Assembly (NCBI RefSeq): GCF_006965485.1
Contig: NZ_CP041360.1
Coordinates: 744,001 to 808,000, forward strand
Reading direction: 5' to 3'
Source: Spirosoma sp. KCTC 42546
GTDB lineage: Bacteria; Bacteroidota; Bacteroidia; Cytophagales; Spirosomataceae
DNA length: 64,000 bases
Each line of letters starts with the position of its first letter. Positions within the stretch are counted from its first letter, which is position 1. Shown one piece after another: positions 1 through 64,000 of this stretch. A program made the position numbers and the translations under genes. The notes below the pieces were generated by a model. That model saw only the letters and a list, made by a program, of their open reading frames with translations. It did not search any database and was not told the DNA's origin.

Positions 1-942
1 AGTGGCTAGCTTGAAAGTTGAGCCGGGGTCCGTTCGATCGGCCAGCGCATGGTTGAAGTTTTCGACATAGGTGTTGCCCTGTTTCGTAAGGTTAGCCATC
101 GCCCGAATTTCGCCGGTAGCTACCTCCATGACAATAACACAACCTTTAGACGCATTGTATTTCTCCAGAGCCGAGCGTAACGCCGATTCAGCCATATCCT
201 GATAATTAACATCGAGCGTTGTGTACAGATCCATGCCCGGCTCTGGCGTCATATCCGGGCCATCTTCAACAGGCTTACGGATACCACCCGATAGAACCTC
301 AACCAGACCAACAGCGTTTTTACCCGCCAGCGCGGGTTGAAAACTGGCTTCCAGGCCAATTAGACCCCGGTTGGTTTTGGCATTGAGGTTGCCAATAGTC
401 CGTTCGGCCATCTGACCATAGGGATGATACCGTTCGTAATAAGGACGCAGAACGCCACCTCTTGCCGCAACTTTGGGAGAGGATCGAAAAAACGGCCATT
501 TTAGCATCTCCTGCCGCTCCTTAAACGTTACCCGCCGACGATTCAACAGTACATACCGACGTTTGTGGATACGGGCATTGATGATATCGTCTTTATAATC
601 GTTGGCCGAACGGTCCCGGTAAATTCGGGAGAGCAAGAGGGCCAGCGAATCTATTTTTTTTGTAAAGTATTCGGGCTTGGCCATGGTTGGGTCGAGGCCA
701 ACCACGTAAGTGGGTAGCGACGTTGCCAGTAGGCTTCCATCGTTTGCGTAGATGTTTCCACGCATAGCCGGGATCGTGTCGCGCCGGATGAGTGTTTCCT
801 GTACGCGCTCACGCCAGAACTTGCCTTTAAACGTTTGCAAATACTGTACATAAACAAGCCGGACCATAACGCCGAACGCCAGAGCAATCACGACGTAGAA
901 AACGTGATTTGCCCGCTGTATAATGTCCTGTTTAATGTTCAT
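1..942 (-). CDS. ftsI: FtsI-type penicillin-binding protein (cell-division transpeptidase), 5' part only
   Basis: Septal peptidoglycan transpeptidase anchored in the inner membrane. The visible 314 residues run from the start codon to the window edge, so about half of the usual protein is present. A short cytoplasmic N-terminus is followed by one membrane helix (about residues 13-36), then the PBP dimerisation domain containing the typical RGNIYANDG motif. The transpeptidase domain has just begun: the catalytic SxxK motif reads STFK at residues 308-311, inside the context DPGSTFK. The ATG overlaps the end of the ftsL-like gene by 11 bp, which indicates translational coupling and fixes the start. 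Family identification is firm; FtsI rather than another class B PBP is inferred from the ftsL neighbour. Confidence 0.93.
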   Translation of the reverse strand, partial: MNIKQDIIQRANHVFYVVIALAFGVMVRLVYVQYLQTFKGKFWRERVQETLIRRDTIPAMRGNIYANDGSLLATSLPTYVVGLDPTMAKPEYFTKKIDSLALLLSRIYRDRSANDYKDDIINARIHKRRYVLLNRRRVTFKERQEMLKWPFFRSSPKVAARGGVLRPYYERYHPYGQMAERTIGNLNAKTNRGLIGLEASFQPALAGKNAVGLVEVLSGGIRKPVEDGPDMTPEPGMDLYTTLDVNYQDMAESALRSALEKYNASKGCVIVMEVATGEIRAMANLTKQGNTYVENFNHALADRTDPGSTFKLAT

Positions 943-1330
943 CTGACTTGACAACAATTTTATGGGGTGGAGTTTGGCTATCAGCCAGGCCAAGACCTAC
1001 AACATGCTTACTGATTTCAGATTGTTTGCCGCTTTTATTAAAATCGGCTTGTAAAACGGTGAACTGAGAGCGCAGTTCATCGACCTGGTTTTTGGTGCGT
1101 TGAATGCGCCGGACCAGGCGTTCAGCATTGTGGTTCAGGCCAATATAAAGGATGAGTAGAAATGTGACCCACAAAATGCGGTCAATGTGTTGAATTGGCC
1201 AGGCGTTATCTTCGCCGAAAAGCCGATCCAGGCCGATGGCATCATTGAGCCAGGATGCCAGTTTGAGTTTGCGCCGTTGTTGCTTTTGTTTGGCGACCCG
1301 TTCGGGCTGACGGAATGTATTTTTGGCCAT
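932..1330 (-). CDS. ftsL: FtsL-like division protein
   Basis: Small bitopic division protein of 132 residues. A basic N-terminal cytoplasmic tail (about 1-50, rich in K, R and Q) leads to a single membrane helix (about residues 53-70, ILWVTFLLILYIGL). After it comes a periplasmic heptad-like segment (about 75-105) that looks like a coiled coil. This is the FtsL/FtsB/DivIC layout, and the position directly before ftsI, with overlapping reading frames, matches ftsL in the division and cell wall cluster. Sequence conservation in FtsL is very low, so the assignment rests on topology and context. Upstream lies a peptidase gene, not rsmH/mraZ as is usual. Confidence 0.8.
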   Translation of the reverse strand: MAKNTFRQPERVAKQKQQRRKLKLASWLNDAIGLDRLFGEDNAWPIQHIDRILWVTFLLILYIGLNHNAERLVRRIQRTKNQVDELRSQFTVLQADFNKSGKQSEISKHVVGLGLADSQTPPHKIVVKSDEH

Positions 1331-1413
1331 GGCTGGGTTAGGTCACGATGGTAGTACAAATAAACAAAAACATCGCTGCCAGACCGATACCAAATCTGTC
1401 TTTCCCTAAAAAA

Positions 1414-2907
1414 TTACTCTTTCCATCGCCATTCGTTGGCAATTTGCAGCGGTGTCCGTAGGCCCTGGGCTACCAGATAGTCACGGGTTTGGGTGTCGGT
1501 TTGCCGTTTCGTCGGAATCGCGTCAGCATCAGCCAGAGCGTATAAGAGCATGGTTGAATACCGGACTGTATTTTTGAGTTGATCGGCGTTGACAAGATTC
1601 ATGCGATCGCAGTTAGCGTGGTAACAATCAAGCACCTCTCGGGCCAGATGGCCGTTCATGCCAACTACCGGCACACCTTCGAGCATGAATGGCTGATGAT
1701 CGGAGTGCAAACCAGCCTGATTCTGCATCTGATTGGCAAATACAGGTTCGACCTCTTTCATGGTTTCGCCAACGGCGTTCAAAAAGGGGACCATGTCCGT
1801 ACGGCCAAATGCGTTCAGGCCCGTTGGGTCGTTGGTCATATCCAGGTTCATCATATAACGAACCATGTCCAGTTGACCGGATTTTTTTAGGTTCTCAACC
1901 ATTGCTTTCGAGCCCAGTAACCCCTGTTCCTCGCCCATAAACAAAACGAACTCAATGGTACGCTTTGGTTTCAGTTTCAAGGCTTTAAAGGTGCGGGCAA
2001 TATCCATGATCGCAAATGAGCCAATGCCGTTGTCAATGGCACCCGTGGCCAGATCCCACGAGTCCAGGTGCCCACCAACAATGATTTTTTCGTCAGGATA
2101 TTTAGAGCCTTTCAGGGTAGCAATTACGTTACGAGCCCGGATTTTCCGGCTAGTATTCGTCATATTAATCTGAGCCAGCAGAGGGCTGTGTTCCTCCTGC
2201 ATCCAGGATCGAATAGCCTCCCCACTTTCGAGTGAGATACAGACTGATGGAACTGAAATCAGTTTACCCGTTACGGAGGCTGTACCTGTCAATAGTACGT
2301 TGCCCGGCACCAGATTGACCATGATAACTCCAGAGGCTCCGTATTGAATAGCGAGTGCTGTTTTTTCGGAGCGGTGAAGGTTTCTGGCTCCTTTGGTAGG
2401 TGCTGCTAAACCAATATTGACCAGGGCAACTTTACCTTTTAATTTACCCTTCAAGGCCGCAAAGTCGCCTTCCAATCCATTCCCAACATCCACAATCTCA
2501 CCCTGTACATGTGCCTCTACGGGTGAATGCGCCAGAGAAACTACAGATACATCCCGGAAATTATCGCTTTTGTTGGGTGCAATCGAGAGGGTAACCGTAT
2601 CGCGCATCCAGGCTTCTACCTCAAAAGGCTCGTAGCGAACTTCTTTAAAACCATAGGATGCCAGCAAGTCGAACGCATAGGCCTCCGCACGTGTGCCGTT
2701 GGGGCTGCCCGTGAGCCGGTGCCCGACCTGTTGAGAGGCTTTGGCGAGCGTTTCGTACGCACGGCTATGTTCAGTTACCTCTTTGTTAATACGAGTAAAT
2801 GCCTTCTGGAAAGAAAGTTTGTCGGGGTAAAAAGCAGTGAGCGTACCGGCAGTACCGATACAGAACAGCACGAGCCGAAATCGGGGCACGTAAAATGTCC
2901 GGGCCAT
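1414..2907 (-). CDS. Secreted M28 family zinc peptidase with PA domain
   Basis: Predicted exported di-zinc aminopeptidase/carboxypeptidase of 497 residues. The start at 2907 is preferred over an upstream in-frame ATG at 3027 because it opens directly on a signal-peptide-like segment (MARTFYVPRF followed by a hydrophobic stretch). A PA (protease-associated) domain occupies roughly residues 130-260. The M28 domain follows, with the expected metal ligands and catalytic acid: His280 in GGHLDSW, Asp292 in GAIDNG, Glu326/327 in MGEEQG, Asp356 in NLDMTND and His430 in CYHANCD. The arrangement resembles carboxypeptidase Q-type M28 enzymes. It lies 83 bp upstream of the ftsL-like gene in the same direction and could share a transcript with it. 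Substrate unknown. Confidence 0.88.
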   Translation of the reverse strand: MARTFYVPRFRLVLFCIGTAGTLTAFYPDKLSFQKAFTRINKEVTEHSRAYETLAKASQQVGHRLTGSPNGTRAEAYAFDLLASYGFKEVRYEPFEVEAWMRDTVTLSIAPNKSDNFRDVSVVSLAHSPVEAHVQGEIVDVGNGLEGDFAALKGKLKGKVALVNIGLAAPTKGARNLHRSEKTALAIQYGASGVIMVNLVPGNVLLTGTASVTGKLISVPSVCISLESGEAIRSWMQEEHSPLLAQINMTNTSRKIRARNVIATLKGSKYPDEKIIVGGHLDSWDLATGAIDNGIGSFAIMDIARTFKALKLKPKRTIEFVLFMGEEQGLLGSKAMVENLKKSGQLDMVRYMMNLDMTNDPTGLNAFGRTDMVPFLNAVGETMKEVEPVFANQMQNQAGLHSDHQPFMLEGVPVVGMNGHLAREVLDCYHANCDRMNLVNADQLKNTVRYSTMLLYALADADAIPTKRQTDTQTRDYLVAQGLRTPLQIANEWRWKE

Positions 2908-3155
2908 GAGAGGATGGGTGGTAGGATTCTTTGCTAAAGATACAAAAAGGATAACTGATTTTCGATGCCGAATGATTAGACACAGTAACCCATAAAAGCG
3001 TTCGGACGAATTGAAAAAAAAGTACAAAATTTACGTACGGAACGCCATTTTAGATTTGCTTTCCTCTGACCACTTGCTTTTAAATTGCTGTTAATCAAGG
3101 GAAGTGAGGCTCCGTTTGATTAGCAGTTTAAGGCAATTCTCACTTCATAGTGAGT

Positions 3156-3830
3156 CTAATCGGTCTGTTGATGCCTCATTGGCTTCAGTTGAACGGTTAA
3201 TCGTCCAGCCAGCCAGCCAGGATCGAGTCCCACTACATCAAAAACACGATCCCAGCTCCGTTCAAAACAATGGGCGGCATCAGGAAACAAAACAGATATC
3301 TCAAGTGCCCGTTTATAGAACGATACGGGTTTTTGATGCAAAAGGTTGCGATGAACAGCAAATTGTGCGCCCAACACAAACGTGTAGAGCGTTGGTCCAT
3401 CGCTGTCAAACAAGGTACGGTGAAACCCAACCAGATCTAGCCCACGGCCATCGTCATTTTTACTCCACGGCTGGAATAACCGGTGCCCCAGATTGTCGTC
3501 GGTATCAATCAGGTGACCAAACCAGTGAAACTCTTTTCCCTGAAACGATAAGGGTTCGGTTACCAGTTCACGCAGTGTTTTTTTGAAATCGTAGGCATGA
3601 TCGAAGGGCTTGCCCTGGCAAAAAACAGTCCACTCGGCCAGGGAGTCGTAGCGGTTTATAATGTGATGTAAATACGTATGTGCCTCACGTCCAACGTTAG
3701 GTAGTGGAATAACCGTATGTTCCGACACAGGATCGGGGCTTTTGCTATAGACCGTCTTTGTCAAACCAGCAGGCAGATTTCGCAACCAGTTCAGATTTTC
3801 GGTATAATGGGCAACAACGAGTTCGATCAT
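3156..3830 (-). CDS. DUF3431 domain protein
   Basis: Cytoplasmic-looking protein of 224 residues without a signal peptide. It has the hallmarks of the DUF3431 family: an N-terminal LVVAHYTENLNWL segment, the NVGREAHTYLHHI motif (about residues 46-58), an FCQGKPFDH motif (about 69-77) and an AQFAVHR motif (about 152-158). These motifs resemble glycosyltransferase-like proteins, but no activity is established that I know of. A 250-bp gap separates it from the downstream peptidase. Function is left open. Confidence 0.75.
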   Translation of the reverse strand: MIELVVAHYTENLNWLRNLPAGLTKTVYSKSPDPVSEHTVIPLPNVGREAHTYLHHIINRYDSLAEWTVFCQGKPFDHAYDFKKTLRELVTEPLSFQGKEFHWFGHLIDTDDNLGHRLFQPWSKNDDGRGLDLVGFHRTLFDSDGPTLYTFVLGAQFAVHRNLLHQKPVSFYKRALEISVLFPDAAHCFERSWDRVFDVVGLDPGWLAGRLTVQLKPMRHQQTD

Positions 3831-3838
3831 GATTTTTC

Positions 3839-3926
3839 AACCGCAAAGACGCAAAGGAAAGCGCAAAGGTGGCAAAGTAAATATACCCTTTGCCACCTTT
3901 GCGCTTTCCTTTGCGTCTTTGCGGTT
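3839..3926. repeat. Intergenic palindrome, family A
   Basis: Perfect inverted repeat with 39-bp arms and a 10-nt loop. Each arm repeats the word GCAAAG four times, for example CCGCAAAGACGCAAAGG. It fills the gap between the divergently transcribed DUF3431 gene and the oligopeptidase gene, so it cannot be a simple terminator at this site. The inner arms of the nested element at 45.4-45.6 kb belong to the same family. Confidence 0.95.
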
Positions 3927-3984
3927 AAAGAAAACCTTATTTTTACAGCAATCTTCCGAAACAAACTGAAACGACGTCCCCCTT

Positions 3985-6108
3985 ATGAAACGGACTTGTC
4001 TACAATTCATTTTTTTTCTCACGCTACATAGCATGACTCAGGCACAAACCCCAATAGTAAATCCTCCCAAGGCCGTTATCAAACCGAAAGAGTTGATCAC
4101 AAACGGTCATAAACGGATCGATAATTATTACTACCTCAACGAACGTGAAAACCCAGAGGTTATCAAGTACTTAAACGCTGAAAATACCTACCTCGATCAG
4201 GTGCTGGCTCCCGTAAAGGACTTGCAGAACAAACTGTTTGAGGAGATGAAAGGGCGGATTAAACAGCAGGATGAATCAGTACCTTATAAAGAAGGGGACT
4301 ATTACTACTACACCCGCTTCATTACGGGAGGAGAATACCCCATTTATTGCCGTAAGAAAGGCTCATTGCAAGGCACTGAGGAGATCATGTTCGATGGCAA
4401 TGCCATGGCGAAAGGACATAACTATTATCAACTCGGTGGGTATGAGGTGTCGGATAATGATGAGCTGGCCATTTTTGCGGAGGATACCGTAAGCCGACGA
4501 CTCTATACGTTACGGGTGAAAAACCTGAAAACAGGTAAACTATACCCGGAAGCCATTCCAAATACCGAAGGTGGAAGTTTTGCCTGGGCAACAGATAACA
4601 AGACGCTCTTTTATATTAAAAAAGACCCGCAAACGCTGCTTGGTTATCAGGTTTATCGACACGTACTGGGTACCGATTCGAAGACCGATGTGCTGGTCTA
4701 CGAAGAGAAAGACAACCAGTTTTATATGGGGCTTGGGCGCTCGAAATCCAAAAAATATATCACGATCGGCACCGACCATAACGGTGTTTCAACCGAATAC
4801 CTCTTACTGGATGCCAGCAAACCCACCAGCGCATTTACCGTGTTTTTGCCACGCGAAAAGGGTCATGAGTACGACATTGTGCATTACAAAGACAAGTTCT
4901 ACGTTCGTACCAACTGGAAGGCGGAGAATTTTCGGCTGATGGAAGTACCGGAAGGTAAAACGACGGATCGTGCTGCCTGGAAAGAAGTGATTGCCCATCG
5001 GCCTGATGTGTATCTGGCCAATATGGACGTGTTTGCCAACCATCTTGTTCTGGGTGAACGTAAAGCGGGTTTGACGAATATTCGGGTTATTAATCAGAAA
5101 ACAAAGGTCGATGAATACCTCGATTTTGGCGAACCCGCCTATGTCGCTGGTATTAGCTATAATCCTGATTTCAACACGAATATCCTACGGTATAGCTACT
5201 CGTCGCTGACAACTCCCAACTCGACCTTCGACTATAACATGGATACGAAGGAGAAAACCCTGAAGAAACAGCAGGAAGTGCTGGGGGGCTTTGATAAGAA
5301 CAACTATGTGTCGGAACGGGTGTATGCAACCGCTCGCGATGGGGTAAAAGTGCCGGTTTCATTAGTGTATCGGAAGGGCACGAAGAAGGATGGTTCTTCG
5401 CCCTTGCTGCAATACTCCTATGGCTCTTATGGCTACTCAACCGATCCGGGCTTTAGCTCGACGCGCCTGAGTTTGCTGGATCGGGGCTTTATTTTTGCCA
5501 TTGCGCACATTCGGGGTGGGCAGGAAATGGGCCGCCGATGGTACGAAGACGGTAAGATGCTCAAGAAGAAAAATACATTTAACGACTTCGTGGATGTGTC
5601 GGAGTACCTCATCAAAAACAACTACACCAGTGCCGATAAGCTTTTTGCTATGGGCGGTAGCGCAGGTGGTTTGCTCATGGGGGCAATTATTAATCAGGCA
5701 CCTCAACTGTACCGGGGTGTTGTTGCGGCTGTACCTTTTGTGGATGTAGTTACGACGATGCTCGACGAAAGTATTCCGCTCACAACTGGCGAATTTGAAG
5801 AATGGGGCAACCCGAAAAATAAGGAGTATTACGACTACATGCTGTCGTATTCGCCTTACGACAATGTTGAGAAGAAAGCCTATCCCAATATGCTGGTAAC
5901 CACCGGACTGCATGATTCGCAGGTGCAGTACTGGGAGCCAGCCAAATGGGTAGCCAAGCTTCGGGCCATGAAAACGGACACCAATCAGTTGTTGCTTCAT
6001 ACCAATATGGAAGCCGGACATGGTGGTGCATCGGGGCGTTTCCAGGCATTAAAAGAGATCGCCCTGGAGTATGCATTTATGCTGAATTTAGTAGGGGAGC
6101 GGCAGTAG
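3985..6108 (+). CDS. ptrB: Oligopeptidase B / prolyl oligopeptidase family (S9A), exported
   Basis: Serine peptidase of 707 residues that hydrolyses short peptides. The first about 20 residues form a signal peptide ending in TQAQ, which implies a periplasmic location. An N-terminal seven-bladed propeller domain (about 30-430) is followed by the alpha/beta hydrolase domain. The catalytic triad is visible: Ser559 in GGSAGG, Asp644 in HDSQVQYWEP and His679 in GHGGASGRF. The YYYLNERENPEV opening and the DSQVQYWEP motif favour oligopeptidase B (cleavage after basic residues) over prolyl oligopeptidase. Length fits the family. Palindromes flank the gene on both sides. Confidence 0.92.
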   Translation: MKRTCLQFIFFLTLHSMTQAQTPIVNPPKAVIKPKELITNGHKRIDNYYYLNERENPEVIKYLNAENTYLDQVLAPVKDLQNKLFEEMKGRIKQQDESVPYKEGDYYYYTRFITGGEYPIYCRKKGSLQGTEEIMFDGNAMAKGHNYYQLGGYEVSDNDELAIFAEDTVSRRLYTLRVKNLKTGKLYPEAIPNTEGGSFAWATDNKTLFYIKKDPQTLLGYQVYRHVLGTDSKTDVLVYEEKDNQFYMGLGRSKSKKYITIGTDHNGVSTEYLLLDASKPTSAFTVFLPREKGHEYDIVHYKDKFYVRTNWKAENFRLMEVPEGKTTDRAAWKEVIAHRPDVYLANMDVFANHLVLGERKAGLTNIRVINQKTKVDEYLDFGEPAYVAGISYNPDFNTNILRYSYSSLTTPNSTFDYNMDTKEKTLKKQQEVLGGFDKNNYVSERVYATARDGVKVPVSLVYRKGTKKDGSSPLLQYSYGSYGYSTDPGFSSTRLSLLDRGFIFAIAHIRGGQEMGRRWYEDGKMLKKKNTFNDFVDVSEYLIKNNYTSADKLFAMGGSAGGLLMGAIINQAPQLYRGVVAAVPFVDVVTTMLDESIPLTTGEFEEWGNPKNKEYYDYMLSYSPYDNVEKKAYPNMLVTTGLHDSQVQYWEPAKWVAKLRAMKTDTNQLLLHTNMEAGHGGASGRFQALKEIALEYAFMLNLVGERQ

Positions 6109-6119
6109 TTAGATATCTG

Positions 6120-6207
6120 TAGAACGCTGATTTTTATGATCAATATGATACTGTTATGATTTTAAAATCATAACAGTATCATATTGATCATAAAAATCAG
6201 CGTTCTA
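6120..6207. repeat. 88-bp perfect palindrome without loop
   Basis: Two 44-bp arms meet at a central GATTTTAAAATC with no spacer and no mismatch. It begins 12 bases after the oligopeptidase stop codon and ends 31 bases before the next start. The sequence is AT-rich and matches none of the other palindrome families in this window. The upstream in-frame ATG at 6184 lies inside the right arm and is unlikely to be used. Confidence 0.97.
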
Positions 6208-6237
6208 TTTTTTGCGAAATTTATTTTTGCTGCGATA

Positions 6238-7785
6238 ATGATCTTTACAAACCGATCTCTTTCTCAATATTATAGCTGGTTTCTGCCCGTTGCGGCCATT
6301 GGCATAATCGTCGGTAGTTGCCAATCCGGTAATGATGCAGCCCTAAATGACCCTTTACTAGCAGAAGGAAAACGGTTGGCAGAAAGGCATTGTGCCTCAT
6401 GCCATGCGTTGCCATCGCCCGATTTGCTGGATAAAGGAACCTGGGTAAAGCATGTTCTACCCGCAATGGCGCCAAACCTGGGTCTGGAGGTCTATCCTGG
6501 AAATCTGTATTACGTCGGACCAAAAGCGGCTATTTCGCACAACAATTGGGAGAAGTTAATGGCCTATTATCAAGCGCTTGCTCCCAACGTACTGAAACCT
6601 ATTGATAAGCCTGAAGCCGTTGTGAGCGACTGGGCTGTGTTTTCGGTAGAAAAACCACAAGTCGATACGTCGCAAACGGCTATGACAACGCTGGTGGCTA
6701 TGGATACCATCGGGCACCAGTTGTACTCAAGTGATGCGTTTCGAAGCGACTTAACCCGTTGGGACCGGCATCTAAAACCGACGTTGTTTAAACAGCTTCA
6801 TTCCGCAACTGTCGATGCGCGATTTTTTCGCGATGCAACCGGCAACGAACGCGGGCTGTTCACTACGTTAGGTACGATGCGGGCCGCCGACATCTCGAAA
6901 GGGGAACTGATTACCCTCGAACTGTCTGGCCGGAAGGGTGTTGATTCATTAACGGTTGCTACGGATTTGCCCCGACCGCTCCAATCGATACCCGCCGATT
7001 TTAACAAAGATGGGTTGACCGACTGGCTGGTTTGCGGATTTGGGCATTTGAAAGGTGGTCTGTATTGGCTGAAGCAGCAGCCGAATCACCAGTTTACGAA
7101 ACTGCCAATTAAGGAAGTGCCCGGAGCCAGTCAGGCGGTGGTCAGGGATTTTAATGCCGATGGCTGGCCCGATCTGATGGTTTTATTTGCTCATGCCGAC
7201 GAGGGTGTCTGGCTGTTTCTAAATGACAAAAAAGGGGGATTCACCGAACGAAATCTGCTTCGGTTCCCGTCGGTGTATGGGTCAACCAGTTTCCAGTTGG
7301 TCGATTTTAACAAAGATGGTCGTCTGGATATTTTGTACACCTGTGGTGATAACAGCGATTATTCGAAAGTCCTGAAGCCCTATCACGGTGTATATATTTA
7401 CATCAACCAGGGTGATTTTCATTATAAGCAGGCTTATTTCTACCCTATCAATGGCTGTACCAAAGCCGTCGCTACTGATTTCGATCAGGATGGCGATTTG
7501 GATATTGCAACGATTGCTTTCTTCGCTGATTTTAAGAATAATCCGTCTGAAAGTTGTCTGATTTTTGACCAGCAAAAGCCGTTACAATTTCGTCCGCATG
7601 CCATGCCAGTTAGTGCCTACGGGCGTTGGATTTGCATGGATGTAAACGACGTCGATCAGGATGGCGATGCAGATGTAGTGCTCGGCAACTTCTCGAAGAC
7701 ATTTATCATTCAGGAAGGTTTGAAACCAACCTGGGATACGCATTTGCCGTTGATTGTGTTGAGGAATAAGACGCGGTTGAACTAG
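6238..7785 (+). CDS. Lipoprotein with c-type haem motif and FG-GAP/VCBS repeats
   Basis: Predicted surface or periplasmic lipoprotein of 515 residues. The ATG at 6238 is preferred to one at 6184, which lies in a palindrome. A lipobox VGSC puts the acylated cysteine at residue 28. A CASCH haem-binding motif follows at residues 52-56, inside a short cytochrome-c-like segment. The rest is a propeller of FG-GAP/VCBS repeats with at least five calcium-loop motifs (DFNKDGLTDW, DFNADGWPDL, DFNKDGRLDI, DFDQDGDLDI, DVDQDGDADV). A single haem site fused to a beta-propeller suggests electron transfer or adhesion, but the role is unknown. Its last codons lie inside the palindrome at 7775-7882. Confidence 0.85.
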   Translation: MIFTNRSLSQYYSWFLPVAAIGIIVGSCQSGNDAALNDPLLAEGKRLAERHCASCHALPSPDLLDKGTWVKHVLPAMAPNLGLEVYPGNLYYVGPKAAISHNNWEKLMAYYQALAPNVLKPIDKPEAVVSDWAVFSVEKPQVDTSQTAMTTLVAMDTIGHQLYSSDAFRSDLTRWDRHLKPTLFKQLHSATVDARFFRDATGNERGLFTTLGTMRAADISKGELITLELSGRKGVDSLTVATDLPRPLQSIPADFNKDGLTDWLVCGFGHLKGGLYWLKQQPNHQFTKLPIKEVPGASQAVVRDFNADGWPDLMVLFAHADEGVWLFLNDKKGGFTERNLLRFPSVYGSTSFQLVDFNKDGRLDILYTCGDNSDYSKVLKPYHGVYIYINQGDFHYKQAYFYPINGCTKAVATDFDQDGDLDIATIAFFADFKNNPSESCLIFDQQKPLQFRPHAMPVSAYGRWICMDVNDVDQDGDADVVLGNFSKTFIIQEGLKPTWDTHLPLIVLRNKTRLN

Positions 7786-7882
7786 AAACGTTTTTGTCAT
7801 GCTGACAATAGGAAGCATCTTCGGTAGGAGACCTTAAGATGCTTCCTATCGTCAGCATGACAAAAACGTTTCTAGTTCAACC
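7775..7882. repeat. Intergenic palindrome, family B, overlapping two stop codons
   Basis: Inverted repeat with 47-bp arms, one G/A mismatch and a 14-nt loop. The core word is GTCATGCTGACRATAGGAAG. The outermost 11 bp of each arm (GGTTGAACTAG) are the final codons of the two convergent genes, so both proteins end in Leu-Asn followed by TAG. It probably acts as a bidirectional terminator here. Confidence 0.95.
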
Positions 7883-9245
7883 AACCACCCGTAAACCCAG
7901 CGCGTTGCAATCCTTTACGAATGTGTGGGTTACGCTTCATCAGGTTCCAGACGAAGTTTGTTCGGGCGTTTTCGGCCATTAACAAAATCGGACCCTGGTC
8001 GATGCCAAGGTAATCTATGTCAAACCATCCTTTAGCTGTAGACCCATTCGCGTAGGCCGATGGATAGCGATAGGTTGGATTGAAGGCATCTCGAAAACCA
8101 TATTGACCATATAGCTTACTACCATACTTTGTTTTCATCGCTTTAAGGGCAGGCAGACAAATTTCAGGAGCGAAGGCGACCGAACCTCCGGCCGCCGTAG
8201 GCGCAATAGTGCCATCATCGACAATTTGCTGAATAGCAGCTCCCCGCGCTCGATAGGAGAAGAAATTTCGGCCAGATACGGTCGTATCTTTTGGACCATC
8301 GCAGGCGGTCAGGCCCCAGATGGTCGGGCCGTAGTCTTGCCACCTGGCTGGATTGGCTATACAATAAGCGCGGTTGGCGTAGGTGGCCCGACGGGAGTTT
8401 TCGGCATAATCGATCCCTTTCGTTTGCATGTATTTATCCTTAATACCCCGGAAATCAATCCAGACGTGAGAGTACTGGTGGCCAAACAAAGGGTCGAAAT
8501 TTACGTGGGCTTGCCCTTGGAAGTTGGCCCAATTGTAGCTTTTAGTCCAGGCGGTCCATACATCGTTGCCAACCGGGTGCGTAGGCGACCCCAACGCCAG
8601 CACGTAAAGCAACATGGCTTCGTTATAGCCTTTCCAGTCAGCCTGAATGAAGCCTTTTTCGGGATGCCACCCCATTGATACAAACGGTGGGCGCGCCTGA
8701 ATCCAGGTCCAGTCTACGCGTCCATAAATCTGTTCGGCCAATTGACGGATCTCGATTTCAACGGGTGTATTCTTGTCGAAATAGGTTTGACTGCTTAAAA
8801 TGCCGCCCAACAAGAGGGCTGTATCAATGGTGGACAATTCGACCTGCTTGAAACGCTCTCCAGTTTTCATATCCAGAAAATGGTAGAAAAAGCCTTTATA
8901 GCCTGTTACGCCCGTTGCTTTGTCGGATTGTGGAGCTTTTGCAAAAAAACGAAGTGTTTTTAGTGTTCGTTCGGCAGCCTGTGCACGGGTGATATAGCCG
9001 CGTTCGACACCCACCAGGTATGATGTCAGGCCGAAGCCCACAGCGGCAATGCTGGCAAATGAGGGAGTGGGAGCACGGTCAGGAATCAGCCCATTTTCGG
9101 GATTGGTGGTGTCCCAGAAATACCGGAATGTGTCATGTTCCAGACTGTCTAAAAACGCATTATCTGTTGCCGTTAACCGGTAAGGCGGTTTCGATTGGGC
9201 AAAGGCAATGCTAAGGGTCAAGAAAAAGAGAAAGAATGTTTTCAT
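7872..9245 (-). CDS. PF10091 (glucoamylase-like) family, putative GH144 endo-beta-1,2-glucanase
   Basis: Exported (alpha/alpha)6-barrel glycosidase of 457 residues. The start at 9245 gives a clean signal peptide (MKTFFLFFLTLSIAFAQ), whereas an ATG 21 bp upstream would add a charged extension. Family hallmarks are FRYFWDTTNPENGL near the N-terminus, the AAVGFGLTSYLVGVERGYIT segment, WNEAML-type barrel motifs and the C-terminal DYLGIDQGPILLMAEN. The best characterised PF10091 enzymes are GH144 endo-beta-1,2-glucanases of Bacteroidota, so the likely product is sophorooligosaccharides; this is family inference. It is the last gene of the PUL 1 operon and the second PF10091 copy, but unlike its neighbour it has no lipobox. 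Confidence 0.85.
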   Translation of the reverse strand: MKTFFLFFLTLSIAFAQSKPPYRLTATDNAFLDSLEHDTFRYFWDTTNPENGLIPDRAPTPSFASIAAVGFGLTSYLVGVERGYITRAQAAERTLKTLRFFAKAPQSDKATGVTGYKGFFYHFLDMKTGERFKQVELSTIDTALLLGGILSSQTYFDKNTPVEIEIRQLAEQIYGRVDWTWIQARPPFVSMGWHPEKGFIQADWKGYNEAMLLYVLALGSPTHPVGNDVWTAWTKSYNWANFQGQAHVNFDPLFGHQYSHVWIDFRGIKDKYMQTKGIDYAENSRRATYANRAYCIANPARWQDYGPTIWGLTACDGPKDTTVSGRNFFSYRARGAAIQQIVDDGTIAPTAAGGSVAFAPEICLPALKAMKTKYGSKLYGQYGFRDAFNPTYRYPSAYANGSTAKGWFDIDYLGIDQGPILLMAENARTNFVWNLMKRNPHIRKGLQRAGFTGGWLN

Positions 9246-9260
9246 AGGTCGTTTTTGGGT

Positions 9261-9341
9261 AAACACAGAGATACAGAGGGTTTTACGGAGAAAACAGAGA
9301 TACTTTATGCGCTCTGTGAAATCCTCTGTATCTCTGTGTTT
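9261..9341. repeat. Intergenic palindrome, family C (imperfect)
   Basis: 30-nt arms with three mismatches, the outer 19 bp perfect, and a loop of about 21 nt. Arms start AAACACAGAGATACAGAGG and show a roughly 9-nt period. It separates the two PF10091 genes, which are transcribed in the same direction, so it may reduce read-through to the last gene. Confidence 0.88.
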
Positions 9342-9348
9342 AAACTAA

Positions 9349-11016
9349 TCAGTTCAGGTTTGGGCTTTGGAACCCCAAGCCTTTCATTCCCTTTTTGACT
9401 TCGGGGCAGCTCATGAATAATTTCCAGAGCAGTTGCGAACGCTGGTTTTCGATCATCACAATAATTGGCCCCTGATCGATGGCTAGATAGGAGTTAGCAA
9501 ACCAGATATTGGTCAGGTTGAAGGCGTCAACGAAGCCCTGGTCTTTCCAGATTTTATCGCCCAGTTTGTAATAGAAAAACCGGAGTGCCTGCATAGACTC
9601 GGTAGGCGTGTACGGCATGGACGACAAGGCTGCCGTTGGGGCAATGGTACCGTTGTCGTTTGTTGGGTCACGGGCTGAGTAACCATCCTGTTGATCGCTG
9701 GCGGTTAGCCCCCAGCAATCCTGACTATAGCCACTATATTGTTTTGGGTTGGTTTTGCAATACGTGTAGTTAATCTGCGAATGGGCGGTGTTTTGTTGCC
9801 AGTAATCGGCATAAGTATCCGTCAGGTCATGCGGATTGATCCCTAAAAAAGAATACTGCGAGAAGAACAACGGGCCACCATAAGCGGGCCCCAGCGGGAG
9901 TTTAATGCCGTAGTAGCTATTGCCATTGGCTATCTTCCCGTTCTGCGCCCAACTGATATCGTAAACGGTTTTCGGGATTGGCGAGGTGTTCGATGAAGCC
10001 GCCAGTACATAGGTAATCAGGGCTTCGTTCCAGCCGCGAATGGGCAAATTCATATCCCAATTATAGTTAGGTGACCAATGCCAGTACAGGTTGGTTTCGG
10101 TACCACTCTTGGTAAACCAATTCCATTCGACGCCATCCCAGAGCGCGTTTATAGTTTTTCGTAAGGCAATTTCATCTGCATTCGTCGAACTGTTGAAATA
10201 CTGCCGGGCGGTCAATAAGCCCTGCATCAGATATGACGTTTCGACCAGATCGGCTCCGTCGTCTTTGGCACTAAAGGGAACCGTTGCGCCCGTTGCGCCA
10301 TTAAGCCAGTGTGGAAAAGCCCCATGATACCGTTTCGCATTGTTGGTCAGGAAATTCGTGATTGTTGTCAGTCGGGTTAGTCCCTGCTGGCGAGTGATAA
10401 AATTCCGATTTACACCAACCAGAATCGCCATAATTCCGAAACCACTCCCGCCCGACGTGACCACATCGCCCGACGAATTCCGCTCACGAGCCAACCCTGA
10501 AACGGGATGCCCAAAATCCCAGAAGTATTTAAACGTCTGTTTTTGAACCAGATCAAGCAGGAGGGAATCGCTGATGCGGGGGAATTTGTCGGTGTTATCG
10601 AAGGAGGTTGTCAGGCTGGCGTTTACCGTTGAATTCAGAACCGAATTTCGGACTGATTTCAGGGTTGGCTGTACTGTAAACTGATAGGCTGTCAGTGCGC
10701 TAAGCGAATTTTGAGGAGTTACCGTTACAATTGTATCGCCACTGGACACGGTATAGTTCAGCGGGATAGAGACCCCCGTTGATTTTTGTGTTAGTTGAAT
10801 AGCTGAAGAAACGGATTCTTTCTGAACAGGTGCCGAAAAAGACACCGTTATCACTGGATTTGTACTACTATTCTGAAAGTTCGCACTAGCCGATGATTGG
10901 CCATCTACCTGAATGGTGTGGTAGTAAAATGATTCGGGCGGCTCAATATCCTGCGTTTTTTTACAGGATAGGCTCGTAGCTACCAGGAGCAGCACGATTA
11001 ATTTAGTCGTATTCAT
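9349..11016 (-). CDS. PF10091 family lipoprotein with N-terminal Ig-like domain, putative GH144
   Basis: Surface lipoprotein glycosidase of 555 residues. Lipobox LSC places the lipid-bearing cysteine at residue 18, followed by KKT. Residues about 30-140 form a bacterial Ig-like (Big_5) domain, with the pattern VTVSFSAPVQKESV and DTIVTVTPQNSL. The catalytic PF10091 domain fills the rest: FKYFWDFGHPVSGLARE, GFGIMAILVGVNRNFIT, GWNEALITYVLAASS and SYLAIDQGPIIVMIEN. A lipid-anchored enzyme beside a soluble one fits the usual surface-plus-periplasm division of labour in a PUL. It is followed by a family C palindrome. Confidence 0.86.
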   Translation of the reverse strand: MNTTKLIVLLLVATSLSCKKTQDIEPPESFYYHTIQVDGQSSASANFQNSSTNPVITVSFSAPVQKESVSSAIQLTQKSTGVSIPLNYTVSSGDTIVTVTPQNSLSALTAYQFTVQPTLKSVRNSVLNSTVNASLTTSFDNTDKFPRISDSLLLDLVQKQTFKYFWDFGHPVSGLARERNSSGDVVTSGGSGFGIMAILVGVNRNFITRQQGLTRLTTITNFLTNNAKRYHGAFPHWLNGATGATVPFSAKDDGADLVETSYLMQGLLTARQYFNSSTNADEIALRKTINALWDGVEWNWFTKSGTETNLYWHWSPNYNWDMNLPIRGWNEALITYVLAASSNTSPIPKTVYDISWAQNGKIANGNSYYGIKLPLGPAYGGPLFFSQYSFLGINPHDLTDTYADYWQQNTAHSQINYTYCKTNPKQYSGYSQDCWGLTASDQQDGYSARDPTNDNGTIAPTAALSSMPYTPTESMQALRFFYYKLGDKIWKDQGFVDAFNLTNIWFANSYLAIDQGPIIVMIENQRSQLLWKLFMSCPEVKKGMKGLGFQSPNLN

Positions 11017-11093
11017 ATCGGCGTTTTTCAGAACGTTAGTAATAAGGGCTGTTCTCCAGAAGAAAACAGCCCCTGATGGTACTTTTATTGGGA

Positions 11094-12014
11094 TTAGCGT
11101 CCTGCAGATTCGAGTTGATATAAATAGCCGATATCAGTACCTGACAAGGCTTTGTTATAGACACGAATTTCGTCTATTGACCCATTAAATAAACCCTGCC
11201 ATGCCTGAGCTGCAGATTGGGTATAGCCAGCATTTGCGTTGGGCCACGCACCGATTACAACTTGAGTAGGCGTTGCTAACGTGATAGGTCCAATACCTAC
11301 ACCATTTACAGTCCTGTTTCTATACGTACTGTTCGATACCAACTGGCCATTGGCATATAAATCAATATTAGAGCTTGAACCATCATACACCATGACGTAA
11401 TGAACCCATTTATTAGCTCCTTTTACAATCTGGTAGGTTTTTCCTGCATCTGCAAGCCCAAAACCAGTAACATTATCACCTCCAGTGCTATAGTTGCCAT
11501 TTAAAAATGTATGGAAAGCACTGTGTAGCTGTAAAGTATCACTGGCAGCCTTGTATGCACCTGTTTCAACATACATATTTAGGGGTCCCTGGTTCCAGTC
11601 TCCTTGTGCAGATAACGCCTGCGTTAAGGCAAATACAGAAGAAGCGGTAGTTCCATTATTAGCTACTTTAACCCACGAACTTACCGTTACACTTGGTATA
11701 GCACTCGCACTACTCAAAGCTGTTATAGTAGGATACAGCAGATAGCCAGAATTTAGTTGAAGAGCCTGGCCTTTAGTTCCTGTTGTAAATGAAGCATTGC
11801 TACTGTTCGATGGAGCAGTTCCCGAAATCGTTTCATTATTGGTTCCATCAAACGTCCAGTGAGCTTTCAGGTTGGATGCCGCTACATCATTTGATGTGTT
11901 ATACCCACCAATAGGAGGCAAGGTAGCCACATCATCGTCTTTTTTGCAGGAGGTAAAAGCCGCACTCATTACCAGCCCTGCCATCACCCACGCTGAGATT
12001 TGTCTCGTTTTCAT
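11094..12014 (-). CDS. LamG/concanavalin-like lipoprotein, probable surface glycan-binding protein
   Basis: Lipoprotein of 306 residues with lipobox TSC (Cys23) followed by KKDDD, a typical surface-export signal in Bacteroidota. Residues about 50-300 form a LamG/concanavalin A-like jelly roll: LKAHWTFDGTNNETISG, VTVSSWVKVANNG, WVHYVMVYDGSSSNIDLYANG and FNGSIDEIRVYNKALS. There are no evident catalytic residues. It sits between susD and the glycosidases, the normal position of a surface glycan-binding protein (SGBP). The binding role is inferred from position and fold. Confidence 0.82.
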   Translation of the reverse strand: MKTRQISAWVMAGLVMSAAFTSCKKDDDVATLPPIGGYNTSNDVAASNLKAHWTFDGTNNETISGTAPSNSSNASFTTGTKGQALQLNSGYLLYPTITALSSASAIPSVTVSSWVKVANNGTTASSVFALTQALSAQGDWNQGPLNMYVETGAYKAASDTLQLHSAFHTFLNGNYSTGGDNVTGFGLADAGKTYQIVKGANKWVHYVMVYDGSSSNIDLYANGQLVSNSTYRNRTVNGVGIGPITLATPTQVVIGAWPNANAGYTQSAAQAWQGLFNGSIDEIRVYNKALSGTDIGYLYQLESAGR

Positions 12015-12095
12015 GATAAATTGGTTTTAATTGTACTTGGAAATTGGGATTGTATTGTGCTTGGAAAATTCTTGTTAAGATTGTCATCTCTATTT

Positions 12096-12128
12096 TTTTG
12101 TCCTGCTGACGAAGGAAGCATGACAAAA
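12096..12128. repeat. Decayed family B element
   Basis: A single family B arm (GCTGACGAAGGAAGCATGAC) flanked by short 7-bp complementary ends TTTTGTC and GACAAAA. It lies in the susD to LamG gap of the PUL 1 operon and looks like a remnant or minimal form of the larger palindromes. Confidence 0.65.
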
Positions 12129-12134
12129 CCAAAA

Positions 12135-13670
12135 TCAATAGCCTGGATTTTGGTCTAGTTTGCCACCACTTAATTGGATTTGCAGACTCGGTACGGGCAA
12201 TAATTCGTTTTTGCCCGCGACGAAATTCTTTCCAGCCGCCTGCATCACCTGAGCGGCCCGCCCTGTTCGAACTAAGTCGAAGAAGCGGTCGTGTTCCATA
12301 GCCAGCTCGATCCGGCGCTCTTGCCAGATGGCCGTACGTAGGTCGGTTTGTGAAGCGGCTTTGGTGGCGGCTAATCCGGCGCGGGTTCGTATCTGGTTCA
12401 GGTAAGTAATAGCGGTTCCCGATTGGCCTAGCTCGTTATTGGCTTCGGCGTTCATCAACAGCACATCCGCATAGCGCAACAAACGCACATTTTTCTGCTT
12501 TTTGTCGCGGTTGCCCAGATAGGGTTCAATACTTGGATTCTCGCTGGCGTAGGCTTTGTAGTTGTAGTAGAGGTTCTGTACTGAATCGGCACTGGGAATG
12601 CGGAAACCATCATACAGTACCGTTCCAACGTGTTTTCCACTGTTATCAATGGTGATAATGGTAGAGGCTCTGCGCTTGTCACCCGCTTCATAAGCATTTA
12701 CCAAATTCTGGCTCGGCGTATCAAAGCCAAAGCCTAAATCAGTCCAACCACCTTTGCCACCTACGCGTGGGCCCTGCCAGGTGGCATAACCACCAACAGC
12801 TATATCGCCATTGTTGAACGTGCCACTCTGGGTTTCGAAAATCGACTCGCTGCTGTTATTGCCTACGTATCGCCAGATGATCGTATAATCCGGTACCAGC
12901 GAATACTGGCCAGAATTAATCACCTCCTGGGTTAGAGCCTGTACTTGCTGCCAGTTCTTACGATACAGATAGGTTTTGGCCAAAAGCGCCTGAGCTGCCC
13001 CTTTATTGGCATGACCTACACCTGCCTGTGCCCGCAAGGGTAAATTATTGATGGCGAATTGGAGATCCTGCGTGATAACAGAATAGATCGTATCGACTGG
13101 GGCGCGGGTCTGAAAAGCGGGATCTGTGTTAGCGTCCTGCGCATCTTTTGGCACCCGAACAACTTTGGGCACTTTGCCGAAAAAGCGAACCAGATTGAAG
13201 TAGTAATAACCGCGAATAAACCGGACTTCGCCAATGAGTCGGGTTTTTGTCGCTTGGTCGATTGAGGCTGTTTCTAAAGCAGCCAGTGCCTGATTGGCAC
13301 GGGAAATACCGCTGTAATAGCCATTCCATAAAGCGGCCACGAAATTATTGGTTGGCGTCGTCGTGAAATTGTCGATGTCCTTCAGGCTCGGCTGGTCACT
13401 ATCGAAGCTGCCTTTGTCGGCGTCATCGGAAATAATATTCGTCGCGGCAATGAAGCTGATACCGTGGACATCGCCCCCATCGCCCCCAAATGCCTCGCTG
13501 TTATAGAGGCTATTATATACGCCCGTTACTAGGTTGATTGCCAGATTAGGGTCGGTAGCGGTCGTGGCCTGCCCTTGTACGGGCACATCCAGAAAACTTT
13601 TCTGGCAGGAAGCCGTCAGAAATAAGGCTGCAAAGCCCGTGCTTATATAAAGGAATGGATTGCGTTTCAT
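12135..13670 (-). CDS. SusD/RagB family outer-membrane glycan-capture lipoprotein
   Basis: Lipoprotein of 511 residues that caps the partner SusC barrel and captures oligosaccharide. The lipobox is TASC (Cys22). The TPR-rich SusD fold is indicated by ATDPNLAINLVTGVYNSLY near the N-terminus and IGEVRFIRGYYYFNLVRFFG (about 143-162). The characteristic C-terminal segment reads RYADVLLMNAEANNELG, IWQERRIELAMEHDRFFDLVR, LLPVPSLQIQ and a terminal LDQNPGY. The gene follows susC after 14 bp. Confidence 0.95.
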   Translation of the reverse strand: MKRNPFLYISTGFAALFLTASCQKSFLDVPVQGQATTATDPNLAINLVTGVYNSLYNSEAFGGDGGDVHGISFIAATNIISDDADKGSFDSDQPSLKDIDNFTTTPTNNFVAALWNGYYSGISRANQALAALETASIDQATKTRLIGEVRFIRGYYYFNLVRFFGKVPKVVRVPKDAQDANTDPAFQTRAPVDTIYSVITQDLQFAINNLPLRAQAGVGHANKGAAQALLAKTYLYRKNWQQVQALTQEVINSGQYSLVPDYTIIWRYVGNNSSESIFETQSGTFNNGDIAVGGYATWQGPRVGGKGGWTDLGFGFDTPSQNLVNAYEAGDKRRASTIITIDNSGKHVGTVLYDGFRIPSADSVQNLYYNYKAYASENPSIEPYLGNRDKKQKNVRLLRYADVLLMNAEANNELGQSGTAITYLNQIRTRAGLAATKAASQTDLRTAIWQERRIELAMEHDRFFDLVRTGRAAQVMQAAGKNFVAGKNELLPVPSLQIQLSGGKLDQNPGY

Positions 13671-13684
13671 GTTTGTCGAGTCAG

Positions 13685-16600
13685 TTAAAAGCCAATGTTT
13701 AGCCCAGCGACAAGCGTACTGGGCATTGGATAGGCGTTTAATTCAATGCCCTGGGTGGTTGGGCTACCTGTTGTTACAATACCGGCGCTGCTGGTGGCAT
13801 TAAAGCCGGGCAGTTCTGCCGTGAAGCCGCTGTATTTTTTGAGTGTGAATAAATTCTGCCCCGTTACAAAGACACGCACGTTGCTAGCACCTATTTTTTT
13901 CAACACCGCATCAGGTATGCGATACCCCAGCGTCAGGTTGTTGATCCGCGCGAAATTTCCCGATTCAATGAAGTAAGTAGAAGGAGGAAGGTTGCCGCTG
14001 TTGGCTGCTGGTTCGGTCTGGATACCACTACCCGCCGACCAGCGCTTATACGCAACGGATTTTTCGACATTGTCCAGTGCGCCCTGACGGAATGCGCGTT
14101 TGCCATTGTAAATCTGGTTGCCCACGTTGCCGTAGAAATCAACACTGAGATCGAAGCTTTTGTAAGTCAGCCCCAGATTTAGGCCGAAATACGCTTTTGG
14201 CTGGTACGATCCGGCAAATACCCGGTCGTTATCATCGATCTTGCCGTCACCGTTGGTATCCTGGTATTTGAAATCACCCGCATTGGCCGAGGGTTGAATG
14301 ACCTGGCCCGTTGCGTTTTTGTAATTGGCTATTTCATCGGCATTCTGGAAAACACCCAGTACCTGCAATACATAAAAGCTACCTACAGGTTGGCCGTTAT
14401 CGGTTCGGGTGGTGTACTGCTGATTGGCTCCAATTCCCCCGTCGAGAATCGGTTGTCCGCCGTTCAGGCCAATCACTTTGTTTTGATTCAGGGTGGCATT
14501 ACCCCCGATACGGTAGGAGAGATCATTCGTGATTTTTCCCCGCCAATTCAGCGTAAATTCAAATCCCTGATTCTGAATCGAGGCCGCATTTGTCAGAACC
14601 ACACCATCGGCATCCCCCGATACGGAGGGGACTTTGACGTTGATCAGCAAATCTCTGGACTTCTTATTGTAATAGTTGACTTCGCCGGTAAGTTTACCGT
14701 TCAGGGCCGTGAATTCAACGCCTAAGTCAGCTTCTTCGGTGGTTTCCCACTTCACATTCGGGTCTTTAATTTGCGTAATGGCGCTTCCGGGCGTTGCAAT
14801 GCCACCACCAAAGGGATAGGCCAGATTGGGCGCTACGGTTACGGTGTAAGCATCGGTTGGAATCCGATCGTTGCCCACTTTACCCCAACTGGCCCGCACT
14901 TTAAGCAGGTCGAAAATCTGCTGACTAGCCATGAAGCTTTCGTTGCTGATTACCCAGCCCGCGCCTACCGACGGGAAATATCCCCAGCGATTCTGGGCCG
15001 GGAAACGGGATGATCCATCGGCCCGAATCGTTGCCGTGAACAGATATCGGTCGTTGTAATTGTAATTCACCCGACCGATGTACGAATTGCGATTGTATTG
15101 ATCGCCCGATCCATCGTTGGTCGATGTGTTGGCGTTTCCGGTGTTGATATACCACAGATTCTGCGCAGCTGGAACATCTTTCCGGAAGGCTGTAAAGCTG
15201 GTAAGCGTGTATTTCTCCGCGGTTGTACCAACCAGCACGGTCAACGCATGTTTATCAAACTTCTTGTTGAAGGTGATCAGGTTATCCCATGTCCAGTGGA
15301 AGGTTCGGGTATTGATGAACTTCAGGTTGCTGTTGGGATTCCGCTGATTACCACCGGGATTGATAAAGGTGGTTGTATCGTTGTTGAACTGGTAATTGTA
15401 CTCGCGCGTATTCAGGTTAACCCAGTCGCCCCCAATGTTGGTGCGGTATGTAATCCAGTCAACAGGCTTGATTTCGAGGTAAGCCGATCCTAACAACCGG
15501 TTGTCTGTGGCGTGGTTGTTATTTTTCTCGATGTCCAGTAGTGGGTTGCCTACATTCTGATAAACCGAGGTGTTACCATACTTACCATTTTCCTTCGATT
15601 GAATGAGCGGGGCAGCCCGGTAGGCATCATTGTAAGCCGTTCCGAGGTTGGCAATCTGGTTATCGCCGTTAGCGTAGGAGGCCGATATGCCTATTTTGAC
15701 GTATTTGTTGAACGTGAAATCGTTGTTGGCCCGAATCGAGAACCGTTTGTATTGATTGTCGATCACAAGTCCCTGATCGGTGTAGTAACCAGCGCTCAGG
15801 AAGTAGGTCGATTTGTCGGTGCCGCCGTTTATGGAAATGCCATGATTTTGCTGAAAGCCGTTTCTCAGGATCTGTTTGTACCAATCGGTAGAAGTCGTAC
15901 CTGGACTAACGATGTTGCCCGTGGCCGCACTAACGTAGTTGGCATACTCCGTGGAGTTGGCCATCGGGACCAAGTACGAAGGTATCCGAAAACCCGCATT
16001 GCCCGAATAATTCACGGTCATTTTGCCAACCGTGCCGCGCTTGGTAGTAATGATCACTACCCCGTTTGCCCCGCGTGAGCCATAAATAGCGGTGGCCGAT
16101 GCATCTTTCAGAACGTCAACATTCACAATGTCGGCCGTATTGATATTCGAAATGTCATCAGTTAACACACCGTCGACAACGAACAGCGCAGCGGTACCAC
16201 CCAGAGCACTGCCCGTACCCCGAATCCGAACAACGGGCGAACTGCCCGGTTGGCCACTACTAATGATCTGGACCCCAGCGGCCTTACCCTGAAGGGCCTG
16301 GGTAGCCGTCAGTACGGGTTGCTTTATCAATTCCTCGCCTTTTATAGTGACCGTTGCCCCCGTCACATCCGATTTGCGTTGCGTGCCATAACCGACCACA
16401 ACTACTTCGTTCAATGATTTAGTGTCTTCTACTAAAGGGACATTGATCGTTGTTCGGCCACCGATAGCGATTTCTATTTTCTGATAGCCAATGCTGGAAA
16501 AGACTAACGTTGCGTTGTCATCTGCCTGAATGATATATGTTCCGGTGCCGTCAGTGACTGTACCGGTTGTGGTTCCTTTTACCTGTATGGTAACGCCTGG

Positions 16601-16753
16601 CAATCCTACACTTGAAGTGCCGTCTGTAACTTTTCCTGTTATTCGAATAGGGGCAACTCCAGCCAGAGCGGAGTTAATTGTTAACAAGAACAGTAGCTCT
16701 GCAAGCAATAGCGGAAGCACTGTTGATTTCCTATAAAGTGAACGTTTTTTCAT
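13685..16753 (-). CDS. SusC/RagA TonB-linked outer-membrane transporter
   Basis: TonB-dependent barrel of about 1022 residues importing oligosaccharides with its SusD lid. The ATG at 16753 is preferred over one 27 bp upstream because it starts the signal peptide (MKKRSLYRKS). A carboxypeptidase-regulatory-like domain (ITGKVTDGTSSVGLPGVTI) is followed by the SusC signature LNEVVVVGYGTQRKSDVTGA, the plug domain (VRIRGTGSALG, VLKDASATAIYGSRGANGVV) and the barrel, ending in a terminal aromatic (GLNIGF). First gene of PUL 1: susC, susD, LamG, two PF10091 enzymes. The substrate inferred from the enzymes is beta-1,2-glucan. Confidence 0.95.
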   Translation of the reverse strand: MKKRSLYRKSTVLPLLLAELLFLLTINSALAGVAPIRITGKVTDGTSSVGLPGVTIQVKGTTTGTVTDGTGTYIIQADDNATLVFSSIGYQKIEIAIGGRTTINVPLVEDTKSLNEVVVVGYGTQRKSDVTGATVTIKGEELIKQPVLTATQALQGKAAGVQIISSGQPGSSPVVRIRGTGSALGGTAALFVVDGVLTDDISNINTADIVNVDVLKDASATAIYGSRGANGVVIITTKRGTVGKMTVNYSGNAGFRIPSYLVPMANSTEYANYVSAATGNIVSPGTTSTDWYKQILRNGFQQNHGISINGGTDKSTYFLSAGYYTDQGLVIDNQYKRFSIRANNDFTFNKYVKIGISASYANGDNQIANLGTAYNDAYRAAPLIQSKENGKYGNTSVYQNVGNPLLDIEKNNNHATDNRLLGSAYLEIKPVDWITYRTNIGGDWVNLNTREYNYQFNNDTTTFINPGGNQRNPNSNLKFINTRTFHWTWDNLITFNKKFDKHALTVLVGTTAEKYTLTSFTAFRKDVPAAQNLWYINTGNANTSTNDGSGDQYNRNSYIGRVNYNYNDRYLFTATIRADGSSRFPAQNRWGYFPSVGAGWVISNESFMASQQIFDLLKVRASWGKVGNDRIPTDAYTVTVAPNLAYPFGGGIATPGSAITQIKDPNVKWETTEEADLGVEFTALNGKLTGEVNYYNKKSRDLLINVKVPSVSGDADGVVLTNAASIQNQGFEFTLNWRGKITNDLSYRIGGNATLNQNKVIGLNGGQPILDGGIGANQQYTTRTDNGQPVGSFYVLQVLGVFQNADEIANYKNATGQVIQPSANAGDFKYQDTNGDGKIDDNDRVFAGSYQPKAYFGLNLGLTYKSFDLSVDFYGNVGNQIYNGKRAFRQGALDNVEKSVAYKRWSAGSGIQTEPAANSGNLPPSTYFIESGNFARINNLTLGYRIPDAVLKKIGASNVRVFVTGQNLFTLKKYSGFTAELPGFNATSSAGIVTTGSPTTQGIELNAYPMPSTLVAGLNIGF

Positions 16754-16865
16754 AACTGATCTGAGTAAAGCCGTTGCCAATGCAGATTCAATACTTGATT
16801 TTGTTACTTAGGTACCTTTGCCTACTTAACAAAAAATAGCACTAACTTTCCTATATTTTTTTGCA

Positions 16866-16899
16866 CAAAAGTAGGGTGATCATGATTCGGCTCCTAAAA
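16866..16899 (-). promoter_or_regulatory. Possible Bacteroidota promoter for the PUL 1 susC operon
   Basis: On the minus strand TACTTTTG (16873 to 16866) matches the -7 consensus TAnnTTTG. An AT-rich TTTT lies about 21 bp upstream, where the -33 element is expected. The start would give a leader of roughly 105 nt before the susC ATG. The same 226-bp divergent gap holds two direct copies of CACATCATA (16917 and 16960) near the regulator gene. Confidence 0.4.
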
Positions 16900-16979
16900 T
16901 AAGCCTACATCATTACCACATCATAATGCCCTTTTTAAGCTAATTTTGATGCTTTTGATCACATCATACCTTTATTTCC

Positions 16980-19847
16980 GTGTTTGCCATGAGTGGATTT
17001 AAGGGCCGTTCCATAGTGCCTGGTTTTATACGAATTATTATTTGTTCTCTGCTGGTTTTTGGAGGTCGATCTGTGCAGGCTCAATCGCCGTATAGTTTTT
17101 GTCGGCCAGAGTTAATTCAGTATACCAAGCAGGTGTATGGAGCCTATAATCAGAATTGGGGGGTGGCTCAATATCGGAAAACCCGGTTTTTATATTTTGC
17201 CAATTCAAAGGGATTGCTTGAATTTGATGGGAGTAACTGGCAGGTTTATGAATTGCCCCGGAAACAACGCGTTCGGTCAGTAGCCGTTGACGAAGAGGGG
17301 CGAATTTACACGGGCGCTCTTGGCGAGTTTGGATATTGGTTTCCTAATGAACAAGGTGAGTTAGTGTATCACTCGTTAGTCTCGCTAATTCGGGAGCAGG
17401 CTTTTCGGAATGAAGAGATCTGGAACATTCTGGTTACTCCCCAAGGGGTTATTTTTCAATCGTTTGCCTTTATCTATCGGTATCAGCAGGGGAAGGTAAC
17501 GTTACTGCAACCTCCTGCAACGGTTCTGTTTGTACATCAGGTTCGTAATCGACTATTACTGGAAGTACTAAAGCAGGGCCTTTATGAATTACAAGGTGAT
17601 CAGTATACGCTGGTGAAAGGAAGTGAATTTTTGGGTGCTGAAACGGTCAATTCTATCTTACCCATCGGTGATCGGGATATTTTAATCGGTACGGAACGGA
17701 CTATTTATCGGTATGACGGCAATCAGTTTAGGCCTTTTAACGCTCAAATAAACGCCTTCATGCAGCAAAACCGCCTTAATCGTGGACTGCTGATTGGGCC
17801 TGACCTCTATGCATTTGGGACGCTATTGAATGGCGTACTCATTGCTACTGCTGATGGGCAGATACGCTATCATTTCAATCAGAAGAACGGGTTGCAAAAT
17901 GGCACTGTCCTATCAATGTGCCAGGATGTCGATCATAATTTATGGGTTGGTTTAGATAAAGGGATTGACCTGATCAACCTCAGTTCGCCCATTCGCTATT
18001 TTATCGATCATGAAGATGACCTGGGGACTGTATATGATATGGCCCGATACCGAGATAATTTGTACTTGGGCACCAATCAAGGTGTTTATTATAAGTCGCT
18101 GAAGCAGGCTGATGGGCTGTTTCAATTGATTCCGGGCACGCAGGGACAGATATGGGACTTGACAGTAGTGGATGATCAGCTCCTGTGTGGGCACAATAAA
18201 GGCACGTTTCGAATTGAAGGAGCCCAGGCTCAGTTGCTATCGGGTATTACGGGTGGCTGGGTGTTGGCACGCCTGAAACACCATCCGGATAAACTCGTTC
18301 AAGGAACGTATACCAATCTGTGCATCTATCAGAAAGATGCGTATGGAAAATGGGTTTTTTCGCATACTGTCGAAGGGTTTTCGGCTCCGGTTCGACAATT
18401 GGATGAAGATGGGGAGGGCAATATTTGGGTCAACAAAGCAGCGAATCAGGGCTTACAGCGCCTGCAATTATCGGCCGATTTACGCCGGGTAGATGTGAGT
18501 AAGACGTATGCAGATGCGGAATTTCATAGCCCTGTTCTTAATTTATGCCGGGTTCAGAATCGGGTGGTTGTTACATCAACCAAAGGCTTACGCGTATACG
18601 ATCCGCAACATGATCGGTTTGTTCCTGCGCAAACGAGTTACCCATGGGCTGAATCGAGTATCCGAAAAATTTTTCCGATGCCTGATTCCACTTTGTTCCT
18701 GCTACGCCAGGATGGGTCGGTGGCCTGGACACAGCCTCAGGGACGTGTATCCAATGATATTGCTGTTAAGACTAATCAATGGGTTGAGGACTTTGAAAAA
18801 ATTGTGCCGCTTGATACAGGTTACATTGCGTTTTGTCGCGAAAATGGCTTTGCCCTACTGCCCCGTACCGAATTTAGTCATCTGAGTGGCTCAGTTCCTA
18901 AGCCGGTTATCCGAACCATTATACCCGTAGATGATCCTGGTATAAGCTACACGTTTCGGGGAATTTCGGTGCTACCTCTACTGTCTTTTTCACATGCACA
19001 GTCAAACCTGCTTATCAGTTTCTGTACACCATATTACACGCAGCCCGTCAAGTACAGTTACTGGCTTGAGAACAGCATGAAAGCCTGGTCTTCGTATGCA
19101 GTTCTGCAGCAAAAAGAGTTTAACAATCTGCCGCCAGGGAACTATGTGTTTCACCTGAAATCGAATCTGAGCGCCCATGAAAGTGTACTGGCATTTGAGA
19201 TCAGACCCCCCTGGTACTGGAATAACTGGAGTCGGTTACTCTATCTGTTGTTCCTGGGCTGCCTGTGCTGGTTCCTGTATCAATTGCACCTAAGACGCGT
19301 TGCGGTACAGCAGAATCGAATCCAGAAAAAACTGGAACGAAAGCTGCGCCAGCAGGAGGAGCGAAGCCAGCAGAAAATTATTTTGCTTCAGAAGGAGCAG
19401 CTAGAGCAGGGCCTTATTCAAAAATCGGAAGAGCTGGCCAACTCAACAATGGCGCTCATTCAGAAAAACGAGTTACTGGTTCAGTTAAAAGAAGAGCTGA
19501 ATCGCGTGAAAAACCGCTCGGGAAGCCGGTTGCCAGGCGATGATTTTCAGCGCATCAATACGTTGATCGATACTAATATTTCGAGTGAGCAGGACTGGAA
19601 ACTGTTTGAGTCGAATTTCAATAAAGTGCACGAGCAGTTTCTGAAGCACCTGTTGGAGAAGTACCCTGATCTTGGGCAGGGCGATCTGAAACTTGCGGCT
19701 TATTTGCGGATGAACCTGTCTACCAAAGAGATTGCGCAGCTGCTGAATATCACCTCGCGCAGTGTTGAATTAAAACGGTATCGACTCCGAAAAAAACTTA
19801 ATCTGGAGGCCGATATGAACCTGAGTGAATTTATGATTAAGTACTAG
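16980..19847 (+). CDS. Membrane-spanning Reg_prop/Y_Y_Y sensor with LuxR-type DNA-binding domain
   Basis: One-component transmembrane regulator of 955 residues. A signal or anchor helix (about 17-35) is followed by a large periplasmic two-component-regulator propeller (about 50-660) with repeated motifs such as GLLEFDGSNWQVY, GALGEFGYW and NLWVGLDKGIDLI. A Y_Y_Y domain comes next (about 680-745), then one membrane helix (about 749-768), a Gln/Glu-rich coiled coil (about 775-850) and a C-terminal GerE/LuxR helix-turn-helix (about 902-955, STKEIAQLLNITSRSVELKR). There is no kinase or AraC domain. Divergent orientation from susC suggests it activates PUL 1 on sensing an oligosaccharide. The start is GTG at 16980; an ATG at 16989 is equally possible. 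Confidence 0.88.
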   Translation: MFAMSGFKGRSIVPGFIRIIICSLLVFGGRSVQAQSPYSFCRPELIQYTKQVYGAYNQNWGVAQYRKTRFLYFANSKGLLEFDGSNWQVYELPRKQRVRSVAVDEEGRIYTGALGEFGYWFPNEQGELVYHSLVSLIREQAFRNEEIWNILVTPQGVIFQSFAFIYRYQQGKVTLLQPPATVLFVHQVRNRLLLEVLKQGLYELQGDQYTLVKGSEFLGAETVNSILPIGDRDILIGTERTIYRYDGNQFRPFNAQINAFMQQNRLNRGLLIGPDLYAFGTLLNGVLIATADGQIRYHFNQKNGLQNGTVLSMCQDVDHNLWVGLDKGIDLINLSSPIRYFIDHEDDLGTVYDMARYRDNLYLGTNQGVYYKSLKQADGLFQLIPGTQGQIWDLTVVDDQLLCGHNKGTFRIEGAQAQLLSGITGGWVLARLKHHPDKLVQGTYTNLCIYQKDAYGKWVFSHTVEGFSAPVRQLDEDGEGNIWVNKAANQGLQRLQLSADLRRVDVSKTYADAEFHSPVLNLCRVQNRVVVTSTKGLRVYDPQHDRFVPAQTSYPWAESSIRKIFPMPDSTLFLLRQDGSVAWTQPQGRVSNDIAVKTNQWVEDFEKIVPLDTGYIAFCRENGFALLPRTEFSHLSGSVPKPVIRTIIPVDDPGISYTFRGISVLPLLSFSHAQSNLLISFCTPYYTQPVKYSYWLENSMKAWSSYAVLQQKEFNNLPPGNYVFHLKSNLSAHESVLAFEIRPPWYWNNWSRLLYLLFLGCLCWFLYQLHLRRVAVQQNRIQKKLERKLRQQEERSQQKIILLQKEQLEQGLIQKSEELANSTMALIQKNELLVQLKEELNRVKNRSGSRLPGDDFQRINTLIDTNISSEQDWKLFESNFNKVHEQFLKHLLEKYPDLGQGDLKLAAYLRMNLSTKEIAQLLNITSRSVELKRYRLRKKLNLEADMNLSEFMIKY

Positions 19848-19850
19848 CTT

Positions 19851-19930
19851 GTCGTTTGACGTTTTTAGTCTGAGGTTCGAAGTTTCCGTACAGGCTAACT
19901 TCGAACCTCAGACTAAAAACGTCAAACGAC
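19851..19930. repeat. Intergenic palindrome, unique sequence
   Basis: Perfect 34-bp arms (starting GTCGTTTGACGTTTTTAGTC) around a 12-nt loop. The flanking TAGCT, which includes the regulator's stop codon, is also mirrored with one extra T. It lies exactly between two convergent genes and probably terminates both. Confidence 0.95.
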
Positions 19931-19932
19931 AG

Positions 19933-21216
19933 CTATATCAAATCCCAGCCTTTTCGGTACTCACGCGACAGGAGTGCATTGGCAGCGGAATTATGCCTGA
20001 ATTTCTCTTTTCGGGCGTTCCACTCTAAGGGTTGTCCGAGCCGGTACGAAATCAGGCCAAGGTGCATAGGCATGGTCATTTGCCGGGCGTAGGCTAAATT
20101 CGATTCGGGCTGTTTACGGGATTTGACGGAGTTAATAAAGTTTTGCTGATGCCCCGGTGATCGCTCGATTGTGATCGGAATTTCGGGTATATCATTCATT
20201 ACAATTCCATTAATTGTAATTTCCCTCGTATTGTAGTCGCATAGAAGCGTCCCCTTATCACCTTCAAAATAGGCACCAATCCCTTTTTTCTCCGCACCTG
20301 GCACATTGGGCGGTGTGCTGGTCCAGTGTAACGACAGATTCTCGAACTCGTAATCAATATCGATCCACTTAGGGGCATCACCAATACCTTCGGGAGCTTC
20401 CCCTTTTGCGCTTATGCTTTTCAGGCCGGTAGGATTAATAGCCCACCAGACTACATCGGCAATGTGGCACCAGAAGTCCTGAAACACGCCACCTGAGTAA
20501 TCTAGAAAATAGCGGTACGTAAAATGGCAGCGTTCTGGTGTATAGAGGGACACGGGTGCGGGCCCCTGCCACATATCCCAATTCAGGGTAGACGGGGGCG
20601 TCTGGTAATTTGCCGGACCAAGCACGGGTGGAAATCCTGTTTTCCAAAGCCGTACGGTTTTTACGTTACCTATAGCACCAGATTTAATGATTTCTACAAC
20701 TCGATGGTAATTGTCGCCCGCATGAATTTGGGTACCCAATTGAAAAATTCGATCGTAGCGATTTAGGGCTTTTAGCATCTTCTGCCCTTCCCGAACACTG
20801 TAGGAGAGCGGTTTTTCACCATATACGTCTTTCCCGGCCTGAAACGCCATAATGGCTACCTGAGCATGCCAATGATCGGGGGTGGCGCAGGTAATAGCGT
20901 CGATGTCATTGCGGTCGAGCAGATAACGGAAATCGGAGTACGTTTTGGCGACGGTATTGGGCTGAAGAGTTTGTAAGGTAGCCAACGCTTTGTTCAGATG
21001 AGTTTCATCCACATCACATAAACCGACTACCTCTACATCTGGCAATTTGGCAAACCAGTTCAGGTGATTCGTCCCCATTCCGTTAAGGCCAATGTGGGCC
21101 ACACGAACGCGGTCGCTGGGAGCAACTTTACGTTTCAGGCTCGGAAATAGGGTCATACTAAGGGCAGCCGCGCTCCCCTGCTTCAGAAACTCACGGCGAT
21201 TGGGTTGGTGGGTCAT
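19933..21216 (-). CDS. Tat-exported Gfo/Idh/MocA family oxidoreductase
   Basis: NAD(P)-dependent sugar dehydrogenase-like protein of 427 residues. The N-terminus carries a twin-arginine signal (RREFLKQGSAAALSM), so the folded protein is probably exported with its cofactor. The Rossmann domain starts at RVRVAHIGLNGMGTNHL (GxNGxG variant of the nucleotide loop). The family motif EKPLSYSVREGQKM contains the conserved EKP lysine. The C-terminal alpha/beta domain includes YSGGVFQDFWCHIADVVWWA. Similar proteins act on glycoside or sugar-acid substrates in the periplasm, but the substrate cannot be told. It is transcribed toward PUL 1 but is separated from it by the convergent regulator gene. Confidence 0.88.
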   Translation of the reverse strand: MTHQPNRREFLKQGSAAALSMTLFPSLKRKVAPSDRVRVAHIGLNGMGTNHLNWFAKLPDVEVVGLCDVDETHLNKALATLQTLQPNTVAKTYSDFRYLLDRNDIDAITCATPDHWHAQVAIMAFQAGKDVYGEKPLSYSVREGQKMLKALNRYDRIFQLGTQIHAGDNYHRVVEIIKSGAIGNVKTVRLWKTGFPPVLGPANYQTPPSTLNWDMWQGPAPVSLYTPERCHFTYRYFLDYSGGVFQDFWCHIADVVWWAINPTGLKSISAKGEAPEGIGDAPKWIDIDYEFENLSLHWTSTPPNVPGAEKKGIGAYFEGDKGTLLCDYNTREITINGIVMNDIPEIPITIERSPGHQQNFINSVKSRKQPESNLAYARQMTMPMHLGLISYRLGQPLEWNARKEKFRHNSAANALLSREYRKGWDLI

Positions 21217-21512
21217 AGGATAAGGACAGAGCCAATATAGTCGTTGTCAATTACTTGCTACATCAAATACCAGAGAGGAGAATAATCTACTGATTAAGGC
21301 TTATTAGCTATAAATAGGATTATGTGTTGATACATTTAAAGTGGTTACACTTAGGTTGCCGAATAATATGTTTTTTTTCTTTGGGGTAACAGTAATCTAC
21401 TTTTATGGCACTGAACAATCTAATTAGTAAATTAAATCAAGATTTAGTTTATGGATTAATTGATCTAGTTACCGTTTCCACAAAACTCATCTCTTTTAAA
21501 TGACTAACGTTT
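21217..21512. other. Divergent intergenic region, no gene seen
   Basis: AT-rich 296-bp spacer between the oxidoreductase and the large surface protein. It holds an 11-base T-tract (with one C) near 21371 and a weak -7-like TACTTTTA at 21398 for the plus-strand gene, but no well-spaced -33 element. No conserved RNA or repeat is recognised. Confidence 0.5.
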
Positions 21513-24500
21513 ATGAAACAAATTTTCACTTCCTTACTCAAGGAGCGCTTTTTTTACTGCCTCACCTGGGTTGCTCTCCCTTTATTACTATGTCTGGGTT
21601 TTCAGGTTAAGGCCCAGCAAAGTAGCTTAGGCGCGCCCAATTCGTTAACATCAACACCTTTTGTTAATACGCCTTTCTCCGTTACCCAAGCGCATGCCAG
21701 TACGCTTGCCAGCTGTTGGGAGGGAGACGTAGGCCTTTGTGTTCTAGGCCCCAATGTTCCAGACAGGGCGATAGACAATGACTTAACCAACTTTGCGAGG
21801 ACAAACATCGCTGTTAGTGCAATTTCCTCTCTTACAGTTGGTGATAACAATCCGGCAACTATTTATAATGCCAAAAACTTTGCTGGCTTTGTTATAAGCA
21901 ACTCGTCCCTTTTGGAAGCTACTTTATTTGGCTCAGTAACTATAAGAACGTATAAAAATGGCGTGTTCCGTGAAGCAAGCACTAGTGCTAATCTGTTGGG
22001 AGTAAGTTCGAGTTTAATTTCTGGCGCTTATGAAGTAGGCTTCTATACAACACTGGATTTCAATCAGATATCCATAACATTTACTAACCCGTTAACAGTG
22101 GTTACTTCGTATGATGTATACTATGCGGTTATGAGGAGGTATGGTCCTGACAATACACCACTAGCCTGTAATACGTCTACCCCGATGAATAGTCCAACCT
22201 TCCCCGCTATTGTCAATCCTGACAACACCGGTTTTGGCGGGTTATTAAGCGTTGGGACTATAATCAATCCAGACAATGCAGTTAGTCCCAGTACCAATGA
22301 TGCCGCATCACTGGCAATAACGGCATCTGCTTTAGGGACTGGTTATTTCTCTATAAAGCTTCAGGATCAGGTCTTCAACTCAACAACAAATGCGCTTGAT
22401 GATGGCTACCCAGCAGGTACATTTGCGGGTATTGACCTTAGTAATCCGTCATTGCTAGAACTTGGCGTAGGAAGTGGCTTCATTGTACAGACTTACTATC
22501 ATGGAACACCTACCGCTGATATTGCTGCTAGTGGTGGCCTTTTTGTAGCAGGCAATACGGCATTACTAACGGGTACAGGGCGTCGAACGCTTGGGTTAGT
22601 AACAACAACGAAATTTGATGAAATAAAATTAACTGTAACAGGAACAGGTGCTAACGTTGGTACTGTGCTTATTTATGGAGCCGTTGTTAAACGTTTGTGT
22701 GATGCGCAACCACTTGTGTGTAACACAACATACCCATTGAGTAATACCGCCTTTCCGACAATTATTGATCCGGCAAGAACCGGCTTAACGGGGGTACTTG
22801 GGGTGGGGGCATCCATTCAAGATGAGGGAAATGTAATCAGCACTAGTACAACCGATTTTGCCACAATTACCAATACCGCATCAGTTGCAACGGTTGCTTC
22901 AATAGCCGTCCTAAATCCAATTAGTTCATATCCCGCGGGTACGTTTGCTGGTTTTACCGTCAACAAAGTCGCCGGAGTACTTGCTCTCGAATTATTTGAT
23001 CGGTTAACCATTACTACCTATAGAAGTGGGACACTCGTTGAATCCAGAAGCGCGGGCAACTTACTTGATTTAGCTGTAACGTTGTTTGGCCCAACCAACA
23101 ACTTTTTCAATGTAGGTTTTGTAACCACACAACCATTCGACGAAATACAGTTAAGTGTGGCTCCGTTGGTAGGTGCAGGTGTGGGCACCAGCTTGGCAAA
23201 TCTGTCGGGTTCGCTACGAGTATACGGCGCATTTATTGATACGCGCACATCGGTAGGTGGTGGTTTGGTTTGTGCACTAAACACGAATCCAGACTTTGCC
23301 GTTACCAACAAGAACATACCTGTCACGAGCAGTGTCAAAACTAACGATAAGGTACCCGCTGGCACTACGTATGGCACCAGCCCTACACTGACAAGCTCGC
23401 CTGGTGGCTCTGTACCATCACTGGTAATGAGCAGTAATGGTACGTATACATTCAGTAGCGCAACACCAGGCGTATATGTTTACTCGGTTCCCGTTTGTTT
23501 GAGTGCTATTTGCATTTCGCAAACACTAACCATCACGGTTCTTGACCCAACGGTAAACACCAACAATCCAGTCGCGAATCCAGATATTGCCTCTACCGCC
23601 GGAGCATCTACGAACCCTGCATCGTTGACAGTCAATGTTAGAGTAAATGATGGGCCTGGCAATCCGGGTGGTACGCTGGCAAACCCAACTATTGTTGTTA
23701 ATCCAACCAATGGGTCAGCCAGTGTAAATGGTAGTGGCAATGTGGTTTACACACCGAATGCTGGTTTTTATGGAACTGATATATTGACCTATCAGGTCTG
23801 CGAAACACCTAGTACACCTGCTTGCGGTACAGCTACGGTAACCATCACCGTTGTAGCACCAGGTAGCAACAATAGTACGGTAGCTGCCGATGATTACATT
23901 AGTACCTATCAGGGTGCGGCTGTTTCTGGTAATGTTAAAACCAATGACACTGATCCTGAAGGGAATACCCAGACGATAACTACCCAGAATACAACTATTC
24001 CAGGTGTAGGTACGTTGGTTGTAGCGGCTGATGGTGCATACACATTCACGCCAGTAGCTGGTGCTACGGGGCCGGTTGACTTTTCGTATACCACTACCGA
24101 CAATGGCTCCCCGTCAGCCTCTGCGAATGGAACATTACACATACTAATCAATCCGTTTAATCCGAATCCGGACTTCAACGTTACTGATATTAATGTACCA
24201 GTTCCGGGTAATGTTAAAACAAACGATGTAGTACCTGTAGGAACTACCTACGGTACGGCTACCCTGACCAGCTCGCCTGGTAGCGCAACGCTGACGCTAA
24301 CACCAACGGGCAGCTATACCTTCACTGCCAGCACACCAGGCGTATACACATACAATGTGCCTGTCTGCGTTACGGGAACACCCCCTGTCTGTACAACGCA
24401 GACATTGGCGATCACAGTGCTTGATCCGGCTGTGAATACGAACAACCCAGTAGCAAATCCAGACTTTGCAACGACCACCGGCGCGCCTATCAGCCCAACG

Positions 24501-25487
24501 GCATTGACAGTTAACATAAAGGTTAACGATGGACCAGGAAATCCAGGAGGTGCGTTACAAAATCCAACGATTCCTACTCAGCCTGCTCATGGTACTGCCA
24601 GTATTAATGGAAGTGGAAATCTGGTTTACACGCCAACGGCAGGGTATTATGGAACAGATGTTGTGACTTATCAAATCTGTGAAACACCTAGTACACCTGC
24701 ATGTGCTACCGCCACCGTAACCATCACGGTTAAAGCGCCAGGTAGCCCAGCGGCTGTATCCGCCAACGATGACTATATATCTACATCAGGAGGAAGCCCT
24801 GCCAGTGGTAATGTACTCGACAACGATCTGGGAACTGGCCTGTCCGTATCAAATGCGGGAACAACAGTAACCTCATCGGGTACACTCGTATTGACTTCCT
24901 CAGGTAGCTATACATTTACTCCTGCGCCGGGTGCTACGGGTCCTGTTGACTTTACTTATACCGCCTGCGATAATAATACACCGTCGACCTGCGCCAGTGC
25001 AACGTTGCATGTGCTGATTAATCAGGGTACTCCTGATTTAACGCCAGTCATTGATTTGCCTCAGGCCAACTTTGCCGCAACGAGCCCGGATAATACGAGA
25101 AGCTTTGTGGTAAATATATTTGAAGTTGGTGGGCAACCTACCTCTAGTGGAAATGTAGCTATCACGCTCTCAGCGCCAGCTGGTTATACAATTGCTTTCT
25201 CAAGTTCGATCACCAGTATTAGCGTTTCCGGAGGTACTACTACCCCAGTAGATAATACAAAGTGGACTGAGACTAGTAATAATGGGTTACAGATTTCACT
25301 AACGATTAAGGCTGGACAATTTATAGCTGCTAATGCCACTGCCAAGCTGGGTTTCACGATAACCCGCACAACGGCTAATTCTGGAAGCGCGTCAAATATC
25401 ACAGTAAATGTAAACGACGACGCTACACATACGTATGATGGAAATCCATTAAATAACGTTTACGCCAGAATTATCACTGGTTTGTAA
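21513..25487 (+). CDS. Large repeat-built extracellular protein (Ig/cadherin-like domains)
   Basis: Secreted protein of 1324 residues with an N-terminal signal peptide ending near VKAQ. The N-terminal half contains about three related modules, each opening with a Cys-Asn-Thr motif (LACNTSTPMNSPTFP, LVCNTTYPLSNTAFP). The second half is a tandem duplication of a roughly 290-residue unit with Ig/VCBS-like domains: NPDFAVTNKNIPVTSSV, VANPDIASTAGAS, VNDGPGNPGG, VVYTPNAGFYGTDILTYQVC and GAYTFTPVAGATGPVDFSY. A final domain (about 1190-1324) has no repeat partner. No C-terminal type IX sorting domain is visible: the protein ends NVYARIITGL. Adhesin or biofilm role is likely; the ligand is unknown. 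Confidence 0.85.
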   Translation: MKQIFTSLLKERFFYCLTWVALPLLLCLGFQVKAQQSSLGAPNSLTSTPFVNTPFSVTQAHASTLASCWEGDVGLCVLGPNVPDRAIDNDLTNFARTNIAVSAISSLTVGDNNPATIYNAKNFAGFVISNSSLLEATLFGSVTIRTYKNGVFREASTSANLLGVSSSLISGAYEVGFYTTLDFNQISITFTNPLTVVTSYDVYYAVMRRYGPDNTPLACNTSTPMNSPTFPAIVNPDNTGFGGLLSVGTIINPDNAVSPSTNDAASLAITASALGTGYFSIKLQDQVFNSTTNALDDGYPAGTFAGIDLSNPSLLELGVGSGFIVQTYYHGTPTADIAASGGLFVAGNTALLTGTGRRTLGLVTTTKFDEIKLTVTGTGANVGTVLIYGAVVKRLCDAQPLVCNTTYPLSNTAFPTIIDPARTGLTGVLGVGASIQDEGNVISTSTTDFATITNTASVATVASIAVLNPISSYPAGTFAGFTVNKVAGVLALELFDRLTITTYRSGTLVESRSAGNLLDLAVTLFGPTNNFFNVGFVTTQPFDEIQLSVAPLVGAGVGTSLANLSGSLRVYGAFIDTRTSVGGGLVCALNTNPDFAVTNKNIPVTSSVKTNDKVPAGTTYGTSPTLTSSPGGSVPSLVMSSNGTYTFSSATPGVYVYSVPVCLSAICISQTLTITVLDPTVNTNNPVANPDIASTAGASTNPASLTVNVRVNDGPGNPGGTLANPTIVVNPTNGSASVNGSGNVVYTPNAGFYGTDILTYQVCETPSTPACGTATVTITVVAPGSNNSTVAADDYISTYQGAAVSGNVKTNDTDPEGNTQTITTQNTTIPGVGTLVVAADGAYTFTPVAGATGPVDFSYTTTDNGSPSASANGTLHILINPFNPNPDFNVTDINVPVPGNVKTNDVVPVGTTYGTATLTSSPGSATLTLTPTGSYTFTASTPGVYTYNVPVCVTGTPPVCTTQTLAITVLDPAVNTNNPVANPDFATTTGAPISPTALTVNIKVNDGPGNPGGALQNPTIPTQPAHGTASINGSGNLVYTPTAGYYGTDVVTYQICETPSTPACATATVTITVKAPGSPAAVSANDDYISTSGGSPASGNVLDNDLGTGLSVSNAGTTVTSSGTLVLTSSGSYTFTPAPGATGPVDFTYTACDNNTPSTCASATLHVLINQGTPDLTPVIDLPQANFAATSPDNTRSFVVNIFEVGGQPTSSGNVAITLSAPAGYTIAFSSSITSISVSGGTTTPVDNTKWTETSNNGLQISLTIKAGQFIAANATAKLGFTITRTTANSGSASNITVNVNDDATHTYDGNPLNNVYARIITGL
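23286..25026 (+). repeat. Internal tandem duplication of about 870 bp in the surface protein gene
   Basis: Unit 1 spans about 23286-24152 and unit 2 about 24165-25026. Both start with AATCC(A/G)GACTT and encode the same order of domains, ending in a THLHVLIN-like strand. They have diverged by substitutions and a shortened final domain in unit 2, so the duplication is not recent. Confidence 0.8.
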
Positions 25488-25495
25488 AGTTTTTC

Positions 25496-25531
25496 TTGCC
25501 CCAAATATCTTTTTATAGATATTTGGGGCAA
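25496..25531 (+). terminator. Hairpin between the surface protein and the type IX cargo gene
   Basis: A 15-bp perfect stem TTGCCCCAAATATCT with a 6-nt loop, nine bases after the stop codon. No T-tract follows it, so it may stabilise the 3' end of the mRNA or act with Rho instead of being a classic intrinsic terminator. Confidence 0.6.
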
Positions 25532-25576
25532 ATTAGTAGTCCACAGTTGAATTTTCTAAACTTTGTATTCACGATT

Positions 25577-26632
25577 ATGACCAGAAAACTTTTACTTATG
25601 CTTTTGACGGTCTTGTGCAGCAGCTATGCCGCCTTCGCCCAGGATCCCTCCGTGGGAGGAATCGTCATTAGCCCCAACCCCATCCAGGTTGGACAAGCCG
25701 CTAGTCTCACCGCCAGCTTTGGCAATGGTAGCTCCACCGATATCCCTCAATCCGCTACCGCTACCTATACCGTTAACCTGCCCCCCAATATTGGCGTAAC
25801 CGGCTCCTCAGTCGTGGTTATCTCGCCTGTGGCGGGCACCACGGCCAACCTGTCGGTTACCGTGGGCGCTTATGATGGAACCAATGGCACCATTGTTACT
25901 GTCCGCAGCAATAACGGGCCCGTGCCCGGTAATGCCATCTATGATCTGCGCTTAGCCATCGTTGGCGTACGCGTAACGGGAGGCTTGCCGCCCAATGTGC
26001 TGAGCAATGCCCTCTCCAGTGGTATCGGTACCAACAACCCCAACAACGACAATGCCAGCACGCCCGTGGCGGTAACGGCGGGTGCTTTACCCGTAGCCCT
26101 GGTTTCCTTCACGGCCAAAGCCCAGGAGGATCGCACGGTTGCCCTGGCCTGGACCACCTCGCTGGAAACCAACAACAAGGGCTTTCTGATCGAGCGCAGC
26201 AAGGATCTGAAAGGTTTTGAGAAAGTGGGCGAAGTAACGGAGTTGGGTGCCAACAGCAATTCGCTGAAGAATTACCACCTGATTGACCAAACGCCTTACG
26301 CGGGTACGAGCTACTATCGGCTGACCCAGATGGATCTGGATGGCAAGTCGACGGTATTCCCGGTGGTGTCGGTGGTGCTGCGGGAAGGTGCCTATGGCGT
26401 GTTCCCCAATCCGGTGCTCAATGATCAGCAGTTCCGGTTGAGTCTGGATGAGCCCGAGACGGCACAGATCAATTTTTATGGCGCAGATGGTCGTTTGATG
26501 CCGGTTCAGAAGATGGGTGTCGAGTCGGGGAATCTGTTGTTAAAGGTGACGGGTAAGCTCTCGACGGGGGTGTACATTCTGACGGTGGATGAACGTGGTC
26601 AGACTCGTAAGCATCGCTTAATTGTCGAATAG
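25577..26632 (+). CDS. Secreted protein with C-terminal type IX secretion sorting domain
   Basis: Protein of 351 residues. The ATG at 25577 starts a signal peptide ending at AAFAQ; upstream in-frame codons overlap the preceding hairpin. Residues about 25-120 look like a CARDB/DUF11-type Ig domain (SPNPIQVGQAASLTASFGNG). A linker of the kind usual before sorting tails follows (LPVALVSFTAKAQEDRTVALAWTT and NNKGFLIERS). The C-terminal about 80 residues form a type A sorting domain: GVFPNPVLNDQQF, LYG-like INFYGADGRL, LSTGVYILTV and a basic tail RKHRLIVE. The gene is clearly more GC-rich than the AT-rich surface protein gene before it. Exported by the type IX machinery, of which PorU2 is encoded about 6 kb downstream. 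Confidence 0.88.
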   Translation: MTRKLLLMLLTVLCSSYAAFAQDPSVGGIVISPNPIQVGQAASLTASFGNGSSTDIPQSATATYTVNLPPNIGVTGSSVVVISPVAGTTANLSVTVGAYDGTNGTIVTVRSNNGPVPGNAIYDLRLAIVGVRVTGGLPPNVLSNALSSGIGTNNPNNDNASTPVAVTAGALPVALVSFTAKAQEDRTVALAWTTSLETNNKGFLIERSKDLKGFEKVGEVTELGANSNSLKNYHLIDQTPYAGTSYYRLTQMDLDGKSTVFPVVSVVLREGAYGVFPNPVLNDQQFRLSLDEPETAQINFYGADGRLMPVQKMGVESGNLLLKVTGKLSTGVYILTVDERGQTRKHRLIVE

Positions 26633-26729
26633 ATTTGTTACGATGCTTGCCTCAGCTCGCAGAGTTGAGTGGCGACCGTAAGGTTGCAGAATCGGCACCT
26701 GATTTCACAACAGTTAAATTCCTTGGCAC

Positions 26730-26882
26730 ATGAAAACAAAGTCCAACCATATATCGAATACAGCGTCGAAAAGGACGTATCAAACCCCCCGTGTTAAATC
26801 GCTGGGTAATGTAAAGAAACTGACGCTGAAGACGGGCTCGAACGTCGATGGCTTTGGCGGTACGTTCACGTTTAGTTCTTAA
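26730..26882 (+). CDS. Lasso-type RiPP precursor peptide (50 residues)
   Basis: Small gene encoding a leader plus core. The leader carries the pattern recognised by lasso RRE proteins, Y-x2-P-x-(L/V)-x3-G-x5-T: Tyr17, Pro20, Val22, Gly26 and Thr32, within YQTPRVKSLGNVKKLT. With Thr at position -2, cleavage after Leu33 would give a 17-residue core, KTGSNVDGFGGTFTFSS, whose Asp is core residue 7, a possible macrolactam acceptor for a 7-residue ring. The C-terminal Ser is notable because paeninodin-type clusters phosphorylate exactly that residue and an HprK-like kinase lies nearby. Lys as first core residue is unusual, so the cleavage site is uncertain. A terminator follows directly. A TAGATTTG at 26630 resembles a -7 element but lacks a good -33 partner. 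Confidence 0.75.
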   Translation: MKTKSNHISNTASKRTYQTPRVKSLGNVKKLTLKTGSNVDGFGGTFTFSS

Positions 26883-26913
26883 ATTATAAGGCTCTTTTCG
26901 CCTGATATGTACT

Positions 26914-26955
26914 AGCTTGGTTCGTCTTCTTAGAAGATGAACCAAGCTTTTTTTT
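26914..26955 (+). terminator. Strong intrinsic terminator after the RiPP precursor gene
   Basis: Stem AGCTTGGTTC-TCTTCT pairs with AGAAGA-GAACCAAGCT, 17 positions with one G/T mismatch and essentially no loop beyond the turn, followed by a run of eight T. It should uncouple the abundant precursor transcript from the enzyme genes downstream. Confidence 0.9.
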
Positions 26956-27072
26956 GTCCATCCAGGTCGATTTAACTCAAATAAGAGTTGACCACCCCAG
27001 AGAAAAAGGCTACCTTAGTCAAGTCGTACGCTACATAAATCATCCTAATTTTATTTATTTCTCTTTTCTTAA

Positions 27073-27360
27073 ATGACTATCACATCTGATACCCGAATTC
27101 AACTGGTACCAAATCAATCTTCATCTGTTCTTGGAAAGGAAACGGTATTATTAAATTATGAACTGGGTAATTATTATGAACTGAATGAAGTTGGGGGCTT
27201 TATCTGGTCTCTTTTACAGAATCATAAAGAAATGTCCGTTGGCGAAATTCAGGAAAGCATACTCAATGAGTTTGATGTAGAACCCGCTGTTTGTAACGAA
27301 GAATTAAGGCTATTTATCGAAAATCTATTGCGAGAGAAGTTGATCGAGGCAACCCCCTAG
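27073..27360 (+). CDS. PqqD-like RRE protein (lasso B1 type)
   Basis: Protein of 95 residues with the PqqD/RRE winged-helix fold that binds RiPP leader peptides. Typical features are a first beta-strand region (TRIQLVPNQSSSV), then ETVLLNYELGNYYELNEVGGFIWSLL, in which the LN...G.YYxLN..G..IW pattern is diagnostic, and a C-terminal helical part with the V-E-P/L..FI.NLL..KLI end. Stand-alone B1 proteins of lasso clusters have this size. It is expected to bring the precursor leader to the cyclase and, if present elsewhere, the protease. It is separated from the kinase gene by 124 bp. Confidence 0.9.
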   Translation: MTITSDTRIQLVPNQSSSVLGKETVLLNYELGNYYELNEVGGFIWSLLQNHKEMSVGEIQESILNEFDVEPAVCNEELRLFIENLLREKLIEATP

Positions 27361-27484
27361 TGTGGTGAAAATTATATAGGTGTCATCAAACGGATTTTGC
27401 GCAGATAGTCATAGTTTAGTTATCCGTACTAAATCGAGTTATCCTTGCTGAGCAAGCTACTCAGGTATTCGAGCTGATTTTATA

Positions 27485-28405
27485 ATGGAATTGACCAGAT
27501 ATTATTATACTGCGTACGGGCTTACTATTGGTTCTGAGATTCAGCTCCCTCCCCTCAAAGAAATAACTCCTAAGCCAGTTGATGTAGTTATTAGACGGGG
27601 AGCATTACCCGAAAGCCCACCGTTGCAGCCTACAAAAATTTATCGTGCTGGATTGCAAGCCAAATTTGCCCAAAATGGGCCACAGCAGTTATGGCTCAAC
27701 TGGGCACCCATCCTATCATTTATGGTCGTAAACGGCCAGGAACTCGTTCTGGATACAACTCAAACCGATGAGGATCTGCTCTCTCTGTTTACGTTAAGTG
27801 AAGCGCTTGGTCTTATCCTGTTTCAACGGGGTTACTTTTTGTTACATGGCAGTGCTATTCACCTCAATGGGAAAGGGGTTGTATTCCTGGGGGAACCAGG
27901 GGCTGGCAAATCAACCACAGTAGCAGCTTTTGCGCAAGGAGGGGTTAGCGTGATTAGTGATGATATGGTATGTATCCAAGTCAATGCAACAGGGCCGTCT
28001 TTAGTACTACCCGCCTTTCCACAAATCAAAATCTGGGAAAATAGCGTGACTGGCTTACAGATTAAGAAAGATGGACTCACGGCAGTGCGAGAGGGGGTTA
28101 ACAAATTTTCCTGGCATGATTCAATCGTCTTTAATGAAAACCCTGTGACGTTAGACCAGATTTTTGTTCTAACAGCGCCCAACGAATTAGCTGGTACGAG
28201 CTTCCAAGTCCCTAAACACCAGATACCAATTGAATTGATTAGCTATTTTCCCCTGGCCGATTCACTACTACAAGGCACACCATTGAAAGATTATTTTGAA
28301 AAAAGCACTACCCTAGCTCACAGTGTTCCAGTTATTAAGCTAAGCCGCCCAGCTGACTTTAGTCGACTACACGCATTTGTTGACGATCTAAAAACGACAT
28401 TTTAG
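27485..28405 (+). CDS. HprK-like serine kinase of a RiPP cluster
   Basis: Protein of 306 residues related to the C-terminal domain of HPr kinase. The Walker A motif GEPGAGKST lies at residues 136-144, preceded by FLLHGSAIHL with the conserved HGSA motif and followed by VISDDM (about 154-159), the acidic motif of this family. In paeninodin-type lasso clusters the homologous kinase phosphorylates the C-terminal Ser of the precursor. The precursor here ends in Ser-Ser, which makes that reaction the best prediction. The stop codon abuts the ATG of the nucleotidyltransferase gene with no gap, so the two are co-translated. Confidence 0.87.
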   Translation: MELTRYYYTAYGLTIGSEIQLPPLKEITPKPVDVVIRRGALPESPPLQPTKIYRAGLQAKFAQNGPQQLWLNWAPILSFMVVNGQELVLDTTQTDEDLLSLFTLSEALGLILFQRGYFLLHGSAIHLNGKGVVFLGEPGAGKSTTVAAFAQGGVSVISDDMVCIQVNATGPSLVLPAFPQIKIWENSVTGLQIKKDGLTAVREGVNKFSWHDSIVFNENPVTLDQIFVLTAPNELAGTSFQVPKHQIPIELISYFPLADSLLQGTPLKDYFEKSTTLAHSVPVIKLSRPADFSRLHAFVDDLKTTF

Positions 28406-29584
28406 ATGAAGCACTCACCCGAAATTTCGTTGTTGCTGATGGCCTGTGCGGTTGAGCCAACGGAGAACAAAAGAGCGCAGATTACCCTGTTTTTAGAACA
28501 GCATCAAGTAGACTGGGATCGACTTTATAAACTGGCGGCTCGCCATAAGGTAACGCCGTTTTTGTACCGAACCCTTCAGGCCATTCCCTTCGTTGCTGAA
28601 TCGTTTTTGACTACCCTACAGAACGATTGCCGGACAATAGCTACTGATAATTTACTGAAGCTACATCAATATAAGTTGTTAGATAAACGATTTGCTGATA
28701 ATGAAATTGACTATGTTCCACTCAAAGGAATTTATCTGGCAGCTAACTGCTATCCTGATAGTAGCCTTCGGACTATTGGAGACCTGGATGTTTTAGTAGC
28801 AAAAGAAGATATTTTTAAAACGATACGCCTTTTAGAAGCCGATAGTTATCTAGTAGATCAAAAATCGACGCTTTACATGAAGTATGAGCAGAAAGTTATT
28901 TTTTCTGATTTGTATGAGGTTAGCCTAATGAAGCCATTTTTTAACAATAGCTATTTTGATCTTGATCTACACTGGGAATTTGTATGTTTTAATAAGCAGT
29001 ATAAAGTTTATAGCGTACAGGAAGTTCTTTCCAGTCCAACCTTATATACAGAATACCAGATTGTTTTACTTGTAGCTCACCATGGTATAACGGCCATTTG
29101 GCAAACAATTAATTATATCAACGATCTCTATTTCTTAATAAATGATAAGGTAATTGACTGGGCGTGGCTATTGCAGGAGCTAGGTCAGAATGGCCTTGAA
29201 CGAGTTTTTCTTTCGGGCTTGCTCTGGTGTCAACAGATTTGGAATTTATCGTTGCCTTCCACTATTCAGGAAATGTTGGTGACTCAGCGTATCCAATTAG
29301 TAGCCAATGCGTATGAGAAAAACTGGGAAACCAGCGAGCCGCTTTCGTCCAGTTCCCTAATTTTTAGTCAATTAATGTTTTTCTTTAAAGCGCAAACGCA
29401 ACTAAGCAAGAAGTTGAAAATCATAGTTACGTTTTGCACCAGCCGGATCATTCGTTACAGCACGTTTAAGGTTGGGAAACGCATTGTATACGTGCCGAAA
29501 CAATTTGGCATCATCACGTTTTTTATTCGGGGGCTTCGCTCGCTGCTACGCTTTATTCCTGCTTTACGTGAGCCGCTACGTTAG
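28406..29584 (+). CDS. Nucleotidyltransferase family protein (PF14907) of the RiPP cluster
   Basis: Protein of 392 residues. Residues about 90-200 form a nucleotidyltransferase-like core with YVPLKGIYLAANCYPDSSLR and the metal-binding GDLDVLV motif (about 127-133). The remaining helical region resembles the NTP_transf_5 family. Homologues occur with HprK-like kinases in lasso clusters of the paeninodin type, where a further modification of the phosphate is suspected. It begins at the base after the kinase stop codon, and its last four bases overlap the end of the convergent cyclase gene. Confidence 0.83.
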   Translation: MKHSPEISLLLMACAVEPTENKRAQITLFLEQHQVDWDRLYKLAARHKVTPFLYRTLQAIPFVAESFLTTLQNDCRTIATDNLLKLHQYKLLDKRFADNEIDYVPLKGIYLAANCYPDSSLRTIGDLDVLVAKEDIFKTIRLLEADSYLVDQKSTLYMKYEQKVIFSDLYEVSLMKPFFNNSYFDLDLHWEFVCFNKQYKVYSVQEVLSSPTLYTEYQIVLLVAHHGITAIWQTINYINDLYFLINDKVIDWAWLLQELGQNGLERVFLSGLLWCQQIWNLSLPSTIQEMLVTQRIQLVANAYEKNWETSEPLSSSSLIFSQLMFFFKAQTQLSKKLKIIVTFCTSRIIRYSTFKVGKRIVYVPKQFGIITFFIRGLRSLLRFIPALREPLR

Positions 29585-31533
29585 CTGTACTGTTTGAGTG
29601 AATTAAGCCAGAGCGCCAGATAGATAATTCGGCTTACAAGCCAATTATAACGGGTTTTTTTCTTGATGGGGAAACGTGGGTTAAAAACAATAGCAACAAT
29701 CCTGGAAAATAGTTGCCGGTCAATGACCTCCCAGATCGGATGACCGGGTGTACTGAACTGCTCGTGAGTGGCCTGATACAGTTGTTGCGCTGATAATGTG
29801 CTGTATTCAACGAAGTTGGCTTTTGTCAGTCGAGATACAATCGAGGACGGCAGTATATCCTGTAGTCCGTTGCGGATCAATCCTCGCCCACGCCCTTTGT
29901 TAAAATGGACCTCTAAAGGTGTTGCTAACCCTAACTCAACAATAGTCTTGTCGAAGAACGGGAACGAATACTGATGCCCATAATAGGCACCGATGTGGTT
30001 CATCTGCTCGTTACAAATGACATTGGTTGTATGAACAATTTGGTTGATTGGCGCCTTATGTTCTGCTGATAGATTCCTAATCAGTTCGTTTGTCGATTGT
30101 TGCTGTCGTTGGAGTATTCGTTGTTTAAAATCAGTACTCAGTGCATTATTGAGTAAATCTCGATGAGCCAGTTTATCCTGAACTCGTTTGACCAAATAGG
30201 CGACGATGGCCGTAGTGGAGAGCCCGAAAATTCGTTTCTGATCGCGCAGCATGCTAAGAAAAGAAACGCCTGATTGTTTACTAAGCCGTTTTTTTAGATC
30301 GCTCCCAATAATGTATAGAACGTATTTTTCGTACTTAGCCTGATCGCTGAGCTGTTGCCAGTCGGCACTTAAAAAGCTCATGTTACGCTCACGAAACGAA
30401 ACCATTTGCTGACAGGCTATTTGTAATTGCTCCCAGTCGTTAGCGTCGAGGAGCTGGTCCAGAAAATCAAATCCGGTGGGAATGGTACTGTCGCCGTCAT
30501 GCCCGGTTAAGAGGATATCGCAACCCATCTGCTGGGCTTCCAATGATACGCTGAGGTGAAAACTGGAAGGAATAATGAAATGCTCAGGCCGGTCGAACTG
30601 ATGGTTTATTGTTAATACGGAGTCGAGCACATCGGCTACCGGACGGACCCGGTGATGCTGCGAATGCCATTGGTCAACCAACGCCTGTACATACGCCTGC
30701 TCATCGGCCGAAGGCTGTTCTGTATCGATATTAAAGGTGTGTAAAGAAGGCCGATGCTGCTGGAGTAATAACGATTGGGCAACGCCACTGATCGATGACG
30801 AATCCAGCCCGCCAGACAAATGGGCACCTACAAGCTTTTTGCCCTGTATCCGTCTATCTACCGCTTCAATAAAGTAGTCGTGAAATAAGGAGGCATATTC
30901 ATCTGGATTGGTCAATCCGCTAAACTGGTTTAAGTCGGGTTGCCAGTATGGCTGTATGTGCACATCCTGCGAAGTCACCCGGAGGTAGTGGCCCGGTAAA
31001 ACGCTGTAAATGGTTTCGTAGAATGTTTCGGCACTATAAGGAACGTAAGCCGTGGTCCAGGTCAGGTACTCTCTGTATTTATGCTGGTTTGGTTTTACGT
31101 TGACTTCGTTAAGAGCCAGCAATGCTTTGATTTCGGAGGCAAAGGCAAAAAAGCGATCCGGCTGATGTACGTAATAAAGCGGTTTTATGCCCAAAGGATC
31201 TCGCGCACAGTAAAGTTGTTGCTGATGGCTATCCCAGATAGCTACCGCAAAATCGGCGTTCAGGGTATTAAAGGAGGCAGGACCTTGCAGTCCGTAGTTT
31301 GTGACGAAAGGCTGTTGCGGGGTAGATTTGGAAAATACATCAGCATCGACAGCAGCATAGAGCTGATTCGCTGAGTTGATCTCCACTGGGCCGTCAAAGG
31401 ACATCAAAATTCCCTGGTTAATGGCCTGACTTGAAATGGCTCCCCGGTGTTTTAATCGTTCTATCACGTTTTGCTGATCAGTAGAAGATACCTCCTGTCC
31501 GTCAAATCGAATCATTCCTGCAATTCCACTCAT
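29581..31533 (-). CDS. Asparagine-synthetase-like lasso macrolactam synthetase (C protein)
   Basis: Protein of 650 residues with the AsnB two-domain layout. The N-terminal glutaminase-like domain starts MSGIAGMIRFDG: the catalytic Cys2 of true glutaminases is replaced by Ser, so ammonia from glutamine is not expected. The synthetase domain holds the PP-loop SGGLDSSS at residues 240-247, which adenylates the acceptor carboxylate. In lasso clusters this enzyme activates the Asp or Glu side chain and closes the ring on the core N-terminus. Size and the lost Cys fit a lasso C protein better than a metabolic AsnB. It is convergent with the kinase/nucleotidyltransferase genes, an unusual orientation, and its promoter must lie near 31.55-31.6 kb. 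Confidence 0.82.
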   Translation of the reverse strand: MSGIAGMIRFDGQEVSSTDQQNVIERLKHRGAISSQAINQGILMSFDGPVEINSANQLYAAVDADVFSKSTPQQPFVTNYGLQGPASFNTLNADFAVAIWDSHQQQLYCARDPLGIKPLYYVHQPDRFFAFASEIKALLALNEVNVKPNQHKYREYLTWTTAYVPYSAETFYETIYSVLPGHYLRVTSQDVHIQPYWQPDLNQFSGLTNPDEYASLFHDYFIEAVDRRIQGKKLVGAHLSGGLDSSSISGVAQSLLLQQHRPSLHTFNIDTEQPSADEQAYVQALVDQWHSQHHRVRPVADVLDSVLTINHQFDRPEHFIIPSSFHLSVSLEAQQMGCDILLTGHDGDSTIPTGFDFLDQLLDANDWEQLQIACQQMVSFRERNMSFLSADWQQLSDQAKYEKYVLYIIGSDLKKRLSKQSGVSFLSMLRDQKRIFGLSTTAIVAYLVKRVQDKLAHRDLLNNALSTDFKQRILQRQQQSTNELIRNLSAEHKAPINQIVHTTNVICNEQMNHIGAYYGHQYSFPFFDKTIVELGLATPLEVHFNKGRGRGLIRNGLQDILPSSIVSRLTKANFVEYSTLSAQQLYQATHEQFSTPGHPIWEVIDRQLFSRIVAIVFNPRFPIKKKTRYNWLVSRIIYLALWLNSLKQYS

Positions 31534-31653
31534 ACTTGGTCAATTTCTAAAGCGTTAACAAACTGGTCTATTTCGTATCTTCGCTTTTGGTGATCTGTGA
31601 TCGACAAATTCAGGATTTATAAAGCTACTCAACACCTTCGCGAACGCCGTCAA

Positions 31654-32355
31654 ATGCTCAAAAAAAGCAGCTCTTACATAATCAACCTACTGATTTTACT
31701 GGGTATGGGCATTGGTTGTAAACAAACGTCAACCGATCCTGTCCCCGATGATTCAGCTTATTTCCCGCTGCAAACCGGCGATTACTGGATTTATCAGGTA
31801 ACTCAGGAAACCTACTCGCTCACCAATCCAGCTACTAAACGGATTTACCAGCTACAGGAAAAAGTTGGCAACTCATTCACTCAAAATGGACAGTTGTTTT
31901 TTCTTGTTGAAGAGTCGATAAAACCATCGTCCCAATCCGATTGGCAAATCAACGCTATTCATACCGTATATAAAAACCTATCGGAAGTGGTTAGTCAGGA
32001 AAGTAATGTGCCTACACTTCGACTGGTTTTTCCTATATCGTCGGCAACTTCCTGGAACGTTAATACGTACAACGCCAACCCCGATACGCTGTTGAGCTAT
32101 CAGAACGACGGACGTCCATTTATACTAGGTAATCAAACATTTGACCGTACGGTTTCAGTTGTTGGTAAGAACGATTCAACGTTAATAAATCAACAGAAAT
32201 ACCAACGGGTTTACGCGCAGAACGTGGGCTTGATTTATCGGGAGGATGCATCGCTGGCGTTTTGTCAATCGACACCAGATTGTATTGGTAAAGGCATAAT
32301 TTCATCAGGCAACCGACTAAAATGGGAATTAGTGGCCAGTAATCGGTTGAAATGA
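31654..32355 (+). CDS. Hypothetical lipoprotein
   Basis: Protein of 233 residues. The ATG at 31654 starts the signal sequence MLKKSSSYIINLLILLGMG with lipobox IGC (Cys22). After the Cys comes KQTSTDPVPDDS and a conserved-looking YFPLQTGDYWIYQV segment, found at the start of many Bacteroidota lipoproteins of unknown role. No enzymatic motif is seen. It diverges from the cyclase gene and ends eight bases before the stop of the convergent porU2 gene. Confidence 0.75.
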   Translation: MLKKSSSYIINLLILLGMGIGCKQTSTDPVPDDSAYFPLQTGDYWIYQVTQETYSLTNPATKRIYQLQEKVGNSFTQNGQLFFLVEESIKPSSQSDWQINAIHTVYKNLSEVVSQESNVPTLRLVFPISSATSWNVNTYNANPDTLLSYQNDGRPFILGNQTFDRTVSVVGKNDSTLINQQKYQRVYAQNVGLIYREDASLAFCQSTPDCIGKGIISSGNRLKWELVASNRLK

Positions 32356-32362
32356 GCCATAA

Positions 32363-35300
32363 CTAGGGTTGCCAGATCACCCTACCTGTATGTGTCTCTG
32401 TTCGACCGTCTTTCCAGATTAATTGGAGCGAGTACGGGTAAAGACCCGGATTAACGCCTTGCCAGAGCAGTGAATTTTTTCCGGTTGATACAGAAAAGCT
32501 ATCGGCAAAAACCTGAATACCGGCCTGATTGTAAATAGTCAGCCGCGACTCAACGGGCAGCTCCTGCACATTCAGGCTGAGGTCAAACTTTACATATGTA
32601 CTGGCCGGGTTAGGATACGTACGCAACGTAATGGTCTCGTCATTGGCCAGCGTGATGATATCGAGCGTATACGGTGGTTGGGTTCGATTGCCTGCCGCAT
32701 CTTTTCCGAATACAATAAGCTGGTAGGCTCCCCCCGCTTTAAGTGACAGATTTGTGATGACCTGGAGCTGGTTGGCCGAAACCGCCGAAACAGAAAATGA
32801 CTGCGACGATAGCTTTTGGGGATTACAGGTTGTGCAGCTTTTTAAGTATACGTCAACGGCCGTGGTATCCTTTGGTGAAAGCGGATTTTCGTCCTGAATG
32901 AAAATCTCTACCTGTGGATTCATCCGAACAACGGCCTGATTTTCTTTAATGGCTCCATCAATAAATACATTGATTTGAGGGCTAATGCGGTCCAGGAGCG
33001 CTTGAATGGGGTAGCTTGTGCCGTTTTGAGCCTTTGCCCAGTCAATCGTTAAACTAGCTGTATTATTCGTTTTGCTGAGTTCGGTTAGCTGATTGGTTGG
33101 GTCAATGGCTACTTCGATCTTCTGGAGCGTTTCGTCTTTAAGCATCGTGTATACCAGCGTGTCGCGGTAGCGAAAGGCGTTGAGCCCTAAGGTACTGGTC
33201 GTGGCAGCCGCACTAGTCGTTTTTTTGAGTGATACCGATACCGACTGACCTGCAATGTACTTGCCTAAGTTCGCCAGCGGAATCACGACCCGAATCGAAT
33301 CACTGTTTTTGAGTGAACTCCCCACCACCGACGATTGAATATAGATGCCCTTTGGATCAACCTTAAAATCGGGGTTGGGCAAGGGGTAGAGGACAACCGC
33401 CGGATCGCCCTGTAAAATCATTTCCAGAGATACCGATACATTATACGGATCGGCACTCTCTTTTTCGAGGGCTAAATTTACCTGTTGCTGCACCTTGCCA
33501 AACGACATTCCCAGCGATGTAGGATCTGTATACAGAATCGAATAGAGTTTTTTCAGGTACAGCGTTGTTGGTTCCTCGAAACTCCAGTAGGAGTGTGCCA
33601 GAACAACGGCGGCTCCTTTATTAGGGGTCAGCAACCAATCGGTAGATAGTGTGTTGAAATTAGAAAAAATCTCGCCGACACCGCAGCCGTTAAAAATCAT
33701 AAATGGGTACCGCTTATTGCTGAATCCGTTTTCGGGCGGTGAGGCAAATCCAAAATTCATGTCGGTAACGGCCGGTCCGGCATGGCCAAAAAACGTAATT
33801 AAGCTCACACCGTCATTAACTTGCGGAGTAATGTTTGTCGGCTCTACTTCATTGGTTGTGCTTTTACTGAACGCACTAATTTCACCCCCCAGTTGGCCAT
33901 TGGTGTAAATGGTACCAATTGTAGTCAGCGCAGAACGCAGGCTTTGGGCTTCGTCCAGTGTTTTACCCCCACTGATATGAATGATATGTTTTCGCCAGAG
34001 GTCATTCGGCGTAGCGCCTTCCAGTTGCTTTACTTTATCCAGATAAGCGAGCACCTGATCATTTGTCGTCACGTTTAAGCGACCGGTCGGCAGTGCTGGT
34101 GTATTTATCGGGTAGCCGCTTAGGCCTGCTGTTAATAGAATATCCGATCCTGGATAGCCAATCGTTGGTACCAGATCGTCGGGTGTTGTTTTGACGAAGT
34201 AGGGGTAACTACACGCCCGGCCAACTAATAGCAGGTGTTTTACTGCCGAATTCGCCAGCATATAATCCGCAAACCGCCGAAGTGCCAGCGGGCTTCGTTC
34301 GCCGTAATTAAACTGATCGTACAGGGAGTCGGCCTCAACAATAAATGGCTTATGGCTGCCTCCAGCCTCCGATGCCCGGTAAGCCGCATACGTTTGCGCC
34401 GACTGTTTGAGTGATGCATGGGTAATAATCAGATACGTGGCCGACTGCGGAAACGTAGTCGGAAAACGGGCAGCCTGAATAGCCAGGGGTTTAAGCGTAC
34501 GGCTGGTTACGAAAATATCCCGCTTTACGGTTGTTCCATCCACGACAACCAGTGTTTGACCGCCCGACGGTTGGGCGGCTACGTATTGGCAATTGGTTTT
34601 ATCTGTAATGTCATAGGCAATGGATGCCTGAGGTGCATTTTTTATAGATAGTAAGGCTGTCTGACGTGGGTTTATCGGCACGTGAAATACCTTATCTGAC
34701 TGGCCTGCCATATCCAGCGCTTGTGGATAAGAAACCTTTACGTAGGTAATGGAGAAGTTGTTTGTGTAGTAAATCTTTTCGGGAGAGAATCGTAGGCTAA
34801 GTTGTTCGTTCTGAAGCGTTGCCGGGCTAATTGTTGCCTGAAAGGTTTGTGACGCGAATCCGAATATGTTCAGGGTGGCTATAGCTGTTGTGGGAGAGGC
34901 ATCTACCTGTATTCGATGGGTATTATTATCGCGGCCATTTACCATGCCCTCCAGTGCAATAGGTTGGGAGGACGTGGTTACCCGATTCGTTAAATTTACC
35001 CGGACTGTACCAATCGAATCTTTCGTGAGCATTGGCCCCGACCAGCCTTCTCCCGGTTCGAAGTAACTTTGCTGGAGAGCGGGTTCGATGCCTTTTAAGT
35101 TGTTAAACGTATAGTCGCTGGTAAAGGCCTGTACCGTTTCTTCGATATGGAATGCTTCTGGTGTAAGGCCCTGGGCAGATTTGTTCAGTTCTGGCATCCG
35201 TTTTCCAGAAAGCGCCGGGCTGCTAGTCAGGAAATAGGCGGTCTTATCTGAAAATAGCGTTTGATAGGGATGTAATCGCTTTTGCGGGCGGTATAGTAGT

Positions 35301-35620
35301 GAATCCTGACTGCCATCATTGCCTTGTCCATAGAATTCAACATAATCCTGTGCATCGAACACACCATCCTGCTGGCCTACTACCCGAATAGCTAGTTCTT
35401 TTCCTCTAAAAAACAACTGCCAGTTTGCCGGATTTGTCTGGAGGAACGAAGGGTCAGTGGCTTTAATGTCCTCATAATTTACCCTATAGACGCCCGTCTG
35501 GTTTACGGAGAATTTCAGGTATTTCTGGTTCGATTTAATCCATTCATTGCCGAATACAGACTGAGCCTGCACGGCCAGGCAATTCATGATGAACCCAATG
35601 AGCAGTAATCCTTTTTTCAT
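32363..35620 (-). CDS. porU2: PorU2-type type IX secretion sortase (peptidase C25 family)
   Basis: Gingipain-fold protease of 1085 residues that would cleave sorting tails and attach cargo to the surface. A signal peptide (MKKGLLLIGFIMNCLAVQAQ) is followed by a large N-terminal beta domain. The C25 caspase-like domain shows the catalytic His in LITFFGHAGP and the catalytic Cys in MIFNGCGVGE, about 53 residues apart. A CARDB-like Ig region and a C-terminal type IX-like tail complete the protein (LRTYPNPASTYVKFDLSL, with WKDGRTETHTGRVIW at the end). Length and domain order match PorU2 better than PorU, which is usually beside porV. Other type IX components are not in the window. Confidence 0.85.
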   Translation of the reverse strand: MKKGLLLIGFIMNCLAVQAQSVFGNEWIKSNQKYLKFSVNQTGVYRVNYEDIKATDPSFLQTNPANWQLFFRGKELAIRVVGQQDGVFDAQDYVEFYGQGNDGSQDSLLYRPQKRLHPYQTLFSDKTAYFLTSSPALSGKRMPELNKSAQGLTPEAFHIEETVQAFTSDYTFNNLKGIEPALQQSYFEPGEGWSGPMLTKDSIGTVRVNLTNRVTTSSQPIALEGMVNGRDNNTHRIQVDASPTTAIATLNIFGFASQTFQATISPATLQNEQLSLRFSPEKIYYTNNFSITYVKVSYPQALDMAGQSDKVFHVPINPRQTALLSIKNAPQASIAYDITDKTNCQYVAAQPSGGQTLVVVDGTTVKRDIFVTSRTLKPLAIQAARFPTTFPQSATYLIITHASLKQSAQTYAAYRASEAGGSHKPFIVEADSLYDQFNYGERSPLALRRFADYMLANSAVKHLLLVGRACSYPYFVKTTPDDLVPTIGYPGSDILLTAGLSGYPINTPALPTGRLNVTTNDQVLAYLDKVKQLEGATPNDLWRKHIIHISGGKTLDEAQSLRSALTTIGTIYTNGQLGGEISAFSKSTTNEVEPTNITPQVNDGVSLITFFGHAGPAVTDMNFGFASPPENGFSNKRYPFMIFNGCGVGEIFSNFNTLSTDWLLTPNKGAAVVLAHSYWSFEEPTTLYLKKLYSILYTDPTSLGMSFGKVQQQVNLALEKESADPYNVSVSLEMILQGDPAVVLYPLPNPDFKVDPKGIYIQSSVVGSSLKNSDSIRVVIPLANLGKYIAGQSVSVSLKKTTSAAATTSTLGLNAFRYRDTLVYTMLKDETLQKIEVAIDPTNQLTELSKTNNTASLTIDWAKAQNGTSYPIQALLDRISPQINVFIDGAIKENQAVVRMNPQVEIFIQDENPLSPKDTTAVDVYLKSCTTCNPQKLSSQSFSVSAVSANQLQVITNLSLKAGGAYQLIVFGKDAAGNRTQPPYTLDIITLANDETITLRTYPNPASTYVKFDLSLNVQELPVESRLTIYNQAGIQVFADSFSVSTGKNSLLWQGVNPGLYPYSLQLIWKDGRTETHTGRVIWQP

Positions 35621-35662
35621 CCGAAGCGTTTATTTCCTAACGTTTAGTCTGGTACAGTAGGT

Positions 35663-35738
35663 ATGATTAAGTAATCATGACTACTTCAATAAGTCGTCTT
35701 TTCTATAGTGTATCTATAGAATGGCCTTGTCAAAGATA
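35663..35738 (-). promoter_or_regulatory. Likely porU2 promoter with two inverted repeats
   Basis: On the minus strand TATCTTTG (35738 to 35731) is an exact TAnnTTTG -7 match, with TTT about 20 bp upstream. Just downstream, at the expected start of transcription, lies a perfect inverted repeat of TTCTATAG and CTATAGAA with a 5-nt spacer (35701-35721). A second one, ATGATTA-AG-TAATCAT, is at 35663-35678. Either could be an operator. Confidence 0.5.
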
Positions 35739-35877
35739 AGTAATCCTTTAGTAGCGTAAAATAGCGATGTTCTCTGGAAGATTAGTTTACGAATTCGTGC
35801 TGATGTATAGCTATTGTGTAAATCTTGGTAACTAATTAAGCTGATAAAATTTTAAGGTAGTCTTTAGCCTCATCTAG

Positions 35878-36192
35878 AGACGTAATGATACAGGTACGAA
35901 TGATGGTAAAGCGCCCTCGCTGCAGGGCTACCGACAAGCGGTACGGGGTGTCGATTTTGCAGTGAGGAAAGGCTTCTGGGCGAACCGGGCCAGCGTTACG
36001 TTTTCGGTCAATGACATGTTCAACTCCCGCCGATTTATCAGTATCTATGACCAACCAGGTGCCTACCAGGTATCAATGAACCGCCGGGAAGTACGCTTCT
36101 ATAAACTGTCAGTTCAATTGCCGCTCGGTAGTGATTCGTCTAAACGCAGTCAGCGTAAAATGGAGCGGCCAGACGTAGATTTCAGCAACTAG
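35878..36192 (+). pseudogene. 3' relic of a TonB-dependent receptor (outer-membrane beta-barrel family)
   Basis: An open frame of about 104 codons, preceded by a stop and without a plausible start, encodes only the end of an outer-membrane barrel. Recognisable parts are GYRQAVRGVDFAVRKGFW, SVTFSVNDMFNSRRF, MNRREVRFYKLSVQLPLG and a charged tail RPDVDFSN. The SVNDMFN strand and the final aromatic-hydrophobic strand are characteristic of PF14905-type receptors of Bacteroidota, which are normally about 800 residues long. The body of the gene is missing, so this is the remnant of a deletion or rearrangement. Confidence 0.72.
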
Positions 36193-36218
36193 CGTTTCTG
36201 TAAGTTCAGCGTCAATGA

Positions 36219-36281
36219 TGTAGCTCAATTCTGACTGCTGTTGCTAGTAAATAGGCGAGCAGCAGTCAGAATTGAGCTACA
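36219..36281. repeat. Intergenic palindrome, unique sequence
   Basis: Perfect 22-bp arms, TGTAGCTCAATTCTGACTGC and two more bases, around a loop of about 19 nt. It lies between the receptor relic and the convergent xylA gene, seven bases beyond the xylA stop. Confidence 0.92.
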
Positions 36282-36288
36282 GAGGGTA

Positions 36289-37620
36289 TTAGATATACTG
36301 ATTAATGATACTTTCCAGCCATTCCTGCTTGCCGCTGCGGAGTTGTGGTTCGCCGTTTTCCAGCGTGTAGCTGCGTAGGTCTTCCAGCGTTAGTTTGCCT
36401 TCTTCAAACGCTTTACCCTGACCACTATCGAACGATGCGTAACGCTCTGTGCGGAATTTGAGGTAATCAGACTCTTTCAGAATAGCGTCGGCTACGATAA
36501 ACGAACGGGCAAAGGCGTCCATCCCGCTGATGTGCGCTACGAACAAATCTTCGAGATCCGTTGAGTTACGACGTACTTTGGCGTCGAAGTTGATACCGCC
36601 GGGCTTAATGCCACCTGCCTGATGGATCACCAGAGCAGCTTCTACTAATTCATACAGATTGATCGGAAACTGGTCGGTATCCCAGCCATTCTGGTTATCG
36701 CCCCGGTTGGCGTCGATGCTGCCTAACATGCCCGCATCAGCGGCTACCTGCAATTCGTGATCGAAGGTATGACCCGCCAGGGTTGCGTGGTTTACTTCAA
36801 TATTTAACTGAAAATCTTTGTCCAGACCGTACTGACGCAGGAAGCCAATAACTGTAGCGGCATCGTAATCATATTGGTGCTTGGTTGGTTCCATCGGTTT
36901 GGGTTCGATGAAGAACGTTCCTTTAAAGCCCTGCTTACGCGCATAATCGCGGGCGATGGTCAGGAACTTCGCCAGATGTTCGACTTCCCGACTCATATTG
37001 GTGTTCAGCAGCGACATGTAGCCTTCACGACCACCCCAGAACACGTAGTTTTCGCCACCCAGCGCAATCGTTGCATCGATTGAATTTTTCACCTGTGTTC
37101 CTGCATAGGCTAATACGGCAAAATCAGGATTGGTCGATGCCCCGTTCATGTAGCGAGGATTGGAGAACACATTGGCGGTTCCCCACAGCAACTTCACGCC
37201 ACTGGCTTTCTGTTTCTGCTGACCGTATTCGACAATAGCCTGCAACCGTTTTTCGTATTCGGTAGCCGTTGGTGCTTCATCGACCAGATCGACATCGTGG
37301 AAACAGTAGTAGGGTGCGCCAATTTTGGTGATAAACTCAAAGGCGGCATCCATCTTCAATTTAGCCCGGATGTTCGCGTCATTGTCCTGATCCCAGGCGA
37401 AAACACGAGTGCCCGGACCAAAGGGATCACCACCCGTTCCGGTGAATGTATGCCAGTAGCTAATGGCGAATCGCAACTGCTCACGCAGGGTTTTGCCGTT
37501 AACGACTAGATCAGGATTGTACCATTTAAAGGCTAATGGATTTTTTGATTTTGGCCCTTCGTAAGCGATGGTGCCGATACCTTTGAAAAATTCCTGGTCG
37601 CCCAGCGTGATTGTTGACAT
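36289..37620 (-). CDS. xylA: Xylose isomerase
   Basis: Cytoplasmic enzyme of 443 residues converting D-xylose to D-xylulose. The TIM-barrel motifs are clear: [14 protein letters not shown], the catalytic His in YYCFHDVDL (about 98-106), WGGREGY, the metal-binding [17 protein letters not shown] (about 231-247), [14 protein letters not shown] and [20 protein letters not shown], with further metal ligands. Length fits the class II enzymes (about 440 residues). It serves the end of xylan breakdown by PUL 2 downstream. No xylulokinase or xylose transporter gene adjoins it. Confidence 0.98.
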
Positions 37621-37669
37621 GAGTTTAGACTTGATAAATTGAGCGTAAAAGCTACCTGATTGTTTAGTA

Positions 37670-37712
37670 GTGTAAAACTGACACTTATTAATTAAACGTC
37701 AAAACGACACGT
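37670..37712. promoter_or_regulatory. Candidate operators upstream of xylA
   Basis: Two related sites 27 bp apart: GTGTAAAACTGACAC (37670-37684), with GTGT/ACAC ends, and ACGTCAAAACGACACGT (37696-37712). Both contain AAAAC followed by GACAC. They are 50-90 bp before the xylA start and lie between xylA and the Nudix-type regulator gene, so they are candidate binding sites for it. Confidence 0.45.
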
Positions 37713-37754
37713 AAAATTATTTTTAAGAATATATTGCCTGAAAACGTATTTTTC

Positions 37755-37869
37755 TGTGGTGTCAGTTTCTAAAAACTGACATTGTGAGGTTTCTTAAAAC
37801 CTCCTTTGCGAGCCAGTAACGAGGTTTTAAGAAACCTCGCTGTGTCAGATGTAAGCATCTGACACCACA
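37755..37869. repeat. Composite palindrome, family F
   Basis: Outer arms TGTGGTGTCAG and CTGACACCACA enclose inner arms GAGGTTTCTTAAAACCTC and GAGGTTTTAAGAAACCTC. Each flank also forms its own small hairpin, GTCAGTTT with AAAACTGAC on the left and TGTCAGATG with GCATCTGACA on the right. The whole could fold as a multi-branched or cloverleaf structure. A second, diverged copy is at 52.6 kb. Confidence 0.9.
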
Positions 37870-37910
37870 AAAGAGGACAAGTTTTCTGATAATAGGCTGA
37901 ATTCAAGAGT

Positions 37911-38618
37911 TTACAAAATGCTATCCGAATTCGGAATGAAATTCAGGAAGGAAGACGTAAGCTGTTGATATTTAGCAGAATCGACCTGATAGTAATAAGC
38001 GCCTTTTCGGGAGAACCCCTTCTGTTTCTCCTCTAATTTGATGAGCAGGTTCGTCGACAGGATTTTCCGGCTGAAGTTTCGTTTGTCAAAATCAGTGTTA
38101 TAAATGGCATCATACAACTTCTTGAGTTGAGGGAGCGTAAACTTTTCGGGGAGTAGCTCAAACCCAATGGGGTGCTGGGCTGCTTTATAGCGAAGTCGCT
38201 TGATGGCTAAGTCCACCATATCACCGTGGTCGAACAGCAACGGAGGAAGGTCATAGATAGAGAACCATCGGGCCTGGAATGTCTCCGAAATTTTTGATTC
38301 ATAATCAGCCACTTTGACCAGCGAAAAGTAGGCCACTGAAATCGTGCGAACAATGGGATCTCGGTGGGGCTCTCCAAAGGCATACAACTGTTCAAGGTAT
38401 ACATTGGTCAATCCCGTCAGATCAAACAGAATTCGGGCGGCTGCCTGTTCCAGACTTTCATCGGGCTGAAGCCACCCACCCATTAATGACCAGGTCTTCT
38501 CTTCAAGACCTCGTTTAACCAGCAATACTTTTAAGCTCTCCCCATCGAAACCGAAAATGATGGAATCTAGGGCCAGCAAATACGGATGCTGTTGTTTATA
38601 CTGTTCAACCATTGACAA
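37911..38618 (-). CDS. Nudix-like transcriptional regulator (NrtR/AraR type) of pentose use
   Basis: Protein of 235 residues: an N-terminal Nudix fold (about 1-140) and a C-terminal winged helix (about 150-225, with LPQLKKLYDAIYNTDFDKRNFSRKIL, typical of NrtR-family regulators). The Nudix box reads GGWLQPDESLEQAAARILFD: the catalytic REUxEE core has become RILFDL, so hydrolase activity is probably lost and the domain is an effector sensor. Bacteroidota use NrtR-family proteins such as BT0354 (AraR) to control arabinose genes. Standing 290 bp upstream of xylA in the same direction, this one probably senses xylose or a related metabolite and controls xylA. Confidence 0.85.
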   Translation of the reverse strand: MSMVEQYKQQHPYLLALDSIIFGFDGESLKVLLVKRGLEEKTWSLMGGWLQPDESLEQAAARILFDLTGLTNVYLEQLYAFGEPHRDPIVRTISVAYFSLVKVADYESKISETFQARWFSIYDLPPLLFDHGDMVDLAIKRLRYKAAQHPIGFELLPEKFTLPQLKKLYDAIYNTDFDKRNFSRKILSTNLLIKLEEKQKGFSRKGAYYYQVDSAKYQQLTSSFLNFIPNSDSIL

Positions 38619-39033
38619 TTGCCTGCAAAATACGACGGTAAAATCGTATGCAAGCTACATAATTCAGTTGCTTAGTTCGTCAATTTCAGAAACCAATCTG
38701 AATTAAAAGTACCCATACGTATAGGTTACGTAAAAAACGGAACCCTATAGCTCTATAAAAACAATCCTCCTGCCAGATAGCAGGAGGCTGTAGCGTCAAA
38801 CCTATGATAAAGAGAAAAAGAGGGGCTTCGCTTGATGAACAAAACAGTGCTTGTGGATGCATATACCGTCAGCCGGTGCCATCTTAAACCTCACAACGTC
38901 GGTTAAAGTAACCAACGCCACGTCCATTTGCTGTAACAGCTCCCTCCTGGAAGGGAGCTTGTATAGGACTAAATTCAGACAAGACTAGGTTTATCAGTAT
39001 TATCGGTATAAAGTTCCTCATTATTTTAATAGT
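38619..39033. other. Non-coding region with two short hairpins
   Basis: No reading frame or known RNA is recognised. Two perfect 8-bp stems are present: CCTCCTGC-6-GCAGGAGG (38766-38787) and AGCTCCCT-6-AGGGAGCT (38938-38959). Neither is followed by a T-tract on the plus strand. The first is followed by ATTGTTTTT when read on the minus strand. Confidence 0.5.
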
Positions 39034-39074
39034 TGCAACCGATTGCAGAAATTTTCAAAAAAAATCTAGATTTG
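39034..39074 (+). promoter_or_regulatory. lacI-family gene promoter with overlapping operator O1
   Basis: TGCAACCGATTGCA (39034-39047) has the LacI/PurR-type form GCAA-N-CG-N-TTGC. Its TTG (39043-39045) is spaced 21 bp from TAGATTTG (39067-39074), an exact TAnnTTTG -7 element. The operator therefore covers the -33 box, which suggests autorepression. A leader of about 270 nt follows, and a half-site TGCAATCGG is at 39182. Confidence 0.75.
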
Positions 39075-39277
39075 TAATACGATTACACGGGTATTTTACG
39101 GTACGTTCTTAGTTAGAGAGTATTAGACTATCTCAATCTTTAGGGCCAACCTAGATTTAGGTAAAACATCCTGATTGGCAGTGCAATCGGGCTTATAGAT
39201 CTTGATGAGATAATGTATTGATTAGTAATATGTTATTTTCTTGTAAGCGGTTGTTGGTAAGTTTAGTTACTTCATGA

Positions 39278-39292
39278 TTCAACCGATTGCAA
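39278..39292 (+). promoter_or_regulatory. Second operator-like site O2 in the lacI leader
   Basis: TTCAACCGATTGCAA differs from O1 at one position of the 14-mer. It lies 60 bp before the ATG and about 245 bp from O1, a distance that would allow looping between two bound dimers. Confidence 0.6.
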
Positions 39293-39351
39293 AGAAGAGA
39301 AAAACGAATAGTAGGAGTACCTGACAATATATGCCCGCTGTATAGCTCACT

Positions 39352-40371
39352 ATGGAAAGAGAAACAACCATTTACGATATAGCCCGATTATTAAATCTAT
39401 CTGCTGCAACGGTAAGTAGAGCGTTGAATGACCACCCGGCCATTAACAGCAATACAAAACAGTTGATCAACAGTAAGGCGGTGGAAATGGGTTATCGCTC
39501 AAACACCTTTGCGAGCAACCTAAGGCGGCAGCAAACCAGAACGATTGGCGTTATCGTGCCCCGGCTGGACAGTTCGTTTATGTCGACTGTACTGGCCGGT
39601 ATGGAAAAAGTAGCTAACGAGGCTAATTACAACCTGATTATCAGTCAGTCGCTTGAATCATCCAAAAAGGAAATGACCAATGCGAAAACGATGTTTAATA
39701 GTCGGGTCGATGGATTGCTCGTTTCACTAGCGTCTGATACCGATAACCTGGACCATTTCAATACGTTTTTTCGCAAAGGCATCCCCATGATTTTGTTTGA
39801 TCGGGTGATGCAGCAGAAAAACTGCACCAACATTGTGATCGACAACCTGAAGGCAGGCTATGAAGCTACCACCCATTTACTGGAACAAGGTTGCAAACGG
39901 ATCATGCACGTAACGGGAGGCATCAAACGAAATGTGTATGCCGATCGGCTCAAGGGCTATAAAATGGCGTTGCTCGAACATGGGCTTCCGGTTGATGATG
40001 AGCTGATTAAGTTGACAAACTTTACCCGGCAGGATGGGCTTGATGTGGCCAGCGACATCGCCAAAATGCCTTCGCCCCCCGACGGTCTTTTTGTCGCCAG
40101 TGATTTGTGTGCGGCCAGTTGCATGGGCGGCTTACGGAAACATGGCTTTTCGATTCCGAAGGATATTGCCGTAGTGGGTTTCAACAACGACCCCATTGCC
40201 CAATTAGTGGAGCCCAACATGACCACGATTCACTACCCCGGTCAGGAAATGGGTGAAATCGCGGCCCAAAGCTTAATCAACCACCTGAACGGGCTATTGC
40301 GAATCAGCACGACCAATACCATTCTCTTAAACTACGAATTGATCGTCAGGGAATCATCCCGGCGGATTTAA
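39352..40371 (+). CDS. LacI family transcriptional regulator of the xylan PUL
   Basis: Regulator of 339 residues. The N-terminal helix-turn-helix (about 5-30, TIYDIARLLNLSAATVSRALN) and hinge helix (about 50-60, NTFASNLRRQQT) are typical. The periplasmic-binding-protein-like effector domain follows, with RTIGVIVPRLDSSF, DGLLVSLA, IPMILFDRV, VDNL-type AGYEATTHLLEQG, DGLFVASDLCA and VVGFNNDPIAQLVEPNMTTI. Identical operator sequences before this gene and before the second susC operon link it to PUL 2. The effector is probably a xylan-derived sugar, which is an inference. Confidence 0.93.
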   Translation: MERETTIYDIARLLNLSAATVSRALNDHPAINSNTKQLINSKAVEMGYRSNTFASNLRRQQTRTIGVIVPRLDSSFMSTVLAGMEKVANEANYNLIISQSLESSKKEMTNAKTMFNSRVDGLLVSLASDTDNLDHFNTFFRKGIPMILFDRVMQQKNCTNIVIDNLKAGYEATTHLLEQGCKRIMHVTGGIKRNVYADRLKGYKMALLEHGLPVDDELIKLTNFTRQDGLDVASDIAKMPSPPDGLFVASDLCAASCMGGLRKHGFSIPKDIAVVGFNNDPIAQLVEPNMTTIHYPGQEMGEIAAQSLINHLNGLLRISTTNTILLNYELIVRESSRRI

Positions 40372-40391
40372 ATACATCTAGTTAAACAAAA

Positions 40392-40485
40392 ATTTTAACC
40401 ACAGAGGCACGGAGAACACAGAGATATAAAAGAGTGATTTTTAGTTGTTTAATCTCTGTGTTCTCCGTGCCTCTGTGGTTAAAAT
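40392..40485. repeat. Intergenic palindrome, family C
   Basis: Perfect 34-bp arms beginning ATTTTAACCACAGAGGCACG, with a 26-nt loop. The arm is built of CACAGAG-type words at a period of about 9 nt. It lies between the regulator and the esterase gene, both on the plus strand. An in-frame start at 40434 inside its loop is unlikely. Confidence 0.95.
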
Positions 40486-40514
40486 CTATTTTTGATCAAG
40501 CACTCGTATTTGTT

Positions 40515-42470
40515 ATGAAATTCTATTTATCTGTCCGGTTACGAGTTGCATATGTTGTGATTTTCCTCTTGGCTTGTCAGACAGGCTTTGCCCAGATTCG
40601 ACTTCCCAAATTGATCAGCGATGGCATGGTGCTGCAACGTGATGCTAAGCTAAAGGTATGGGGATGGGCCAAAGCTGGTGAAAAAATTACGGTACAGTTT
40701 AAAAACAAGAACTATAAAGCCGTAACGGATGCCAACGACAAGTGGCAGGTTGAGTTACCCGCCATGCCAACAGGTGGTCCCTTTACCATGGATATTATTG
40801 GGAACTCCCGGATTCAACTACGTGATATCCTGATTGGGGATGTCTGGTTTTGCAGTGGACAGAGCAACATGGTTCACCAGCTCAATATTCATGATGTGAC
40901 GTATGCGAAAGAAATTGAAGCGGCTAACTATCCACACATACGACAATTCTGGGTACCCACCACGGCCAATCTGCAATCACCCCAACCTGATCTTCCGAAT
41001 GGTCAGTGGAAATCGGCTGTTGGCCAGGACGTTCGGCCTTTTTCTGCCGTGGCTTATTTCTTTGCCAAAAAGCTTTACGCAACCTATAAAGTACCCATCG
41101 GGATTATCAATGCGAGTGTGGGTGGTACGCCCATAGAAGCCTGGATAAGTGAAGAAGGATTGGCTGATTTTTCTGACCTCAAAACCATCGTTTCGACCAA
41201 CAAAGACACCGCCTACGTCAATAGTGTAAACCGGAAGCAGCCAATTCGGCCAACGCAGCCCGCAGATCTAGGGTTAGTGGGCAATACAAAATGGTTCGAT
41301 GGCTCGTACACGCCTAAAGGCTGGCGTACGATCAATATTCCGGGTTATTGGGAAGACCAGGGCCTAAAGGATCTGAACGGCATAGTCTGGTATCGGAAAG
41401 AAACTGAGGTGCCCGCTTCAATGATGGGCAAGCCCGCCAACGTTTTCCTGGGACGGATTGTGGATGCCGATGAGCTCTATATCAACGGGAAACAGGTCGG
41501 AAAGACTACCTATCAATACCCACAACGTCGGTATAAAGTGCCTGCTGATGTCTTGAAAGCCGGTAAAAATGTGTTTGTGATCCGGGTTACCAATACCTCG
41601 GGCAAAGGTGGATTTGTCCCCGACAAACCCTATTGTCTGTTCGCGGGCGCCGACACCCTTGATCTGAAAGGAACCTGGCAGTATAAAGTGGGTACGGCCT
41701 ACCGGCCATTCTCAGCAGAAGGCTTGGCTGGGGGCAACCCTGCCGGGGGAATCAATGCCCAGAATCAGCCAACGGCGTTGTACAATGCCATGGTAGCCCC
41801 GGAAATAAACTATGCCATCAAAGGGGTGTGCTGGTACCAGGGAGAAAGTAATGCGGGTAAACCCCAGGAATATCAAACGCTGCTGCCTGCGCTAATTAAC
41901 GACTGGCGACGCCTTTGGAAACAGGAATCGCTGCCTTTCCTGTATGTGCAACTGCCCGGATTTATGGAGTACAACTACCAACCGTCAGAAAGTAGTTGGG
42001 CCATCTTGCGGGAAGCGCAGCTCAATGCCTTGAAAATACCCAATACGGCTATGGTCGTGGCAATTGACCTGGGCGAATGGAATGATATCCACCCCGACAA
42101 TAAAAAAGATGTGGGCGAGCGACTGGCCCTGACCGCATTAAAGACGGCTTACCATGAAAACCTCGTTTCGTCGGGGCCGATCGTTCAATCGGTAACCATT
42201 GACGGAGGCAAAATTGTGGTCCGATTTACGAACGTCGGTGGTGGGTTGATCACGAATGATGGGGAAGACCTGAGTGAATTTGCCATTGCCGGTAGCGATA
42301 AAAAATTCGTTTGGGCAAAGGCGAAGATAGAAGGCGATAACGTGGTGGTGTGGAGCGATGAAGTGCCTACACCCCTCTACGTCCGATACGCCTGGGCCGA
42401 TAATCCCGTTAACCCGAATCTCTATAATAAGGAGAAACTACCCGCATCGCCATTCCGAACAGATAACTAA
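40515..42470 (+). CDS. SASA family carbohydrate acetylesterase (sialate O-acetylesterase-like)
   Basis: Exported SGNH-fold esterase of 651 residues. The ATG at 40515 opens a signal peptide (MKFYLSVRLRVAYVVIF) ending near FAQ. Catalytic Ser lies in GDVWFCSGQSNM (about residues 112-123). The block GVCWYQGESNAG and the late DIHPDNKKDVGERLA, with the Asp-x-x-His pair, complete the SGNH set. A jelly-roll insertion between the halves (about 270-420, GYWEDQGLKDLNGIVWYRKE and ADELYINGKQVG) resembles a carbohydrate-binding module. In a xylan PUL the likely job is removing acetyl groups from xylan side positions. Confidence 0.88.
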   Translation: MKFYLSVRLRVAYVVIFLLACQTGFAQIRLPKLISDGMVLQRDAKLKVWGWAKAGEKITVQFKNKNYKAVTDANDKWQVELPAMPTGGPFTMDIIGNSRIQLRDILIGDVWFCSGQSNMVHQLNIHDVTYAKEIEAANYPHIRQFWVPTTANLQSPQPDLPNGQWKSAVGQDVRPFSAVAYFFAKKLYATYKVPIGIINASVGGTPIEAWISEEGLADFSDLKTIVSTNKDTAYVNSVNRKQPIRPTQPADLGLVGNTKWFDGSYTPKGWRTINIPGYWEDQGLKDLNGIVWYRKETEVPASMMGKPANVFLGRIVDADELYINGKQVGKTTYQYPQRRYKVPADVLKAGKNVFVIRVTNTSGKGGFVPDKPYCLFAGADTLDLKGTWQYKVGTAYRPFSAEGLAGGNPAGGINAQNQPTALYNAMVAPEINYAIKGVCWYQGESNAGKPQEYQTLLPALINDWRRLWKQESLPFLYVQLPGFMEYNYQPSESSWAILREAQLNALKIPNTAMVVAIDLGEWNDIHPDNKKDVGERLALTALKTAYHENLVSSGPIVQSVTIDGGKIVVRFTNVGGGLITNDGEDLSEFAIAGSDKKFVWAKAKIEGDNVVVWSDEVPTPLYVRYAWADNPVNPNLYNKEKLPASPFRTDN

Positions 42471-42473
42471 GTA

Positions 42474-42582
42474 AATGAACAATGAACAATGAACAATGAA
42501 TAATGATAAGTTGTTGATTACCAGTATGATGACTGTGAATTTTACATTATTCATTATCCATTATTAATTGTGCATTTATTTA
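42474..42582. repeat. Intergenic palindrome, family E (imperfect)
   Basis: The left part is a run of heptamers, AATGAAC three times followed by AATGAAT and AATGATA. The right part, TTACATTATTCATTATCCAT, is its approximate reverse complement. The loop is about 30 nt. It separates two esterase genes on the same strand. Confidence 0.8.
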
Positions 42583-42607
42583 ACTACATTCCTAACCCCC
42601 AGCTTAT

Positions 42608-44158
42608 ATGCAGAAGTATCTGACGTTTGTGCTGCTCATGTTCCTTTCCTTCGGGGCTGTAGCACAACAAGCCGCCATCGACAGCAGCAAGTATCCTCCG
42701 CTTAAAACGTGGACGGCCCAGCAGGATCAGGCTAACATGATGCAGCAACTGGGTATCAAAAAATTAAGGCCCGGCCCAAGTCCCAATGAGTCAGAACCGA
42801 ACCATGCCAATTACGATGAGGCACTGGCCGATCCCTGCCCACAACTCCCCGATGTACTGACTACCCGAAACGGGAAGAAAGTGACGACGCCCGATCTGTG
42901 GTGGAATCAACGCCGTCCTGAACTCATCGAGGATTTTGAAAAAGAAATGTATGGTCGGGTGCCTAAACATGTTCCCAAAGTAAACTGGACCATAAAAGTT
43001 ACCGATAACGAAATTGTCGGTCGGATTCCGGTGGTGGCGAAGCAGTTGATTGGCCGGGTCGATAACAGCGACTACCCGTTGATAAGCGTGAATATCAACA
43101 TGGTGCTGGTATTGCCGCAAAATGTAAAAGGCCCGGTGCCGGTTATGGTGATGTTTGGCTTTCTCCCCCCGGCGTTGCCGGCCCCAGCGCAACCTTCGCT
43201 CGCCGACATGGAAAAAATCAATACAGTGTTCAAGGAAATGATGATCAAACAAAATCCGGAAATGAAGACCATTTTCGACCGGTATCCGGCTTATTCTCCT
43301 ATCACAAGGCTGCCTGGTCCCAATTTCTTTGCCCCCGCCCCAAACGGCGATTCACCGCCTACCGAGCAACTGTTGGCAGCAGGATGGGGATATTGCACTT
43401 TGGAGACGAGCAGTATTCAGGCCGATAACGGTGCCGGTCTTACCCGAGGTATTATCGGGCTGGTGAACAAAGGACAAGCCCGAAAACCGGACGACTGGGG
43501 TGCGTTGAGAGCCTGGGCCTGGGGCGCATCTCGTGCATTAGATTATTTAGAAACAGAACCACAGGTAAACGCCAAACAGGTTGGTATCGAAGGAGTTTCC
43601 CGATATGGGAAAGCAGCCCTGGTAACGATGGCCTTCGACCAGCGTTTCGGGATGGCTCTGATTGGTTCATCGGGAAAAGGGGGCACAACGCTGCAACGGC
43701 GCGTTTTTGGCGAAGCCGTAGAAAGTCTGGCTAATAGCGGAGGCTATCACTGGATGGCGGGTAATTACTTGAAATATGCTGCCGATGAATCGTCATTTGG
43801 CCGCAAAACCGGTTGCGATCTTCCTGTCGATTCGCATGAGTTGCTGGCGCTGTGTGCGCCACGTCCCACGTTCGTCAGCTATGGCATACCGGAAAAAGGC
43901 GATGCCAAGTGGCTCGACCAAACGGGGAGTTACAAGGCTACGGTGGCCGCCGGGCCAGTATTCAGGTTGCTGGGAGCCCGCGATCTGGGCGTGAGTGCCG
44001 ATTACAACACAGAGAAAATGCCACCTGTACTCACAGGGTTGATGGAAGGCGATCTGGCCTGGCGACAGCACAATGGAGGTCATACCGATGCGCCCAATTT
44101 CCAATACGTCATACCCTGGGCAAACAAACTGCTGAAGTATGAACGGGTTGCCAAATAA
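42608..44158 (+). CDS. CE15 glucuronoyl esterase
   Basis: Exported alpha/beta hydrolase of 516 residues with a signal peptide ending in AVAQ. CE15 enzymes cut the ester between lignin alcohols and 4-O-methylglucuronic acid on xylan. The nucleophile motif is GVSRYGK with Ser331 (the family form is GxSRxGK), and the catalytic His is in NGGHTDAPN (His492). The substrate-contacting CAPRP block and the WGASRALDYLE segment are also typical. Residues 180-260 form a bacterial-type insertion between strands. With SASA and GH43 it forms a plus-strand debranching group downstream of the LacI gene. Confidence 0.92.
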   Translation: MQKYLTFVLLMFLSFGAVAQQAAIDSSKYPPLKTWTAQQDQANMMQQLGIKKLRPGPSPNESEPNHANYDEALADPCPQLPDVLTTRNGKKVTTPDLWWNQRRPELIEDFEKEMYGRVPKHVPKVNWTIKVTDNEIVGRIPVVAKQLIGRVDNSDYPLISVNINMVLVLPQNVKGPVPVMVMFGFLPPALPAPAQPSLADMEKINTVFKEMMIKQNPEMKTIFDRYPAYSPITRLPGPNFFAPAPNGDSPPTEQLLAAGWGYCTLETSSIQADNGAGLTRGIIGLVNKGQARKPDDWGALRAWAWGASRALDYLETEPQVNAKQVGIEGVSRYGKAALVTMAFDQRFGMALIGSSGKGGTTLQRRVFGEAVESLANSGGYHWMAGNYLKYAADESSFGRKTGCDLPVDSHELLALCAPRPTFVSYGIPEKGDAKWLDQTGSYKATVAAGPVFRLLGARDLGVSADYNTEKMPPVLTGLMEGDLAWRQHNGGHTDAPNFQYVIPWANKLLKYERVAK

Positions 44159-44173
44159 CGCTCAGACAAGTTT

Positions 44174-44249
44174 TTTCTGGACAGGATTACAGGATTAACA
44201 GGATTGCGATTGCTAATAATCCTGTTAATCCTGTAATCCTGTCCAGAAA
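44174..44249. repeat. Intergenic palindrome, family D
   Basis: Perfect 32-bp arms starting TTTCTGGACAGGATTACAGG, loop of 12 nt. The arm repeats ACAGGATTA at a 9-nt period. It lies between the CE15 and GH43 genes. Confidence 0.96.
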
Positions 44250-44330
44250 TAAGCACAATCTGTGTCCATAATTAACCCAATTAAACTTGTCCTATACACT
44301 AAAGTCCCCTATTTAAATAACCCCTGTTTT

Positions 44331-45386
44331 ATGTTTATCTCGACTAAAAGAACCCTTGTTGCCATCGCGTTGGTTGGTGTTGGCATCAACGCTGGTATTT
44401 GCCAGACAACAGCCCCAGCTAAGCCCAAACCGCTCGTTACCGATATCTACACGGCTGATCCCTCAGCGCACGTGTTTAACGGGAAGATTTACATTTATCC
44501 ATCGCACGACATTGAAGCTAATGTGCCGCAGGACGACGAAGGGGGGCATTTCAACATGCGCGACTACCACGTTTTTTCGATGGATAACATCAATGGCAAG
44601 GTAACCGATCACGGCGTTGCACTGGATCTTAAGGATGTGCCCTGGGCGGGTCGGCAGATGTGGGCACCCGATGCGGCTTATAAAAATGGAACCTACTATC
44701 TCTATTTTCCCGTAAAGGATAAAGAGGACGTGTTCCGCATGGGTGTAGCAACGAGCAAATCGCCGACAGGGCCCTTCAAAGCCGAACCGGCTCCCATTCC
44801 CGGCAGCTATAGTATCGATCCTGCCGTTTTTACGGATAGCGATGGCAAAACGTACATGTATTTTGGTGGTATCTGGGGTGGGCAGCTTCAACGCTGGTAT
44901 ACAGGCAAGTATGACAAAAGCCTGAAGACCGATTTAGGGAAAGACAAGGACAATGAACCCGCGCTGAGCGCTAAGGTTGTGCGGATGAGCAAGGATATGC
45001 TCAAATTCGACGAGCCGGTTAAAGATGTAAAAATCATTGACAAGAACGGGAAACCACTGCTGGCGGGCGACCATGACCGGCGTTTCTTTGAAGGGGCCTG
45101 GATGCACAAGTACAACGGGAAATATTACTTCTCGTACTCAACCGGCGACACGCACTTTCTGGCCTATGCCACCAGTACGTCACCCTATGGCCCCTTTACT
45201 TATCAGGGTACATTCATGAAACCCGTAACGGGCTGGACGACTCACCATTCCATTGTTGAATTTAAGGGGAAATGGTACATCTTTTACCACGACGTCGAGT
45301 TATCGGGACAAACGCACTTGCGGAATATTAAAGTACGCGAGCTGAAACGGAAGGCCGATGGATCGATTGAGATGATTACACCCTAA
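44331..45386 (+). CDS. GH43 family glycosidase (xylosidase/arabinofuranosidase type)
   Basis: Exported five-bladed propeller enzyme of 351 residues. The ATG at 44331 begins a signal peptide (MFISTKRTLVAIALVGVGI); an earlier GTG at 44262 would only add a poor extension. The three catalytic acids of GH43 are visible: base Asp43 in YTADPSAHVF, the pKa-tuning Asp163 in SIDPAVF and acid Glu254 in FFEGAWMHKY. The WAPDAAYKNGTYYLYF motif is typical. Likely activity is beta-xylosidase or arabinofuranosidase on xylan oligosaccharides. It converges with the unknown glycosidase gene. Confidence 0.92.
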   Translation: MFISTKRTLVAIALVGVGINAGICQTTAPAKPKPLVTDIYTADPSAHVFNGKIYIYPSHDIEANVPQDDEGGHFNMRDYHVFSMDNINGKVTDHGVALDLKDVPWAGRQMWAPDAAYKNGTYYLYFPVKDKEDVFRMGVATSKSPTGPFKAEPAPIPGSYSIDPAVFTDSDGKTYMYFGGIWGGQLQRWYTGKYDKSLKTDLGKDKDNEPALSAKVVRMSKDMLKFDEPVKDVKIIDKNGKPLLAGDHDRRFFEGAWMHKYNGKYYFSYSTGDTHFLAYATSTSPYGPFTYQGTFMKPVTGWTTHHSIVEFKGKWYIFYHDVELSGQTHLRNIKVRELKRKADGSIEMITP

Positions 45387-45396
45387 CGGCATTTAC

Positions 45397-45638
45397 TTTT
45401 GTCATACTGACGAAGGATGCAACTTAAAGCAGACTGATTGCCTAGCTAGGACATGAGTATTTCAATTTAACCGCAGAGAACGCTAAGGCAACTCCGCAAA
45501 GAGCGCGAAGAGGTTGCGTGAATTTATTTGAGACCTTTGCGGAGATGCCTTAGCGTTCTTTGCGGTTAAGCTAAAGCTATAAAAAATAAGTTTAAACAGA
45601 TTCCATATTGAGTTGCTTCCTTCGTCAGCATGACAAAA
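45397..45638. repeat. Nested palindromes, family A inside family B
   Basis: Outer arms are family B (TTTTGTCATRCTGACGAAGG, about 28 bp, two mismatches). The loop contains a complete family A palindrome (45467-45501 paired with 45535-45569, 35-bp arms, two mismatches, starting TTAACCGCARAGAACGC). The compound sits between the convergent ends of the GH43 and unknown glycosidase genes. Confidence 0.92.
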
Positions 45639-45672
45639 AATAAACTACTTGAGTTAGGCTCAAATCTACCCC

Positions 45673-47850
45673 TTACTTCCCCGTAACAAACTGGGCTTTC
45701 TCAGCGATCTCAATATCCTTCGCTACCTCAGGGCGAAGTTTCTCCCAGTGAAAGCGGAGTTTATTGTTCTCCGCCCAGGTGTGGCCTTTCTGTTCCGTCA
45801 GATGCACCAGCGGCATATCGTTATATAGCGGTCGGGTGATGGTAACCACTTCATCCCAATAGCGGAGAGCAGCTTTCAAGTGCTGAATAGCCGCCTGTTT
45901 TTGAGCTTCCTGCCCCGAGGTACGGTACGTTTGCAAGGCTACAGCTGCCTGTAATTTTTCGGCAACATGCAGACCCAGATTTGACCAGACCTTAACATCG
46001 GCAACTTCATACTGCAAGGATCGATTCGCTGAGGTGTTTATTGGTTTTACAAGTTGCAGCGCCTTCTGACAATCGCGTTCCAGCATCCTGGCCAGAATGG
46101 GTGGCGTAATTTTGTCCGCCCCAAATGAACCCCCAGCCGTTGTCGTTTTGACGTAATCACTGACGGACACATAGGTTGGGTCAAGTGTGGGCTGTGTGAT
46201 CTGCTGATTGACAGAGATGTAAGAAACGTTCTTTTGCGCATCAAACGCCATCATCCCTTCGCTGTAAAGCGAAAAGTCCCAGGTGAAGTCGATTGCAGAC
46301 GCCAGCCGTAGCGGGGTTGCAGAGGCCAGGGCGTAAGCTTCCAGTAACGAAGCTGCCGATGCACCGTAACGACGAATAAATTCGGCGTTGAATAGCGCGT
46401 TGGGTGTGGCGGGATTATAGAGCAAACGTCCCCATAATTTGTAAAACAGCCATTGCCGTTCAAACGCGTATTTCCAGTTAACGGGAGCGCTGGGCGTGGT
46501 AAAATAGTCTTTGGCCGGAATGTAGGTTTCCGAACCCAGAAAATAGCCACCCACATACGACTGGTTGTTGGCGGCAATATGCGCCCGGACAAAATCGGGG
46601 ACACCCCAGCGCAGGCAAAAGAAATCTTCGTTACGAACTGTCCAGGTAATTTTGTAGGCGGTTGGGTCTGGTTTAAAATACGTATCATACAGTTTCCCGC
46701 CATGTACTTTCACTAGTGTGGGCGTCGAGTGCGCGTGCGACCAGTTATACTTTAAATCCGCCCAGATTGGCCCTTCAATGAAGTCTAAATTCCCTTCCCT
46801 CTCAATGGATTTTCGGGTTAGTTTTTCGGTCTCAATACTCGTAACGCCTAACGAACCGGTTGTACTGGAAAACGGAATCCGGTGAATGAGCTTGGTTTTC
46901 CTACCTGCCTGCCGCATTCCGTCAAGGATCGTTGCCTTCATCCAGTCTTCGCGTTGTTGTGGCGACATACCGCCCATAGCCTCCCCCAATGTCAATCCAA
47001 ATCCAGTCAGTTCTGGGTATTCCCGAAGCACCTGCGTGACGCATTCCCGTGTGTACTGCTTGACAATGGCCGAGGTGTCGCCGTCGATAAAGTGATGATG
47101 ATCCAGGTTATTTAGTCTGGGATTTACGTTGTAGGCTTTCGAAAATTCGGGGCTGGTGAAAATATTAAACGGAACCAGATACGTGTCAATAGCCCGCTCG
47201 TGCGCCATCCGAAAAATCGCATGGAACAACGTCTGCCATTCCTTCATCTGCTGCTCGTTGAACGGCGTGGCCTTCGGGAAATTCGTTGGCCTGATCATGA
47301 ATGTATATGGATGCAGATTCCATAAACTCAGCGCATTGAATCGATTGGCGACCATCATATCCAGAAACGCTTTCCAATAGAGGGTGTCCCGACAGGTTTC
47401 GTAATGTAGATCGAGGGCGTCACTATGGCGGTATGTATCCCAGGGTAAATCGAACTTAATGGCGCGTAGCGGTAAATGCGGTTGTTCGGTTCGGGAGCTA
47501 ATCGCGTTCAGCGAAACGCCATTCTGCACATCCTCGGCTACCGAAAGCGCTCCATAAATCAACCCCCGAACATCACCACCGGTAACCGTGATGCGGTCAT
47601 TTTTCCGTTCGAGCGTGTATGATTCCGGACCTACGTTTACCTTAACGGAAGCTAGCTGAATGGTATATGTAGCTGTGCCCGCATCGTTGGTTATAATGAA
47701 TTTGCGCGCACGAAAGGCTTTGGTAAGCTGCTCGGCTGCATACCTGCTTTGCGGAGACGGTTCCGTTTGCTGAATGAATACGCGCTGGGCAACACTGTGG
47801 AGCGTAACGCTGATTGACAGGAGAAGCATGGTAAGGAGCTTGATTTTCAT
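45673..47850 (-). CDS. Putative glycoside hydrolase of unassigned family (GH20/GH67-like N-domain plus TIM barrel)
   Basis: Exported protein of 725 residues with a signal peptide ending in SVAQ. Residues about 22-110 resemble the small alpha/beta domain that precedes the barrel in GH20 and GH67 enzymes (YTLERKNDRITVTGGDVRGLIYGALSVAEDV). A barrel-like region follows (about 120-470) with LPLRAIKFDLPWDTYRHS, ANRFNALSLWNLHPYTF, candidate acids in GFGLTLGEAMGG and FIEGPIWADLKYNWSH, and GGYFLGSETYIPAKDYF. A helical C-terminal region completes it. I do not recognise the characterised family. Being in a glucuronoxylan PUL that lacks GH67 and GH115 makes alpha-glucuronidase a reasonable guess, not a finding. 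Last gene of its operon. Confidence 0.7.
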   Translation of the reverse strand: MKIKLLTMLLLSISVTLHSVAQRVFIQQTEPSPQSRYAAEQLTKAFRARKFIITNDAGTATYTIQLASVKVNVGPESYTLERKNDRITVTGGDVRGLIYGALSVAEDVQNGVSLNAISSRTEQPHLPLRAIKFDLPWDTYRHSDALDLHYETCRDTLYWKAFLDMMVANRFNALSLWNLHPYTFMIRPTNFPKATPFNEQQMKEWQTLFHAIFRMAHERAIDTYLVPFNIFTSPEFSKAYNVNPRLNNLDHHHFIDGDTSAIVKQYTRECVTQVLREYPELTGFGLTLGEAMGGMSPQQREDWMKATILDGMRQAGRKTKLIHRIPFSSTTGSLGVTSIETEKLTRKSIEREGNLDFIEGPIWADLKYNWSHAHSTPTLVKVHGGKLYDTYFKPDPTAYKITWTVRNEDFFCLRWGVPDFVRAHIAANNQSYVGGYFLGSETYIPAKDYFTTPSAPVNWKYAFERQWLFYKLWGRLLYNPATPNALFNAEFIRRYGASAASLLEAYALASATPLRLASAIDFTWDFSLYSEGMMAFDAQKNVSYISVNQQITQPTLDPTYVSVSDYVKTTTAGGSFGADKITPPILARMLERDCQKALQLVKPINTSANRSLQYEVADVKVWSNLGLHVAEKLQAAVALQTYRTSGQEAQKQAAIQHLKAALRYWDEVVTITRPLYNDMPLVHLTEQKGHTWAENNKLRFHWEKLRPEVAKDIEIAEKAQFVTGK

Positions 47851-47891
47851 GGCCAGGGTAGGATAGTACGAACGTAGACGTTTGCGCCATC

Positions 47892-48689
47892 CTATTTCTG
47901 TTTTGATTGATGAGCCTTGGTGTATTGGGCTACGTCCATGAATGGCGCTACCCAGATAGTCGAAGCGTTCTGTTTGAGATACCCTACCAGCTTGTTGTGC
48001 TCGGCCAGTGCGACATTCAACGAGTGCCCACCACCCACGCCGTGAAACAGAAAAACAAGCAGCGAATTGCTGGCTTGTGCCTGTTTCACTAACTCAATCA
48101 TCTGCTCACCGGTCTGGCCATTAATACCGTACGCCCCAATGTCTGCCAAATTGATTTCGGTTATTTTCTTCATCTCGCTTTTGGTCCCTCGGGCGGCCAC
48201 AAAATCGCCCTCTACGGTTTTGTAGTAATCAACGTCGCCAATTTTGGTGTCGCCACAGGGGTAGGCAAAGGTTCGGGTGCTTTGGCCATCGAGGGTTTTA
48301 AGCAGGATGTTGGTCATCCTCATTTCGTCGGTCATTCGCTGAACCGTGTACTTGCTCAAATCATTGGCGGGCTTCACCCACTCGCGGCCAGGGGTATTGC
48401 CTATGCACGGATGAAATAGCGTATGATTCGCTAACTCATGACCGTTAACGGCCGCTGCTTTCCAGCGGGCTATGTTGTTGGCAAAGCCGGGGAAATAGCC
48501 TGATAAATAGAAGGTTCCTTTCAGTCCTAACGAGTCCAGAACCGGAATGACATTATCCAGGTGCACTTCTAAGGCATCGTCGTAGGTAAGCACTATGGCA
48601 CATTTTTTACCGTTCCAGACGGCTGAGTTTTGTGCGAATGTTAGCGTGTATGCAAAGATGAAAGAGCAGAGTAAGATTGTTTTTTTCAT
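47892..48689 (-). CDS. Polysaccharide deacetylase family protein (CE4)
   Basis: Exported NodB-fold deacetylase of 265 residues with a signal peptide ending in TFAQ. The metal-binding motifs are present: the catalytic and metal-binding Asp pair in LTYDDALE (motif 1), His pair in HELANHTLFHP (motif 2) and RTFAYPCGD (motif 3). The late LVFLFHGVGGGH matches motif 5. In a xylan PUL the substrate is more likely acetylated xylan than chitin or peptidoglycan. It lies 41 bp upstream of the unknown glycosidase in the same direction. Confidence 0.88.
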   Translation of the reverse strand: MKKTILLCSFIFAYTLTFAQNSAVWNGKKCAIVLTYDDALEVHLDNVIPVLDSLGLKGTFYLSGYFPGFANNIARWKAAAVNGHELANHTLFHPCIGNTPGREWVKPANDLSKYTVQRMTDEMRMTNILLKTLDGQSTRTFAYPCGDTKIGDVDYYKTVEGDFVAARGTKSEMKKITEINLADIGAYGINGQTGEQMIELVKQAQASNSLLVFLFHGVGGGHSLNVALAEHNKLVGYLKQNASTIWVAPFMDVAQYTKAHQSKQK

Positions 48690-48700
48690 AGGTCGTAAAG

Positions 48701-49168
48701 TTTTTTCTGACAGGATTTACAGGATTTCTTCTGTCTCCCGACGTTCCGACGTTCTCGCTTGGCTTTGCCGAGTGAGGGCTATTGGTTCAAGGGCCTCTGG
48801 CCGGTCGAGGTAATAAACTAAAACGGGCCAGAGGCCCTTGAACCAATAGCCCTCACTCGGCAAAGCCAAGCGAGAACGGGGGTATGTTTTTGACAGGATA
48901 TTAAATCCCTCTGTGATGTCAGGTGCTAATACCTGACACCTTAGGTTTCTCAAAACCTACTATTCTCCGACGTTCTCGCTTGGCTTTGCCGAGTGAGGGG
49001 TATTTTTTTAACGGCCTCTGGCCGGTCAATGCAATGCACTAAAACGGGCCAGAGGCCCTTGAACCAATAGCCCTCACTCGGCGTAGCCAAGTGAGAACGG
49101 GGAACGGGAGCTTGTCGGCTTTAAGAAGCCGACACAACCGAAAAAATCCTGTTAATCCTGTCAAAAAA
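48701..49168. repeat. Large nested palindrome cluster, families D, G and F
   Basis: Fills the whole gap between two co-directional genes. Family D arms (ACAGGATTTACAGGATTT on the left, AATCCTGTTAATCCTGTC on the right) enclose two family G palindromes. The first (48750-48878) has perfect 53-bp arms starting CGTTCTCGCTTGGCTTTGCC. The second (48971-49099) is a degraded copy. Between the two lies a partial family F element (GATGTCAGGTGC and AGGTTTCTCAAAACCT). A small hairpin GTCGGCTT-AAGCCGAC is near 49.12 kb. No coding capacity is credible. Confidence 0.93.
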
Positions 49169-49170
49169 AA

Positions 49171-52100
49171 TCATTTTCTCCTTGGCAACAGGCATTTATT
49201 TAACCGTAATCCCTGCGAGTTGACTACTGTTACAAGTAACATTTCCTTGTTTTTACTCTTCATTAACACCGACGACCGGGCATCTCCCCGAATCAACAGG
49301 CCGCTTTCGGCTGGATTTAGGGGTTTGAAATGACCGTGACCGTCGCCCAGCAGCACCGCACCCACCGACGCATCTTCGCGACCCATGTTCACTTCGTTGG
49401 GATAGAAATTGCCTGTTAACACGGCATCCAAATGGCCGTCCTGGTTAAAGTCATGCACCACAACGCCAAAAACGGGTGATTCTTGAACGATTTGCGGTAA
49501 GGCATGAACGACGAATTTACCATTACCCTGATTCTCAATATAGGCACTTTGCAGATAGGTCGCCTGTGCCTGATAAGCATCCTGCCGATCATCGTCAGAC
49601 AGCAGTTCATCAAACGTTACGGCTGCGTACTCTGCGAACCGCTGGTATTTTCGTCTGAACTGGATAACCTGCTGATTCAGCGCATCGCGCGGTACGGCTG
49701 GATACGAGACTCCATTGATGTAATAACCCATCAGTGGGTCCATGGTCCCGTCTTTATTGAAATCTTTGGCGATGATGTTAACGGGTTCGTCCGCTGAAGC
49801 ATGATAAAGCGTGTTCAGTCCTTCGTTGCCAGCGATGTAATCCATATCGCCATCGTGGTCAAAATCACCTTGTGCCAGACTGTTCCACCAACCCGCGGTG
49901 TTTGGAATTTGGAGGAGCGATGAGGTCGCCTTAAAGCTGCCTTTCGTGTTTTTGTAGATAGTTAGGGGCATCCATTCGCCTGCCAGCATGAGGTCAGCCC
50001 AACCGTCGTTGTCGTAATCGGACCAGAGTGCTGAACAAACCAGACCTGCCTGCATTAGCGATGGGCAAAGCTGTTGGGTCACATCGGTAAAGTGAGCGCC
50101 TTGTGGAGATGAGTCGTTGCGCAATAAGTAGCTCCGGGCGGGTAGGGGATACTGGCCGGGAATCTGGCGACCGCCTACGAACAGATCGAGATCATTGTCG
50201 TGGTCGAAATCATAGGCAACTACACAGGAACCACTGCCGGAAACATCGGGTAACGTAGTTGTGGGGGCCAGGCTAAAATCGCCCTTGCCATTGTTCAGGT
50301 ATAGCTCATCCTGATAAACTGCTTTCTCAGTGACCGGTCGTTCGTTGCTGCCATATACCACATATAAATCAAGGTCTTTGTCGCCGTCGGCATCGAAAAA
50401 CAGCGCACTTGTGGCTTCCTGGGTAGCCTGAGCCGGAAACGGTCGTTTAACAAAACCACCGTTCGCAGTTTGCGCGAACAGGCAAGCCGGACTTCCCCGA
50501 TACGATCCACCTACGAAGCAATCATCCAGCCCATCACCATTGACATCACCAACGGCCAGCGCAAAACCCGAACGCGACAGCATTTTATGCATGGCCGCCG
50601 TTTGCTTAAAATCGACGAAGTCCGATTCCCGATGCACAAAGTCGATTGGGTACGAAGCTGTTACGTCCGAAAAAAGCGTTGATTGCGGAGCAGCCGGAGT
50701 TGGGTTTGTCGTTGCTGTTGCCTGCTGATAAAAAAATGTAAGTGTCTGATTAGTTGTAAGCTGGCGTCTGGTTTCGGTACGCCCACCCGGCCAGTCAATT
50801 TGTAGGGAATCAATCTTGTCCTGCTTACCTAGCCCAAAATGGAGCGCAGGTTCTACTGAAGACAGGTATCCGCGCACCACCGATAATTCCTGGTATTGCA
50901 TCTGACCCGCTCGCCAAAGGGTAATTTTGGCCCCTATGCCCTGACGATTGGCCGAATTGCCCTGGAGGTTGATGGTCAAATAATGCTGAGAGGGTGACTG
51001 CTCACGACTTCGGTTTCGATAGATAAGCGCTTCGGCATCTACGTTGTTGATTACGAGATCCAGGTCGCCATCGTTGTCGAAATCGGCGTAGGCAGCCCCG
51101 TTTGCAAATGATTCGGTATTGAGGCCCCACTGCTTAGAGACATCGGCGAACGAGCCATCCCCTTTGTTGCGGAAGGCGTAATGCGCGAGCGGAATCTCGG
51201 GTACTTTTTCTAGTAAATCGAGTCGTTTTTTCGTGTTGTATTCGGTGGTGCCGAAGCCGGAGAAGTCTTCGGTAAAGTTGATGAAATCGCGGTCGGTGAC
51301 GTTTTTGCGATAGCCGTTGGTGATATACATATCGTTCCAGCCATCGTTGTCGTAGTCGGCCAGGAGGGCCGCCCAGCTCCAGTCGGTTTGTGCCACGCCC
51401 GCCATCAAGCCAACCTCACTGAACAGGGGTGTGTTAGGACCGGCCAGATTGCCCAAATTGAGTTGGAGGGAATTGCGCATGTACTGCATCTGATTGCCGT
51501 AGGGTGCAGAAACGCTCATTTCTTTGCGGTCAAAATCCTGCCCGTTCAGCATCATTTTGAGTCGTTTATTTTCTTTCGGCAGCATGTCCAACTGCATCAG
51601 ATCGGGTCGGCCGTCGTTGTTAAGATCGGCCGCATCCACGCCCATGCCATACATACTGGTGTGAGCCGTAGCCTGTTTGATAACGTTGGTGAAATGGCCG
51701 TTTCCGTCGTTCTGGTACAGAATATCGCTGCTGGTAAAATCGTTGGAGCAGTAAATGTCCGGGTAGCCATCTTTGTTGAAATCGCTGATAACCAGGCCTA
51801 ATCCAAGTTCGTCGTAGGTGATGCCTGCCTGCTGCGAAACGTCGCGAAAAATGGGATGTCGGGCTGGGCCAATACCTTCGTTCCGATAGAGTTTTCCGGT
51901 ACTCGGATGTGTTCCGTCTGAAACAACCGGGCGAAGGTGAGCGGGATTTTGATAATCGGGAGCGGTGTTGAGCAGGAAGACGTCTAAATCGCCATCGAGG
52001 TCGTAATCGAAAAAAGCCGATTGTGTGGTGAAGGATGGATCGGCCAGGCCGTATTCAGCCGCTAGTTCTTTAAAAACAGGTTTGCCATTCGTAAGCCCCT

Positions 52101-52563
52101 GATTAACAAATAATAGATTCTTCGTTTGTTTCAGTGCCGGATGGCTTGCCACCGAAATATACAGATCCAGCCAGCCATCCTGATTAATATCCGTAACCAC
52201 CACGCCCGAACACCACCGATCGGTAGTTAACCCAGCCGATTCGGTAATGTCGGCAAACTCAAAACTGTCTTTAGATTGTTTTCTCTGATTCAGATACAGG
52301 CGGGAACTGACCTGATTGCCGGTGAAGAACACATCGGGGAAACCATCGTTATTAAAATCCCCAATGCCAACGCCCCCACCATTGTAGAAATTGGTGAACG
52401 TAAAGCCGTTTAGCTGTTCGGTTGGGGTCAGCGAATTTGCAAACGTTATATGCGTCTGGGTACTGGGAAGCTGCTCAAAGAGGGTAGGAGCGGACTGCTG
52501 ACAGGCCGTGAATACGCTGCTGAGACTGCCAATCCAGATAACCTGTAACCACATCTTTTGCAT
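49171..52563 (-). CDS. FG-GAP/VCBS repeat lipoprotein with UnbV/ASPIC domain
   Basis: Surface lipoprotein of 1130 residues; the lipobox FTAC gives Cys21. Two FG-GAP/VCBS propellers flank a UnbV_ASPIC domain (about 525-615, with NRQGIGAKITLWRAGQMQYQ, RGYLSSVEPALHFGLG and DSLQIDWPGGRTE). Calcium-loop motifs of the DxNxDGxxD type recur more than ten times, for example DFNNDGFPDV, DINQDGWLDL, DFNKDGYPDI and DFDHDGDMDY. This CRTAC1-like architecture often accompanies SusC/SusD pairs in Cytophagales; a glycan-binding or adhesive role is plausible but unproven. It follows susD after two palindromes. Confidence 0.88.
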   Translation of the reverse strand: MQKMWLQVIWIGSLSSVFTACQQSAPTLFEQLPSTQTHITFANSLTPTEQLNGFTFTNFYNGGGVGIGDFNNDGFPDVFFTGNQVSSRLYLNQRKQSKDSFEFADITESAGLTTDRWCSGVVVTDINQDGWLDLYISVASHPALKQTKNLLFVNQGLTNGKPVFKELAAEYGLADPSFTTQSAFFDYDLDGDLDVFLLNTAPDYQNPAHLRPVVSDGTHPSTGKLYRNEGIGPARHPIFRDVSQQAGITYDELGLGLVISDFNKDGYPDIYCSNDFTSSDILYQNDGNGHFTNVIKQATAHTSMYGMGVDAADLNNDGRPDLMQLDMLPKENKRLKMMLNGQDFDRKEMSVSAPYGNQMQYMRNSLQLNLGNLAGPNTPLFSEVGLMAGVAQTDWSWAALLADYDNDGWNDMYITNGYRKNVTDRDFINFTEDFSGFGTTEYNTKKRLDLLEKVPEIPLAHYAFRNKGDGSFADVSKQWGLNTESFANGAAYADFDNDGDLDLVINNVDAEALIYRNRSREQSPSQHYLTINLQGNSANRQGIGAKITLWRAGQMQYQELSVVRGYLSSVEPALHFGLGKQDKIDSLQIDWPGGRTETRRQLTTNQTLTFFYQQATATTNPTPAAPQSTLFSDVTASYPIDFVHRESDFVDFKQTAAMHKMLSRSGFALAVGDVNGDGLDDCFVGGSYRGSPACLFAQTANGGFVKRPFPAQATQEATSALFFDADGDKDLDLYVVYGSNERPVTEKAVYQDELYLNNGKGDFSLAPTTTLPDVSGSGSCVVAYDFDHDNDLDLFVGGRQIPGQYPLPARSYLLRNDSSPQGAHFTDVTQQLCPSLMQAGLVCSALWSDYDNDGWADLMLAGEWMPLTIYKNTKGSFKATSSLLQIPNTAGWWNSLAQGDFDHDGDMDYIAGNEGLNTLYHASADEPVNIIAKDFNKDGTMDPLMGYYINGVSYPAVPRDALNQQVIQFRRKYQRFAEYAAVTFDELLSDDDRQDAYQAQATYLQSAYIENQGNGKFVVHALPQIVQESPVFGVVVHDFNQDGHLDAVLTGNFYPNEVNMGREDASVGAVLLGDGHGHFKPLNPAESGLLIRGDARSSVLMKSKNKEMLLVTVVNSQGLRLNKCLLPRRK

Positions 52564-52580
52564 AAAACGGCTTGTTGGGT

Positions 52581-52694
52581 TGTGGGGTCAGTTTCTCAAA
52601 ACCGACACTGCGAGGTTTCTTAAAACCTCATTTATACTAACTAGAGAGGTTTTAAGAAACCTCACAGTGTCAGATGTTAGCATCTGACACCACA
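52581..52694. repeat. Composite palindrome, family F
   Basis: Same design and orientation as the element at 37.8 kb: outer TGTGGGGTCAG with CTGACACCACA, inner GAGGTTTCTTAAAACCTC with GAGGTTTTAAGAAACCTC, and a side hairpin TGTCAGATG-TTA-GCATCTGACA. The central loop sequence differs between the two copies while the stems are kept. Confidence 0.9.
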
Positions 52695-52702
52695 GACGCA
52701 AA

Positions 52703-52776
52703 AATGAATAATGGATAATGTACAATGAATAAGTAGCATCGTAGCGTTATCCATTGCACATTATCCATTATTCATT
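52703..52776. repeat. Intergenic palindrome, family E
   Basis: 25-bp arms with one mismatch, starting AATGAATAATGGATAATG, loop of 24 nt. Heptamer period AATGNNN. It directly follows the family F element and ends six bases before the susD stop. Confidence 0.93.
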
Positions 52777-52782
52777 AATTAC

Positions 52783-54324
52783 TTAATAACCAGGATTTTG
52801 TCCTTTCAGGCCGATGTTCGGGTTATTGTCAATTTCCTGTTGGGGAATCGGCAGTAACTCGTGTTTGCCCTTCTGGAAATAAGCAATGGGTTCGGTTTTG
52901 AGCTTGCCCAGTTTCCGCCAGCGCAAAATGTCCCGGTTCCGGATTTCCTCGCCGTTTAACTCAACCCGGCGTTCGTGCATAACAGCAGCCAATACCTGAT
53001 CTTTTGTTGTAACCGGGTAGTTCGCTGTTGGGTAAGCGGGCATCGCCACGCTGGGGCGGCTCCGAACCATATTCAGGTACGTAACCGCGCTGGCTGTATT
53101 GCCTAACTCGTTTTCACATTCAGCCATCGACAGGAGCGTTTCAGCATACCGCATAATGCGCTGGTTAATGCCCCCGGTTGTTGAAACTCCCGCTTTGTAC
53201 ATCAGCGTAAACTTCCGCCAGCTTATTTTTTGCACTTTGCCATCAACTGTCGAGCTAAAGCCGTTTTGCACATCATCCGTCAATGTACTCTGACCATTGT
53301 TGAATTTATCGCCCGTTGTGTACACCGACTTAGCATAACGCGGGTCAGTTTTCGCATCGCCCTTGCTGGTTTTTTCGAACTCAGCCAGCAGGCTATTCGA
53401 CGGAATGATGTTACGCCAGCCGATACCCGAATACTCCTGGGTCCGAACAGTTTCTTCACCCGCCGAAGCCCCATCGGCGTCGGTGTTCCAGTTGAACGTG
53501 CCACCCGACGGCAGGAAGTTGACTTCCCAGATCGACTCTTTGTTGAACTCGGTTTCCTCAATGAAATTATCGTTATACTCATCCACCAGTTGATAGGTGC
53601 CCGAGCTGATTATTTTCTGTAGCTCCGTTTTGGCGTTGGCATAATCGCCCTGTTGCATATACACGCGAGCCAGCAACATCGTAGCCGCGCCCTTCGTAGC
53701 CCGGCCCTGATTGGCTGCATCATACGTAGCCGGAAGCGCATCCTGAGCTGCTTTCAAATCAGCGATAATAAAGGCGTATACATCAGCCTCTGGCGAACGG
53801 GCCGCCGAACCTGACAGTGAGGTAACGTAGTTTTTGTAGAGTGGAACGGCACCCCACAGACTCACCAACTCGAAATAGGACCAGGCGCGTAAAAATTTGG
53901 CCTCGCCGGTTGCCTGAGCAGCTACGCTGGCCGTTAGCGTAGACGCCGAAGCCGCGGCCTTATCAACGACCACATTGGCCCGGTGAATAACCCGGTAAGC
54001 GCCCGTCCAAACGGAACTCACCAACGAGTTTCCTGTGTCGTGAACACCCGTCAACAACTGGTTCCGGGGCGTTTCGAGTTGGCCACCGCCCGCCGATACA
54101 TCGTCGGAACGAAGGTCTTCGGTAAAGAACCACTCACGCGCTATCAGATTAGTCGATTGAAGAGCCGCGTAGATACCATTCGTGGCGCTTTTTATCTGCA
54201 CGTCGGTTTTAAAGTAACTATCGGTAGTAACGGCGTTGGGGTTGAGCTGATCCAAGCTCTTGTCGTTACACCCAACCGTCATACCCAGGAGTAAAGCGCT
54301 GATTAAAAAATACTGTCTTTTCAT
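52783..54324 (-). CDS. SusD/RagB family lipoprotein (xylan PUL, operon B)
   Basis: Outer-membrane glycan-capture protein of 513 residues. Lipobox VGC (Cys19). Recognisable parts are LNPNAVTTDSYFKTDVQIKSA and IYAALQSTNL near the N-terminus, ATGEAKFLRAWSYFELVSLWG (about 137-157), RIMRYAETLLSMAECENELG, VMHERRVELNGEEIRNRDILRW and LLPIPQQEIDNNPNIG, ending GLKGQNPGY. It follows its susC partner after 35 bp. Confidence 0.95.
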   Translation of the reverse strand: MKRQYFLISALLLGMTVGCNDKSLDQLNPNAVTTDSYFKTDVQIKSATNGIYAALQSTNLIAREWFFTEDLRSDDVSAGGGQLETPRNQLLTGVHDTGNSLVSSVWTGAYRVIHRANVVVDKAAASASTLTASVAAQATGEAKFLRAWSYFELVSLWGAVPLYKNYVTSLSGSAARSPEADVYAFIIADLKAAQDALPATYDAANQGRATKGAATMLLARVYMQQGDYANAKTELQKIISSGTYQLVDEYNDNFIEETEFNKESIWEVNFLPSGGTFNWNTDADGASAGEETVRTQEYSGIGWRNIIPSNSLLAEFEKTSKGDAKTDPRYAKSVYTTGDKFNNGQSTLTDDVQNGFSSTVDGKVQKISWRKFTLMYKAGVSTTGGINQRIMRYAETLLSMAECENELGNTASAVTYLNMVRSRPSVAMPAYPTANYPVTTKDQVLAAVMHERRVELNGEEIRNRDILRWRKLGKLKTEPIAYFQKGKHELLPIPQQEIDNNPNIGLKGQNPGY

Positions 54325-54359
54325 GGAAATAATAAGATTTGAGGTCGTCGAAAAACCAA

Positions 54360-57300
54360 TTAGAACGTGAGCTGAAGACCAGCCAGAAAGGTGCGTGCCT
54401 GTGGGTAGTTGGCATAGTCGATGCCGCTCCGTAGCAGCGTTCCATTACGCGAACCAATTTCTGGGTCGTAGCCTGTATACTTGGTCAGTGTCAGCAGGTT
54501 CTGGCTAGAAACATACACCCGAACTTTGCTGACGACACCACTGGTTAAGCTGCCCAGCGTTTTGACGGGTATCGTATACCCAATCGTCAGGTTCTTGATC
54601 CGCATATACGAACCATCTTCAATGAAGCGGTCCGATGTACGGCTGTTGTTGTTCGGATCTCCGCTTACTGCCCGTGGTACATCAGTATTGGTGTTGGTGG
54701 GTGTCCAGGCATTCAGGACAGCCGTGCCCGCATTAAACAAGCGAAGCATGCCTTGCGTAACCACTTTTGTGCCGTTATAAATCTTATTGCCCTGAACGCC
54801 TTGCAGATAGAGCGTAAAGTCGAAGTTTTTATAAGAGCCCGTGAAATTAGCGCCGTAGTTGAATTTCGGTAGGTAGCTGCCTAAGTACGTCCGGTCGTTG
54901 GCGTCAATTTTACCGTCACCGTTGAGGTCTTTAAACTTGATATCGCCCGGTGCCGCCTTATCCTGGTACAAGGTCTGGTCATTTCCATCGATGCCATTTG
55001 CCGCATTGATAGCGGCCTGACTCTGGAAAATACCATCGACCTGCCAGCCATAGAACGACTGAATGGGTTGCCCAACTTCGGTCTTGGTAATATCGAATCC
55101 GCCGTAGTCCGCATTCTGGCCTGCGTAAATGGATGCCGTTGGCGTGGCCAGACTCAGCACCCGGTTGCGGGTAATCCCTACGTTGGCCGATACATTCCCC
55201 CGGAAATCACCCTTCGCGTAATTATAACCTGCCTGAAATTCGTAGCCCCAGTTTTTCATGCTACCAATATTGGCAACGGGCGCATTGGTGTACCCAATGG
55301 AGTTCGGAATTGGAACAGCCAGAATCAAACCATCGGTAAAGCGGTTGTAGATTTCGCCGGTGAACGTAATGCGGTTATTGAACAAGCCCACATCCAGGCC
55401 TACATTGACCATGTCGGTAGTTTCCCATTTCAGTTCGGTATTGCCCAGCGAGTTGAAATAGGAGCCTAACCCATTGGCGCTACCAAATGGATAAGCCGTG
55501 GCATCGGCCTGTACCAGCGATTGCCAGGCATAGTTGTTTATGCCATTGAAACCGGTCCGGCCGTAGCTGGCCCGCAGTTTTAACTCAGAGAGTTGCGGCA
55601 TGCCTTTCATGAAGCTCTCCTGATTGATACGCCAGCCTACCGATGCCGATGGGAAGTTCCCCCACTTATTACCGGGGGCAAACAACGAGGACCCGTCCCG
55701 GCGAATCGAAGCACTCAGCAGGTACTTACCTTCGTAATCGTAATTGATACGACCTACATACGAAATTAAGTCTGTTTCGGCACGAGTGCTGGTGATGGAC
55801 GGGTTGCTAACACCTTGAATGACATCGAGATCGTTGTTGGGTCGGGTACCTGAACCGGTCAGACCCGTAGACAGTACCTTCTGCGTTTCGGCCACTGCCA
55901 GCACGCTGAGGGAGTGTTTTCCAAACGTTTTATCAAACGAAAGCTGATTCGTAATTGTCTGGGCGATGTTTGTATTGCGTACCTGCTGCACAGTGGCGGA
56001 CGTACGCTGCACGTAGCCATCGTTGTAAATTGGATTAAACGTGCTACCGTTTGAAAAACCTAAATCGACCCCGTAATTAAAGCGGTATTTCAGAAAGCTG
56101 GTAAACCGGACATCGGCGTAGACCGTAGCAAAAGCTTTCAGGAATTTAGTTCGGGTAACGTCCATGGCTGGGGCGCGGAGCGGGTTTTCCGGGTCAGAAC
56201 CGTCAAGGGCCGTTGGCGCACTATATCCACCTACTTTCGTAGGGTCCATTGTCGGCCAGTAAGGCATCATCCGAATGGCATGCATTAACTGTGACCGATC
56301 GCCTGTAGTTTCGTTACGCTGGTTGCTATAGGCAGCGGTCAGTGTCTGGCCAATCGTCAAAAACTTGGCTACCTGGTGATCGGAATTCAGGCGTAAAGAG
56401 CCTCGTTCAAAATCGCTCCCCCTCATAATACCGTCCTGTTTGAAGTAACTCCCCGACGCGAAGAAACGGGAAACCGTGTTGCCGCCAGACAGCGAAATCT
56501 GATGTTGGGCGATGGGGGCATTCCGGAAAAGCTCGTTCTGCCAGTTCGTTTCGGTTTGGGCAAATGTCTGCGTTGCCCCAGCGTAAATAGGCTGATTCAA
56601 ATCACTCAAACGACCCGGCGTTGGGATTCCGGCGTTCGAGGTGAGCGCTTTAGCATATTGCACATACTGGTCACGGTTGAGCACATCCACTTTATGCCAG
56701 GCACTTTGTGTACCCACGTAGGAGTCGAGGGTAATGCGTACTTTGCTGTCCCGGCCACCTTTTTTGGTTGTAATCAGGATAACACCATTCGATGCCCGTG
56801 AGCCGTAAATGGCCGCCGAACTGGCATCTTTAAGTACTTCCAGCGACTCAATGTCGTTGGTATTGAAGCTGTTGAGATCGCCCGTAGGTACGCCGTCGAT
56901 GACGTAGAGAGGCCCCGATGCGTAGTTAATCGAACCGACTCCCCGAATCTGTACAATAGGCGACGTTCCCGGTCCTCCGTTGTTAACAACCGATACACCC
57001 GGCACCCGTCCCTGCAAAGCGGATGACACGTTCGGTACGGGCAAAGCTGTTAACTCTTTAGGTGTTACGGTCGAAACGGCTCCCGTTAGTGACGACCGCC
57101 GTTGGGTACCATAACCCACCACAACGACCTCTTCCAGTGAACCCGCATCAGCCTCCAGCGATACATTGATCGTGCTCCGATTGTTAACGGGAACTTCCTG
57201 TTTTTTATAGCCAATGTAGCTGAATACCAGGACCGAGCTTCCATTTGGAACATCAATCCGGAAAGCACCACCTGCATCACTGGCAGTGCCCCGCGTAGTG

Positions 57301-57494
57301 CCTTTAATCTGGATATTTACCCCGGCTAAGGGGCTTCCTTTTTCGTCGAGAACGGTACCCGTAACGAGTTGGTCGGCAGTAAGTGGCTTGTGGGCCCACG
57401 CGCTTGGTATAAGTGTCGCTATAAGTACGAATTGGTAGAGTCCGTGACGCAAAAAAATGCGTAATAGACTACGTAACTGTAGTTGATTTGACAT
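54360..57494 (-). CDS. SusC/RagA TonB-linked outer-membrane transporter (xylan PUL, operon B)
   Basis: Barrel transporter of about 1044 residues. The ATG at 57494 is chosen; an upstream TTG at 57527 falls in a run of A/T belonging to a leader hairpin. After the signal region comes the carboxypeptidase-regulatory-like domain (VTGTVLDEKGSPLAGVNIQI), the SusC motif LEEVVVVGYGTQRRSSLTGA, the plug (VQIRGVGSINYASGPLYVID, VLKDASSAAIYGSRASNGVI) and the barrel with C-terminal FLAGLQLTF. First gene of the operon susC-susD-FG-GAP-CE4-glycosidase, probably controlled by the LacI regulator through the operator at 57.9 kb. Confidence 0.95.
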   Translation of the reverse strand: MSNQLQLRSLLRIFLRHGLYQFVLIATLIPSAWAHKPLTADQLVTGTVLDEKGSPLAGVNIQIKGTTRGTASDAGGAFRIDVPNGSSVLVFSYIGYKKQEVPVNNRSTINVSLEADAGSLEEVVVVGYGTQRRSSLTGAVSTVTPKELTALPVPNVSSALQGRVPGVSVVNNGGPGTSPIVQIRGVGSINYASGPLYVIDGVPTGDLNSFNTNDIESLEVLKDASSAAIYGSRASNGVILITTKKGGRDSKVRITLDSYVGTQSAWHKVDVLNRDQYVQYAKALTSNAGIPTPGRLSDLNQPIYAGATQTFAQTETNWQNELFRNAPIAQHQISLSGGNTVSRFFASGSYFKQDGIMRGSDFERGSLRLNSDHQVAKFLTIGQTLTAAYSNQRNETTGDRSQLMHAIRMMPYWPTMDPTKVGGYSAPTALDGSDPENPLRAPAMDVTRTKFLKAFATVYADVRFTSFLKYRFNYGVDLGFSNGSTFNPIYNDGYVQRTSATVQQVRNTNIAQTITNQLSFDKTFGKHSLSVLAVAETQKVLSTGLTGSGTRPNNDLDVIQGVSNPSITSTRAETDLISYVGRINYDYEGKYLLSASIRRDGSSLFAPGNKWGNFPSASVGWRINQESFMKGMPQLSELKLRASYGRTGFNGINNYAWQSLVQADATAYPFGSANGLGSYFNSLGNTELKWETTDMVNVGLDVGLFNNRITFTGEIYNRFTDGLILAVPIPNSIGYTNAPVANIGSMKNWGYEFQAGYNYAKGDFRGNVSANVGITRNRVLSLATPTASIYAGQNADYGGFDITKTEVGQPIQSFYGWQVDGIFQSQAAINAANGIDGNDQTLYQDKAAPGDIKFKDLNGDGKIDANDRTYLGSYLPKFNYGANFTGSYKNFDFTLYLQGVQGNKIYNGTKVVTQGMLRLFNAGTAVLNAWTPTNTNTDVPRAVSGDPNNNSRTSDRFIEDGSYMRIKNLTIGYTIPVKTLGSLTSGVVSKVRVYVSSQNLLTLTKYTGYDPEIGSRNGTLLRSGIDYANYPQARTFLAGLQLTF

Positions 57495-57525
57495 AAATTT
57501 GAAGGTTTGTCGGTTAAGAAACGGC

Positions 57526-57611
57526 AAAAAAATCCCTGCATCCGAACCGGATGAATTTTTCGCAGGAGAAATGGGGAAAGTTTGGAAGTCAGTGATGTTG
57601 GCCCATCACTG
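57526..57611 (-). promoter_or_regulatory. Leader hairpins before the operon B susC gene, possible attenuator
   Basis: Read on the minus strand, hairpin 1 (57611-57590) pairs CAGTGATG with CATCACTG. Hairpin 2 (57553-57539) pairs CATCCG with CGGATG around a GTT loop. Six bases after hairpin 2 comes a run of seven T (57532-57526), the layout of a weak intrinsic terminator 32 bases before the ATG. Confidence 0.45.
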
Positions 57612-57876
57612 GCTTTTTTTATGCGGTTACGTGTTTTGTCATAGGCTTAGGGAAAGGGTGGTTGGAAGAAATTGGTTTGGTTATGGATGTATAGTGAGTT
57701 AATAAGGTTAGCTTATAAGTCCACTTTTATAGGTGAATCGTATGCTACTATTTTTCGGTTTGATCCTTCAAGTCAGAATCAGTTGGCCATAAATTGATGG
57801 CTATTGGCACCCGAGTGCTTAAAAGTGTTTTTCGAACACGATCTACTCAATAATACTATTATTACTTACATTAGTA

Positions 57877-57916
57877 CAAATATCATAAATAGTGTTTTGA
57901 TTTGCAATCGGTTGCA
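57877..57916 (-). promoter_or_regulatory. Operon B promoter with LacI-type operator O3
   Basis: On the minus strand TGCAACCGATTGCA (57916 to 57903) is identical to O1 before the lacI gene and in the same orientation to transcription. Its TTG (57907 to 57905) is 20 bp from GATATTTG (57884 to 57877), one mismatch from TAnnTTTG. As at the lacI promoter, the operator covers the -33 box. The leader to the susC ATG would be about 375 nt. Confidence 0.7.
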
Positions 57917-57979
57917 TTATTTTCATAATAAATTGTGTGAATATAAATAACGAGCCGAATTTAGCTACCAGAGCAGCCC

Positions 57980-59590
57980 CTAATATCGATACAGCGTCAG
58001 CTTCTGAATCCCAAACTCCCCGGTTGGAATCCGGATATGACGGCCCTGGTGATCCTGATCGCCGTTCAGTCGCCGACCCGGTTTCCACTTCCTGTCGATG
58101 TACGTTCCTTCGTCTAGTTGCAAAATTCCCGCATTGGGTGCTTCGGGCTTATCGGACGTACAGGTAATGACTATACCTGTTCCCGACACCGTAAACTCGT
58201 CAGGCCCTGTTTGAATAATCAGGCCGCCCGTCATTGGCCATTCTTCTTCCTTTGCTTTCGGCGACCAGCCCAGGGTGTAATCGTGTTTGCAGATAAACGT
58301 ATAGCCACCTAGCCGGATGGTATCAATAGCCGTCTTTCTGTCAAACAACATTCCGTTCATGACACCTTTACCCTGATTGGCTTGAATAAGGGGAGTGAGT
58401 TGAGACAGAATAGTATAGCTTTTTGCAATCGGCTCCTCGGCGGGCTTCTCTGTCGATTCAATCGAGAACGGGGAGAAACCCAGAGCTTCATAATGCCCAA
58501 TGGCGTAAAAAACTTTAGCGGCATCGGACGGTTCAAAGCGAATCTCCGGAATAAACAGCGGATTGTCTTTACGGGTATACAGATCGTTCCAGTACTTAAA
58601 ATCGGGATTATAAAAGTCGGGAGAGAGAAAATCAAGTGCGGGTGCGCCTGCTTTCCAGACGTCGATAACGTGGGGTAGGGGCCCACCGCTGGGATAATCG
58701 CCGGGCTTGACATTCGGGCGATTCAGGGCCGCATTCACAAACATCGGTAACGGATAAATGGCCTTGCCCGCTTTTGTTACCTGATTGGTGTACACGGCAA
58801 AGTACCACGCGATAAACAGTTCGTCGGTGGCCAGACTCTTGCCGAATACCGATTCCCAGGTACCGCTGGTTTTTGATCCGTTGGCTTGCCAGGCGGTTCG
58901 GATGGCGGGTGCCAGTGATGCTTTGTTCGTTTGTACATACTGCATCAGTGCTGCCGGGACGGGTTTTTCAAAAGCAGCGTTTGCCAACGGCGAGTGATCC
59001 CGGGCTTCGGGCAGCATCCCGATCTCATTTTCAACCTGAATCATGATGACAGTCTGTTGCCGCTCGTCGGTTTCACGAATGTGACGCATGAGCGCACTAA
59101 ATGCGCTTACATCTGCGTCAAGGGTATTTTTGTCAAATGGCGTCAGAATTTCAACGGCCTTTCCGCTCTTCGTCTGAACTCTGGGGAACCGTTTCGTATT
59201 GGTTTTGACCCAGGCTGGCGCATAGCAGGACATACTGTTTTTCCAGGCTCCGAACCACAGAAAGACCAGCTTGATCTGATGTTGCCGAGCCTCTTTAATC
59301 AACTCATCGACCAGCGTAAAGTCAAACTTTCCTTCCTGAGGCTCCAGCAATTCCCAATAGATGGGTGCCAGTACCGTGTTGACGTGCATTTGCTGCATCT
59401 TCGGCCAGATCGGTTGCATATACGCCATATCCGATGCGCTCGAATTACCGAGTTCACCACCCAGTATCAGGAAGGGTTTTCCCGAAACGATTAGTTGCGT
59501 TGCCGTTCCCTGTTTTTGCAGATGGGGAGGCTGGGCAAAAGCCGATAGTGTCAGGAAAAGGAAGATGAATTGGAAACAACGGTGGATCAT
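57980..59590 (-). CDS. GH35-like glycosidase with C-terminal DUF5597 domain
   Basis: Exported TIM-barrel enzyme of 536 residues with a signal peptide ending in AFAQ. Family features are FLILGGELGNSSASD at the start of the barrel, NTVLAPIYWELLEPQEGKFDF and IQVENEIGM, in which Glu189 is the predicted acid/base. PEIRFEP supplies the candidate nucleophile Glu349. The C-terminal about 110 residues form the beta-sandwich (DUF5597). Related enzymes are beta-galactosidases, including ones that remove galactose from plant cell wall glycans. It is the last gene of operon A (susC, susD, GH10, this gene) and may trim galactosyl side groups of xylan or a linked glycan. Confidence 0.85.
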   Translation of the reverse strand: MIHRCFQFIFLFLTLSAFAQPPHLQKQGTATQLIVSGKPFLILGGELGNSSASDMAYMQPIWPKMQQMHVNTVLAPIYWELLEPQEGKFDFTLVDELIKEARQHQIKLVFLWFGAWKNSMSCYAPAWVKTNTKRFPRVQTKSGKAVEILTPFDKNTLDADVSAFSALMRHIRETDERQQTVIMIQVENEIGMLPEARDHSPLANAAFEKPVPAALMQYVQTNKASLAPAIRTAWQANGSKTSGTWESVFGKSLATDELFIAWYFAVYTNQVTKAGKAIYPLPMFVNAALNRPNVKPGDYPSGGPLPHVIDVWKAGAPALDFLSPDFYNPDFKYWNDLYTRKDNPLFIPEIRFEPSDAAKVFYAIGHYEALGFSPFSIESTEKPAEEPIAKSYTILSQLTPLIQANQGKGVMNGMLFDRKTAIDTIRLGGYTFICKHDYTLGWSPKAKEEEWPMTGGLIIQTGPDEFTVSGTGIVITCTSDKPEAPNAGILQLDEGTYIDRKWKPGRRLNGDQDHQGRHIRIPTGEFGIQKLTLYRY

Positions 59591-59660
59591 CGGTGGGGGA
59601 GAGAACGGATTGACTTTGAAACGGCTTATATTTTTCTATTTCGGTCAAAAATGAGCATTT

Positions 59661-59741
59661 TTTTGTCATTCCGACGTCAGGAGGAATCTCAAGCTTGACT
59701 ATTAATCCACTTGAGATTCCTCCTTCGTCGGAATGACAAAA
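59661..59741. repeat. Intergenic palindrome, family B variant
   Basis: Arms of 33 and 32 nt starting TTTTGTCATTCCGACG, perfect except for a TCA/AA difference, with a loop of 16 nt. The B-type frame GTCATxCxGACGAAGGAxGxATC is kept but the variable bases differ from the copy at 7.8 kb, in a matched way on both arms. It lies between the GH10 and GH35-like genes. Confidence 0.93.
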
Positions 59742-59769
59742 CACCATCAAAATAATTAAGTTAATATGC

Positions 59770-61398
59770 TTAATTCGCTTGCCCTTTCAATCCCTGCAAC
59801 ACACCCGAATAGGCTGGTTTCTTTGTGTAATCGGCATTGAACAAAAGGGGGGTGTCGATCTTTTTCTGCTGAAGAACAATCCAGCTATCCGCATCCGTGA
59901 CGCCCCAGATCGTGATACCCGCCCGCTGAGCTGCCGGAACATAGCGTAGGTAGGAGTCGATCACATACTTGTACATAGCGGCCTGATACGCAAAAGCCTG
60001 TGGGTTTCGCTTTGGATCGAAATCTGCCTTGTCCAGCGGATTTGCGCGAACGTCCAGTTCCGAAACCCGAACCTTCAGTCCGGTAGCCGCCAGTTTCTGA
60101 AACGCATTGTCAATGCCCGCATAGGATGTATTGGTACTGATGTGCATCTGGGTACCAATGCCCGAGATTTTAGCGCCTTTGCCTTTCAACTCGTTTACAT
60201 AGGCAATCAGCGAATCGAGTTTGGTACCGCTCGCTTCGAGATTGTATTCATTGATATACAACTCCGCTGCTGGATCGGCTGCGGCTGCGTACTGGAACGC
60301 TTTCAACGCCCAGTTGCGCCCCAGGTACTGCGACCAGAAAAAGTAATCGGTGGCACCGTTGGGTAGAGTAGTATTGGTGTTGGTCCGCAAGGCACCGGAA
60401 CCATCGATCATCGGTTCATTGACCACGTCCCAGGCTTTTACTTTGCCTTTGTAATGGGTTACGGTTTTGGTAATGAAGTCGTTCAGCGCATTATCGACCC
60501 GCGTTGCAATCTCAGCACCTGTTGCCGGGACAGAAACGCTCGGATCAGTGATGGTTATATCGTCAATGTAATACGTGTTGGCTGTGCTGCCGACATCCAG
60601 GACCAGTTGGGTAGCAGGTGCATTCGCCGTAATTGTCCAGCTATACTGCGCCCAATCTGTACCAATACCGGTATAATCAGCACTGTACTGCGCGTTGGGT
60701 GCTGTTGACAGACGCATCTTTCCACCGGCAGCCTGCGCCTTGATCCAGAACGAAATTTTATAGGAACTACCTACGGTAGACGTGAATGCGGTACTAGCCA
60801 GTTGAACGCTATAGGGTTGCCCGCTCGCCGTAACCGTTGCCTTGAACGACCGGGTCCCACCGTGCACCTCAGCCCCCGAACCCGCCGACATGGACGATCC
60901 ACCATTGTAGGCCGACCAGCCCGTGAAACTGCTGCCACTTCCCTGCTCAAAATCGCCATTGGTTAACAGGTTAGGCGCACCCGCCGAACTGGCACCCGCC
61001 GTGAGCGTCTTCAGATAAGTGGCATTTTGGTTCGTATGCCAACCCAGTGTATGACCAAATACCTCAAGCCCGGAAGCCGTTGCCAGATCGTAGAGTTGAT
61101 CGGCTTGGCTGAAGTTTATCGTCCCGTTGTTCTGCACCAGCGCACCGTGTTTCATCTGGTAGCCGAAAGTGACAGTTTTGGCCTCGCGGGCTATGGTGCC
61201 CCGATACTTGGCATCGTTCACAAAGGGTGTATAATCAATAGCGATACCAATGGGGACACTGGTCGCGCTTTTTAAGGTCCCGCTGGTATCGGAAAAGCTA
61301 CCCAGATTCAGGGTGCCTACGGCATCGGGTTTGCTACAGGAAATCAGTCCCGCACTCAATCCAAGTGCCAGTATATGAAGGAGATATGTCTTTTGCAT
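59770..61398 (-). CDS. GH10 endo-1,4-beta-xylanase with a CBM inserted in the catalytic barrel
   Basis: Lipoprotein xylanase of 542 residues; lipobox ISC gives Cys21, so it is likely displayed on the surface. The GH10 barrel begins near residue 47 (PIGIAIDYTPF, with GHTLGWHTNQNATY at about 115-128). It is interrupted at about 143-285 by a CBM4/9-type carbohydrate-binding domain (LLTNGDFEQGSG, WSAYNGGSS, YKISFWIKAQ, YYIDDITI). The barrel resumes with acid/base Glu328 in WDVVNEP and nucleophile Glu447 in VSELDVR, ending WGVTDADSW. This inserted-CBM design is known from xylanases of gut Bacteroidota. It is the key xylan-cutting enzyme of PUL 2. Confidence 0.95.
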   Translation of the reverse strand: MQKTYLLHILALGLSAGLISCSKPDAVGTLNLGSFSDTSGTLKSATSVPIGIAIDYTPFVNDAKYRGTIAREAKTVTFGYQMKHGALVQNNGTINFSQADQLYDLATASGLEVFGHTLGWHTNQNATYLKTLTAGASSAGAPNLLTNGDFEQGSGSSFTGWSAYNGGSSMSAGSGAEVHGGTRSFKATVTASGQPYSVQLASTAFTSTVGSSYKISFWIKAQAAGGKMRLSTAPNAQYSADYTGIGTDWAQYSWTITANAPATQLVLDVGSTANTYYIDDITITDPSVSVPATGAEIATRVDNALNDFITKTVTHYKGKVKAWDVVNEPMIDGSGALRTNTNTTLPNGATDYFFWSQYLGRNWALKAFQYAAAADPAAELYINEYNLEASGTKLDSLIAYVNELKGKGAKISGIGTQMHISTNTSYAGIDNAFQKLAATGLKVRVSELDVRANPLDKADFDPKRNPQAFAYQAAMYKYVIDSYLRYVPAAQRAGITIWGVTDADSWIVLQQKKIDTPLLFNADYTKKPAYSGVLQGLKGQAN

Positions 61399-61420
61399 GA
61401 ATATTTAAAATTGAATGAAT

Positions 61421-61506
61421 AATGGATAATGAATAATGTAAAATGGATGACATACCGATTATGAGCATGTTAATTATTGTGCATTTTACATTATTCATTA
61501 TCCATT
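61421..61506. repeat. Intergenic palindrome, family E
   Basis: Perfect 25-bp arms starting AATGGATAATGAATAATG, loop of 36 nt. Heptamer period AATGNNN, with the order of heptamers differing from the copy at 52.7 kb. It lies between susD and the GH10 gene of operon A. Confidence 0.95.
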
Positions 61507-61509
61507 AAT

Positions 61510-63357
61510 TTAATACCCCGGATTCTGATATTGTGCTTTGTTGGCGTCCTGCAAGGCGTCGAGCTGACTTTGGGGGATGGGCCGGAGCATGTGGAACGGC
61601 TGTACTTTGGGAGCGGCATCTGGGTTGCGGGTTTTCAGCCGATCCACCAGAATACCCCGTACCGCCAGATCAGGCCAGCGCAGACTTTCGCCACAGAGTT
61701 CGCGGGTGCGTTCGTCCATGATGTAGTCGAGCGTTATCTGCGAGGCTGAGTTTACTTTGATCTGAGCATAGCGTGCATCCACCTGCGCTGTCGTAAGGCC
61801 CGGTCGGTAAGCCGCGCGTTTTTTCAATACGTTAATCAGATCCACGGCCTCGGTCGATTTTCCCGTTTGCATAGCCGCTTCTGCCGCCAGCAAATACGTT
61901 TCCGATAACTTGCTCACCGGGAAGGGACGGCCCGATGCGTCCTGGAAGTTGGCGCGCTGTTTGGAATCATACTTTTTCAGATTCGGATACACGTTCAGCG
62001 TCCGGTTCGAAGGCAGGAAAAACTGCGAGGGGCCAACGACGAAATACTTCTTTTGCTGGGCACCCGCTAAGGCTTTCAGCGAATCCGCTTTTTTATCTGT
62101 GTTAGTTAGATAAATCGCGGTATCGCCAATGGCCAGACCATAGCTGTTGATGGTCGATACGTACGATTTATACGCATCGGTACCGGCGGCATCGTAGGTA
62201 TCAGCTTTCCAGACCATGCGGAATGAGTTGTCGAAACGGCTATCGTTCCCCCGATCAGCAAAGGCGGTTTCGAGCAGCCATTTGGTGGGCGCGAAGTGGC
62301 GCAATGGCCGACCGTATTGCAGTACGCGACTGGTGAAAATAGTCTTTCCGGCAAGCGGTACATACGGGTAATTGCCGGGGACTGCCTGTTGGTAGTTCAT
62401 GTTGAACAGATTGTTGGCCAGGTTTACTTTGTTGGCAAAATCAGTACTCGGGCTGGGCGATTCATTGGCTGCGTTGTTGAGTGGCATCCGTTCTACCGAA
62501 AACATGATTTCGGAATTATAATCATTACCTTCTTCCATCACCTTGCCAAAATCCTGCTGCAAGGCTGTTCCATAGGTCGACTGTCCATTGATCAGTTTTT
62601 TCGCCGTGTCATACGCATTCTGAAAATCACTGCCCTGTTTTACCGTCGAATAGCCCCGAAACAGATAGACTTTCGCCAGCATATGGAGCGCAGCCGCCTG
62701 TGATAGTTTGAAAGCGCCCGAAGGTCGGGTAATGGGCAGGTTGGCACTGGCATAAATCAAATCATCGATCATCGCCTGGTAATCTTTCACCAGCACATCA
62801 TTCAGCGGTAACCGATAGAATGCCGTTGTGGGGGTTGTGTTGAATTTCAGATCGCCCGACCCCAGATTGACCGGAACGGCCCCGAATTGTTGCACCAGTA
62901 ACAGGTAGAATTGGGCTCGTAAATACCGGGCTTCGGCAATCAGGACTGTTTTGGCTGCGGCATCCATTTGGACTTCTGGCGCAAAATCGACTACTGCATT
63001 GCACAGATTGATGTGCCAGTAATTTCGGTTCCAGGGCGTTTGAATCGCCCCATCATTGGAATTCAGCCCGTAGGTTCCTTCCTGAAACGCATCGCCCGTT
63101 AGACTTTGGTCGCCCATGGTCCACTCATCGGTGCCCATATTCGAAATGTCTAAGGCACCGATAGGGCCGAAATCATAGCGAAGGCCCGCATAGGCTGCCG
63201 TAACGGCACTTTGAAGGCCAGTGGCCGATTTAAAATAATCCGTTGTAAATACGGTATAGGGTTGTTCTTCCAGAATATCGTCTTTACAACCGAATGGCAA
63301 GCCGAGTAAGGCAAGGGTCAGCAACCGAACGACAGCTAATTTATACTTCGTTTTCAT
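61510..63357 (-). CDS. SusD/RagB family lipoprotein (xylan PUL, operon A)
   Basis: Outer-membrane glycan-capture protein of 615 residues, longer than the two other SusD proteins here. Lipobox FGC (Cys24) followed by KDD. Typical parts are YFKSATGLQSAVTAAYAGLR, IAEARYLRAQFYLLLVQQFG (about 144-163), KLSETYLLAAEAAMQTG and IMDERTRELCGESLRWPDLAVRG, with LRPIPQSQLDAL and a terminal AQYQNPGY. It pairs with the susC gene that runs off the window end. Confidence 0.94.
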   Translation of the reverse strand: MKTKYKLAVVRLLTLALLGLPFGCKDDILEEQPYTVFTTDYFKSATGLQSAVTAAYAGLRYDFGPIGALDISNMGTDEWTMGDQSLTGDAFQEGTYGLNSNDGAIQTPWNRNYWHINLCNAVVDFAPEVQMDAAAKTVLIAEARYLRAQFYLLLVQQFGAVPVNLGSGDLKFNTTPTTAFYRLPLNDVLVKDYQAMIDDLIYASANLPITRPSGAFKLSQAAALHMLAKVYLFRGYSTVKQGSDFQNAYDTAKKLINGQSTYGTALQQDFGKVMEEGNDYNSEIMFSVERMPLNNAANESPSPSTDFANKVNLANNLFNMNYQQAVPGNYPYVPLAGKTIFTSRVLQYGRPLRHFAPTKWLLETAFADRGNDSRFDNSFRMVWKADTYDAAGTDAYKSYVSTINSYGLAIGDTAIYLTNTDKKADSLKALAGAQQKKYFVVGPSQFFLPSNRTLNVYPNLKKYDSKQRANFQDASGRPFPVSKLSETYLLAAEAAMQTGKSTEAVDLINVLKKRAAYRPGLTTAQVDARYAQIKVNSASQITLDYIMDERTRELCGESLRWPDLAVRGILVDRLKTRNPDAAPKVQPFHMLRPIPQSQLDALQDANKAQYQNPGY

Positions 63358-63380
63358 AGTCAGGATTTGTTGTTCAGGAA

Positions 63381-64000
63381 TTAGAAACCAAGATTGACAC
63401 CCACGATGAAGGAGCGGGTTGGCGGGGTATTCAGCGAAATGGTGAGCGCCCGGTTCGGGATGTTTCCGCCACTCTGCACAAACCCATTGGTACCCGTGCC
63501 GGTCGGCTCTGGATCAACGCCACCCGCTTTGACGTAGGGCGAGAACAGCAAAAATGGATTCTGCGCCTGCACATAAACCCGAACAGAGCGTGCGCCTAAC
63601 CGACTCAGTACGTTCGTGTTGACCGTATAGCCCAGATTGATGCTTCTGATTTTGACGAATGATGCATCATAATACCCCAGCGTTGACCAGGCATTGCTGG
63701 CGTTAGGTGGTGTTATTTGCGACGAGGGCATCGGGAACGCATTCGTTGGATTCGTTGGTGTCCAGTAATCGACAGCTAGCTGATTCCGACGGCCATCCAG
63801 AATAGCCAGGTAACCCGCATAAGGCTGGTGAACACCGCTGACAAGCGTGCCTCCGATACGGGCGTAGGCAACGAATGAAAAGTCGAAACCTTTGTAGGTG
63901 AATCGGTTGGTGAGACCTCCCTGTAGTTTAGCCTGGCCACTCCCGATGATGGTCCGGTCGTTGTCGGCATCGATCTTGCCATCGGGTTTGCCATCGGGTC
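63381..64000 (-). CDS. SusC/RagA TonB-linked transporter (xylan PUL, operon A), C-terminal part
   Basis: Only the last about 206 codons are in the window. The frame is open to the edge and includes the calcium-loop-like PDGKPDGKIDADNDRTIIG that precedes the final barrel strands in SusC proteins, then LTNRFTYKGFDFSFVAYARIGG, LGYYDASFVKIRSINLGYTV, RVYVQAQNPF and the terminal SFIVGVNLGF. It lies 23 bp upstream of its susD partner. The substrate is inferred to be xylan oligosaccharide from the GH10 gene in the same operon. Confidence 0.93.
   Translation of the reverse strand, partial: PDGKPDGKIDADNDRTIIGSGQAKLQGGLTNRFTYKGFDFSFVAYARIGGTLVSGVHQPYAGYLAILDGRRNQLAVDYWTPTNPTNAFPMPSSQITPPNASNAWSTLGYYDASFVKIRSINLGYTVNTNVLSRLGARSVRVYVQAQNPFLLFSPYVKAGGVDPEPTGTGTNGFVQSGGNIPNRALTISLNTPPTRSFIVGVNLGF

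What the first reader, a model, noticed from the sequence alone, without database searches (positions are those of the whole stretch)
26730..31533. Lasso-like RiPP cluster with kinase and nucleotidyltransferase but no B2 leader peptidase
The sequence shows a 50-residue precursor with the lasso leader pattern (Tyr17, Pro20, Gly26, Thr32), a PqqD-like RRE protein, an HprK-like kinase, a PF14907 nucleotidyltransferase and an AsnB-like cyclase. Known lasso pathways need a transglutaminase-like B2 protease to free the core N-terminus before ring closure. None is encoded here, nor is an exporter. Either the protease is supplied from elsewhere, or another enzyme cuts the leader, or the product is a different RiPP class that reuses lasso parts. 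The cluster also lies in Bacteroidota, where the kinase/nucleotidyltransferase type (known from paeninodin of Firmicutes) is little described as far as I know.
Basis: partly seen in the sequence, partly recalled or inferred. Interest (0 to 1): 0.85.

Follow-up and report, generated by a model that had tools for sequence, protein, structure and literature searches.

The report
Scattered lasso pathway beside dedicated sortase
This bacterium appears to spread the genes for making a knotted peptide over its chromosome, with the seemingly missing leader-cutting enzyme encoded far away, and it keeps the peptide genes next to secreted surface proteins and a sortase of their own.

Summary
The five genes are real. 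The window belongs to an 8.66-Mb Spirosoma-type chromosome. The locus lacks a B2 peptidase, but the genome does not: a solitary, unlinked B2 lies at C1:7,814,112-7,814,537. Of 26 scorable Spirosoma genomes with this cyclase, 17 keep B2 in the locus and none of these has the orphan type; 9 lack it locally and all 9 have the orphan type elsewhere. The kinase repeats this (9 of 9 against 0 of 17). Five genomes of other genera keep RRE-B2-kinase-nucleotidyltransferase as a separate block. I read it as a distributed lasso pathway with B2 supplied in trans. Precursors are scattered too (four in this genome) and occur in exactly the 27 of 36 genomes that have the cyclase ortholog. Predicted cores run K1-x-G3-S4-x-x-D7; Ser4, not the C-terminus, is the likely kinase target. 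Maturation is inferred from sequence only; the meaning of the T9SS link is open.

The parts
21513..25487 (+). BIG: large Ig/cadherin-repeat surface protein; its C-terminal region resembles that of the protein beside the orphan B2
   Evidence: NF012211, PF17963; BIG-like ORF labelled in 11 of 27 Spirosoma main stretches, several of which end before this position
25496..26632 (+). T9: protein with a T9SS type A sorting tail; true start probably near 25577 (by eye); partner gene of the precursor
   Evidence: TIGR04183 35.2 bits, over cut-off 23; its tail has 3 matches in the genome at E<=0.001, each directly before a precursor
26730..26882 (+). lasso-type precursor; leader residues 1-33 (26730-26828), predicted core KTGSNVDGFGGTFTFSS (26829-26879)
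   Evidence: alignment A1, dN/dS, leader and core split
27073..27360 (+). PqqD-like RRE protein (B1)
   Evidence: PF05402; NF033536 below cut-off
27485..28405 (+). HprK-like peptide kinase with His, Walker A and SDD motif
   Evidence: PF07475 and TIGR04352, both below cut-off; motif HGSAI..GEPGAGKS..SDD
28406..29584 (+). PF14907 nucleotidyltransferase, possibly a sugar-adding enzyme
   Evidence: PF14907 130 bits
29581..31533 (-). AsnB-like macrolactam cyclase without the glutaminase Cys2, convergent with the other genes
   Evidence: PF00733; NF033535 331 bits, below cut-off; no Cys2 in 34 of 34 loci
31597..32355 (+). LIPO: conserved putative lipoprotein, start probably near 31654 (by eye)
   Evidence: alignment A3, invariant Cys; near the cyclase in 26 of 27 Spirosoma loci
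32363..35620 (-). PorU2, putative T9SS sortase (peptidase C25), member of a lasso-linked clade
   Evidence: NF052324 994.5 bits against cut-off 450; tree

Best explanation
The window holds the hub of a distributed lasso-peptide pathway. The RRE protein (PqqD) binds the precursor leader; the HprK-like kinase probably phosphorylates invariant core Ser4 and the PF14907 protein may add a nucleotide or sugar; an unlinked B2 cysteine peptidase at C1:7,814,112-7,814,537 (the window is C1:744,001-808,000) cuts after Thr(-2)-Leu(-1); the AsnB-like enzyme joins the freed Lys1 alpha-amine to Asp7. Shown by sequence: the genes, their conservation, the unlinked B2 with Cys and His kept, and the mutual exclusion of local and orphan-type B2. 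Inferred: the cleavage site, the ring, the phosphosite, and that this B2 acts on this precursor. The same enzymes probably serve four precursors in this genome. The products are tied, in a way not yet known, to T9SS cargo proteins and a PorU2 sortase clade.
For: B2: PF13471 is over cut-off twice in the own genome, one hit a solitary gene. Genus survey: cyclase ortholog (52-100% identity) in 27 of 36 genomes; of 26 scorable, 17 have B2 in the locus (0 of them the orphan type) and 9 do not (9 of them have the orphan type elsewhere) (arithmetic ignoring phylogeny). In 8 of those 9 the orphan-type B2 is the only B2 over cut-off in the genome; in 7 of them no cyclase lies in the 19-kb stretch around it. 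Orphan-type B2s form one clade (SH-aLRT 92) that groups at 100 with stand-alone blocks and one cluster of other genera; Cys83 and His115 in 41 of 41 (quick tree). Kinase: each of the 9 genomes whose locus lacks HprK has one remote HprK, all from one clade (100); 0 of the 17 others has one. In 3 of 3 Spirosoma genomes where RRE is missing from the locus, it sits beside the orphan-type B2. Other genera: RRE-B2-kinase-NTase blocks with no cyclase in the 12-kb stretch read in 5 genomes, in 3 of which a precursor-cyclase locus was read elsewhere. Precursors occur in the same 27 of 36 genomes as the cyclase ortholog. The cyclase lacks Cys2 in 34 of 34.
Against: No biochemistry or expression data. 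The orphan B2 is only 27-34% identical to in-locus B2s (16 rows), so leader recognition is assumed. This genome has a second, complete lasso cluster whose B2 (L007, another clade) could in principle substitute. Predicted cores mostly begin with Lys and 52 of 77 are 13-14 residues, which as far as I recall is unusual for lasso peptides, so threading is unproven. The counts are not phylogenetically independent: B2 location changes at least 5 times on a tree of 33 labelled loci. G026, an 80%-complete fragmented genome with the cyclase, has neither a B2 over cut-off nor an HprK match and was dropped before the count. G022's locus ends 185 bases beyond the NTase, so its local gene loss cannot be read directly. 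G035's orphan-type B2 stands beside a second, diverged cyclase. In G199 and G202 the B2s found lie in other lasso clusters.
Confidence: 0.8

Rival explanations
1. The B2 of the second complete lasso cluster in the same genome (L007) processes the window precursor, and the solitary B2 has another job or is a relic.
For: That cluster has its own RRE, kinase, cyclase, precursor-like ORF, B2 and NTase, and its B2 is over the PF13471 and NF033537 cut-offs.
Against: Its B2 lies in a different clade and its cyclase is 26% identical over part of the length. 8 of the 9 genomes with a B2-less locus have no B2 over cut-off other than the orphan type. The solitary B2 keeps Cys and His, and its type was found only where the locus lacks B2.
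Confidence: 0.08
2. No leader cleavage precedes cyclisation: the product is another RiPP class using lasso parts, for example an isopeptide between another amine and Asp40.
For: No local B2 or exporter; unusual Lys at the predicted core start and very short cores.
Against: 17 relatives carry B2 inside the same locus and all 26 scorable genomes have a B2 of one of the two lineages; the leader spacing matches studied leaders (PMC10368454, passages).
Confidence: 0.07
3. The locus is decaying and makes nothing; B2 was simply lost.
For: B2 absent; gene content varies between relatives.
Against: Purifying selection on the precursor, two further precursors in this genome with an identical 14-residue core but diverged leaders, uninterrupted enzyme frames, and 9 of 9 genomes without local B2 keep the orphan type.
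Confidence: 0.03

Closest known systems
Paeninodin / pseudomycoidin lasso clusters (Firmicutes)
   Same: Kinase with a His-Lys-Asp-Asp motif, B1, B2 and C proteins, and in pseudomycoidin an annotated nucleotidyltransferase (PMC9266682, passages)
   Different: There a C-terminal Ser is phosphorylated (same passages); here the C-terminus varies, B2 is unlinked, no exporter was found, precursors are scattered, and T9SS cargo and PorU2 lie alongside
bsf cluster of Bradymonas sediminis
   Same: YxxPxL leader with fixed -17 to -12 spacing, separate B1 and B2, kinase acting on a ring serine (core Ser3), NTase gene (PMC10368454, passages)
   Different: One cluster with B2 and an ABC transporter, Gly1-Asp8 ring, Ile(-2); here Lys1-Asp7 is predicted with Thr(-2)
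RiPP systems with one enzyme set and dispersed precursors (prochlorosins; recalled, no call)
   Same: Several unlinked precursors served by one set of enzymes
   Different: Different chemistry; here the enzymes themselves are dispersed too
T9SS sortases PorU and PorU2 (NF033707, NF052324)
   Same: The 1085-aa neighbour scores 994.5 bits to the PorU2 model
   Different: It falls in a clade apart from the generic PorU2s; no paper with the whole word PorU2 was found in the held library

Membership tests
Lasso peptide pathway | Precursor with YxxP...T(-2) leader and an acidic residue 7-9 positions after the cleavage site | tested here: met
   Invariant Y17, P20, T32, D40 in 26 of 26 rows; first acidic residue at core position 7 in 70 of 77. 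The window precursor itself is under the NF033521 cut-off
Lasso peptide pathway | AsnB-like cyclase without the glutaminase Cys | tested here: met
   NF033535 331 bits, though under its cut-off; no Cys2 in 34 of 34
Lasso peptide pathway | RRE protein (B1) | tested here: met
   PF05402 63.2 bits over cut-off; lasso PqqD models under cut-off
Lasso peptide pathway | Transglutaminase-like B2 peptidase | tested here: met
   Absent from the locus, present unlinked in the genome: NF033537 78.7 bits against cut-off 33
Lasso peptide pathway | Dedicated ABC exporter (frequent, not universal) | tested here: not met
   No ABC-like ORF by motif in 34 main loci; one published kinase-type cluster also lacks the D gene (PMC10368454 passage)
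Lasso peptide pathway | Threaded macrolactam product | not testable with these tools
   Needs purified product and MS/NMR
Paeninodin-type phosphorylated lasso | Kinase with His, Walker A and DD motif | tested here: met
Paeninodin-type phosphorylated lasso | Conserved C-terminal Ser as phosphosite | tested here: not met
   8 of 77 cores end in Ser, so it is not filed as this subtype
PorU2 sortase | Match over the curated cut-off along the model | tested here: met
   994.5 bits against 450, profile positions 3-879 of 879
PorU2 sortase | Transpeptidase activity on T9SS cargo | not testable with these tools
   no assay

The most novel reading that the evidence does not exclude
The lasso peptide is not a free product but a surface attachment partner in type IX secretion: the lasso-linked PorU2 cuts the sorting tail of the paired T9 cargo and joins the cargo to the matured peptide, possibly through the free side-chain amine of nearly invariant Lys1, with the modified Ser4 and the LIPO protein linking the conjugate to the cell surface. 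This would be a RiPP used as a sortase substrate.
Probability: 0.12. Interest if true: 0.95.

Novelty: new variant of a known kind. Interest (0 to 1): 0.77.

Why it matters
It suggests that a lasso pathway can be kept without being one cluster: B2, RRE, kinase and precursors change place while the set as a whole is retained, so cluster-based genome mining would call such loci incomplete and miss their distant precursors. It also exposes a tight association between a RiPP and a T9SS sortase clade with its cargo, which gives a testable lead to what such peptides do in Bacteroidota.

Tried and rejected
Simple local loss of B2 was rejected as the whole story because a B2 of another lineage is kept elsewhere. 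The L007 B2 as the partner was judged unlikely (other clade; no such B2 in 8 of 9 relatives with a B2-less locus). A hidden B2 in the window was rejected: PF13471 at E<=10 gave five places in the genome, none in the window. The third PF14907 locus of this genome (L012) has RRE-, kinase- and NTase-like genes but no labelled cyclase or B2 and was set aside. AsnB-like hits in G001, G015 and G017 had no RRE, kinase, NTase or B2 labelled in their 19-kb stretches and were set aside without further analysis. Structures: the B2 model (pLDDT 85.6) gave no PDB match at E<=0.001; the best were vasohibins (E 0.033); a profile search of PDB sequences with B2 gave two matches of doubtful meaning (E 0.01-0.02). 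The LIPO model (pLDDT 72.9) weakly matched Bacteroidota lipoproteins and LolA-like folds (E 3e-4 at best, TM-score about 0.4 or less): not decisive. Literature: lasso peptide with type IX secretion, RiPP with T9SS, and PorU2 gave 0 papers; lasso peptide with Spirosoma gave one paper, seen only in the listing; searches on B2 elsewhere or precursors in trans gave lists I did not read beyond PMC10368454 and PMC10352776 (the latter mentions lasso only in references and glossary). PMC13352647 holds none of the terms 'in trans', 'orphan', 'Bacteroid'. In one search the row G003_loc was mis-anchored and is not used.
Full report
What is there. The five genes of the finding are present at the stated coordinates. 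The precursor is a real gene: 26 rows (window included) align with Y17, P20, G26, T32, L33, K34, G36, S37 and D40 invariant. Against ten other rows the 29 codons around the motif give dN/dS 0.08-0.15 in five and 0.23 in one; three rows are saturated at synonymous sites and one was mis-anchored and dropped. The distance from Y to T equals that of studied leaders, in which YxxPxL spans -17 to -12 and Thr usually stands at -2 (PMC10368454, passages seen). This puts the core start at Lys34 and the acceptor at core Asp7. The cyclase lacks Cys2, the glutaminase nucleophile (established knowledge of AsnB), in 34 of 34 loci, as expected for an enzyme that uses a peptide amine.

Where the B2 is. The window is C1:744001-808000 of an 8.66-Mb single-contig genome; the named cyclase relatives found are all Spirosoma (8 of 8 loci). 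The genome has two B2 genes over the PF13471 cut-off: one in a separate lasso cluster (L007: kinase, RRE, cyclase, precursor-like ORF, B2, methyltransferase-like, NTase) and one standing alone at C1:7814112-7814537, between an MscS-like gene (named by eye) and a secreted protein with DUF5689 and an exonuclease-like domain (L006).

Genus test. The cyclase ortholog (52-100% identity) occurs in 27 of 36 genomes (two more have only distant AsnB-like hits). G026, a fragmented 80%-complete genome whose contig ends in the locus, has no B2 over cut-off and no HprK match and was dropped, leaving 26. In 17 the locus holds B2; in 9 (G000, G001, G003, G006, G008, G015, G022, G032, G035) it does not. All 9 carry a B2 at 50-100% identity to the orphan elsewhere; 0 of 17 do, their in-locus B2 being 26-43% identical to it. 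Of the 9 genomes without the ortholog, 8 have no B2 over cut-off and G020 has a cluster of its own. In G022 the contig ends 185 bases beyond the NTase, so local loss there is inferred from the whole-genome search. Orphan-type B2s form one clade (SH-aLRT 92) that groups at 100 with B2s of stand-alone blocks and one cluster of other genera; catalytic-type Cys and His are invariant in 41 of 41. G035's copy sits beside a second, diverged cyclase and precursor (L133), so it is linked to another locus rather than solitary.

The kinase repeats the pattern. 17 loci hold HprK; the other 9 genomes each have one remote HprK (37-40% identity), all in one clade (100), at three kinds of site judged by eye; no genome with a local copy has one. 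Their His, Walker A and DD motifs are kept in the copies looked at. In 3 of 3 Spirosoma genomes without a local RRE (G001, G015, G022), RRE and B2 sit together elsewhere. On the cyclase tree of 33 labelled loci B2 location changes at least 5 times, HprK 7, RRE 4. The counts are therefore not independent, but loss and replacement recur together.

Other genera of the family. Of 222 genomes searched, 96 have a cyclase match at E<=1e-60. I read seven of the closest loci: G205 and G150 are complete at one site; G199, G202, G084, G092 and G113 have precursor and cyclase without B2, RRE, kinase or NTase. A B2 over cut-off exists in 11 of 11 genomes tested. In G084, G092, G113, G187 and G209 an RRE-B2-kinase-NTase block stands without a cyclase, near an FtsH-like gene (named by eye). 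In G199 and G202 the B2s found lie in other lasso clusters, so the partner there is less clear: a limit on the generalisation.

Precursors are scattered. The precursor profile finds matches in exactly the 27 of 36 genomes that have the cyclase ortholog. This genome has four: the window copy, C1:738412-738564, C1:2129802-2129945 and C1:4154047-4154190. The last two have different leaders but the identical core KTGSNVDGFGGTFV. Of 78 precursor ORFs in fetched loci (a few outside the genus), 77 fit the leader spacing; of these 73 cores start with Lys, 75 have Ser4, 70 have the first acidic residue at position 7, 8 end in Ser and 52 are 13-14 residues long. I therefore favour Ser4 as kinase target, by analogy with the ring serine of the Bradymonas peptide (PMC10368454), over the C-terminal Ser of paeninodin (PMC9266682, passages).

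The T9SS link. 61 of 78 precursors lie directly 3' of a T9-type gene on the same strand. Of the 17 others one (L112) lies about 360 bases behind a T9 remnant at a contig start and the rest have other neighbours, among them two with an RRE gene. In the own genome, independent of locus choice, the window's T9 tail has 3 matches at E<=0.001 and each precedes a precursor; the fourth precursor (738 kb) follows a different T9-type gene. LIPO and PorU2 lie beside the cyclase in 26 of 27 Spirosoma loci, G009 being the exception, and also in G205, G202, G199 and G084, but were not labelled in G150 or G113; G092 was not checked for them. In a FastTree of 46 PorU2s, with 20 of the 26 Spirosoma lasso-linked copies, the lasso-linked ones form one clade (100) apart from the generic ones (100); the 8 lasso-less genomes placed have only a generic copy, and the ninth, G028, has only a fragment. 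The Fisher figure printed used 0 of 9 and should be read as 0 of 8. A diverged second set of precursor, LIPO and PorU2, with a T9 gene labelled in 4 of 5, lies near the orphan-type B2 in G001, G003, G015, G022 and G032 and, split off, at 733-740 kb in this genome. No ABC-transporter-like ORF was found by motif in the 34 main loci. Three searches found no paper on such a link.

Mechanism and limits. Most likely order: RRE binds the leader, kinase and NTase modify Ser4, the remote B2 cuts, the cyclase closes Lys1-Asp7. Only gene content, conservation and motif integrity are shown. Threading, phosphosite, B2-precursor pairing and any role of PorU2 are inferences. The p-values ignore phylogeny.

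Verdict.

Noticed in passing
window 25575-26635 against L183:6253-7313: The T9 gene of the window and a copy at C1:2.13 Mb are 98.96% identical over 1061 bp while the stretch with the precursors just behind them is 85% identical over 169 bp: recent duplication or gene conversion.
   Followed up: partly
L007:7602-14250: A second lasso cluster with a methyltransferase-like gene; it lies between a peptidase gene (L007:5149-7428) and what looks by eye like a duplicate of its end (L007:15134-15730).
   Followed up: partly
L012:9059-13098: RRE-, kinase- and PF14907-like genes with two glycosyltransferase-like genes (by eye) but no labelled cyclase or B2.
   Followed up: no
L185:7836-15558: Four precursors in 8 kb in G007, each behind a T9-type gene.
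   Followed up: no
L200:6097-6583 and L207:6096-6581: In G009 and G021 a distant precursor is followed by its own RRE gene and has no T9 gene before it.
   Followed up: no
L118:9398-13249: About 3.8 kb of other genes between NTase and cyclase in G014.
   Followed up: no
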